From positions 1 through 30,747 of IMG/VR virus record IMGVR_UViG_3300036795_000066: a DNA stretch of 30,747 nucleotides; one strand, 5' to 3'. Under the pieces are notes generated by a model. It ran no database searches. It had not been told where the DNA came from and was given only the letters and a program-made list of their open reading frames with translations. Positions 1-30,747 of the stretch are shown here, one piece after another. Origin of the DNA: a virus. The translations under genes were made by a program, and so were the position numbers. Position 1 is the first letter of the stretch, and each line of letters begins with the position of its first letter.

Positions 1-509
1 GCCGTAGCCCCTGTTAGGGACCCCGTGCCACCTGCATACCCCAACCCTATGTAGGCCCGGTTAGTCCCGCCCGGCACCAACGTAGGGAACGCAATAGTGG
101 TAGACGCGGTCGAGTTGTTCTTACTTCCAGTTTCACCAGGGTCAAGCGCCCAAACAGTCCCGGCACCTCCATTGCTGGTGAACTGCTGGGAGTACAACGC
201 TGAGTTCGTCGTCGTCGTAGTGAACGTGACAGTGATTGTTGACGACCCTACAGTCGTAACCTCTCCCAGCCACATCTCCATCGACTGCGTAGCGACGTTG
301 GGGCTGGTGAACTGCACGGGCGTAAGGATGCGCGTCCACGTAGTAACGCCTCCACCGGATACCGTGGCTAGCGTGATGCTCGTTCCAGCTACCACACCGG
401 AGAATACGAGCACGTCCCCGACCGTGGTGGGGCTCACGGCCAGGGTCGAGTGGACAGATCCGAACCCGGTTGACGCCAGCGTGCCGACTGCCGAGATCGG
501 ATCAGCCAT
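1..509 (-). CDS. beta-rich tail fibre or tail-tip protein, 3' end off the window
   Basis: The reading frame opens with ATG at 509-507 behind a GAGGGAG ribosome site and runs off the left edge without a stop, so about 169 residues are visible. The sequence is rich in Thr, Ser, Gly and Val with no charged core, as in phage fibre or adhesin domains. It contains GGGVTTWTRI (near residue 50), MEMWLGEVTT and GSSTITVT, which closely match GGGVTTWARV, VDMWMGVVTT and GSSTITIT in the large tail protein at 5649-7955. The two genes therefore carry paralogous beta domains. It is the last visible gene of the tail-tip run, 32 bases after the 542-1207 gene. A role in host-surface contact is inference; no enzyme motif is seen. 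Confidence 0.8.
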   Translation of the reverse strand, partial: MADPISAVGTLASTGFGSVHSTLAVSPTTVGDVLVFSGVVAGTSITLATVSGGGVTTWTRILTPVQFTSPNVATQSMEMWLGEVTTVGSSTITVTFTTTTTNSALYSQQFTSNGGAGTVWALDPGETGSKNNSTASTTIAFPTLVPGGTNRAYIGLGYAGGTGSLTGAT

Positions 510-541
510 TACTCCCTCTTATGTCAGTGGAGTAGATAAAT

Positions 542-1207
542 CTACATAGTAATGGTGTCCGTCACCGTGACGCTGTCGCCAGAGGCGGTCACAGTAGCGG
601 AGGCGGACATAACCGTGGTAAACAGCGGAATGCCAGACGAGGCAGCATCGAAGATGCCAATGCTGTCCAGGGTCACACCGCCCGAACCGGTATACGTGAA
701 TGTATTGGTCAACGTGTAAGTGTTGTTCGTACTGGAGTTCGAGAAGGTATGAGCAAAGGTAGCCGGCGCGCGACCCAAACCGTTCGTAGTCTGCTCACTA
801 GCTAGCGCGATGTCCGTAAGAGCAACCGAAGTAGCCGTGCTAATACCCATGTACCAACACGGTGCATTGCCGGGGAGGATGATGAACTGTCCGGTAGTGG
901 GCGCGGTGCCAGCAGCACCCGTAGGAGTCGCTGGGTTGTACCACCGGTCAACCGTAATTGCCGTGGTGGTGTTCGAGATAATGACCCCGTACACGCCAGT
1001 CAGCGCCACTGCGATGAAGCCCTGCCACACATTGGCAGCACCGAAGTTGGTACCAGTAGAGGCCGTCCAGCTGGGAGCTGTACCAGGAGTAGCCGTCCAA
1101 GGAGAACTCGTCGCGTACGTAGTGGATCCGGCGCTGAGGTACCCCGTAACACCGCCGCCCGAGAGGGCCAGTGCCTGCTTACCCTGGCCGATGTTCGTCT
1201 TAGTCAT
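542..1207 (-). CDS. putative tail fibre / tail-tip protein, 221 aa
   Basis: The protein is a low-complexity, Thr/Ser/Gly-rich chain of 221 residues with regular short beta-like stretches (for example VYGVIISNTTTAITVDRWY near residue 73) and no catalytic motif or membrane segment. Its start ATG overlaps the stop of the upstream gene as TAATG, and a GAGGGAG ribosome site precedes it, so the pair is translationally coupled. It lies in the run of small tail-tip genes after the tape measure. I do not recognise a named family. Composition and position suggest an external tail appendage or a fibre attachment protein. Confidence 0.75.
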   Translation of the reverse strand: MTKTNIGQGKQALALSGGGVTGYLSAGSTTYATSSPWTATPGTAPSWTASTGTNFGAANVWQGFIAVALTGVYGVIISNTTTAITVDRWYNPATPTGAAGTAPTTGQFIILPGNAPCWYMGISTATSVALTDIALASEQTTNGLGRAPATFAHTFSNSSTNNTYTLTNTFTYTGSGGVTLDSIGIFDAASSGIPLFTTVMSASATVTASGDSVTVTDTITM

Positions 1208-1494
1208 TACTTGTCTCCCTCTCGATTGGGCCGCCCAGCTGGGATACCGAAGTGGTTCGCAATCGCGGCTTCTAGCTCGGGGCTATCTGCGCACTCCACC
1301 CACGAAGGCTTCGCCTTAGCGCTGTGCGCAAGCCACAAGCCCGTGTTCGCGGTGCCGTCGTCGTGCGCGATGTCTCGAACAGCGTTAGCAAGTGACTTAC
1401 TGTCCGGCACGAACACCATCGTGATCGCGGTGTTGTCTTCTACGGCCGTACCGTTGAAGATCGGGTATGGGTTACCCAAGAACACTCGTGGCAC
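1207..1494 (-). CDS. small conserved tail-region protein, 95 aa
   Basis: The frame starts at GTG 1494 behind AAGGAG with 5-base spacing. The product begins MPRVFLGNPYPIF and ends in a charged tail. The core has a beta strand (AITMVFVPD) followed by a helix (SLANAVRDIA) and a KPSWVEC segment. Small proteins with a similar opening occur next to the tail-tip genes of actinophages, as I recall, but I cannot give a function. It overlaps the next gene by one base and sits directly after the beta-sandwich gene at 1497-1841. Probably a structural or assembly component of the tail tip. Confidence 0.75.
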   Translation of the reverse strand: MPRVFLGNPYPIFNGTAVEDNTAITMVFVPDSKSLANAVRDIAHDDGTANTGLWLAHSAKAKPSWVECADSPELEAAIANHFGIPAGRPNREGDK

Positions 1495-1496
1495 AT

Positions 1497-1841
1497 CTAC
1501 TCCTTAGTACGTAATCTCGGGATTGACGCGGACCCTGCCTTGGGCAATGCGGTACACCGAATCTCGGGGGTCGGTGATCTCAGGTCGTAGAGGCCTTGCG
1601 TCCACCGCCATGCCGTCGAATCCGCCGCTGGGATGCTCAATGTGACCGAGGTGCCCGCGACTGTGATGTTGTTGGCCGACCCAGTCCACTCGTAGAGCAA
1701 AGGCGCCGTCTCCGATTCCCGCACCTGGGCGCGTCCGGTCCACCCGTCGACAGTCACTGGCTGGTTGTCCTTGTCGACAACAGGAAAAATGATCGAGGTG
1801 GTTTCACCATGGTTGAGGTACATGTCGAACAGCAGTGTCAT
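1497..1841 (-). CDS. beta-sandwich tail-tip protein with a probable frameshift
   Basis: The ATG at 1841 overlaps the upstream stop as ATGA. Residues 1-85 have the pattern of small phage beta-sandwich domains of the LtfC/BppU type: an opening with hydrophobic strands, then WTGRAQVRES and WRWTQGLYDL. After GLYDL the reading frame continues as RSPTPEIRCTAL to a stop at 1497. The minus-one frame instead gives EITDPRDSVYRIAQGRV and ends NPEITY at 1504, which looks like the expected family ending. A single missing base near 1581-1586 would explain it. The CCCCC tract read at 1570-1566 could also allow a ribosomal slip. The C-terminal 29 residues of the frame-one product are therefore doubtful. The N-terminal gene call is solid. 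Confidence 0.75.
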   Translation of the reverse strand: MTLLFDMYLNHGETTSIIFPVVDKDNQPVTVDGWTGRAQVRESETAPLLYEWTGSANNITVAGTSVTLSIPAADSTAWRWTQGLYDLRSPTPEIRCTALPKAGSASIPRLRTKE

Positions 1842-2152
1842 GTTGGAATCACAATGCTGGTAGGAACGACATGCTGACCAAGAACAACCAGGTCAGTACC
1901 GGTGTGATACGCCCACACGGTGTGCCCCGCGGCTGGCGGGTTGTCCGGGCCGTACGCCTGCAAGAACCGGACACCAGACTGGACCTGGCCGCTGGGATCG
2001 TTGTAACCGAAGTCCACGACCCCGTTGAACAGGTCTACCGAGTTCACGGTGCCCATGTGCATGCTCGTCTGCGGAGCCCGCTGCACCCAGCCCGTGGACG
2101 ATCCGCCACGCTTAATGTTCCGCGCTAGTCGAGCGATAGTTTGATTGAACAT
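1838..2152 (-). CDS. small OB-fold-like tail protein, 104 aa
   Basis: The product has a short basic N-terminus, then a beta-rich body with GTVNSVDLFNGVVDFGY followed by a segment ending TVWAYHTGTDLVVLGQHV. This ending, with a hydrophobic strand, small turn and 'DLVVLG', is typical of small OB-fold tail proteins encoded just after the tail-tip protein of the 2166-3494 type in actinophages. This is my recollection of the family, not a search result. The start ATG at 2152 has a GGAGTG ribosome site, and the stop overlaps the next gene's start. It probably forms part of the tail-tip hub or spike base. Confidence 0.75.
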   Translation of the reverse strand: MFNQTIARLARNIKRGGSSTGWVQRAPQTSMHMGTVNSVDLFNGVVDFGYNDPSGQVQSGVRFLQAYGPDNPPAAGHTVWAYHTGTDLVVLGQHVVPTSIVIPT

Positions 2153-2165
2153 CGCGGCACACTCC

Positions 2166-3494
2166 TTAATCGGTGGACTGGCGGAAGCAAATGAGCTGCT
2201 GGGGGTCCGCCGAGGACAGCGACAGCGTCATTGAGTTGATCATGTAGTTGCCGTTGACGCGCACGTCCGAGCAGTTGATCCTGATGATGTCTCCCGGCTC
2301 CAAGGCCGGCTGCGGCACAACAGTGATCGTGACCTGGTCCGAGGCGCCCAACGAGTTGTTCAGGATCGAGTTGGCTACGTCCTGCGCCTGATCCTGGGTG
2401 GTGATCAGGGAGAACGTCAAACGCTCAGTGACCTGGCCATAGGGCCCCAAGATGTACGTGGGCGAGTTCGGGTTGGTGTCCTGAGCCTCGGCACTCACCG
2501 CGTTCTGCGAAGACGTCGACTGCCCGATCACGATGACGTGGTTGAACGTCTGGTCGTCAGCCAGCTCACGCACGGCTTCGGCCACCAGCGGGTTCGAGTC
2601 CTCGTCGAACTCCCACACCGGATCGCCCACAGTAGGATCAGGGACGGGCTGGAAGACGAAGATCCCGTTCGGATCGAAGAAGCACTCGTACCCGATAGCC
2701 TGAGCCAGCTCCCGACAGTCCTGCCACGGATCCCCACCTTGAGTCAGGCCGTAGACCACCACGTCAGGAAGGGTGCGCGTCGTCGAGGAGATCGAGAACT
2801 GGGTCTGAGACGGAAGCCGGTCGAGCACCATAGCCTGGATCGCGTCGCCATAGTTCAATCCACTAGCGACAGTAAACGGTTCCTGCCACACGTTCCGTTT
2901 AATGGCCCTGCTCAGGTCGGTAACGTGCACCATGATCGAGGTGCCTCCACCGAGCTGCCCACCACCCTTAGCGATGACCGCGCTAGACGAGGGCCCGACC
3001 GTCGAACCTCCCGCACCCGTCGAGCCGGCGATGGCGTGCACCGTCACCTTGTCGACCATGCCGTGCCCCACCGCAACCAACTCGTCCGTGCTCGCATCAG
3101 CGGAGACCGCGAACTCGAAAGACGACACCTTGGGCGAGGTAGTGCCCAACGTCGGACGGGTGAAGGTGATGCGGGCCAGCACAAACCGGGTCGTCGTATC
3201 GCCTTCAGCGAGGCGAAGTACCGGACCGTTGCTCGTAGCCAGATCCCAGCTCGCGCCGTTGTTGATGCTGGTCTCGAACTTGAGTGTGGTGCCAGCCGGG
3301 ATCGTCGCTGTCCATCGCACCACCGAGGCCGTGACCGGATCCCCAGAGAGCACGAGCGGATCGCTGATCCAGTAACCGGACAGTCCGTTGTAGGCCTGGC
3401 CGCCGTTGTCCGTCTCACTGGCCGGGGAGATGGCGAAGGTGACGGCGGTGGACACGCTCGGCGTGATGACGGTGGCTGCTTCGACCTCAGCCAT
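2166..3494 (-). CDS. tail-tip protein, C-terminal half of a DUF5047-like protein plus beta domain
   Basis: This 442-residue protein starts at ATG 3494, overlapping the upstream stop (TAATG). Residues 40-130 form a beta domain with SVVRWTATIPAGTTLKFET, the pattern of carbohydrate-binding-like modules in phage tails. From about residue 200 it carries VHVTDLSRAIKRN, NYGDAIQAMVLDRLP, GGDPWQDCRELAQAIGYE, FFDPNGIFVFQPVPDP and ALEPGDIIRINCSDVRVNG. I recognise this order as the second half of the DUF5047 tail protein family. The first half of that family (RVDVIQNGKIVDQL ... FGTRVQIWRGV) is encoded separately at 5239-5625 with three genes in between. The product is probably a hub or distal tail component. 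Confidence 0.85.
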   Translation of the reverse strand: MAEVEAATVITPSVSTAVTFAISPASETDNGGQAYNGLSGYWISDPLVLSGDPVTASVVRWTATIPAGTTLKFETSINNGASWDLATSNGPVLRLAEGDTTTRFVLARITFTRPTLGTTSPKVSSFEFAVSADASTDELVAVGHGMVDKVTVHAIAGSTGAGGSTVGPSSSAVIAKGGGQLGGGTSIMVHVTDLSRAIKRNVWQEPFTVASGLNYGDAIQAMVLDRLPSQTQFSISSTTRTLPDVVVYGLTQGGDPWQDCRELAQAIGYECFFDPNGIFVFQPVPDPTVGDPVWEFDEDSNPLVAEAVRELADDQTFNHVIVIGQSTSSQNAVSAEAQDTNPNSPTYILGPYGQVTERLTFSLITTQDQAQDVANSILNNSLGASDQVTITVVPQPALEPGDIIRINCSDVRVNGNYMINSMTLSLSSADPQQLICFRQSTD

Positions 3495-3937
3495 TAGGTC
3501 ACCGTGGCCACGGTCGTGATGGTGGCGGTCAGATTGCCTCCGGTCGTGGTCACACTGAAGTCGTGCTTGGTCAGAGGCAAGATCCCGGTATCAGCGGTGC
3601 TTGAAGTAGGCCGATAGCAGGTCAGCAGCGCGCCGAGGGTGTTGTTCGTAGCACCACCGGCAGCCGTCCACACCTGGCTAGGGATAGCAACTGACACACC
3701 CGTGGTCGTGGTGATCGTAATAGACCCCGAGGCGAGAATAATGCGCGAGTAGTTAGTGAACGTCGCCTGCGTATTCGACGCCAGAAGGGAGTTGAGGTTG
3801 GTGTATGCGGCAAGCGTGGCGTCGGCCTGAAGACCCGACGACTGCAGCAGGACAATGACAATGTTGTCGGTGCCAAGCAGCAGTGAGTACTTGTCGACGA
3901 AACGGCCCTTGGCGGACGCGAATACGAAGTTTGCGAT
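3494..3937 (-). CDS. small tail protein, apparent ATC start, 147 aa
   Basis: An open frame with no ATG, GTG or TTG before about residue 80 runs from an in-frame TGA upstream (3956-3958) to TAA at 3494-3496. Its first codons after the GGAGG at 3950-3946 and an 8-base spacer are ATC GCA AAC TTC, giving (M)ANFVFASAKGRFVDKYSLL. That opening, the following VIVLLQSSGLQADATL, and LPLTKHDFSVTTTGG match a small actinophage tail protein family that normally starts MANFVFN.AKG. I therefore place the start at the ATC codon 3937-3935. A short start at 3697 would discard half of the conserved domain. It overlaps the next gene by one base. A true rare start or a one-base sequence error are both possible. 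Confidence 0.75.
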   Translation of the reverse strand: MANFVFASAKGRFVDKYSLLLGTDNIVIVLLQSSGLQADATLAAYTNLNSLLASNTQATFTNYSRIILASGSITITTTTGVSVAIPSQVWTAAGGATNNTLGALLTCYRPTSSTADTGILPLTKHDFSVTTTGGNLTATITTVATVT

Positions 3938-3945
3938 TTTAACCG

Positions 3946-3982
3946 CCTCCGATCAGCAAAATGGCATGCGGCAGCTCGGAGG
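3946..3982 (-). promoter_or_regulatory. hairpin enclosing the ribosome site of the ATC-start gene
   Basis: On the minus-strand transcript CCTCCGA (3982-3976) can pair with TCGGAGG (3952-3946), a perfect 7-bp stem around a 23-base loop. The 3' arm contains the GGAGG ribosome site of the gene at 3494-3937. The loop carries a four-codon reading frame ATG CCA TTT TGC TGA (3967-3953). The stem would reduce initiation unless opened by a ribosome. Regulation is inferred from the pairing only. Confidence 0.5.
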
Positions 3983-4019
3983 CTACGCACTGGAGAATTT
4001 ATTAAACAGCCCGGAACAG

Positions 4020-4490
4020 CTAGAAGGCCCAGGCTAGTCTTAGCTCCTCGTAGTAGATAGCGATAGCCCAGTTATAGTCCGTAGTAAGGGTGCCTCCACC
4101 GTTTACATCGATAGCGCTTCCGGTCGGCAAGATGTAGTCAAACGGAAACGTGTAGGTGGTAACCGTGGGGCCGTCACTATTTCCGGCATTGAGTACCGTA
4201 ATAAAAGATTTAGTGCCCGATACACTGGTGTAGCCATATTTGACGTTTGCAGTGGTCGCCGGAGCACCACCTCGCATGGGCAGCGCAGTAAGCGTCGTAC
4301 CGCCCGAGAAACTAGCCCCTGAGTAATTCGACACATACGCAAAGGTTTGCTGGGGGGGACTCGTGCCACCGGAATAAAAGTCAGCCCAAAATTCAATTCG
4401 AGCAATGCGTACTGGGTAAGTACCCGCCAAAACACCCAACCCCGAACCACCAGAACCGCCGTAGTTCCTGGCAGCCACATATGCAGTCAC
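4020..4490 (-). CDS. beta-rich tail-tip protein, 156 aa
   Basis: The start is GTG at 4490, whose G is the last base of the upstream TAG stop (TAGTG), so it is coupled to the 4490-5230 gene. The protein is Gly/Ser/Thr/Tyr-rich with alternating strands (VRIARIEFWADFYSGG, YTFPFDYILPTG) and ends in LRLAWAF. No enzyme motif, cysteine pair or membrane segment is visible. It resembles small receptor-binding or decoration beta domains in composition, but I do not recognise a family. About 80 non-coding bases follow before the ATC-start gene. Confidence 0.75.
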   Translation of the reverse strand: MTAYVAARNYGGSGGSGLGVLAGTYPVRIARIEFWADFYSGGTSPPQQTFAYVSNYSGASFSGGTTLTALPMRGGAPATTANVKYGYTSVSGTKSFITVLNAGNSDGPTVTTYTFPFDYILPTGSAIDVNGGGTLTTDYNWAIAIYYEELRLAWAF

Positions 4491-5230
4491 TACGCTGCTC
4501 CGATCGTTGCCGACACATCCGCCGCGGGTTGCAAGAACATGTACATTCCCAGGAATGCAGGCGACCCAAGGGCAACCGGCACAGACACCGAACCCGTTGT
4601 GCCCGAACTGGTGTAGTTCTTGGCCACCACAAGTAGCCCCGGGTTGTTGTCGAATGCGTAATAAGTGCTACCCGACTTCGCGGTGGCAACCAGGTTTGTC
4701 CACCCAGTCGGGGCGCCCATCGACACCGCCCAAGAAGGCCATGTCCCCGATGGGTCAGGAACAGTACCCATGAAAAATATCATCGTCCCAGCGGCCGGGA
4801 CTGTCACCGAGGTGACTGTTGCAGTAGAAGCACCTGCCGTATAGGCCAGCTGCAAACGGCCTGCAACAGGTGCCACGGTAGGGCTAACCTCACGGGCGGT
4901 GAGGGTGCCGTACATATAGTATTCCCATTGCTGCGGCTTGTAGATTGCAAAACTGGTGTCGTTGTCGCCAGCAACAAGACGCCGGTAATAGGCCCCATTT
5001 GTTTCGTGACCCGGGTTGATGCTGAATGCTGTGGTAAACGTAGTAGGCGGGTCCGGCGTCATCGGCATCGTGAGCGTGATGTCACTGTTGTTGCCCGCCG
5101 ACGCGATGAACGCCATACGGATGTCGTTAGGTTGCCAGTTCGGGCCCAACGGCAACACCTGCGGTTCGAGATGGCCACCTGGTGGGGTGATGCTGACAGA
5201 CATGTCAAAGAAGGAGATCGAGGCAGCCAC
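4490..5230 (-). CDS. beta-rich tail-tip or fibre protein, 246 aa
   Basis: GTG at 5230 with GGGGGAA upstream starts a 246-residue protein. It opens with ASISFFDMSVSITPPGGHL and has two visible beta parts. The second part (from about residue 125) contains TVPAAGTMIFFMGTVP, WAVSMGAPTGWTNLV and SGSTYYAFDN. Its strand pattern (small-molecule-like 'TSVTVPAAGT' followed by 'PTGWTNLV') resembles the beta-sandwich adhesin modules of phage fibres and, loosely, the paralogous domains at 1-509 and 5649-7955. No catalytic residues stand out. With 4020-4490 and 3494-3937 it forms an insertion between the two halves of the DUF5047-like tail protein. Confidence 0.75.
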   Translation of the reverse strand: MAASISFFDMSVSITPPGGHLEPQVLPLGPNWQPNDIRMAFIASAGNNSDITLTMPMTPDPPTTFTTAFSINPGHETNGAYYRRLVAGDNDTSFAIYKPQQWEYYMYGTLTAREVSPTVAPVAGRLQLAYTAGASTATVTSVTVPAAGTMIFFMGTVPDPSGTWPSWAVSMGAPTGWTNLVATAKSGSTYYAFDNNPGLLVVAKNYTSSGTTGSVSVPVALGSPAFLGMYMFLQPAADVSATIGAA

Positions 5231-5238
5231 AATTCCCC

Positions 5239-5625
5239 CTACGGGCCCAGGATGAGGCCGCCGTCAGTGTCGATCTTGACGCCGTTCATCACCCCAGTAG
5301 GTGTGCTGGGTGTCCACGGAAATGCCGCGTTGTAGAGGACATCCGCCGTCTCAGTATTCCTGATTCGCACCCCACGCCAGATCTGCACCCGTGTGCCAAA
5401 GGGGGCCAGCTCCGAGGTCATGCCTTCCGGAGTAAGCGTCCCGGCGGGGTCACTGACCTCAACCTGGAAGCTTCGCATCGTGGCCGCTGTACGGTCCGCA
5501 CCTACCGTGCCAGCGTGAACATCCAGTTGATCAACGATCTTGCCGTTTTGTATGACATCCACGCGGGAGACCGCTGTGTGGGGCTTCTTCGCGGTGGCAT
5601 CAAATTCAGAAGACCTACCTTGCAT
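5239..5625 (-). CDS. N-terminal half of a DUF5047-like tail protein, 128 aa
   Basis: The protein contains AVSRVDVIQNGKIVDQLDV (residues about 18-36), RSFQVEVSDPAGTLTPEG and LAPFGTRVQIWRGV. This is the opening beta region I know from DUF5047-type minor tail proteins, in which the 'R.DVL.DG.VV..L', 'V.DP.GTLTP' and 'PYGT.....RGV' motifs come in this order. In that family about 200 further residues follow in the same chain. Here the frame stops after VKIDTDGGLILGP, and the matching second half is at 2166-3494. It sits 9 bases before the 4490-5230 gene. The two halves probably assemble in the tail tip. Confidence 0.8.
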   Translation of the reverse strand: MQGRSSEFDATAKKPHTAVSRVDVIQNGKIVDQLDVHAGTVGADRTAATMRSFQVEVSDPAGTLTPEGMTSELAPFGTRVQIWRGVRIRNTETADVLYNAAFPWTPSTPTGVMNGVKIDTDGGLILGP

Positions 5626-5648
5626 AGTTACCGCCTAGATAATCGGGG

Positions 5649-7955
5649 CTAATAAAAATCTGGCGCGACGGTTTGAGTCATCATGAGCTTCCGACGGCGG
5701 AACTGGATTGTTGTGGCATCGCCAGGTAGTGCGTTGTAGTTCTCCGTGGTGTCGGTGCCACTGGCTCCCGGACCCAAGGCAACCCACAGCTGAGTGCCAT
5801 CCGGCTTCTGAAGCAGCAGCGTTCCACCCGAGCGATCCAGCTCGTCCACGATGGGCCACACGTTGATCAGGTCACCGAGTTCGAAGAACAGCTCAATCGT
5901 GTACTCATCGCCATAAGTCGGACCCTGCACCACGAACGGCAGTACCTGAGACCCCGGGCCGCTGAGCATGAAGAACGTGCCCATCATCCGGCGCTTGGTG
6001 ACCTTGATGCCTTCTTCACTCTTGGTGATAGAGACTGGCAACACCGTGTTGAGCAACGGGTTCGCTGGGTTCTTCAGCCAGTGCTTGTCCCCGGTAGGCG
6101 TCACCGACAGGGTGTTCGACGGAGCCGTCGCTGCTACCAGAACCGTGCCACTGTACGAGATCACCTGATACTGGCTGATTACGTTCAAAGGTGCGACGTA
6201 ATCGTAAGCGGTGATCGGCGTCAGCCCATTCGCGGGCAGATAACTAAGACTCGGGATAGCCAGCCAGGTCAATCCGTTGTCTCGGCTGGCATTCACGGTG
6301 TACGCGGTCGTGGGTTCACCAGCGGTGATCATGATACCCACAGCGGTAGACGCACCCGCCGAGGTTTGAAGCGACGTAGGCGACTGAACAGCGGAAACAT
6401 TGGGCCCGTAGATCATTGGGTTGTTCCCGTTGTCCAGCTGCACCGTGTAGCCGCTGGTAGCCCCCGAGGTCAGGGCGACGTTGGCCGTCTCCGCGTACCC
6501 GACGTATATCTGATTCGTACCGGTCGGAGTAATAACGGGATAGGTGACCGTGGCCGACGATGTGGTGTTGACTCCCGTGCCAGAAATGGCCAGGCCCCAC
6601 TGAGTGCTGGATCCAAGGGTGGAGGTGAACTGTTGCGAAATCAGACGCACGGTGGCAGCGGCAAGAGAGGCACTGCCTGTGATAGTGATGGTGGACGAGC
6701 CCGCCGTGGTGACGACACCCATCCACATATCGACCGTGGAGCTGGATCCCACAAACGGGTTCACGACCCGCGCCCAGGTCGTCACACCTCCACCAGTCAC
6801 GGTCGCCACCGACAGCGTGAGAGAGGTGATGTTGGTGGATAGCACGAGGACGTCGCCTACAGCGGTTGGCGCCACCGTCAGAGTGGTTGTTCCCGTTCCG
6901 CCGGACGATGCAGCCGTACCTACAGCGGAAGCCGTGGGCTGGCTCCCCGGCACGAAGGTGAGGCCCACCCGGTTGTTGATGGCGTCGAACACCGCGGTAG
7001 ACAGCACAGCCGGGATCGGAGGGCCCGAGATAGACGGTGAGGGTGCCGCGGATGCAGCCTTACGCGTCCAGGTAATCGAAGCGATGGCCGTCGGGAACGA
7101 GCCCGAGCCGGACCACTGCGACGTGGCCTGCACGTACGCGGAGTAAACACCGTCAGTGAGGTCAGCGGTCAACGTCCACGACAAGTCTTCACCCAGCGTG
7201 GTCCCAGAGGTCTGGAGAGGCACCGTAACGAACGGCGTAAAGCCGAGGGCGGCCACCTGAGCGGCGGTGTAAATCGCCACGTTGTACGCCTGCTGGGGCT
7301 GCGAGTCCGGGCTGGCGTAGGTCCACTTCACCGTCGGGCGCGTGTCCGGAATAGTCCCGGTAGGACCAGTGACGGTGACGCTGGAAAGCTGCTGGTAGGT
7401 GACATCGACATAGACCTCCGACACCCGCAGGGTCGAAGTAGTGCTGGTGTCGCCACGCCCGAGGTCGTAGGTAAGCCCCGTCAGGTTGCCAGGTAGCCCG
7501 GTGACCGGGTCGGTGACATTCCACGGCTGCCCACCAGGACCCACCGTGTAGACACCCAGGTCTTCTTCAACCCAAGTAGCAGTCGTCGGAGAGGTGGGGC
7601 ACGTCGAGTTGAAGAACTGCTTCAGGATGGACTGGATCTGGCCGGCGATGTCAATCGCACCAGTCACCGACCGGAACCAGTGGTTAGAAACTGGCTGATC
7701 AGCCCCCGCCACCACGCTCTGGATCCGGCGCCGCAAGCCCACCGAGTAGACTTTGCCCCCGGACGGGATGGTGGGCGTCGGGAAGCCAACGCGAACAACC
7801 TGCGAGTCCAGCCGGCACAGTCCGGAGATCGAGACGTACGAGCTGTCCGAGTTATCCGACAGAGCAGCACTAGCTGACCCAGCTCCGGTGACGGTCCCGG
7901 TGCCCGCTTGAGGTGTGCTGTTCGGCCGAAGAATGGTGGTCGTCAGCGTCGTCAT
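5649..7955 (-). CDS. large multidomain minor tail protein, 768 aa
   Basis: I start at ATG 7955, since AAGGGGTGG lies 4-10 bases upstream; a TTG one codon earlier is possible. The N-terminal 190 residues form a beta domain that includes SGLCRLDSQVVRVGFPTP and VSEVYVDVTY. Residues about 195-310 resemble a fibronectin type III-like domain (PDTRPTVKWTYASPDSQPQ ... ASITWTR). Residues about 345-550 carry the GGGVTTWARV beta module shared with the gene at 1-509. Residues about 620-768 include GIKVTKRRMMGTFFML, GDEYTIELFFELGD and TIQFRRRKLMM, like the conserved tail-core segment of actinophage minor tail proteins. Following the tape measure, it probably forms the distal tail or tail-tip body with surface-binding modules. 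Confidence 0.85.
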   Translation of the reverse strand: MTTLTTTILRPNSTPQAGTGTVTGAGSASAALSDNSDSSYVSISGLCRLDSQVVRVGFPTPTIPSGGKVYSVGLRRRIQSVVAGADQPVSNHWFRSVTGAIDIAGQIQSILKQFFNSTCPTSPTTATWVEEDLGVYTVGPGGQPWNVTDPVTGLPGNLTGLTYDLGRGDTSTTSTLRVSEVYVDVTYQQLSSVTVTGPTGTIPDTRPTVKWTYASPDSQPQQAYNVAIYTAAQVAALGFTPFVTVPLQTSGTTLGEDLSWTLTADLTDGVYSAYVQATSQWSGSGSFPTAIASITWTRKAASAAPSPSISGPPIPAVLSTAVFDAINNRVGLTFVPGSQPTASAVGTAASSGGTGTTTLTVAPTAVGDVLVLSTNITSLTLSVATVTGGGVTTWARVVNPFVGSSSTVDMWMGVVTTAGSSTITITGSASLAAATVRLISQQFTSTLGSSTQWGLAISGTGVNTTSSATVTYPVITPTGTNQIYVGYAETANVALTSGATSGYTVQLDNGNNPMIYGPNVSAVQSPTSLQTSAGASTAVGIMITAGEPTTAYTVNASRDNGLTWLAIPSLSYLPANGLTPITAYDYVAPLNVISQYQVISYSGTVLVAATAPSNTLSVTPTGDKHWLKNPANPLLNTVLPVSITKSEEGIKVTKRRMMGTFFMLSGPGSQVLPFVVQGPTYGDEYTIELFFELGDLINVWPIVDELDRSGGTLLLQKPDGTQLWVALGPGASGTDTTENYNALPGDATTIQFRRRKLMMTQTVAPDFY

Positions 7956-7989
7956 CAAGCCACCCCTTCATGGTGCTCAGTGCTGGCCA

Positions 7990-8029
7990 GAACGAAGCCC
8001 GTTCTTAGATTTAAGAACGGGCTTCGTTC
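7990..8029 (-). terminator. strong intergenic hairpin after the tape measure gene
   Basis: An 18-bp perfect stem (7990-8007 with 8012-8029) closes a GATT tetraloop. It begins 3 bases after the TAA of the tape measure gene and ends before the ribosome site of the next gene. There is no clear U-run on either side, so it may act as an intrinsic terminator of the U-poor kind, as an attenuator, or as an mRNA end stabiliser separating tail-tube and tail-tip expression. Confidence 0.75.
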
Positions 8030-8031
8030 CG

Positions 8032-11000
8032 TTACCCGACTTGCTGTGGAATGCTGTCCGCGACCTGTCCCAGAGCGGTAATTACTTCCGTCCGAGTCAT
8101 GGCCCGCAGTTGCTGACCGTCGAGCGTGATGTAGTTATTGACAACGGGAGCCGCAGCTGGAGTGCCACCACTCATTGTCACTGTTTGACTATTTGGGATA
8201 GAGCCTCCAGCTCCAGACGCAGGTAGCAACCCCGCTGTGCCCAGTGCGGTCGTGGCCAACGCGGATCCAACCTGCGGCAGCGCAACCTGCTGGAAATCTG
8301 CCGACTTCAGTACAGAGTCAGCACCGGTCACCACGTTGCGCGCCCACTGGTACCCGACAGCGAGTCCAGCGTTCGAGGCAATACCCATAACGCTATTGCT
8401 AGCGGCGGTAACTCCGGACCCCAGCGCGCCGGACATGACGTCGCCGATGCTGGCTTGCACCGAACCGCCGCTTGCGGTAACACCGTTGGACAGGCCGGCC
8501 ATGAGGTCGCTGCCGATGCCGTAGAACACCTGCGAGGGCGAATGAGTCTGGGTTTTGTTCTTAGCGGCATCAATGGCCTTCTGGGCGGCGTCGCTAGTAG
8601 CACCGGCAGGACCATCGCCACCATCCTTGGCGCCGTCCTTGAACCCGTCAGTCGCGCCTTTGCCCTTAGCCTTGGCGTCGGCGTATCCGGAGTTGTTCTG
8701 GCCCTTGGAGGGGTCCCCGAACCCTGTGGACTTTGTTCCCGGATCAAACCCCGAGTTCTTCAGCGCGTTCTTCGCCACATCCGCAGCGGCGTCGTGCTTG
8801 ATCTTCTCGTCGTTGGCGAACTTCTGACCTGGCGTTATATCTCCAGGAGGGCGTGAACCGGGTGGAGCATTCAGCTTGTCCAGGGCCGTCGTCTTGGCGT
8901 CGTCGCTCTTTTTCTTTTGCATAGCCCAGTACTGCTGCATCGGCGTCAGCGGCTGGTTCGAGCCCATAGGCTGAATGGGAATTCCAGCCCGCTGCATCGC
9001 GGTCTGCTGTTCGTCCCGCTGCCGCTTATCAGCAGCGTCCTTGATATCTTTGCGCTTCTTCTCGTCGTCTTCGACCTTTTTGCGGGTCTTTTCGTTATAA
9101 CCCAACCCCTGGAGTTGCTTGTCACGCGCTTCGAGTTGCTTCTTCTCTTGTTCTTTCTGAGCTTCATCCTGCTGCTTCTGCTGCTCATCGTTGCTAGCCT
9201 GCTGCAGCTTCCCCTGTGGCAAGGTGGCTGCCGTCTGTCTAGCTAGTATCTGTTGCCGCTGAGCTGCCTCATTCACCACAGCCGGCGTGACATTAACCGC
9301 ACCCTGCGCCACATTATTCACAGCCTGTTCACCGTAAGCCTGGAATGTCTTTGAAGGGGACGCGGTCTCCAACCCAGACTGTCCAGCGGCTACAACCTGT
9401 GCCATCGAAGACTGAATAGCAGCGACAGCTTGTGGCGTCGAGTTCTCAATACCGATCGCCAGACCTTGGCTGATGTTCGTACCAAGTTCCATGAACAGCT
9501 TCGACGGGGATGCGGCAGCAACAGAAGCCTTACCGCAATTCAGAGTTCCGTCGCCTAGCTTTTGAGCAGCGGTACAGGCAGCCTGTTGGTTATTGGTAAT
9601 TCCCTCACCCATACTGGACGGGATTTGGGCACCCATGGATTGACCGGCGGACTGAATTTGAGGAGCAGCTTCGCTCATCGTCTTCTGTACGGCCGGAGCG
9701 ATCTGAGCTACCTGAGACAGGGCCTGAGGGGCCTGCGCGGTCATCTGCTGCACAGCCTGCGTCGCGTTCTGCATGTGCTGCTGAACTTGTTGCATCGGCT
9801 GCGAAACCTGCTGAGAGGCCTGCCCGACCTGCTGCAGCCCCTGGGACACCTGCTGAGCTGCCTGCGGCACGTTCTGCAGTCCGCTGGAGAGCTGCTGAGA
9901 CGCCGAGGCCGTCTGCTGCATGGCCTGCGGGGTTACCCCCAGCGCCGTATTAAGCGACTGAACCGTAGCCGGAGATAGCGTCCCAAACGACGTCCCAGCT
10001 CCTTGCCCACCACCCATAGGAGCAGTAGTGAGCGGCTTGGGGGGAGGCGGAGCCAACATACTGGCCGGAACTTGATCCGGACTAGTGGGCGTCGCACCAG
10101 GACCAAGAGGGTTCAAACCCGGCCCGAGAGGTTGCTGATTCTGCGAGGGGTCCAGAATGTTCGATGGGCCCGCGGACGGCGGAATAGGCGGAGCCAACAT
10201 GCTGGATGGAATGTCACTCGGGTTGACAGGTGTGCCGACGCTGCCCGCACTACCGCCTAGCCAAGGCCGCGAGGCCCCAGGGGAAGACAGAGCCGTGGTT
10301 GTCGGGGCACTTGCGCCTTGGAACTGGGCGTTGGGGTCGTAAGGTGCAGAAGATCCGCCAGTGGGCGAGTCGCTGGGCGTCAAGTTACCTTGTGCGTCAG
10401 CCTGCCATCCGTACTTGCCAGCAGTCTGCCCAGAGGGGAACGCACCCGACCCGGAAGATGCCCCAGAGGAGATAGAACCCGGCGTGAAGCCCCCGGTCTG
10501 GTTTTTGCGATCCTGGATGGCCTTGTAAATACCGTATGCGCCACCGCCCAACGCACCTACCATCCCCCCAATGGGGCCGCCAACCGTCGCACCTAGGCCT
10601 GCACCCAGTAGTACGTCGGACAGCATTTCACCTGCGTCGCCGGACCCAGAGGTGTTCTCCAGCCCAGCTACCGCGGCGTCTCCACCAATCCCGAGCAGTG
10701 CACCTGCCGGCCCAAAGGCCTTCCGCCCCAACAGGGCAGCGCCGGCTTCTCCCACGATGCCGGCAGTCGGATCCTGGTTTTGCTGCTGCTGGTAAGACCC
10801 GATACCGATCGCGGCAGCTCCCAGAGCCCCGGCAATACCCGCACCGCCAAGACCTCCACCAAAGGCCTTGCCCAGTGTCAGGGCGCCTATCGCGCCACCA
10901 GTTAGCGCCGGGGCGGCTGCCTCTCCACCGGACGTCCCGAGCAGCGCGGTCAGCACACTCGCCGCGGACCCAACCGCGTCAGCGGCTACCTGGGTCACCA

Positions 11001-12402
11001 CGCCGCCAGCGGTCAACAGCCCAGCGGTCAAGTCAGTGATACCTGTTGCTACGTCGGCGTTCTGCAGAGTGTCGCCAATGCCCTTGATGGCCCCCACCAC
11101 CGCCGGGCTGGCAACACCTTGCAAGAACGCATTACCCAGACTGATCGCACCGGATAGGGCTGGGCCGATGGCGGGTTCGAGGGCCTGCAGCGTGGAGGTC
11201 GCGGTAGTGGCTAGTTCGGTCAGCCCGTTGACCGCTGTGCCCATGTTCTCGGCCCCGATGCGGCCTACTTCTTGGCCGAGCGGACCTAGGGCAGCACCAA
11301 GAGCGTGAAGGGCAGGAACACCTTCACCCAGCGCGGAGGAAGCAGTCTGCTGGACGCCCTTGTTGAACTCACCCATCGCCTGGTTGGCTGCGCGGGCGAG
11401 CCCAGGAACGTCCTTGATCGCCTCGTTGACCGCGAACAGCCCGGCGCCGGCACCGATCATTTCATCGACAGCACCCACCATGAGGCCCATCTGGGCGCCC
11501 TGCATGAGGCCGTGAGCGCTCAGACTTTCGCCGCTGCCTTCGCCACTACCCCCGCCGAAGAAGCCACCCCCTTCGCCGCCTCCACCTCCGCCACCCCCAG
11601 AACCAGGACTACGGGGCGGGCCGTGACCGGTACCAGGAATACCGACGCCGGAACTCTCTCCAGCAAAGGCGTCAAACGCGGCACCGATCTGACCAGCACT
11701 CAACGCGCGGTTGGCCGCCCACGCCTCATCGGACATCTTGGAGGCCGCCTTGCCTGCACCCCCGAACGCGGACTCCATGTCCCGAGCCGTGTCGGCGGCG
11801 GCTGACCCGCCATCAGCCAGCATCGTGGCCGACTGAGCCAACTGCTGGATCGGCTGAAGAGCCCCCGAAGACGACCGCTCGATGTCACCGATCGTGGAGT
11901 TAAACGAGGTGCCAACTCGATCAGCCTGGCTCATCTCTTCGCGTTGCGCAGACAGAGAACGAGTGAAGTCTTGGTTGCCCGAGCTAGCCTGGCGCAGTCC
12001 GCTCTCCGCCGATGACCCGAAGTTGGCGTACCCGGACGACACTTGCGACAGGTCGCCGGCCAGCGTGCGGAACGAGCCGTCGTTACTGAGCCCGATGGTC
12101 CTGGACCCAGACAAGGCGTCCATGTCCCGGCCCAGACCCCGCGCTTCATCTCGCAAACCGGAGAAGTCGGACGAGGCCTGGGCTACACCACTGCTGTTGA
12201 CACCGAGGTTGACCTGGGTAGGAACACTTCCGGCGGCCGTCGCTACCTGGTTCAGCCCCGTGACGGTGGCGGCCGCACCTTGAAGGCCAACGATGACCCC
12301 AGCGGTGCGGCCGTCTAGTGAGTCGATCTTGGCGTGCGAGCTATCAATAGCGTTACTAAGGCCTGTACAATCACCAGTAATGCTAACGTGAAGTTCAGCC
12401 AT
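8032..12402 (-). CDS. tape measure protein, 1456 aa
   Basis: This is the longest gene, directly after the tail chaperones, the standard place for the tape measure that sets tail length. At about 0.15 nm per residue it predicts a tail near 218 nm (inference). It has a Gly-rich linker near residues 264-287, long Ala/Gly-rich hydrophobic segments near 430-620, a Gln-rich helical stretch near 825-905 (repeats like QQVSQGLQQVGQASQQVS), and a highly charged coiled coil near 1065-1140. A motif of the type SPSK.F...G....GL..GI occurs three times, near residues 964, 1014 and 1287, as in other tape measures. ATG at 12402 has GGAGTG upstream. No lytic domain is evident. Confidence 0.95.
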   Translation of the reverse strand: MAELHVSITGDCTGLSNAIDSSHAKIDSLDGRTAGVIVGLQGAAATVTGLNQVATAAGSVPTQVNLGVNSSGVAQASSDFSGLRDEARGLGRDMDALSGSRTIGLSNDGSFRTLAGDLSQVSSGYANFGSSAESGLRQASSGNQDFTRSLSAQREEMSQADRVGTSFNSTIGDIERSSSGALQPIQQLAQSATMLADGGSAAADTARDMESAFGGAGKAASKMSDEAWAANRALSAGQIGAAFDAFAGESSGVGIPGTGHGPPRSPGSGGGGGGGGEGGGFFGGGSGEGSGESLSAHGLMQGAQMGLMVGAVDEMIGAGAGLFAVNEAIKDVPGLARAANQAMGEFNKGVQQTASSALGEGVPALHALGAALGPLGQEVGRIGAENMGTAVNGLTELATTATSTLQALEPAIGPALSGAISLGNAFLQGVASPAVVGAIKGIGDTLQNADVATGITDLTAGLLTAGGVVTQVAADAVGSAASVLTALLGTSGGEAAAPALTGGAIGALTLGKAFGGGLGGAGIAGALGAAAIGIGSYQQQQNQDPTAGIVGEAGAALLGRKAFGPAGALLGIGGDAAVAGLENTSGSGDAGEMLSDVLLGAGLGATVGGPIGGMVGALGGGAYGIYKAIQDRKNQTGGFTPGSISSGASSGSGAFPSGQTAGKYGWQADAQGNLTPSDSPTGGSSAPYDPNAQFQGASAPTTTALSSPGASRPWLGGSAGSVGTPVNPSDIPSSMLAPPIPPSAGPSNILDPSQNQQPLGPGLNPLGPGATPTSPDQVPASMLAPPPPKPLTTAPMGGGQGAGTSFGTLSPATVQSLNTALGVTPQAMQQTASASQQLSSGLQNVPQAAQQVSQGLQQVGQASQQVSQPMQQVQQHMQNATQAVQQMTAQAPQALSQVAQIAPAVQKTMSEAAPQIQSAGQSMGAQIPSSMGEGITNNQQAACTAAQKLGDGTLNCGKASVAAASPSKLFMELGTNISQGLAIGIENSTPQAVAAIQSSMAQVVAAGQSGLETASPSKTFQAYGEQAVNNVAQGAVNVTPAVVNEAAQRQQILARQTAATLPQGKLQQASNDEQQKQQDEAQKEQEKKQLEARDKQLQGLGYNEKTRKKVEDDEKKRKDIKDAADKRQRDEQQTAMQRAGIPIQPMGSNQPLTPMQQYWAMQKKKSDDAKTTALDKLNAPPGSRPPGDITPGQKFANDEKIKHDAAADVAKNALKNSGFDPGTKSTGFGDPSKGQNNSGYADAKAKGKGATDGFKDGAKDGGDGPAGATSDAAQKAIDAAKNKTQTHSPSQVFYGIGSDLMAGLSNGVTASGGSVQASIGDVMSGALGSGVTAASNSVMGIASNAGLAVGYQWARNVVTGADSVLKSADFQQVALPQVGSALATTALGTAGLLPASGAGGSIPNSQTVTMSGGTPAAAPVVNNYITLDGQQLRAMTRTEVITALGQVADSIPQQVG

Positions 12403-12419
12403 TAGTCTACACTCCGCCC

Positions 12420-13114
12420 TTATTCTTCTTCCTCGTCTTCCTCCAGCTCGTACTTGGCCCAGTACGGCAAGAAGTCTTCAGAGTTTGCTTCGTAATCTTC
12501 GGGGTAGGGCTTACCTGCGTACATCGCTAAATGCGAGTGATACCAATCTTGGCGCGGTCCACCAATGGGACCCCGAATCGCCGCCCACACCATCCAGCCC
12601 AGGAACTGCGGGCGGGACATCACCATAAACAGGTGATCAGGTGAGGGAATGCCTAGCGCAAATGCTAGGTCGTAGGCGAAGAGTCGCTCGGGGTCCCGTC
12701 GGAGTTTCCCTCAGTGTCCTCGACGCGCACGCTGTTGATCTCGTTAGCGGCCTTCAGCAAACGGTCGATACTGGACTTGCCCAACGGGCCAAGCTGCTGC
12801 TTAGCGGCCTCGGTGGACTTCCAGATCCGGTTGCCGTGCTGGTCACGAACGGTGTGCGCCACCAGACGGATGTCTTCGTCTCGCAGGTCGTACCGCTTGA
12901 TCGTTCCATCCTTGTACACCCGACCAGAGTCGATGTACTCGATGTAATCGGCGGCGCTCAGCTCCCACACCATGAAACGGGCAGCCTTACCGGATTGGGT
13001 CTTCCATTCCGGCATGGTCACCATAGTGTTTCGCATCTTAGGAACCATCCCAAGCTGCTTAACGTTAGTGATTAGCTCGAATTCAATCTCTTGCTCTTCG
13101 TTGGAGTCAGTCAT
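12420..13114 (-). CDS. tail assembly chaperone fusion made by -1 frameshift, about 231 aa
   Basis: The downstream frame is open from 12711 to the TAA at 12420. After the slippery site it reads LRRDPERLFAYDLAFALGIP, then SRPQFLGWMVWAAIRGP, ending in an acidic ELEEDEEEE. It has no good start of its own at the conserved part: a start at 12626 would lose the YDLAFALGIPSPDHLF segment. Reading 137 codons of the upstream gene, slipping back one base at 12704-12710 and continuing gives about 231 residues, the classic long chaperone (lambda gpGT type). It is thought to hold the tape measure and recruit tail tube subunits, and it lies directly upstream of the tape measure, as expected. Confidence 0.9.
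12665..13114 (-). CDS. tail assembly chaperone, short form, 149 aa
   Basis: The frame extends upstream to 13162, but I choose ATG 13114 because GGAGG lies 5 bases before it and the product then begins MTDSNEEQEIEFELI. The ATG at 13162 overlaps the previous stop but has only a weak site. The body (PEWKTQSGKAARFMVWELSA, ADYIEYIDSGRVYKDG, LGKSSIDRLLKAANEINS) is mostly helical and ends in a Ser/Asp/Thr-rich tail with TAG at 12665-12667. This is the lambda gpG-like product made when no frameshift occurs. Long and short forms in a fixed ratio are needed for tail assembly in related phages. Confidence 0.9.
   Translation of the reverse strand: MTDSNEEQEIEFELITNVKQLGMVPKMRNTMVTMPEWKTQSGKAARFMVWELSAADYIEYIDSGRVYKDGTIKRYDLRDEDIRLVAHTVRDQHGNRIWKSTEAAKQQLGPLGKSSIDRLLKAANEINSVRVEDTEGNSDGTPSDSSPTT
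12704..12710 (-). promoter_or_regulatory. -1 programmed frameshift slippery site GGGAAAC
   Basis: On the minus strand the short chaperone reads GAG GGA AAC, so the heptamer G GGA AAC fits X XXY YYZ in the correct phase. The minus-one frame has a TGA directly upstream of the heptamer and is open from there to 12420, which places the shift at or after this site. The short frame ends about 40 bases downstream. Confidence 0.9.
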
Positions 13115-13158
13115 CGGGGCCTCCAGTTTTGTGCGCACTACACGTCGGGGTTTGTGTC

Positions 13159-13392
13159 TCATTGGATCTCAAGTTCGAGATAGCCTTCGGGGCGACAACG
13201 ACAATGAAAATGTAGGGGCAAACGTGTACAATCGTTATTCATGGCACAAAGAATGCAGCAGTTTGGGTGCTTGATTACCCGACACCCCGCACGCGAGAGG
13301 AAGTCGGGATCAAGCATCCTTTTGATTTCGTCTTTGGTGGACTGGGACAACCAAACTTGATACGTGCACTCGGCGTCATAGTCCCGGGCCAT
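13159..13392 (-). CDS. cysteine-rich small protein resembling a MuF C-terminus, 77 aa
   Basis: The ATG at 13392 starts a 77-residue protein. Its second half has CCILC (residues 45-49), C55 and LPLHFHCRCRPEGY (residues 58-71). The spacing C..C then PLH..CRC is like the C-terminal motif of MuF/SPP1 gp7-type head proteins, and the true MuF-like gene of this phage (22319-23011) ends in VHPRCRCW. No helical MuF body precedes it here. It may bind a metal. It lies between the major tail protein and the chaperones. A tail-assembly role is inferred from position only. Confidence 0.7.
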   Translation of the reverse strand: MARDYDAECTYQVWLSQSTKDEIKRMLDPDFLSRAGCRVIKHPNCCILCAMNNDCTRLPLHFHCRCRPEGYLELEIQ

Positions 13393-13401
13393 TGGTGATC
13401 C

Positions 13402-14184
13402 TTAGACGTTGAGGTTGATGCCCCGCGCGAACCCGAGCAGAACCTGCACGTCAGTCGGGGTCCCCGAGGTCGTCCAGACAGCCTGCACATACGGGTTGAC
13501 CGTGGTGGTGCTGGGCAGCTTGATGCGCTGCGAGCCCACTGCCGTCGCCGCTGCGAAGGTGATCAGATCAGTCCAGGTCGTCCCGTCCGGGGAATGCTGG
13601 ATCTTGACCGTGATGCCCGGAGAAGTACCCCCGTCAAACGCCCAAACATGCAGCTGGCCAACCGCACCCGTAGTGGTCGCGCCGCCAAAGGCAACATTCA
13701 GGTCAGTCGAGCCTGTGCCCGACGCACCAGCCAGCAAGGTCTGCGGCGACAGCAGGATGACACCGTCATCAAAAGCGCCACGTGCATCCAACTCAAGGCT
13801 GAAGTCAACGGCATCCTTGAGCTTCGCGGTCACCGAGTTGTCGATGATGGACGAAGGCTGCATGGTGATCGGAGAAAGCGCGGTCAGACCCTCAAGGGCA
13901 AACCAGGCATTGACCGGGCTCTTACGACCCATCCACTGGTTGAGCTGCCAATTGAGCGTTCCCTTGTCCATAGTGGCGAGGCCCTTGATCTTCAAGGACC
14001 CGTCCATCATGCCCGGCAGGGAGTTGCGAACCCGCGCGCCAAAGCCGTCACCGGCAATCTTGTCGGCCTTGCGGGAGTGTTCCAAATCGTTGCCTTGGGC
14101 GCTGAATAGGAACTGCTCCAGCCCCCACTGAGTCTGATAACCGGGGTAAACAAGAGCGCTACCCGGAGAAAGGTCAATGGCCAT
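13402..14184 (-). CDS. major tail tube protein, 260 aa
   Basis: The gene lies between the head-tail joining genes and the chaperone/tape measure genes, the standard place of the tube protein. The first 150 residues hold the likely tube fold, with SALVYPGYQTQWGLEQFLF, an RVRNSLPGMMDGSLKIKG segment and a long strand SVTAKLKDAVDFSLELD. Residues about 165-255 form a second, beta-rich domain (LHVWAFDGGTSPGITVKIQ, WTDLITFA, VQAVWTTSGTPTDVQVL), like the Ig-like or carbohydrate-binding decoration found on many tube subunits. Start ATG 14184 is 3 bases after the stop of the 14187-14429 gene. Assignment by position and architecture. Confidence 0.85.
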   Translation of the reverse strand: MAIDLSPGSALVYPGYQTQWGLEQFLFSAQGNDLEHSRKADKIAGDGFGARVRNSLPGMMDGSLKIKGLATMDKGTLNWQLNQWMGRKSPVNAWFALEGLTALSPITMQPSSIIDNSVTAKLKDAVDFSLELDARGAFDDGVILLSPQTLLAGASGTGSTDLNVAFGGATTTGAVGQLHVWAFDGGTSPGITVKIQHSPDGTTWTDLITFAAATAVGSQRIKLPSTTTVNPYVQAVWTTSGTPTDVQVLLGFARGINLNV

Positions 14185-14186
14185 CG

Positions 14187-14429
14187 TTACTTCTCCTTAC
14201 TGCCGGAATCGCCGGAAGGGGCGGCGGGAACGGGGGTGGACTTCACGGCGATCAGTGGACCCCTGCCATCCGGACCACGCTGGTCCAGCAGATACGGCAA
14301 GTCGAGGGAACCGGTATACGGATCGTCCACCTCGAAGATCGTGACGGCGCCAGTACGAGGATCAACCTGACTGAACCACCGAATGGCAACGTAAGAGTCT
14401 TGCTTCCCTGCCACTAGGATTCCTTTCAT
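14187..14429 (-). CDS. small head-tail region protein, 80 aa
   Basis: ATG at 14429 starts an 80-residue protein with an N-terminal beta part (SYVAIRWFSQVDPRTGAVTI) and a Lys/Ser/Pro-rich tail ending GSKEK. I do not recognise the family. It sits directly before the major tail protein (3-base gap) and after a weak terminator-like hairpin, so it is probably co-transcribed with the tail tube gene. Confidence 0.65.
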   Translation of the reverse strand: MKGILVAGKQDSYVAIRWFSQVDPRTGAVTIFEVDDPYTGSLDLPYLLDQRGPDGRGPLIAVKSTPVPAAPSGDSGSKEK

Positions 14430-14449
14430 TCTCAGGGGTCAACAAATAA

Positions 14450-14466
14450 CCCCCGGAAAGAGGGGG
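14450..14466 (-). terminator. weak terminator-like hairpin between joining genes and tail genes
   Basis: On the minus strand CCCCC (14466-14462) can pair with GGGGG (14454-14450) around a 7-base loop, followed by the U-rich TTATTTGTTG. The stem is short but is G-C only and has a proper U-rich tail. It could lower read-through from head to tail genes. Confidence 0.4.
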
Positions 14467-14480
14467 CCGGGAAAGAGGGA

Positions 14481-14894
14481 TTACGCAATAATAGATACGG
14501 TGAGCTGCGCGTAGGTGTACAAGCCTTCGCCGAACATCATTTCGCTGACAGCACCCTCGACGACTTTTGCGTACCCCCGGCCTCGTCCACCAGGAAACTG
14601 GATGCTGTTCACCGACTTGATCAGCGAAGACCCCGGTGAGATCAACGCGCCGGCCTCTTCCTGGGCTTCCTCTTCAACGATCTGCCCAATCACGAGCATG
14701 ATGAGGAAGTACCACTGGGCTAGCTGGCCGTCGCCGTGATCCACCCGGTAGTCGATTGTTTTATGGGCCTGCGGCTTGATGATCGCCGCAGGTGGGACGA
14801 GTGACCGGGGAACGTAGTAGTAGACGTTCAGATCCGGTTGGTACGCCTGAACAGCGTCCCCCAGGATGTTCTGAACCGTGGCGTAGTCGGTCAC
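14481..14894 (-). CDS. tail terminator or head-tail joining protein, 137 aa
   Basis: I choose GTG 14894, which overlaps the upstream stop as GTGA and has GAGGA five bases before it. A longer frame to 15023 would run back into the upstream gene. The product begins MTDYATVQNILGDAVQAYQP, followed by DLNVYYYVPRSLVPPAAII and QWYFLIMLVIGQI, and has GRGYAKVVEGAVSEMMFGEGLYT near the end. Size, mixed alpha/beta pattern and place immediately before the major tail protein fit a tail terminator or minor connector (HK97 gp10-like). The family is not certain. Confidence 0.75.
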   Translation of the reverse strand: MTDYATVQNILGDAVQAYQPDLNVYYYVPRSLVPPAAIIKPQAHKTIDYRVDHGDGQLAQWYFLIMLVIGQIVEEEAQEEAGALISPGSSLIKSVNSIQFPGGRGRGYAKVVEGAVSEMMFGEGLYTYAQLTVSIIA

Positions 14895-15736
14895 CACTTC
14901 CTCACATATGGATCTAGGATTACGCCCGGATCGCAGAGGAACCGGGTACCGATCCCGGGCGCCTTCGGGTTCTTCCGAGCGCCCGTACCGTCGTGGGTGA
15001 TCGCGCCCATGGCCAACGACCATGTGTTATGTAGCCGTGAGATCAGGATCAGAGCAGCTTCCTGGATGTCATCGGGCAACGCGTTCACCCCGACGCCTAC
15101 CTGGTGCGCGTACATCAGCGGAGGCACCGTCAGGACGTTCCCAGTAACCGCAGTGGGCGTAACAGACTCAAACCAGCGTCCGTCCTGGATCATCAGATCC
15201 GTCTGGCCAGCGATGATCCCGGTCGAATCCACCACGGTCAGTGACTCGTCGCCAGCGGCCAGGGCCTCAGCCACTGTGGTCACTGGGTAACCGCTGACAT
15301 AAGACCACTGCGCCCAGAGATGTGCACCCGGACGGAACGACACACCCGCAGACGGGGGAACCGTAATACGCCAGGGGTCCAGCACCAGGCTAGTTAGATT
15401 GGTTAGCTGGGTGAGGCTGTTCGGGTCGGTACCCCAAGCAACCGAGAGCACCTCGACGATCGGGTTAGCTCGGGTATGCAGCCGCAGCTCTCCCCAGTCA
15501 GACACCACAACGCGCCCGATCTCGCTGTTCGTGGTGGCAGCCATGTTCTGGTTGCACTCACCGTTGATCAGCGCGGAGACTCGCATGATGATCCGGTTTA
15601 GCTCAGCATCGTTGTCAGCCTGCGCTCCACCGGGGATGAGCTTCTGTAGCTGGGTGTAGATCGGCGAGCGCTTCAACTCCGCGACCGTGAGCAGCGGAGT
15701 CACTGGTTGCTTGGGAACCAAACTCACGGCGGGCAT
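14891..15736 (-). CDS. head-tail connector protein, 281 aa
   Basis: The N-terminal 90 residues are helical (LLTVAELKRSPIYTQLQKL, DNDAELNRIIMRVSALIN) and the end has DIQEAALILISRLHNTW, the pattern of HK97 gp6-like connector proteins that bind under the portal. Between these lies a beta insertion (residues about 85-215) with VVVSDWGELRLHTRANP and LLVVDST-like strands, which makes it longer than the usual 100-200 residues. The position, third after the capsid-linked small genes and before the tail genes, supports the call. The ATG at 15736 is 11 bases after the previous stop. Confidence 0.75.
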   Translation of the reverse strand: MPAVSLVPKQPVTPLLTVAELKRSPIYTQLQKLIPGGAQADNDAELNRIIMRVSALINGECNQNMAATTNSEIGRVVVSDWGELRLHTRANPIVEVLSVAWGTDPNSLTQLTNLTSLVLDPWRITVPPSAGVSFRPGAHLWAQWSYVSGYPVTTVAEALAAGDESLTVVDSTGIIAGQTDLMIQDGRWFESVTPTAVTGNVLTVPPLMYAHQVGVGVNALPDDIQEAALILISRLHNTWSLAMGAITHDGTGARKNPKAPGIGTRFLCDPGVILDPYVRKW

Positions 15737-15747
15737 GCGGAGCCTCC

Positions 15748-16047
15748 TTACGGATACGTGGTGAAGATGCTGTTAGCGCCACCAGCCAGTTTGGCTGCCG
15801 GGTACTGGGTCCACGCGCCCAGGTTGTAGCCGACATAGTTGTTCAACGGCACCGAGAAAACCTGCTGGTCGTTGAACACAACAAGAGCGTTGGTGGCTAC
15901 CTGTGCGTCAGCGAACACCTGAACCTGACCAGTCGTGATCCCGGGCTGGGCATTCAGCGCAGTCTGCAGCCCGGCGGTACCCCCACCCGAGGTGTACTGA
16001 GAAAACGAGTACAGCGGAGTCAAATTGGCGGTAGGAACGTACGTCAT
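15748..16047 (-). CDS. small head-tail region protein, 99 aa
   Basis: A 99-residue protein starting MTYVPTANLTPLYSFSQY, with alternating polar strands (VQVFADAQVATNALVVFND, FSVPLNNYVGYNLGAW) and no charged clusters or cysteines. I do not recognise a family. Its place between the zinc-binding small protein and the connector suggests a capsid or neck accessory protein. Confidence 0.65.
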   Translation of the reverse strand: MTYVPTANLTPLYSFSQYTSGGGTAGLQTALNAQPGITTGQVQVFADAQVATNALVVFNDQQVFSVPLNNYVGYNLGAWTQYPAAKLAGGANSIFTTYP

Positions 16048-16050
16048 CGC

Positions 16051-16308
16051 TTATCCCTTCTCACAATCGCCGCCGCAGCGGCCACAGACCTTGAAAAAGC
16101 CGTGGAACCCGCAGGAGATGCAGGTGTACCCGCCGGAGCGAACGGGGGCCGCTGACACATCAGCGACGGTGTAACCAAGTTCCTTAAGCACATTCACATG
16201 ACGTGAATCCGGCACCTCGATGGTCGTACCGCTATAGCGTCGGTTGCCGCCCACAGTTGGTATATCGACCTGCACACACTTATCATCGGGGGAAAGTAGA
16301 CGTGCCAT
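16051..16308 (-). CDS. small protein with C-terminal zinc ribbon, 85 aa
   Basis: The ATG overlaps the upstream stop (TGATG). Residues 1-50 are mixed alpha/beta (VQVDIPTVGGNRRYSG, HVNVLKELGYTVADV). The C-terminus has YTCISCGFHGFFKVCGRCGG, that is C63, C66, C75 and C78 with C82 nearby, a compact C4 zinc ribbon. Small head-region genes with zinc ribbons after the capsid gene are known in actinophages, but I cannot give a function. It is co-translated with the AT-hook-like protein. Confidence 0.75.
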   Translation of the reverse strand: MARLLSPDDKCVQVDIPTVGGNRRYSGTTIEVPDSRHVNVLKELGYTVADVSAAPVRSGGYTCISCGFHGFFKVCGRCGGDCEKG

Positions 16309-16544
16309 CAGCCGATCTTCTCCACGATCACACCGTTCTCGACACGGTACTCACCGTCAGAGAAGCTGATATGTGCCCAACGATCGTCATCAACCGTCTG
16401 CCCAATACGAGGGTCCGTTGGATCAGTCTTAACCTCAGGCTTCTTAGGCTCAACCGCAGCTTCTGGCTTCACCTCAACCTGAGCTTCTACTTGAATCTTC
16501 CGGGGCCGTCCAGGCCCACGCTTTACTGGCGTCTCGTCGGCCAT
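16308..16544 (-). CDS. small protein with AT-hook-like N-terminus, 78 aa
   Basis: Residues 8-16 read KRGPGRPRK, a textbook AT-hook core (RGPGRPRK) that binds the minor groove of AT-rich DNA. A Lys/Glu/Val/Pro-rich spacer (QVEAQVEVKPEAAVEPKKPE) follows, then a small beta end (ISFSDGEYRVENGVIVEKIG). It is the first gene after the capsid gene and its terminator hairpin. It could coat or organise DNA inside the head, or link the capsid to DNA during packaging. The motif is seen; the role is inference. Confidence 0.75.
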   Translation of the reverse strand: MADETPVKRGPGRPRKIQVEAQVEVKPEAAVEPKKPEVKTDPTDPRIGQTVDDDRWAHISFSDGEYRVENGVIVEKIG

Positions 16545-16579
16545 GGATAGCCCTTTCGGTTAAATAGTGTCGGGGGCAG

Positions 16580-16615
16580 CAGGAAGGGCGCCTACCGAAG
16601 TAGACGCCCTTCCTG
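16580..16615 (-). terminator. terminator hairpin after the capsid gene, UUCG loop
   Basis: On the minus strand an 11-bp stem (16615-16605 with 16590-16580) is followed, after one C.A mismatch, by CTAC-TTCG-GTAG, an inner 4-bp stem closed by the very stable C(UUCG)G tetraloop. It starts 8 bases after the capsid stop codon. There is no strong U-run. It probably ends or protects the highly expressed capsid mRNA. Confidence 0.8.
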
Positions 16616-16623
16616 AGTATTGC

Positions 16624-18387
16624 TCAGAGCTTGGTAATCCCGGTGATCGCGCCACAGTACGAAGGCGCATAGCAGACAAACGTACCGTACCAGTACGAGC
16701 TGGTCTCGTACGCGAACTGCGTAACCGGCCACTCAATTGCCATGTAATCCTGAACGTTGTAAACCGCGAAGACGTCGGAGATGTTGCTGTCCGGCAGCGG
16801 AAGCGTCCAGGAGATGATGGGCATGGTGCCCTGCGGCAACCAGGGGTGAACGGTCAGGTCGACCATCTTGCCGGTGACCTCATTCTGAACACCGGTAACC
16901 AAAGCACCGATCTGCGCGTTGTGCGCCTGCGACGCGCTGTCCACCGTAATACGGTAAGAAGCGGAGCTGGCATTCTTCAGCAGGTCGGACAGCTGCTTGC
17001 GGTCGTTACCGTTGGCCAGGATCTCGTCCGGGTCAGCCTTGTTAGCGTCGTACATCGCCGCGAAGGCGGTGTAGAACTCGGCACCCGGGTTAGCAATGTT
17101 CAGAGATCCAGTCGGACCGCTACCGTTCGCCACGCCACTGATGTTCTTCACGTAGCCCGAGGTGGCACCCGTGCAGTAAGTCAGCAGACCGTCGTAGTCG
17201 GTCGCGGAAGCAGAGCTGTCGGTAGAACCGCTCGGGAAAGCCACCGTAGCGGCCGTGCCCGAGTTCGGCGCACCGCCGGTACCGCCACCATTGAAGTTGA
17301 TGGTGACAACACCGGAGCCCGGGACGCTACCTGGCGCACCCGGAGCGGCCACACCCGAGCTGGACACGTTAGCCAGGAAGACACCGGCCGCCGTGTTCGT
17401 GGTACCCGCGTAGACCTTGTAGCCAAGGGCACCGGATACCGCCGGGATGGTCACATCCAGAACGTTGGTCGTAGTCGCGGACAGCGCGGTGCTGGTAACC
17501 ACCGTCGGGACAGACTCGCCCCAGATGCCGACCGACGTCACCCACACATACAGCGTGGGGATGAATGCGGTCTGGCCTACCTCAGTGCCGGTCTTCGCCC
17601 GTGCCGCGACAGTCGCCGACGGAGACGCAAGCGCACCAGCAAAGCCCGATGCCGTACCACGACCACCCAGCAGCATGCGCTCTTCCAGCAGCATCGAAGA
17701 CCACAGAACGCTGGTCTGCGACAGCTGACGGATGTCCTGGTAGCCCTGGCCGGAGAACTGCGCGGCCCACGACACCTGGTCCGACACGCCATACTGCATG
17801 TAAGGCACCGAGGCCTGGTCGCCTGCGTAGCTGATCTTCGGTCCACGCAGGTAGTTCACCGCGCCGAACGTAGTAGTGCTCGACTCAGTAATACCGGGCC
17901 GCATCAAGCTCAGGCCGCCGGTACCGGTACCGGTAAACCCAGTAATACGCTTGTACTGGTGGGCCGTACCAATACCCTTACGCCGCGCAATGCGGTTACG
18001 CAAAGGCGTCGGGCGCGGCGCCAAAAGCTTAGCCGGCGCCTCCAAGTCGTACGCCTGCAGACCCCCAGTACCCGCTAGCTGACCAGCGCCAGCAAGGCCA
18101 CTGTTCGTGCCGGCATAGATGTCCTTCATGACATCCGAACCAGCGAGCGAGTTGCGCACCGACTCCAGCAGCTCCGGCGAAAGGGCCTTCGAAACCGCCT
18201 CAGAGCCCAGCGACTTCTGCAGCTCCATCAGCGGGTTGACGGGGCCTTCCATAGTGGGAACGCCCGGCGTCGGTAGCGGGAACTCAGCCGACTTGTTCAG
18301 AGCGGCCTTATACCCTTCGAACCGCTCAGCAACTTCTAGGGGGCTGTCGGCATCGCCGAACATATCCCCCGGCTTCGGAAGAACCAT
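16624..18387 (-). CDS. major capsid protein with an inserted beta domain, 587 aa
   Basis: The gene follows the protease-scaffold fusion and precedes the neck genes, as expected for an HK97-fold capsid protein. The first 130 residues are helical and Ser/Glu-rich (LMELQKSLGSEAVSKALS), like a delta domain removed on maturation. Core segments include VSDQVSWAAQFSGQGYQDIR, SVLWSSMLLEERMLLGG, YTAFAAMYDANKADPDEIL and the C-terminal MAIEWPVTQFAYETSSYWY. Between about residues 260 and 350 is a fibronectin type III-like stretch (VTIPAVSGALGYKVYAGT) and then a Gly/Ser linker, making the protein much longer than the usual 300-400 residues. ATG 18387 has GAGGAA upstream. The terminator at 16580 follows. 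Confidence 0.9.
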   Translation of the reverse strand: MVLPKPGDMFGDADSPLEVAERFEGYKAALNKSAEFPLPTPGVPTMEGPVNPLMELQKSLGSEAVSKALSPELLESVRNSLAGSDVMKDIYAGTNSGLAGAGQLAGTGGLQAYDLEAPAKLLAPRPTPLRNRIARRKGIGTAHQYKRITGFTGTGTGGLSLMRPGITESSTTTFGAVNYLRGPKISYAGDQASVPYMQYGVSDQVSWAAQFSGQGYQDIRQLSQTSVLWSSMLLEERMLLGGRGTASGFAGALASPSATVAARAKTGTEVGQTAFIPTLYVWVTSVGIWGESVPTVVTSTALSATTTNVLDVTIPAVSGALGYKVYAGTTNTAAGVFLANVSSSGVAAPGAPGSVPGSGVVTINFNGGGTGGAPNSGTAATVAFPSGSTDSSASATDYDGLLTYCTGATSGYVKNISGVANGSGPTGSLNIANPGAEFYTAFAAMYDANKADPDEILANGNDRKQLSDLLKNASSASYRITVDSASQAHNAQIGALVTGVQNEVTGKMVDLTVHPWLPQGTMPIISWTLPLPDSNISDVFAVYNVQDYMAIEWPVTQFAYETSSYWYGTFVCYAPSYCGAITGITKL

Positions 18388-18405
18388 TATTTCCTCACAG
18401 GCTTA

Positions 18406-18432
18406 AACTCTAATGCGCTCAGCAATAGAGTT
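18406..18432 (-). other. small hairpin between protease and capsid genes
   Basis: AACTCTA and TAGAGTT form a perfect 7-bp stem around a 13-base loop in the leader of the capsid gene, 18 bases upstream of its ATG. It is too AT-rich for a strong terminator. An mRNA processing or stabilising role is possible but not shown. Confidence 0.35.
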
Positions 18433-18451
18433 AGTGGACTATCTTGGGGTT

Positions 18452-20389
18452 TTACAGAGACTTCAGCTCTGCGCCAATCTGAAGGGCCTTCTGCAGGTAG
18501 CCCTTCCGCAGGTCCGGATCCTCAGCAGCGGAAGCCATGCCCTTATAGCGCATAACCTCACGTTCCAGATCCGTCTTGCGGGCGTTGACGCGCTCAACCT
18601 CGGTCCGACGCAACGGCGGACCACCGGGAGTGGCCATCTGCTCGACCTTTTCCAGCCGCGCACCCAGTTCGTCACTGAGCGCCTTTACGGCGGACTTCGT
18701 CGATGCCTCCGTGATGTCCACAAACATCTTACGCAATTCCGAGTTCTCGTCAACCAGGGAGTCCTTGAACGCCTTGATAAGAGTCTCGGCATCCACTCCG
18801 GCTCCGGCCGCCTTGGTGACGTCCGGCTCCTCAGTGGGGGTCTCGGTGTCGGCATCGGCCGACTTGGTGATGGGCTCGTCAACCGGGTCAGCGCCCTCAA
18901 GCGCCTTACCGATCTCGTCAACCTTCTCCTCGGTGAGAGGCGCATCCACGGGAACTAGAACCTCCGGCGCGGACTTCTCCACAACGTCACCGTTCTCGAC
19001 ATCCATAGTCTTCTCCTTAGTGTCGACCACGACATCAGAGTCGGCGGCCTTGTTAGAGCCGGACGAACTCCAGTTGTCCGGAATCATGCTGGATGCGCCG
19101 AGCGCACTGGCCCGCCGCTTGATGTATGCGCGAATCGAGTCGTGGTCGCCAGAGCCCCGTCCCACGGCATGAATCGCGTTCGCCAGGTCTTCCTTGTCAC
19201 CGATCGGATACGAGGGATCACCGTTCGGGTTCTTCATCGCCTTGCCGTCAGACAGCATCGACCGCAACTGCTCGGCCGAGTACTTACCCTTGAGCAAGTC
19301 GGGGTCTGTGTTCTTCAGCGAGGACGTCAAGGAGGCAACCGCGGCACTGACGTCGGCGTTCTCATTACCCGGCTGCATCTTCTCGCGGCAGATGAACTCA
19401 CGAAGCGACTGCACGGCCTGCATCAGCAGCAGGATGTCGCAATCCTCGTAAGGGCGCGTCGCCAAGTTCATTGCCTCGGCCTGGATCAGCTGCCCGATGA
19501 GCGCGATCGCGGCCTTGGCGTGCAGGATGTCGTCCATCTCGGGCGGCGGCGCGGTCGGAGGCACCGTGATACCGGCTAAGACGTTTGCCTGCGTCTCCGG
19601 GTTGGCTGCCTTGACAAGCTCAATCGCCTTCTCGCGGTCGAACTCAGGCGCGCTCGTGACCGGAAACGACTTGATTGCACCGTCAGCCAACGGGTCAGCC
19701 GGGCACATAGCACAGCAGCCGCAGCCGGGCACCGTGCACTTGTCACAGCAGCCGCAGCCCTCCATGGTGGCGACGTCGAGCGGGCCGGAGCCCTTGGCTG
19801 CCTCGACCTCGTCGACACCCTTGGTGATGCTGACCTGAAGGGCCTTAGCGAGGCCCTCCTCATCGATCAGCAGCTCCTCGCACTTGACGAGACCGCGTTC
19901 CTGGTCCAGGTCGGCGGCGGAGCCTTCCCAGCCGGTCTTCGCGGACTTGCACAGCGTCAGGATCGCGTTGCTGTTCGCGGGCCGATCGACCAGGCTGATC
20001 TCAGAAATGATGCCGCCGTTAATCAATCCATTACGGGCGGTCGGGCTCTTCACGATCTTCGGACGCATAATGCCGATAGAGAACCCGGTGAAGATGCCGG
20101 CGCGCGTCTTGGCTACCGCGACCGGGTCGACGATCTTCGCGGTGATGTAGTGGCCATCTTGCGCATCCTCATGGTCAATCGCCTTACCGACGGCGCTGTC
20201 CTTGCGGTGCTGCTCACGGATGTTGCCCCACTGGAACCACTCCGGCATCGCGGTCTTCAGCCAGGTGGCGTCGCAGCGCTGCTCATCGAGATCGAGGCTG
20301 TCGTCCGTCGCCTTGCCGTAGACCAGCAGCGAGCCGTCATCTTGATCGACGGTCTTGGTGATCGGCGCAAACGTGGAGGTTAGGTCCAT
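18452..20389 (-). CDS. capsid maturation protease fused to scaffold, 645 aa
   Basis: Residues 1-145 match phage prohead serine proteases of the XkdF/S78 type: LLVYGKATDDSLDLDEQRCD, a candidate catalytic H61 in REQHRKD, S104 in GIFTGFSIGIMRP and the closing ISEISLVDRPANSNA. A cysteine cluster follows at residues 212-229 (two copies of CGCC..C). Residues 369-440 hold KYSAEQLRSML, SYPIGDKEDLANAIHAVGRG and IRAYIKRRASALG, a small domain I recall as DUF6582 from actinophage proteins. The end (about 540-645) is a charged helical, coiled-coil-like scaffold region. Protease-scaffold fusions directly before the capsid gene are common, and self-cleavage would free the head interior. ATG 20389 has AAAGGAG upstream. 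Confidence 0.88.
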   Translation of the reverse strand: MDLTSTFAPITKTVDQDDGSLLVYGKATDDSLDLDEQRCDATWLKTAMPEWFQWGNIREQHRKDSAVGKAIDHEDAQDGHYITAKIVDPVAVAKTRAGIFTGFSIGIMRPKIVKSPTARNGLINGGIISEISLVDRPANSNAILTLCKSAKTGWEGSAADLDQERGLVKCEELLIDEEGLAKALQVSITKGVDEVEAAKGSGPLDVATMEGCGCCDKCTVPGCGCCAMCPADPLADGAIKSFPVTSAPEFDREKAIELVKAANPETQANVLAGITVPPTAPPPEMDDILHAKAAIALIGQLIQAEAMNLATRPYEDCDILLLMQAVQSLREFICREKMQPGNENADVSAAVASLTSSLKNTDPDLLKGKYSAEQLRSMLSDGKAMKNPNGDPSYPIGDKEDLANAIHAVGRGSGDHDSIRAYIKRRASALGASSMIPDNWSSSGSNKAADSDVVVDTKEKTMDVENGDVVEKSAPEVLVPVDAPLTEEKVDEIGKALEGADPVDEPITKSADADTETPTEEPDVTKAAGAGVDAETLIKAFKDSLVDENSELRKMFVDITEASTKSAVKALSDELGARLEKVEQMATPGGPPLRRTEVERVNARKTDLEREVMRYKGMASAAEDPDLRKGYLQKALQIGAELKSL

Positions 20390-20440
20390 GACGCGTTGTC
20401 TCCTTTATCTCGGGCGGTCAGGCCGCGACACACGCGCCAT

Positions 20441-20818
20441 CTAGAGCCCCTTTTTGATCTCTTGCTGGCCCAGGTGCAATGCATTGAGCTGGCGCAAGAT
20501 CTCTTCGGTGTCTTTGAAAGTGTCTTCAGACCGCTTATCAGCCGCCTTAGCCTGTACGTTTTGTCCCACCATTATGATCGACAATAAGACCAACTGGATT
20601 AAAGTCTGCGCGATCCAGGCAACAAGACCTTCACCGCCCGGACTCAGAGCCGCGGGCAGCCCAAGCAGAGCCAAGACAGTGAAGGCGTAGGCACACCACA
20701 TCGTGCCCACCGCTTGCGTTACTTTGAGCGCCACCGCTGTGTTGAATCGAGCAATGGCGCTGCCTCGATCGAGCTGGTCGGCAACTCGGGTAATCGTGCG
20801 GTGGGTGAGGTGCGGCAT
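20441..20818 (-). CDS. two-helix membrane protein, DUF1003-like, 125 aa
   Basis: There are two hydrophobic segments at about residues 35-58 (GTMWCAYAFTVLALLGLPAA) and 66-86 (AWIAQTLIQLVLLSIIMVGQ), followed by a charged helix AADKRSEDTFKDTEEILRQL. The layout, with 'IIM.GQN.Q...DKR' directly after the second helix, resembles DUF1003 inner-membrane proteins. ATG 20818 has GGAGGT 4 bases upstream. It lies 11 bases after the SGNH hydrolase gene and before the protease. A membrane protein inside a head operon is unusual; host-membrane modification or superinfection effects are guesses. Confidence 0.8.
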   Translation of the reverse strand: MPHLTHRTITRVADQLDRGSAIARFNTAVALKVTQAVGTMWCAYAFTVLALLGLPAALSPGGEGLVAWIAQTLIQLVLLSIIMVGQNVQAKAADKRSEDTFKDTEEILRQLNALHLGQQEIKKGL

Positions 20819-20829
20819 GGCTACCTCCG

Positions 20830-22023
20830 CTATAGGTTAACGACGCCCATCTTGGTCAAGTTGTAAAGCGTGACCTGGCCGAAGTCGACGGTTCCAGTGC
20901 CACCGCCGGCCGTAATCTGCGGCTCCAACGTGGTGGTACCAGCAGGCACGGTGGCCTCAATGGAGAACCGGCCGCGCGTCACAGCAGCGTTCACATACCA
21001 GGTGATGCCCTGCCCGCCAGATCCGGGGAATCCTAGGTACACCTGTGCTTTTGTGCCCCCGGTCGAGGTGATGATTCCCGTGTAACGGACCACGTCACCG
21101 GCCACGAACTTGGTTCCGCTGGACGAGGAGATGTACTGCTCAAAGGTGTAGGGACTGGTGCCCACGCCTGTAACTGCCAGCCGCTGCATCTTGCCTAGCA
21201 CCGCCGCGTCGGTGACGATAGACGGGATCGAGGATCCACCGGCTGGGGTGTTGTAAACGTTCCAGTTGTCAGCCCTCCCGTCGGCGTTGGTATCGGTCAG
21301 CATCAAACCGCCGGTAATGATGTTGTTCGGGTCTGACAGGTACTGGGTCAGCAGCTCCGCATTGGGCACCACGGACGCCGAAAGGACGTTCCACAGCGCC
21401 AGCCCAATGGCCTCGTGCCCGGCCTGACTCGGATGAATACCATCCCCGACGTCGTAAACGGTGAGGTAGTTCCAGCGCTTCGTCGGGTCGGACACCACAG
21501 CGCACAGGTCTACGCAAGGCAACCCAGCCGATGCGGCGTACCGCACGATCCAGGAGTTATAACCCCGCATCGCGGTTTCTTGCACGGTGCCGCTTGTGTA
21601 GTTGTTCGGCGGGGTCGTCATCAGCACTGGCACGGCGCCAATAGCGGCGCACTTGGCGATGATCTGCTTGATGGTGGACGAGAACAGGGCCTGACTGATG
21701 CCCTGGTTGCCGTCGTTAGCCCCGGACAAGATCGTCACGATGTTCGGCTTGTGCGGGGTGACGTCGGTGTCGAACCGGGCCAGCATGTCTACAGAGGTGT
21801 CGCCCCCGTGACCGGCGTTGTAGACAAAGTCAAGGGCGCCCTTGGAGTACAGGCTGGCCCACAACGCGAACGACTCAGTGCGCAGCGGTGTATTGCCCCC
21901 GACGGTGTCACCAGCGATGGTCTGTGAGTCGCCCAGAGAGACGAGCCGGTTGCCTAGGCGCAGCCTCCCCGAAACAGCGGTGGTGACATTCGGCAGCGTT
22001 ACATTCACCTTAGCCACAGTCAC
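20830..22023 (-). CDS. SGNH/GDSL hydrolase with C-terminal beta domain, 397 aa
   Basis: The start is GTG 22023, overlapping the upstream stop as GTGA. Catalytic blocks of the SGNH family are present in order: NRLVSLGDSQT (nucleophile S33), NAGHGGD (G71), LSGANDGNQG (N103) and DVGDGIHPSQAGHEA (D194, H197). This predicts an esterase or lipase acting on an ester or acetyl group. Residues about 235-397 form a jelly-roll-like, carbohydrate-binding-type domain (DTNADGRADNWNVYNT ... RFSIEATVPAGTTTLEPQI). Because the gene lies between MuF/small head genes and the protease, the enzyme may be displayed on the capsid. The substrate cannot be read from sequence. Confidence 0.88.
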   Translation of the reverse strand: MTVAKVNVTLPNVTTAVSGRLRLGNRLVSLGDSQTIAGDTVGGNTPLRTESFALWASLYSKGALDFVYNAGHGGDTSVDMLARFDTDVTPHKPNIVTILSGANDGNQGISQALFSSTIKQIIAKCAAIGAVPVLMTTPPNNYTSGTVQETAMRGYNSWIVRYAASAGLPCVDLCAVVSDPTKRWNYLTVYDVGDGIHPSQAGHEAIGLALWNVLSASVVPNAELLTQYLSDPNNIITGGLMLTDTNADGRADNWNVYNTPAGGSSIPSIVTDAAVLGKMQRLAVTGVGTSPYTFEQYISSSSGTKFVAGDVVRYTGIITSTGGTKAQVYLGFPGSGGQGITWYVNAAVTRGRFSIEATVPAGTTTLEPQITAGGGTGTVDFGQVTLYNLTKMGVVNL

Positions 22024-22298
22024 ACACCGGTTTCCATGGATTGCACAACCTGAGTACCGGTAGCGACGATGCCATACACCAGCTCACCAATGTGGAGGTC
22101 AGCTTGGAACGTGGCCCCGGAGATCAGCGTGAATCCCGTGGCGGCAGTGACCGACGCATTGCCCAGGAGAACCGCTGTCGGGCCCGGGTTGTAGATCATG
22201 ATTGAGCAGCCGGGCCAACCATCTTCATCGGGGTAGTGCGTGGGACCAATCAAGGCCGCCGTAGTACCCACGGTAACCTGGGTAGTAAAAATGGCCAT
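22020..22298 (-). CDS. small beta protein, possible head decoration, 92 aa
   Basis: The protein starts MAIFTTQVTVGTTAALIG and continues with GCSIMIYNPGPTAVLLGNAS and LHIGELVYGIVATGTQ, a short all-beta pattern of the type seen in small head decoration or fibre-attachment proteins. There are no catalytic residues. Its stop overlaps the start of the SGNH hydrolase gene by four bases, so the two are coupled and may act together, for example anchoring the hydrolase on the capsid (inference). Confidence 0.75.
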   Translation of the reverse strand: MAIFTTQVTVGTTAALIGPTHYPDEDGWPGCSIMIYNPGPTAVLLGNASVTAATGFTLISGATFQADLHIGELVYGIVATGTQVVQSMETGV

Positions 22299-22318
22299 CA
22301 GCTATTCTCCTTAGTCCT

Positions 22319-23011
22319 TTACACGAATAGCCGTCCGGCCCACGGCGTAGCCCAGCAGCGACAGCGAGGATGTACGGCGCCCGGGTATTCACCGCCTGGC
22401 GGGTTGCTGACGGTGAACAGCAAGCCCTCCAAGGCCGCGCACCGAGAATCAACCCGGTTGTCCTGCATCGTCCGCCAGACCAACAGCCGACGCGGGTTCT
22501 TCTCCGCTACCTCGTCGACCGCCCGAGCGGCAGCCCGCCGACCTCGACCCGCAGCCACGTGCATCTCCAAGTAGCGGCGTTCCCGCAGTAGCGCGGTGTC
22601 GTAGGTGCCTTCGGCCTTCGCGGCGGTGAGACGCTTGGAGGCAGCCAGCAAGTACTGCGCCCGGAACTCAGGCTCCTCACTGGCGACTCGTCGCATAGCC
22701 GGCATGCCGTCAAACGGGTTAGGGGCGCCCGCGCGGGTACGGCCAGACAGTGGCTTATCGAGCACCATCTGCCCGACCGTGGTCACGACCTGACGGTTCA
22801 GTCCCGCGCCGGTCAGCTCCGCCACCAGATCACCAGGCAACTCGGTAGCCGCGATGGCGTCCCTCGACCCGAACCACAAGGTCATCGCGGCCAACAGAGC
22901 AGTCTCAGCGGCCAGCTGGCTTCGTTGATCAAACTTGAACAGCTCATCGTGCAGCGGACTGCTCACCCTGGCCCGAGCTAGCGCCATCAACGCCCGCACC
23001 GACGCGTCCAT
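22319..23011 (-). CDS. MuF-like minor head protein, 230 aa
   Basis: I choose ATG 23011, 2 bases after the portal stop; a GTG at 23053 inside portal is an alternative. The protein is mainly helical. It ends with MQDNRVDSRCAALEGLLF and YPGAVHPRCRCW (C191, H214, C217, C219), the diagnostic C-terminal motif of the Mu gpF / SPP1 gp7 family. These proteins sit inside the head at the portal vertex and take part in head assembly or DNA ejection. At 230 residues it is close to the short members of the family. Position directly after portal agrees. Confidence 0.88.
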   Translation of the reverse strand: MDASVRALMALARARVSSPLHDELFKFDQRSQLAAETALLAAMTLWFGSRDAIAATELPGDLVAELTGAGLNRQVVTTVGQMVLDKPLSGRTRAGAPNPFDGMPAMRRVASEEPEFRAQYLLAASKRLTAAKAEGTYDTALLRERRYLEMHVAAGRGRRAAARAVDEVAEKNPRRLLVWRTMQDNRVDSRCAALEGLLFTVSNPPGGEYPGAVHPRCRCWATPWAGRLFV

Positions 23012-23013
23012 GA

Positions 23014-25002
23014 CTACTGGGTCTCGTCGTGGAAGTCGAACAGCGCCTTGCACGCGTCGATGTCACCCGCGGCCGCGAGCCGGTTAGCCGCTTCCGCGAA
23101 CTTCGGCGAGTGGTGGGAGAACTCGAAGTCCCGTGAGGTCGTGCCACGCTTGGCGGCGAAGGTCAAGAACTGCTTGCGTTCAGCCGACTTGTTGGCCGTA
23201 CCAGAAGGCGCGACTGGCACCGACTCATCGCGCTTACCCGGCTTAGGTGCCGGAGCGGCTGTTCCCGCGTCGCCATCCCCGGCCGCACTACTGTTGATCG
23301 CGGAGGGGCCCGTCGGGTGAGGGTTCTGACCAGGCAAGTTCCCCGGCACTCCGAGCGGCTGGACCTTCACGTTCAGGAACGCGGGGCCCGTCGGGGTGTT
23401 CAGGAACGGCTGGTTGGCCTCCGGGAACTCGTACCGAGGGAGGTTGAGCTGGTCGCGGCCTTCGTTCAAGGTCTGCAACCCGGAGCCGGTGTACTGCACC
23501 AGTAGCGTCGCCTCGCGCTCTTCGTCCTCGTCGTCCAGACCGTGGAATCGGAACGTGACCTCAGGTGGCATGTCCAAGTAGTTAGCGGACACCTCGTTGA
23601 CCAGGTCGATGACCCACTGCGCGGTCGGCTTGGTGCCCCGTCGTAGCTGGCTGTCCTGCTCACCTTGTTGGTGGCCGCTGCCGCCCATGCCACCCATACC
23701 GTGGTTAGGCGTGAAGCCCAGGCTGGTCGGCAGCACCTCGAACGCGGCACAGATCAATCGAACTAGGTGCAGGTCGAAGTCAGAGGTGAACTTCGAGTCG
23801 TGGCTGGACGGGTAGTCAGCGGTGAAGCCGGCCGGCAAGAACCGAGCGCGGTGCCGCTCATTGGTGCGCCCGGACAAGTCATCGTTGAACACAGCCTCGT
23901 ATTGGCGCAGCTGTTCCGGCGTCATGGTCGTATCGACATTCACGATCATTTCCGGGGTCACACCGGCCGTGTACTCCGACCGCAGCCAGTCGAACCGCTT
24001 CAGCCACAGGTCAATGTCGGCCAGTGCCTGCTCCACGCAGGAGAACCCGTACGGGCCGCGCGTGCGCCGATTCCGGACCTTGTAGATGAGCGTGTCGGTG
24101 GCGGCCTGAAGCCCCGTCGTACGCCCATAGATCGCGGACACGAATTCGTGGTCGACCTGGTCCGGCGGGCTCTGGTTGTACTCGCCGCGCGGGAATCCCC
24201 ACAAGATTTGCTGGTAGGCGGCATACGGAGGCTGCGGCGTCGCACCACGGTTGTCCATCAGCGGCTTGATGGTGCTGGAGTCCAGCAATTCCAAGGAGTG
24301 CAGATCACCATTCAGCTGCAGGTGCGGATAGAGCGCAACCGCGTCCAGAACGAGCTGGTCTTCCAGCAGGGCACCGAGCCACTCGCTGAAGGTCCAGTTA
24401 TTGATCCGGTCGGGCTTGGTCCACCAGTTGTGCAAACGCTCGATGTCGTCGGCGTACTTCTCCTGCAGATCGGCGTTGACCGCGCGGTCGGAGGTGCCCT
24501 GACGCTGAGCCAGGTGCCGGGCGCGAGCTGAATCGATCCCGAAACTCCACTCCAGGCCCGTCACAGCGGCCTTGCACACCTCGATGCAGGCCCTCATGAT
24601 GCTGACCTGGTCGGAGGCGTCGCGCAGCACCGACCACGGGGTCGAGCGGGTCGTGGTGGTCTGCAGGTTCCAGGTGACCGGGTATTCCCACCGACGGGGA
24701 GCCGAGCGCCCAGAAGGCAGTGGCGGGTCCAGCGGAGCGGGGTAGAGGGGCTCACCGGGGCCGAAGTTGACATCGTTGAGCGGGCTGCGGGTCAGGGAGG
24801 CGTCGCCAGTGATAGCGGGGTTGCCCCGGGCCTGTAGCGCCTCTAGGTAGCCCGCGGTGACATTGGTGGCCTGCGCGCCTCGGGGGAGTTGGAGGGCCTT
24901 CTGCAGCTCCTCGCGGATGACGTCACGGACATCGTTCCCGACCACCTGGGGCAGGGCGTGCGGCTGAGCGGGCTGTGCGGGGCGGCGACGGCGACGAGAC
25001 AC
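23014..25002 (-). CDS. portal protein, 662 aa
   Basis: GTG at 25002 has AAAGGGG upstream. The N-terminus is basic (MSRRRRRPAQPAQPH). The core has segments typical of siphovirus portals: DASDQVSIMRACIEVCKAAV, WTKPDRINNWTFSEWLGALL, QLVLDAVALYPHLQLNGDLH, LLDSSTIKPLMDNRG, YGFSCVEQALADIDLWLKRF and VLPTSLGFTPNHG. The last 130 residues are a Pro/Gly-rich linker plus a short helical tail. The portal forms the dodecameric ring at the head vertex through which DNA passes. The gene is separated from the terminase by tRNAs and the plus-strand cassette, instead of following it directly as usual. Confidence 0.93.
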   Translation of the reverse strand: MSRRRRRPAQPAQPHALPQVVGNDVRDVIREELQKALQLPRGAQATNVTAGYLEALQARGNPAITGDASLTRSPLNDVNFGPGEPLYPAPLDPPLPSGRSAPRRWEYPVTWNLQTTTTRSTPWSVLRDASDQVSIMRACIEVCKAAVTGLEWSFGIDSARARHLAQRQGTSDRAVNADLQEKYADDIERLHNWWTKPDRINNWTFSEWLGALLEDQLVLDAVALYPHLQLNGDLHSLELLDSSTIKPLMDNRGATPQPPYAAYQQILWGFPRGEYNQSPPDQVDHEFVSAIYGRTTGLQAATDTLIYKVRNRRTRGPYGFSCVEQALADIDLWLKRFDWLRSEYTAGVTPEMIVNVDTTMTPEQLRQYEAVFNDDLSGRTNERHRARFLPAGFTADYPSSHDSKFTSDFDLHLVRLICAAFEVLPTSLGFTPNHGMGGMGGSGHQQGEQDSQLRRGTKPTAQWVIDLVNEVSANYLDMPPEVTFRFHGLDDEDEEREATLLVQYTGSGLQTLNEGRDQLNLPRYEFPEANQPFLNTPTGPAFLNVKVQPLGVPGNLPGQNPHPTGPSAINSSAAGDGDAGTAAPAPKPGKRDESVPVAPSGTANKSAERKQFLTFAAKRGTTSRDFEFSHHSPKFAEAANRLAAAGDIDACKALFDFHDETQ

Positions 25003-25017
25003 GAGAGATACGCCCCT

Positions 25018-25045
25018 TTCACTTTGCGCTAGATGGCGGTATGGT
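25018..25045 (+). promoter_or_regulatory. putative sigma-70 promoter for the plus-strand cassette
   Basis: TTCACT (25018-25023) and TATGGT (25040-25045) are separated by 16 bases. Each matches four of six consensus positions. It lies 50 bases before the first cassette gene, in the gap between divergent portal and cassette genes. Tandem copies of AACTCACTC (25062-25070 and 25071-25079) lie just downstream and could be an operator. Match-based only. Confidence 0.4.
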
Positions 25046-25094
25046 CTGTCCTAGGTCTTGCAACTCACTCAACTCACTCACTAAGGACGCACAC

Positions 25095-25580
25095 ATGAAG
25101 CTCTGGCCCTCGACGAACGGGCAGCTTGTAGCCACGCTGGTGGCGGTGGGAGCCGCGGTGGTTGGGGTTACGGCCACGGTTGTGCTGCTCAACCACCCCG
25201 TCAGCACCCCGGATACCACCGTCGCCAGTGCCGGCCCGTTGCACGCTCACTACGAGCAGGTCGGCTCCGAGAAGATCGCCATCTGCAACCCCACCGACGC
25301 CTCGGTCACCAACGACGGACGCGAAGGGGTAGCGGGCGAGGTGAACATCCAGGGTCCGGCCGTTGTCGACGTCACCGTCCACGGCCGAGGAGTCACCCGC
25401 CACGTCACTCAGCAGATCACCCTGGGCAGCCCCGGCATGACCTTCGACATCCCGGTCACAGCCCCGGCCGACTGGATCAAGATCGTTGCTCGATCCGGTG
25501 GCAACGCAGGTACCTGCCAGATGGTGCCTCCCACGTACCCGTCAGGCCTCCGCTCGAACTTGCTCGGGACGGTGGGCTGA
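25095..25580 (+). CDS. membrane-anchored secreted protein of an antisense cassette, 161 aa
   Basis: I start at ATG 25095 because AAGGA lies just upstream; the longer frame from 24975 reads back into portal. After a short N-terminus (MKLWPSTNGQ) there is one hydrophobic segment at residues 11-32, then an exported-looking domain. That domain has ICNPTDASVTN, VNIQGPAVVDVTVHGRGV and TFDIPVTAPADW, with two cysteines (C64 and C141) that could form a disulfide outside the cell. No lipobox is seen. It is oriented against the structural operon with its own putative promoter and a downstream hairpin. Such cassettes are often lysogenic conversion or exclusion genes. I do not recognise the family. Confidence 0.8.
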   Translation: MKLWPSTNGQLVATLVAVGAAVVGVTATVVLLNHPVSTPDTTVASAGPLHAHYEQVGSEKIAICNPTDASVTNDGREGVAGEVNIQGPAVVDVTVHGRGVTRHVTQQITLGSPGMTFDIPVTAPADWIKIVARSGGNAGTCQMVPPTYPSGLRSNLLGTVG

Positions 25581-25603
25581 TCTGGGTATGAGGAGGTGAT
25601 CGA

Positions 25604-25681
25604 ATGTCTGACGACGATCCGTACTACTGTCCGCACTGCGGGGTTAGCCCCTGTGCGCACCTAACCGAAGACTGCGGCTAG
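25604..25681 (+). CDS. 25-residue cysteine/histidine microprotein
   Basis: ATG at 25604 follows a near-perfect ribosome site, GAGGAGGTGAT, with good spacing. The product begins MSDDDPYYCPHCGVSP and ends CAHLTEDCG, with CPHC, a later C and H, and a final C, which could hold one zinc ion. Very short CPHCG.SPC proteins are common in actinobacteria and their phages, as I recall. It is 23 bases after the stop of the secreted protein gene and just before the terminator hairpin, so both are probably one transcript. The strength of the ribosome site supports it despite its size. Confidence 0.7.
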   Translation: MSDDDPYYCPHCGVSPCAHLTEDCG

Positions 25682-25688
25682 ACAGCGA

Positions 25689-25727
25689 AGAACCCCCGTC
25701 GGTGCGGCTAGTCACGACGGGGGTTCT
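25689..25727. terminator. bidirectional hairpin between the plus cassette and the tRNA genes
   Basis: AGAACCCCCGTCG (25689-25701) pairs perfectly with CGACGGGGGTTCT (25715-25727), 13 bp with a 13-base loop. It sits 7 bases after the microprotein stop and 4 bases before the tRNA-Phe 3' end, so it can end both converging transcripts. The minus-strand side is followed by TTCTTCG, slightly U-rich. Confidence 0.8.
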
Positions 25728-25731
25728 CCCG

Positions 25732-25803
25732 TGGCCAGGGGTGGAATTGAACCACCGACCCCACGCTTTTCAGGCGTGTGCTCTGCCAGCTGAGCTACCA
25801 GGC
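25732..25803 (-). tRNA. tRNA-Phe (GAA), imperfect acceptor stem
   Basis: The minus strand folds as a cloverleaf: D arm GCTC-AGCTGGCA-GAGC, anticodon stem CACGC/GCGTG with loop CTGAAAA (anticodon GAA), T arm GGTGG-TTCAATT-CCACC. The acceptor GGCCTGG has only CTGGCC left opposite it once the T stem is taken, so one base seems to be missing, and one T-T mismatch is present. The gene is 72 bases. No CCA is encoded. It could be functional with a distorted stem, degenerate, or affected by a one-base sequence error. Confidence 0.85.
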
Positions 25804-25804
25804 C

Positions 25805-25880
25805 CTGGTGTCGAGGGCAGGACTCGAACCTGCATATCTCTGCTTTACAGGCAGTTGACTTACCTATCGCCCACCTCGAC
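25805..25880 (-). tRNA. tRNA-Tyr (GTA) with encoded CCA
   Basis: The acceptor GTCGAGG pairs perfectly with CCTCGAC, followed by discriminator A and CCA at 25807-25805. The anticodon loop is CTGTAAA (anticodon GTA), and the T arm is GCAGG-TTCGAGT-CCTGC. The D stem is three pairs (GGC/GTC). The variable loop is short, unlike bacterial tRNA-Tyr, which is normally class II. Its CCA lies 1 base from the next tRNA, so the transcript must be cut between them. Confidence 0.88.
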
Positions 25881-25885
25881 AAGAG

Positions 25886-25959
25886 TACTCTCGGAGGGAG
25901 TCGAACCCCCAACCTCCTGATCTTGAGTCAGGCGCCTCTGCCAATTGGGCCACGAGGGC
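25886..25959 (-). tRNA. tRNA with Leu anticodon CAA, short variable arm
   Basis: Anticodon stem CCTGA/TCAGG encloses CTCAAGA, giving anticodon CAA (reads UUG). T arm is GGGGG-TTCGACT-CCCTC. The acceptor GCCCTCG pairs with CGAGAGT with one mismatch and a terminal G-T pair; discriminator A. The variable region is five bases (AGGTT), although bacterial tRNA-Leu normally has a long variable arm, so amino-acid identity needs care. Confidence 0.85.
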
Positions 25960-25960
25960 G

Positions 25961-26034
25961 GGCCCCTGGAGGGATTCGAACTCTCACTGACCAGAACCTA
26001 AATCTGGCGCCTCTAACCGTTGGGCTACAGGGGC
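25961..26034 (-). tRNA. tRNA with Leu anticodon TAG, short variable arm
   Basis: The acceptor GCCCCTG pairs perfectly with CAGGGGC. Anticodon stem CCAGA/TCTGG encloses TTTAGGT, giving anticodon TAG (reads CUA and CUG). T arm is GAGAG-TTCGAAT-CCCTC with one mismatch. The variable region is five bases and the discriminator is C, whereas LeuRS substrates have A73 and a long arm. Charging with leucine is therefore uncertain. It is one base from the CAA tRNA. Confidence 0.85.
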
Positions 26035-26039
26035 GGGGC

Positions 26040-26070
26040 TACCCCGGTCCACGAGCCCCGGACCGGGGTA
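26040..26070. terminator. GC-rich hairpin upstream of the tRNA cluster
   Basis: TACCCCGGTCC (26040-26050) pairs perfectly with GGACCGGGGTA (26060-26070), 11 bp with a 9-base loop, 6 bases before the first tRNA. No U-run follows. It could limit read-through from the terminase genes or help processing of the tRNA precursor. Confidence 0.5.
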
Positions 26071-26142
26071 CTTACGTAGCTCTGGCCGCTGGGTCGAGCG
26101 GGGATCCCCCAGGTGCTACGTCGTTACGGTAGCAGAGTGCCG

Positions 26143-26415
26143 CTAGCTCTTTAAGGAGGCCTTGTCGTCCTTCTCATCAGCCTTCTTGGCCTTGAGTTCC
26201 TCATACTTAGCTAGCGAGACGAACGGGTCCATCGAATCCCCGGGGTGCTGACTGCGCACGAGCTGCTCACCCCGGAACGTCGACCAGAACGTCTCGATGT
26301 CAGCCTCATCACGCTCAGCTTGGTCCTTGGCTTCCTGTTCGGCCGCTTCGCGCTCCTTGCGCTGGTCAGCGGTCTCCTTGGTGGCGGTGTCCTGCTTGGT
26401 GTCCGTGTCCGACAT
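26143..26415 (-). CDS. small highly charged protein, 90 aa
   Basis: ATG 26415 has GGGGAG five bases upstream. About half of the residues are Lys, Glu, Asp, Arg or Gln (for example KETADQRKEREAAEQEAKDQ), predicting a long helix or coiled coil. A central segment, FWSTFRGEQLVRSQHPG, and a Lys-rich tail ADEKDDKASLKS follow. There is no family I recognise. Its place between terminase-linked genes and tRNAs gives little clue. It is probably cytoplasmic and could be an assembly helper. Confidence 0.7.
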   Translation of the reverse strand: MSDTDTKQDTATKETADQRKEREAAEQEAKDQAERDEADIETFWSTFRGEQLVRSQHPGDSMDPFVSLAKYEELKAKKADEKDDKASLKS

Positions 26416-26464
26416 TGCTACTCCCCATCATCAGGTGGTGGCGGAGACAGCGTTCCCGTCGGGA

Positions 26465-26665
26465 CTAGCCGGTAAACCCAGCGTGGCTGTAGATCACGCC
26501 TACGTTCCCCCAAAGGAGGGAGATTCCGTAGAGGATGCCGGCCACTCCGAGCCACAGACCCCACCCGAGTTGCGGCGGGAGCCACGCCGGATGCGGAACC
26601 AGGTAGAGCCCGGTGCCGATGAGTGAGAACACCAGTGCGAGCGCGCACAAGACGATGCCGGTCAC
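26465..26665 (-). CDS. small two-helix membrane protein, 66 aa
   Basis: I start at GTG 26665, whose first base is the last of the upstream TAG stop (TAGTG), giving tight coupling. The frame is open further upstream, but that part overlaps the membrane gene at 26665-26817 in another frame. Two hydrophobic segments are seen, residues 1-23 (VTGIVLCALALVFSLIGTGL) and 34-53 (WGLWLGVAGILYGISLL). The function is not known. The overlapping alternative frame to 26418 is Arg/Ser-rich and looks like a shadow. Confidence 0.65.
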   Translation of the reverse strand: MTGIVLCALALVFSLIGTGLYLVPHPAWLPPQLGWGLWLGVAGILYGISLLWGNVGVIYSHAGFTG

Positions 26666-26817
26666 TAGTACCAGCGCCTTCCACCGACCGGGTGGCCCAC
26701 CGAGCCGAGCAGAAACAACACCAGCCCGACAACCAGCAGGATGCCACCAACGGTGTAGAGGATCGAGAGGCCAGTCAGCCACCCGATCAGGAGCAGAATC
26801 ACGCCTAGCACGATCAT
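26665..26817 (-). CDS. 50-residue membrane protein, DUF6131-like
   Basis: ATG 26817 is chosen because AAAGG lies 6 bases upstream and the product then begins MIVLGVILLLIGWLTGLSIL. The whole chain is two hydrophobic helices with a short polar turn, ending GHPVGGRRWY. This size and the 'G.VGGRR.Y' ending match small actinobacterial membrane proteins I recall as DUF6131, of unknown function. It is coupled to the next membrane gene by TAGTG and lies 75 bases after the terminase gene. Confidence 0.75.
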   Translation of the reverse strand: MIVLGVILLLIGWLTGLSILYTVGGILLVVGLVLFLLGSVGHPVGGRRWY

Positions 26818-26892
26818 TTCAGACCTTTCACCGCGCATCAGGGGGCTAAGGCTGGTATTCCCTGAGTTGAGCCAGGTCAAACGGACCGTTGA

Positions 26893-28317
26893 TCAGCCGA
26901 CCGCCGACAGCATCATGGGCTTGCCACAGTGCTTGCACACCGTCGCCGCGCGCCCGTTGATCCCGGTGCAGCTCGAACATTCGCTGCTGATCGAGTTCAG
27001 GAAGATCAGCGCACTGTTGCCCACCGACAGCTCCGTGGCCGCCCAGACCAGAGCGTCCAGGTTGTCCGGGCTCTCGGTGGTGTCCGGGGTGAACGCGCAC
27101 ATCTGGTCTTCCAGCTCGGGCAGGCTCCCGACGATGTGGCCGCGGCCCTGTTCCCAGAGCGCCGAGATCGGCTCCGCCCGAACGATCTTTCCTCGGGTGG
27201 CCCGTACTGACTTATAGGGCACCGTCGGATCGACCGTACGCAGCAGGTTCTCGATGTAGTCGCCACCGTTGTTGACCTCAGCGACAATCCGGTCGGCGTG
27301 CCAATCCCGGTACATCTGCACGGCCTTAGTCATGCACGAGCGCGGCGTACCCTTCATGGTCTCGTCCTGCAACACGTAGAGGTGCCCCGCGTTGTCCCGG
27401 CCGGCGACCACAATGCCAGTGAAGTCGCTCTTCTCGCCCGAGGTCGTCGCCGGGTCTACCCCGACCACAATCCGCACCAAAGGCGGGAACTTGTCGACCC
27501 GCGTGTCATCAATCATGTCGCGGTTCCACAGGGCGCCTTCAACATCATCGAGGAGTTCACCCTCAAGCTCCTGGCGGCCCATTCGCGTGCCTTCATAACG
27601 GGCCTTCAGCTCAGCCAGCGCCACCTGGGAGAGGTTGTCCGCGTTATCCCAGGTACGCCCACGAATAACCCGCACCGAGCCGTCTGTACGCGCCAGCAGT
27701 TCCTTGAGTAGCTTCACCGGGCGCGGCGTCGTCGTGACCACCACCGTGGGTCGTTCACCGATCCGCAGCGCCGGCATGAGGCTCTCACCCCACAGATCGT
27801 CGGCGTGCGCCATGGAGGCCAGCTCGTCGATCCAGGCCCCGGAGAGGTTCGCGCCACGCAGCCGGTCCGGTCGGTCAGCCGAGTAGCCATAGATCTTGGA
27901 GCCGTTAGTCAATCGAACAGTCAGGTCGGAGGCGTTGCAGCTATCGAGTTCGCCAGGCAGCAGCGCGCGCAGGATTCCGGACTGACCTTCGATACAGACC
28001 TTGCGACAGTCCCGCCACGTCGGTGCGACCACAGCCCATTCCGTGTCCGGGTTGGTCGCGGCCTGCTCAGCCAGCCAGTTACTCCCCGTGGCGCTTTTGC
28101 CCCAGCCACGTCCGGCCAGGTACAGGTGCACCGAGGCGGAGGTCTCAGCGGCGTTGGGGATGCGCTGGTCGTCTCGCGCGGAGGTGTGCCAGGGACGGGG
28201 GCGCTTCGGAGCGTGCTTGGCCAGGAGCTTCTGGTACTCGGCGACGCGCAGGCGCAGCTCAGCCAGCTCTTGGAGCTTCTCCAGCGGAGCTTCGACCTTG
28301 GGGGGTTCGTTGCCCAC
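26893..28317 (-). CDS. terminase large subunit, 474 aa
   Basis: GTG 28317 has AAGGAGGTG upstream. The ATPase half shows Walker A AGRGWGKS (residues 68-75), Walker B WIDELA (162-167) and a coupling-type VVVTTTPRP (192-200). The nuclease half shows the acidic set GVDPATT (D288), AEVNN (E347) and DNLDALVWA (D421). Together these package and cut phage DNA at the portal. Unusually, the C-terminus carries C447, C450, C461 and C464 (CSSC...CKHCGKP), a zinc ribbon that may contact DNA, the portal or a partner. No small terminase subunit is evident beside it. Confidence 0.96.
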   Translation of the reverse strand: MGNEPPKVEAPLEKLQELAELRLRVAEYQKLLAKHAPKRPRPWHTSARDDQRIPNAAETSASVHLYLAGRGWGKSATGSNWLAEQAATNPDTEWAVVAPTWRDCRKVCIEGQSGILRALLPGELDSCNASDLTVRLTNGSKIYGYSADRPDRLRGANLSGAWIDELASMAHADDLWGESLMPALRIGERPTVVVTTTPRPVKLLKELLARTDGSVRVIRGRTWDNADNLSQVALAELKARYEGTRMGRQELEGELLDDVEGALWNRDMIDDTRVDKFPPLVRIVVGVDPATTSGEKSDFTGIVVAGRDNAGHLYVLQDETMKGTPRSCMTKAVQMYRDWHADRIVAEVNNGGDYIENLLRTVDPTVPYKSVRATRGKIVRAEPISALWEQGRGHIVGSLPELEDQMCAFTPDTTESPDNLDALVWAATELSVGNSALIFLNSISSECSSCTGINGRAATVCKHCGKPMMLSAVG

Positions 28318-28339
28318 GGCGGCACCTCCTTCGAGGATA

Positions 28340-28368
28340 TTGGAGCGGGACTTGCGACGAGGTATAGC
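28340..28368 (+). promoter_or_regulatory. putative promoter for the three-gene plus operon
   Basis: TTGGAG (28340-28345) and TATAGC (28363-28368) are 17 bases apart, 18 bases before the ATG at 28387. The -10 box matches four of six and the -35 only three of six positions. It lies in the gap between divergent terminase and plus-strand genes. Weak, match-based call. Confidence 0.35.
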
Positions 28369-28386
28369 TTCAGGTACTGTTCAGGC

Positions 28387-28833
28387 ATGAGTACAAGCAC
28401 TGATGTGGGTCTGAAGACCTTCGAGAACCGACTGCGTCGTAACGCCAAGCGCCGGGGCTTCCTGCTGGTCAAGTCCGCGCGTCGTGATCCCTACGCCCAC
28501 GACTTCGGCCTGTACGTGATGGTGTCGGACGGAGGGGGTCGCGCCGGGCGTGTTCGAGGCGGAAACGAGCAGGTCGAGGCGATGTTCGCTCGCGGCGAAG
28601 GCCGAACCATGGTGGAGATCGCCGAGACGCTGAACCTGATGGCGGTCCGGGAGGAAGGCGGGGGTGGCTACTTCAGCGCGGGAGCCATCAGCGACATGGT
28701 CCGAAGGGCCAAGATCGCGGTACTGGAGGAACTGGTCGGGGCGGCGTCGGCTGACTCAGGCTTTACGGTCCAGGACGCGGTTGACTGGGCGGAGTGCGCG
28801 GTGGCGAAGATCAAAAGAGAGGGAGCGTCGTAA
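28387..28833 (+). CDS. phage protein of unknown function with HTH-like segment, 148 aa
   Basis: I start at ATG 28387; the frame is open far upstream, but that part is antisense to the terminase. The N-terminal FENRLRRNAKRRGFLLVKSA then RRDPYAHDFGLYVMVSD is a short motif seen in many small actinophage proteins, as I recall. Residues about 73-110 (TMVEIAETLNLMAVREE ... AISDMVRRAKIAV) look like a helix-turn-helix. It might be a DNA-binding regulator or a small terminase analogue, given its place beside the large subunit; neither is shown. The stop overlaps the next start as TAATG. Confidence 0.75.
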   Translation: MSTSTDVGLKTFENRLRRNAKRRGFLLVKSARRDPYAHDFGLYVMVSDGGGRAGRVRGGNEQVEAMFARGEGRTMVEIAETLNLMAVREEGGGGYFSAGAISDMVRRAKIAVLEELVGAASADSGFTVQDAVDWAECAVAKIKREGAS

Positions 28834-29222
28834 TGCTGTTCTGGATGATTCGTCGTACGGTGCCTCGTCGGGCCGACCCTGCTGGCTGCGCGGTGGTGGT
28901 GTTGACGTTCGCCGTGCTCGCGGTACTCGGTGTTGTCGTCAGGATCGTGCGGTCGGTGTCGGAGGCTGGGTGGGGTCCGCTGCTCGTGATCGGTGTCGGG
29001 GTCGTGGGGGTCATCGGGTTGGCGATACTCGGAGCGCGGATGGCCCCTCCACCTGGACCGCCCCTGGTCCCCTACCGACCGCCGCGACCGCCTAAGCCTC
29101 CGCTGCCCCCGGTACCGCCCGAACCTTCGCCGGACCTGCCTGTTGTGAAGCCGTCTACAGGCTCTGGTTCGGGGCGTCAACCGCAGCATCGCCCGCAGGC
29201 CTGGTATTCGGACCGGCGTTGA
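28833..29222 (+). CDS. two-helix membrane protein with proline-rich tail, 129 aa
   Basis: ATG 28833 overlaps the upstream stop (TAATG) and has GAGGGAG before it. Hydrophobic helices lie at about residues 19-39 (GCAVVVLTFAVLAVLGVVV) and 48-68 (PLLVIGVGVVGVIGLAILGA). Residues 71-107 are very proline-rich (PYRPPRPPKPPLPPVPPEP), then a Ser/Gly/Gln-rich end. The tail probably faces one side of the host membrane and could bind protein partners. The function is unknown. It is the middle gene of a coupled three-gene unit. Confidence 0.75.
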   Translation: MLFWMIRRTVPRRADPAGCAVVVLTFAVLAVLGVVVRIVRSVSEAGWGPLLVIGVGVVGVIGLAILGARMAPPPGPPLVPYRPPRPPKPPLPPVPPEPSPDLPVVKPSTGSGSGRQPQHRPQAWYSDRR

Positions 29223-29413
29223 TGACGACACCTGAACCCGAAGTCGCCTACCCCAACCTACGCACGCAGTGCCACAACTGCCACGGCCACGGAAGCTACG
29301 GGGTTCCTCGGTTGGCGATGAGCGCGGGTCGTCTGGTCGAGGGCTACGAACGCAAGGAATGCCCGGACTGTGAGGGCCACGGCTGGTTGGTGGGGTTTCA
29401 GATCCCGATGTAG
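29222..29413 (+). CDS. small DnaJ-type zinc finger protein, 63 aa
   Basis: ATG 29222 overlaps the previous stop (TGATG). Two CxxCxGxG motifs are present: CHNCHGHG at residues 17-24 and CPDCEGHG at 47-54. One pair of such motifs makes one zinc site in DnaJ. There is no J domain. Free-standing proteins of this type are common in actinophages and may act as chaperone-like or nucleic-acid-binding adaptors. Its TAG abuts the stop of the convergent exonuclease gene, leaving no room for a terminator. Confidence 0.8.
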   Translation: MTTPEPEVAYPNLRTQCHNCHGHGSYGVPRLAMSAGRLVEGYERKECPDCEGHGWLVGFQIPM

Positions 29414-29959
29414 CTAGTCCAGTAGGTCTTCCAGCGTCAGGCCGAGCTGATACGCGTACGACAGATAAGCCTTGGTCAGTTCGGCCACCGCGTGAGCATC
29501 TCCTAGGGCGGTGTGCGCGTTGTCGTAGGTGATGCCCTCGGCCGCGCACAGATCCGCCAGTTTCCGACTACCCCCACGTTGTCTGCGCCCGAGCGCCCAT
29601 GCGGCCCGGATCGTGCACAGGGTGGGGGTAGTTGGCATGTCCAGGCCGGCTCGCTCGAACTCGTAGCGCAGGAAGTTGTGGTCGAAGTTCACGTTGTGCG
29701 CGACTATGACCGTGTCCTTGATTCGCTGAGCTAGATCTTCCGCCACAGCTTCGAACTCGGGCGCCCCGGCCAACATCTCCGCCGTAATGCCGTGGGCGAA
29801 AGTGGGTCCTGGGTCGCAACCGGGATTGACCAGCGTGGAGAACGTCTCGGCTAGCCCACCGTCCGGGTCCAGGACCACGAGCGCGATCTCTAGGACGCGA
29901 TCAGTGCTGGGCCGCAGTCCGGTCGTTTCGAGGTCCAGGCACGCGATCTTTGGGCTCAC
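29414..29959 (-). CDS. DnaQ-like DEDDh 3'-5' exonuclease, 181 aa
   Basis: GTG 29959 is the start. All three exonuclease motifs are present: Exo I CLDLETTGL (D9, E11), Exo II AHNVNFDHNFL (D93) and Exo III AHTALGDAHA (H149, D154), so it is of the DEDDh type. These enzymes remove 3' nucleotides and proofread or trim DNA or RNA. The length is that of a free-standing exonuclease domain without a polymerase. It lies directly beside the GATC-rich region, which suggests a replication role (inference). A 9-bp inverted repeat (29988-29996 and 30027-30035) lies in its upstream region. Confidence 0.92.
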   Translation of the reverse strand: MSPKIACLDLETTGLRPSTDRVLEIALVVLDPDGGLAETFSTLVNPGCDPGPTFAHGITAEMLAGAPEFEAVAEDLAQRIKDTVIVAHNVNFDHNFLRYEFERAGLDMPTTPTLCTIRAAWALGRRQRGGSRKLADLCAAEGITYDNAHTALGDAHAVAELTKAYLSYAYQLGLTLEDLLD

Positions 29960-30060
29960 GACGGGCTCTCACACTCAAAGTAAAGGTGCCACAGACGCAA
30001 GGGTTGTGGGTATCGGCCCTGGAGTGGTCTGTGGCGCATCAACCAGTGTACTTGACTACG

Positions 30061-30104
30061 ATGTTGATCTTGAAACTTCTTTTCTCCAAAAATTTCAAAA
30101 ATGC
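30061..30104. other. AT-rich patch, possible DNA unwinding element
   Basis: The segment is far more AT-rich than the surrounding GC-rich genome, with runs such as CCAAAAATTTCAAAAATG and a TTGAAA/TTTCAA inverted repeat (30070-30075 and 30093-30098). It lies about 70 bases left of the GATC array. AT-rich melting zones beside short repeats are typical of replication origins. Origin function is inferred from this layout only. Confidence 0.5.
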
Positions 30105-30175
30105 TGACGATCATGAACCCTTGCCCTGGAGGACCCACTTGTTGATCTAGTAGGGGGGTGGACACATGGCACAAT

Positions 30176-30360
30176 GTTGATCACCCAAGATCACGAGTGA
30201 TCATCGGACACCCATACGGTGATCATGCATGATCCACTGTCCAAGATCGTTGATCACCCATGATCACCAGTGATCCACTTCATCTCCATTGTTGATCACT
30301 CAAGATCGAATCTGGTCAACAATGATCAACTAGTGATCCAATCTGATCCACTTGTGATCA
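30176..30360. repeat. helically phased GATC array
   Basis: GATC begins at 30179, 30189, 30199, 30221, 30231, 30245, 30252, 30262, 30272, 30294, 30304, 30324, 30335, 30345 and 30356. All but 30245 fall within 1 base of a 10.4-bp lattice. Most are inside TGATCA, TGATCAC or TGATCCA. Longer copies begin GTTGATCACCCA at 30176 and 30249, offset 73 bases (seven turns), with a variant at 30291. Three looser GATC sites lie to the left (30066, 30109, 30144). Spacing by one helix turn puts the sites on one DNA face, as expected for cooperative protein binding. Confidence 0.9.
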
Positions 30361-30747
30361 TCAGGGCCCTGACCTGGCCTTATGCCGTGGCACCCCCATG
30401 CCTGACCCCATGCCTGGCCTGCCCTGATGCCCCGTGCTGGCCCCTGAGAGCGACGCTGACAGCCTCCCCATGCCGCTCCGGTACGAGACAGCCACCCCGT
30501 TGTGGATCATGTGTGTGAGGCTCTGAGGCCGTAACCTAGTTGTGACCACCACCTAGCTCAGTCACCCATTTGGCCTATATGCCTGAGGGTGTGCCTGGCC
30601 CATCCTGATGTCACAACTCAATCAGGTTCGGCAGGCGCCCCGAAGGGCCGGCCGTAGGCCACCCGCACACGCGGCGCTCACCCGGACGGGAGGCGCCAGA
30701 AGTGACAAGAGCGGCTCTGGTCATGATCAATAGCTCGCGCGGCACCC

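What the first reader, a model, noticed from the sequence alone, without database searches (positions are those of the whole stretch)
25018..25727. Antisense moron-like cassette between tRNAs and portal
A promoter-like pair, a gene for a membrane-anchored exported protein, a microprotein and a perfect 13-bp hairpin form a complete unit that opposes the structural operon. It splits terminase from portal, which are normally neighbours. Such cassettes often express in lysogens or early infection and change the host surface or exclude other phages.
Basis: partly seen in the sequence, partly recalled or inferred. Interest (0 to 1): 0.72.

Follow-up and report, generated by a model that had tools for sequence, protein, structure and literature searches.

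The report
Extra reverse-strand gene in phage junction
An uncultivated phage carries one extra backward-facing gene for a small membrane-anchored, exported protein at a spot where related phages also pick up stray genes; this is an ordinary kind of phage add-on with an unknown, probably cell-surface, role.

Summary
The cassette is real, with corrections. The + strand gene is 25095-25580 (161 aa: one transmembrane helix plus an exported beta-rich domain with two conserved cysteines). Codon usage matches the phage's structural genes, and distant homologues lie in two related phage contigs. A 25-aa Zn-ligand-rich microORF (25604-25681) has an 11-nt perfect Shine-Dalgarno. The 13-bp hairpin (25689-25727) is far beyond chance. 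However, the hairpin is not the cassette's own: all five closest relatives, which lack the cassette, carry a hairpin at the same place, just after tRNA-Phe (or its remnant). The promoter is weak (8/12; as good in 14% of shuffles). Terminase and portal are already separated by tRNAs and a small gene in the relatives. A portal tree places the cassette as a gain in the window's lineage. Other lineages carry a Clp_N gene (sense) or HNH-like plus membrane genes (antisense) at the same junction, so it is a landing site for accessory genes. Best explanation: a moron-type accessory gene whose product sits in the host envelope and probably modifies the surface or excludes competitors. That function is inferred from topology and one homologue's neighbourhood. 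It is a new, orphan member of a known kind.

The parts
25018..25045 (+). Weak promoter-like pair TTCACT-N16-TATGGT (TANNNT-type -10) in the 92-nt divergent gap between portal and cassette
   Evidence: 8/12 match, reached by 13.7% of shuffles; not found at 9/12. Candidate only.
25083..25094 (+). Ribosome-binding site (AAGGA) and spacer for the cassette gene
   Evidence: Sequence; 6-nt anti-SD match.
25095..25580 (+). Cassette gene, 161 aa: N-terminal TM helix (about residues 8-32), exported beta-rich domain with Cys64 and Cys141
   Evidence: Codon usage, homologues in G001 and G013, low-confidence models.
25591..25601 (+). 11-nt perfect Shine-Dalgarno AGGAGGTGATC of the microORF
   Evidence: Only occurrence in the window; longest of 16 starts compared.
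25604..25681 (+). MicroORF MSDDDPYYCPHCGVSPCAHLTEDCG, Zn-ligand-rich, no homologue found
   Evidence: Strong SD; no family match above cut-offs.
25689..25727 (.). Perfect 13-bp hairpin, loop 13; resident 3' hairpin of the tRNA operon, possibly also the cassette's terminator on the + strand
   Evidence: 0/300 shuffles; hairpins at the same place in five cassette-free relatives, z -4.6 to -7.3.
25731..26034 (-). Four tRNA genes: Phe(gaa), Tyr(gta), Leu(caa), Leu(tag)
   Evidence: ARAGORN, Rfam RF00005.
23014..25002 (-). Portal protein gene, divergent from the cassette
   Evidence: PHROG 2662 E 2e-59, PF04860.
26893..28317 (-). Terminase large subunit gene
   Evidence: PF03237/PF17289.
26143..26817 (-). 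Three small ORFs between terminase and tRNAs; the one at 26665-26817 is resident in sisters, the other two have homologues elsewhere in G001

Best explanation
The cassette is an accessory (moron-type) gene inserted in the window's lineage at the terminase-portal junction of an uncultivated phage group, probably infecting actinobacteria. It lies between an existing tRNA-operon 3' hairpin and the portal ribosome-binding site, facing against the structural operon. It is transcribed on its own from the portal-cassette divergent gap and stops at the borrowed hairpin, which can work in both directions. Its main product is a single-pass membrane protein with a disulfide-capable beta domain outside the membrane. 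The most likely role is in the infected or lysogenic host's envelope: altering the surface or blocking entry of competing phage. A small Zn-binding microprotein is made from the same transcript. Shown: gene, orientation, lineage-specific presence, resident hairpin, recurrent insertion at this junction. Inferred: transcription, export, disulfide, surface or exclusion role.
For: Portal tree: the window is sister to five phages that have terminase, small TM gene, tRNAs, hairpin, portal and no cassette. More distant relatives lack it too. Homologues are elsewhere in relatives: G001 at 67.6-68.1 kb (E 4e-5) and G013 at 98.6-99.0 kb (E 2e-13), with a shared TM anchor, Cys pair and QQ-T...F-D core. 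Other lineages carry other genes at the same junction: sense Clp_N in L022/L025, antisense HNH-like plus TM genes in L021 (L020 partial). Two other genes of the window's junction (26465-26782, 26143-26415) also have homologues elsewhere in G001 (56% and 43%). In G001 the homologue lies beside a membrane-anchored NodB-like deacetylase, a secreted glycoside-hydrolase-like protein and a GT2-like glycosyltransferase (families assigned by eye). Codon usage is native.
Against: No transcript or protein data; the promoter is no better than chance. The structure models are low confidence (pLDDT 42-48), so the fold is unknown. The contig has no demonstrated lysogeny genes, and the homologue's neighbourhood in G013 is different (FtsK-like translocase, XRE-like regulator), so the envelope role rests on topology and one neighbourhood. 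Native codon usage gives no sign of recent foreign origin.
Confidence: 0.7

Rival explanations
1. The unit is a two-component prophage exclusion system working like lambda RexAB, Sbash 30/31, CarolAnn 43/44 or Butters 30/31: a membrane effector plus a small cytoplasmic partner (here the Zn microprotein).
For: Two genes in one unit, one membrane protein and one small soluble protein, own candidate promoter; such pairs are documented in actinophages (PMC7542560, PMC6426606).
Against: Those membrane components have four TM segments and the cytoplasmic ones a weak DUF4747 match; here there is one TM segment, a 25-aa partner and no homology found.
Confidence: 0.12
2. The gene is a lysis or envelope accessory, for example a regulator of holin or endolysin action in the actinobacterial envelope.
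For: Small phage proteins with one N-terminal TM and an exported domain occur near lysis genes (general knowledge); in G001 the homologue lies about 9 kb from a GH25-like lysin (by eye).
Against: It is antisense to the late operon and not in a lysis module here; no matching family.
Confidence: 0.08
3. The insertion mainly acts on gene expression: the antisense unit and hairpin keep portal and downstream structural mRNA low outside late infection.
For: A rightward transcript would start about 50 nt from the portal start, and read-through from upstream must cross the hairpin and an antisense gene.
Against: The hairpin is there without the cassette, with only about 33-37 nt before portal, so the structural operon already lives with it; the ORF has native codon bias and homologues elsewhere, so it is kept as a protein.
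Confidence: 0.05
4. Chance ORF in GC-rich DNA beside a tRNA-operon terminator.
For: 13% of shuffles give an ORF as long.
Against: Codon usage like portal, good RBS, homologues with shared architecture in two relatives.
Confidence: 0.03

Closest known systems
Morons (phage accessory genes between core genes, typically with own promoter and terminator)
   Same: Extra gene of variable presence, unrelated to its neighbours, between core genes, opposite to the operon, bounded by a hairpin.
   Different: Promoter weak and unproven; the hairpin is resident and not carried by the gene; codon usage and GC are native.
Ltp-type superinfection exclusion lipoproteins (S. thermophilus phage TP-J34; PMC3952083)
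   Same: Phage-encoded, surface-exposed, membrane-attached protein regarded as a moron.
   Different: Ltp is a lipoprotein; this protein has a TM anchor and no sequence family match.
Sbash 30/31, CarolAnn 43/44 and Butters 30/31 defence pairs (PMC7542560, PMC6426606)
   Same: Actinophage accessory gene pair with one membrane and one soluble protein.
   Different: Four-TM membrane component and larger soluble partner there; one TM and a 25-aa microprotein here; no homology found.
MmpS/Mycobact_memb (PF05423) small anchored proteins of mycobacteria
   Same: N-terminal TM plus small exported beta domain (recalled from memory, a lead only).
   Different: No Pfam match to it even at E 1.

Membership tests
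Moron (accessory phage gene) | Present in some and absent from closely related phages at the same locus | tested here: met
   Absent in five sister phages and in more distant relatives.
Moron (accessory phage gene) | Own promoter | tested here: inconclusive
   8/12 pair, 13.7% of shuffles as good.
Moron (accessory phage gene) | A terminator at its end | tested here: inconclusive
   A strong hairpin follows the unit, but cassette-free relatives have one at the same place, so it belongs to the tRNA operon; whether it ends the cassette transcript was not testable.
Moron (accessory phage gene) | Base composition or codon use unlike neighbours (often cited, not required) | tested here: not met
   GC3 and codon score like portal and terminase.
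Moron (accessory phage gene) | Expressed independently of the operon, e.g. in lysogens | not testable with these tools
   Needs strand-specific RNA-seq.
RexAB-like exclusion pair | Four-TM membrane component and DUF4747-type partner | tested here: not met
   One hydrophobic segment in the sequence and model; 25-aa partner; no Pfam match.
MmpS/Mycobact_memb | PF05423 match | tested here: not met
   hmmscan to E 1 gives only DUF6059 below its cut-off.

The most novel reading that the evidence does not exclude
The terminase-portal junction of this phage group, marked by a tRNA array with 3' hairpins and by HNH-type genes nearby, is a recurrent entry site at which envelope-directed genes are exchanged, and the cassette protein founds a new family of phage envelope proteins that act as a single-TM exclusion factor with a Zn microprotein partner.
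Probability: 0.12. Interest if true: 0.55.

Novelty: new member of a known kind. Interest (0 to 1): 0.33.

Why it matters
It shows, with a small tree, that one core junction in an uncultivated phage group takes up different accessory genes in different lineages, in both orientations, while a tRNA-adjacent hairpin stays in place. It also gives an orphan family (three members) of exported phage membrane proteins to test for surface or exclusion effects.

Tried and rejected
Protein searches of phages, plasmids, Pfam, PHROGs, NCBIfam, PDB sequences, the IMG/VR viral contigs and 84,980 GTDB genomes found no relatives beyond G001 and G013, which came from whole-record searches of related contigs. 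The contig scans rest on short peptide patterns, so distant relatives could be missed. Two AlphaFold jobs gave low-confidence models (pLDDT 48 and 42). The Foldseek hits (carbohydrate-binding beta-sandwiches, TM-score about 0.3) are treated as no evidence. A search for prophage relatives in GTDB to name the host found none. MmpS membership was rejected. The G008 hit was rejected: 41 aa with a stop. The antisense ORF in L009/L032 (101 aa) is only a candidate: no homologue, no promoter. The + strand genes at 28405-29413 are not treated as part of this cassette: in G001 the homologue of the first gene begins a divergent set upstream of terminase. L035 was left out of the junction comparison because its terminase is in pieces.

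Full report
What the window is. The window is itself one IMG/VR virus record of 30,747 bases. No close relative exists among 50,697 isolated phages: no megablast match; portal matches at 31% or less; terminase matches at 49% or less, many of them to phages of actinobacteria. Structural genes run on the minus strand from terminase (26893-28317) through portal (23014-25002), a MuF-like gene, a protease-like gene and tail genes.

Checking the observation. The + strand ORF 25095-25580 (161 aa) starts at ATG with AAGGA 7 nt upstream. In this GC-rich DNA its length alone means little (133 of 1000 shuffles have one as long), but its codon usage and GC3 match the structural genes. The microORF 25604-25681 carries the only AGGAGGTGATC in the window directly upstream, a good sign that it is translated. 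The hairpin 25689-25727 is a perfect 13-bp stem, never reached in 300 shuffles. The promoter is the weak part: TTCACT-N16-TATGGT, 8 of 12, as good in 13.7% of shuffles.

Relatives. Portal searches of IMG/VR gave about 20 distinct related contigs. The five nearest (84-85% terminase identity; L016, L017, L018, L019, L030) were the only ones found again by a terminase search, which added no others. All five have terminase, a small membrane ORF (homologue of window 26665-26817), tRNAs, a hairpin, then portal, and no cassette. The hairpins start 1-4 nt after tRNA-Phe (in L030 after a tRNA-Phe-like remnant that lost its anticodon arm). They differ in sequence but all fold (z -4.6 to -7.3; window z -4.3), whereas five terminase-portal gaps without tRNAs show z of -1.3 to +1.3. 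So the hairpin is a resident element of the tRNA 3' end and not something the cassette brought. Its job there (partial terminator, RNA end protection or processing) is open; in the relatives only about 33-37 nt lie between hairpin and portal start, so complete termination there would leave almost no room for a portal promoter.

A landing site. On a portal tree the window is sister to those five, so the cassette is best read as a gain in the window's lineage. Other lineages carry other things at the same junction: a sense Clp_N-domain gene in L022 and L025 (PF02861, E 2e-37), whose homologue lies at 109.5 kb in G001; and antisense genes in L021 (partly seen in L020): a zinc protein with an HNH-endonuclease PHROG match (E 1e-12) followed by a membrane protein related to window 28794-29222 (28%, E 7e-6), behind a better sigma-70-like promoter (TTGACG-N17-TATCTT in L021, 9/12, 1.4% of shuffles; TTGACG-N16-TACACT in L020, 0.5%). 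Several lineages have nothing there. In the window itself, two further genes of the junction (26465-26782 and 26143-26415) have homologues at 104 kb and 35.8 kb in G001. That makes at least three separate gains at one junction.

The protein. It has one hydrophobic helix near the N-terminus, then about 110 residues rich in predicted beta strands, with Cys64 and Cys141 (low confidence). Homologues were found only in G001 (32-34%, E 4e-5 in the contig search) and G013 (29-32%, E 2e-13 with the two-sequence profile). All three share the anchor, the two cysteines and a QQ-T/F-D core. In G001 the gene sits among a WhiB-like regulator, a radical-SAM-like protein, a membrane-anchored NodB-like deacetylase, a secreted glycoside-hydrolase-like protein and a GT2-like glycosyltransferase; in G013 it sits near an FtsK-like translocase and an XRE-like regulator. 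These neighbour names come from reading the sequences and were not run through a family library. Searches elsewhere were empty (see tried and rejected).

Mechanism. The most likely reading is a moron-type gene, expressed on its own, that places a small exported domain on the host membrane and changes the surface or blocks rivals. The topology and one neighbourhood point that way; nothing here tests function. The RexAB-like reading is possible as an analogy but fails the known features of that group (four TM segments, DUF4747-type partner; PMC7542560, PMC6426606). An expression-control role for the antisense unit is possible but unlikely to be why it is kept.

Novelty. The kind is known (phage accessory gene, moron); the protein family is an orphan, and my few paper searches brought up no description of this junction as an entry site in this group. 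Interest is modest.

Noticed in passing
window 28405-29413 (+): A second + strand set just upstream of terminase: a 142-aa protein, a membrane protein (28794-29222) and a zinc-ribbon-like protein (29219-29413). The first has a homologue at the same place, also divergent, in G001 (48%).
   Followed up: partly
window 26040-26070: An 11-bp perfect hairpin on the other side of the tRNA array, so the four tRNAs are flanked by hairpins; L018 also has a strong hairpin between tRNA-Tyr and tRNA-Phe.
   Followed up: no
window 7990-8029: An 18-bp perfect hairpin with a 4-nt loop in the 73-nt gap after the 1456-aa tape-measure-like gene.
   Followed up: no
window 20830-22023 (-): A 397-aa protein with SGNH/GDSL-like motifs (GDSQT, GAND, DGIHP) lies between the MuF-like and protease-like head genes; in G001 those two are neighbours without it.
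   Followed up: no
L009/L032, L008/L031, L033, L034, L004, L028, L007/L027, L035: Terminase and portal genes of relatives are repeatedly interrupted at a few fixed residues (terminase about 71, 162, 425; portal about 244); L009 reads through as an intein-like ORF, and the inserts in L007 and L035 contain relatives of the HNH-type zinc protein of the L021 junction.
   Followed up: partly
window 26893-26960 (-) and relatives: The terminase large subunit ends in a C-terminal zinc-ribbon-like CxxC...CxxC motif, also present in L003, L009 and G001.
   Followed up: no
G001 65.6-72.3 kb (L042): A phage gene cluster that looks like polysaccharide synthesis and trimming: GT2-like transferase, NodB-like deacetylase, secreted glycoside-hydrolase-like protein, WhiB-like and radical-SAM-like proteins.
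   Followed up: no
L030 6862-6925: A degenerate tRNA-Phe that has lost its anticodon arm but keeps the hairpin after it.
   Followed up: partly
G013 86-100 kb: FtsK-like DNA translocase, XRE-like regulator and sortase-like protein (and a DUF397-like small protein at 26.8 kb) suggest a phage of actinobacteria with plasmid-like genes.
   Followed up: no

Follow-up and report, generated by a model that had tools for sequence, protein, structure and literature searches.

The window, that is, the whole stretch of DNA analyzed here, is a full IMG/VR viral record of 30,747 bp and represents a fragment of a tailed phage. Its minus strand carries the terminase, portal, protease, and tail genes, and the noncoding region between the exonuclease gene (29414-29959) and the end of the record holds 15 GATC sites. 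The closest phages on record share at most ~49% identity with this lineage in the terminase large subunit TerL. The features of the locus are listed below; genes were called by a simple codon-usage script, by which small genes may be missed.

26893..28317, minus strand: terminase large subunit gene (TerL)
29414..29959, minus strand: DnaQ-like 3'-5' exonuclease gene (phrog_192), the nearest gene to the core
30054..30103, minus strand: T-run segment, the least stable 50-mer beside the core, in the top 0.01% of the window's 50-mers
30063..30075, minus strand: TTTCAAGATCAAC box beyond the T-runs, also conserved in a number of relatives
30116..30126, minus strand: conserved core GGGCAAGGGTT
30127..30152, minus strand: spacer of 26 bp with variable sequence (24-27 bp in relatives), usually holding another box
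30153..30158, minus strand: CCCCCC run, conserved beside the array in relatives
30176..30362, unstranded: 15 palindromic boxes of the type DTGATCAH, arrayed on a lattice of 10.4 bp over 16.9 (about 17) turns
30176..30275, unstranded: internal duplication, the 27-nt segment at 30176-30202 being repeated 73 bp (~7 turns) further on at 30249-30275 with 93% identity
30313..30320, unstranded: degenerate box TGGTCAAC, whose GGTC at 30314 occupies a vacant lattice position

A DNA similarity search with the array locus retrieved no match from phage and plasmid records, and no Rfam RNA scored above threshold at the locus. No relatives of the window's exonuclease were found in viral contigs; in related phages its position is taken by endonuclease VII, by other genes, or by nothing. 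Just past the array, at 30397-30425, lie the short repeats CATGCCTGACC and CATGCCTGGCC.

GATC boxes on the helical repeat

The GATC sites are located at positions 30179, 30189, 30199, 30221, 30231, 30245, 30252, 30262, 30272, 30294, 30304, 30324, 30335, 30345, and 30356, with consecutive gaps of 10, 10, 22, 10, 14, 7, 10, 10, 22, 10, 20, 11, 10, and 11 bp. Their phase coherence is maximal (R=0.867) for a period of 10.4 bp. Measured in units of 10.45 bp, 14 sites lie at most ~0.12 turn from an integer, the sole outlier being 30245, at 6.32. The lattice fit of fourteen of the fifteen sites, noticed in the sequence-only reading, is thus correct, but the accompanying statement that all gaps are whole turns is not, as gaps of 14 and 7 bp flank the off-lattice site.

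Both the GATC enrichment and the helical phasing in the window are confirmed to be real. In 2000 dinucleotide shuffles of the array (GC content 44.7%), a control proposed in the sequence-only reading, the GATC count in 181 bp averaged 4.33 and reached at most 10, below the observed 15, and elsewhere in the window no more than 6 GATC occur per 187 bp. The local expectation is therefore about four sites, and not about one as had been assumed. When sites were placed at random 20,000 times, with gaps of at least 6 and periods of 9.5-11.5 bp scanned, the R of the observed spacing was never reached. Neither the count nor the spacing is near what chance would give.

The 73-bp internal duplication, of whose 27-mer a third copy is found at 30291-30317 (74%), means that the sites in the array are not all independent, and it accounts for part of the phasing. 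When one duplicate copy is removed, the phasing persists (R=0.816, p=0.0045), and the array shortens from 16.9 to ~10 turns. The degenerate TGGTCAAC variant is also present within the array of a relative, G001.

The box consensus was derived from 64 sites in six arrays: T occupies position -1 in 47 and A position +4 in 46 of them, while C at -2 and G at +5 occur in 1 and 3 sites, respectively. The boxes are thus 8-bp palindromes with the consensus DTGATCAH, a better description than the core motif TGATCA(C/T) or TGATCCA originally proposed. In the window, 8/15 boxes contain TGATCA, and the others are TGATCC, AGATCA, or AGATCG. From the two-fold symmetry across 8 bp we infer that each box would bind one protein dimer, the reader probably being dimeric.

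Exchangeable arrays beside a constant core

Relatives were collected by TerL searches (62-85% identity); many were taken from datasets that resemble one another, which limits their independence. GATC arrays are present at this locus in the window (G000) and in G001, G003, G004, G005, G006, G013, and G016. Four of these genomes show tight phasing: the window (10.40 bp, R 0.867), G006 and G013 (both 10.55 bp, R 0.965), and G016 (10.40 bp, R 0.979), where the TerL proteins of the latter three are 63-75% identical to that of the window. Their arrays span 11.0 (G006), 11.1 (G013), and 12.0 (G016) turns of 10.45 bp, with boxes near integers. The arrays of G001 and G005 are looser, their best period, 11.4-11.5, falling on or close to the limit of the range scanned. 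The recurrence of phased arrays at one locus in three relatives is decisive support for the observation made in the window, and it answers the proposal to look for the array in related phages. A protein lining up on one face of the DNA or wrapping it, as had been proposed, fits this recurrent phasing and the 8-bp palindromic boxes expected for dimers.

Other relatives carry different repeats at the locus: GGGTGAAC and GTTAGCTAAC in G007-G009, GTCAC/GTGAC in G010, GTCCTATGTGGAC with ~22-bp spacing in G012, GTTACCG in G014, and GGTCAC in G015, while G017 has little repeat content there. In G007, G010, G014, G015, and G017, the locus showed no detectable helical periodicity; base periodicity among the non-GATC arrays is suggestive only in G012, whose units are 22 bp.

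The clearest exchange separates G006 from G007-G009. These genomes are mostly 94-99% identical for kilobases on either side of the locus, but ~320 bp including the array are replaced by a block of unrelated sequence without GATC phasing, between flanks that are 97-99% identical. Given these flank-sharing relatives with a different block, and distant ones without phasing, the GATC array is an exchangeable, variable half beside a conserved core and not an invariant element. The different block in G007-G009 between retained flanks, together with the absence of phasing from distant relatives, counts in part against the sequence-only reading. The genes in the shared flanks, including that of an XRE regulator, hardly differ, so that a phage-coded reader, if it covaries with the array, should lie outside the compared part; the G006 contig does not include the TerS-like gene described below. 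A GATC-rich stretch adjoining the array locus in G006 (L092, about 5100-5600) is kept in G007-G009, which have no phased array.

The constant half was found in 17 contigs, those of the window, G001, and G003-G017. Read in the TerL direction, the element consists of the array, at least 6 C, a stretch of 24-27 bp whose sequence varies, GGGCAAGGGTT (GGGCACGGGTT in G011), and then T-runs. The locus is therefore a two-part noncoding site made of a variable array and a constant core. Runs of five or more T lie on the TerL-sense strand in 15/15 genomes tested, and a run of five or more A was seen in only one. In nine genomes, G000, G001, G003, G004, G005, G010, G011, G013, and G017, including the 122-kb G004, the 50-mer just past the core has the lowest duplex stability of the whole genome or comes close to it (top 0.00-0.1%). 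Combined over ten lineages, the low stability is significant against noncoding windows (Fisher p=5e-9), whereas it is not significant singly in G006, G012, G015, and G016. Hairpin potential in the spacer was not elevated (mean z about 0). Neither core nor array was seen in the regions read of known phages with related terminases, and five matches of the core pattern in bacterial genomes were judged to be due to chance.

Neighboring genes and candidate readers

The array and core lie between a TerS-like gene and TerL in 12/12 genomes in which both were located, whatever the orientation of the intervening genes. In G010 the distance between the core and the TerL start is ~75 bp, and in the others it amounts to 1.3-7.7 kb; the leftward genes that separate the core from TerL in G004-G009 argue against a simple late promoter. 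The TerS-like gene is located 2-13 kb from the array in relatives and encodes a helix-turn-helix (HTH) protein of phrog_645, a family labeled "Rnase E" in PHROGs. Its homologs in Gordonia phages are annotated as terminase small subunits and overlap TerL. By homology and synteny the protein is a putative TerS; a search of its profile against PDB gave no match.

Several proteins were considered as readers of the boxes. The HTH domain of TerS was rejected, as its type A accompanies GATC arrays in G004, G005, and G016 and type B does so in G013; further, G013 and G007 share the same likely recognition helix, GHAHDRF, and have different arrays. The XRE regulator near TerL was also rejected, its first 90 residues being identical in G006 and G007, whose arrays differ. 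No protein restricted to the phages with GATC arrays stood out.

A small serine or tyrosine recombinase is encoded near the TerS-like gene in 11 relatives (G004, G005, G007, G009, G011-G017), 2-12 kb from the core, with the two classes interchangeable, which suggests multimer resolution of a circular genome. A small leftward gene recurs next to the array, at a distance of 0.2-1.8 kb to the left of the core, in G004, G010, G011, G013, G016, and G017; its product starts with MT(A/V)AYDPR or a similar sequence. The TerL gene is interrupted or enlarged in G006 (13691-16189), G013, G015, and G017 (L202, L201, L204), and in G015 and G017 its downstream part starts with an intein-like end (EFYAGGVLVHNC before DEL). 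The G004 phage also encodes a TROVE/Ro60-like protein and TerC- and TerD-family proteins of the tellurium-stress type (L130:2532-4196, L131:2719-3792, and L131:4604-5620).

Possible functions of the site and similar systems

We tentatively favor, while considering it somewhat short of probable, that the array and core form a pac-like packaging-initiation site of an uncharacterized lineage of large tailed phages. The phased boxes would dock a multimeric DNA-binding protein, which could be TerS in its ring form or an accessory protein acting as a dimer. This protein would bend or wrap ~10-12 helix turns of DNA, and the bent or wrapped array could then offer the core to TerL as the place of the initial cut. 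As the small terminases of pac phages can recognize DNA by its shape and depend little on its sequence, the boxes would be free to change or be exchanged next to an unchanging core. This scheme is consistent with the gene order in all 12 genomes, with the similarity of the TerS-like protein to annotated small subunits of Gordonia phages, and with an array length of 11.0-12.0 turns (~10 in the window without the duplication) that matches ring-wrapped DNA; SPP1-type small-terminase rings present about one HTH per helix turn, bind DNA with little regard to its sequence, and are suited to helicoidal DNA ~100 bp long (PMC4737164). Repeats of TGATC(A/G) are used by P1 pac (PMC10028697). All core-bearing contigs run through the core, as expected for headful packaging and mildly against a cos site, a possibility we rejected.

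Phased GATC arrays also occur in the terminase region of a separate, unrelated phage group, which adds to the case for packaging. In this group, arrays with 10-bp spacing are found beside a VRR-Nuc-like gene (L046 3829-3930, L024 1956-2040, L072 3763-3870, and L023 78-160; further members are L063, L111, L025, L040, L041, and L022). TerS matches were obtained in L046 and L072 and a TerL match in L046, whose array lies between TerS and TerL. By eye, the arrays of this group are apparently upstream of sigma-70-like promoters of small genes.

Several observations sit poorly with packaging. The HTH type of TerS does not track the array class, the TerS-like gene is 2-13 kb away, unlike in P1 and SPP1, and the palindromic boxes suggest a dimer per turn and not a ring of like-oriented monomers. 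Five relatives have no detectable periodicity, and an origin would better account for the extremely low duplex stability next to the core. A theta-type replication origin, which we regard as possible but doubtful, is a close rival, and the melting segment is the best argument for it: the boxes would be iterons, the C-run a GC-rich cluster, and the T-run segment a DNA unwinding element, with array swaps changing the initiator specificity or incompatibility group. The clustered repeated sites and the adjacent easily melted 50-mer, extreme in nine genomes, are as this model expects; further, iterons containing GATC are known at the RctB-dependent V. cholerae oriII (PMC2865523). On the other hand, the instability is not significant singly in four genomes, and no initiator gene was recognized beside the array in relatives, although it could lie elsewhere. 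At fourfold sites, the sign of the GC skew switches at the core of G006 and of G013, but the skew is inconsistent in other genomes, and actinobacterial DnaA boxes are not enriched, a single 8-of-9 match lying near the core in G003, G004, and G012 and none in the others. The core travels with the TerL module although the replication genes differ (Prim-Pol and DNA polymerase A in G004 and G011, DnaB helicase in G006), which favors packaging over an origin. Of the binders originally listed, a packaging factor and an initiator both remain leading candidates.

It is rather unlikely that the boxes are an operator array coated by a cooperative repressor or activator dimer, MetJ-like or of another ribbon-helix-helix type, that controls early or late transcription. 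The strong constraint on both sides of the 8-bp palindromes, the location close to where leftward genes and rightward late genes diverge, and the sigma-70-like promoter sequences seen by eye downstream of the arrays in the VRR-Nuc phages would agree with such control, and the cassette swap between near-identical relatives resembles immunity switching, array swaps then being immunity-type changes. However, a scan of 29900-30747 for promoters of the sigma-70-like type, and for terminators, found none; the core lies inside a leftward gene run in G004-G009, away from the TerL start, and the XRE regulator is the same over its first 90 residues in G006 and G007 despite their different arrays. A partition centromere, or an accessory site of a multimer-resolution system, is very improbable. 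The arrays resemble parS-type centromeres and a small recombinase is encoded near the TerS-like gene in 11 relatives, but ParA was found in 0/13 relatives, which disfavors the partition protein among the proposed binders; ParB_N scored above the cut-off in G014 only, which has no GATC array, and the recombinase class does not track the array class (serine in G013, tyrosine in G004, G005, and G016). We give equally little credence to a functionless by-product of tandem duplication of a 10-11-bp unit: the 73-bp duplication in the window and pure tandem GATC repeats in other phages point that way, but the palindromic constraint is kept in the boxes while the intervening bases vary, and four arrays at the same conserved locus all show the phasing.

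In a more inclusive model, to which we assign a minor likelihood, the locus would be a modular initiation site: a constant core of the C-run, GGGCAAGGGTT, and T-run melting segment would be combined, between the terminase genes, with exchangeable phased palindromic arrays of differing specificity, on which a dimeric reader would assemble a wrapped complex that might link replication with packaging. Whatever its role, the site is a clean natural case of binding sites in register with the DNA helix, found at a single conserved phage locus and in more than one lineage. The natural array swap between near-identical genomes makes it testable how the packaging or replication machinery chooses its start site when the boxes change. 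The core also provides a sequence tag for the site in a lineage whose TerL is so distant from those of recorded phages.

In arrays bound by ribbon-helix-helix proteins of the MetJ and ParR types, a dimer occupies each short box and a cooperative filament forms along the DNA; the pitch of MetJ is 8 bp, unlike that of the 10.4-bp array, to which no protein of this kind could be assigned. The parS loci of mycobacteriophage RedRock (PMC7157519) are likewise actinophage arrays of about eight short repeats, but these eight are 8-bp direct repeats, whereas here the boxes are palindromic with a 10.4-bp pitch and no parA is present. At V. cholerae oriII, the 11- and 12-mers of RctB contain GATC (PMC2865523), as do the boxes of our array, and are thus also repeated GATC-containing protein-binding sites; RctB binding needs GATC methylation, while the present boxes are palindromic. 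The pac sites of SPP1 and SF6, at which a small-terminase ring wraps the DNA, would share with our locus packaging-region repeats that are not conserved between relatives, a length of ~100 bp or 10 turns, and a separate cleavage region, although the SPP1 site spans the TerS promoter and gene start and our array is kilobases from the TerS-like gene. Finally, a named element, P1 pac, contains seven hexamers of the form TGATC(A/G) (PMC10028697). The earlier statement that no named phage element is known with exactly the pattern of the window thus calls for qualification, although the pac GATC spacings in the P1 sequence (7, 12, 15, 96, 12, 11, and 28) do not form a lattice. The P1 boxes lie within the TerS gene pacA, in two clusters ~96 bp apart (spacings of 7, 12, 15 and 12, 11, 28), whereas our array is noncoding; further, P1 pac is controlled by Dam methylation, whereas neither Dam (PF05869) nor MethyltransfD12 (PF02086) was found in the window or 13 relatives. 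P1 pac, at ~161 bp, is a cluster of TGATC(A/G) boxes in the terminase region; of the 15 boxes of the present array, 8 match this hexamer, as TGATCA, and the others do not fit it.
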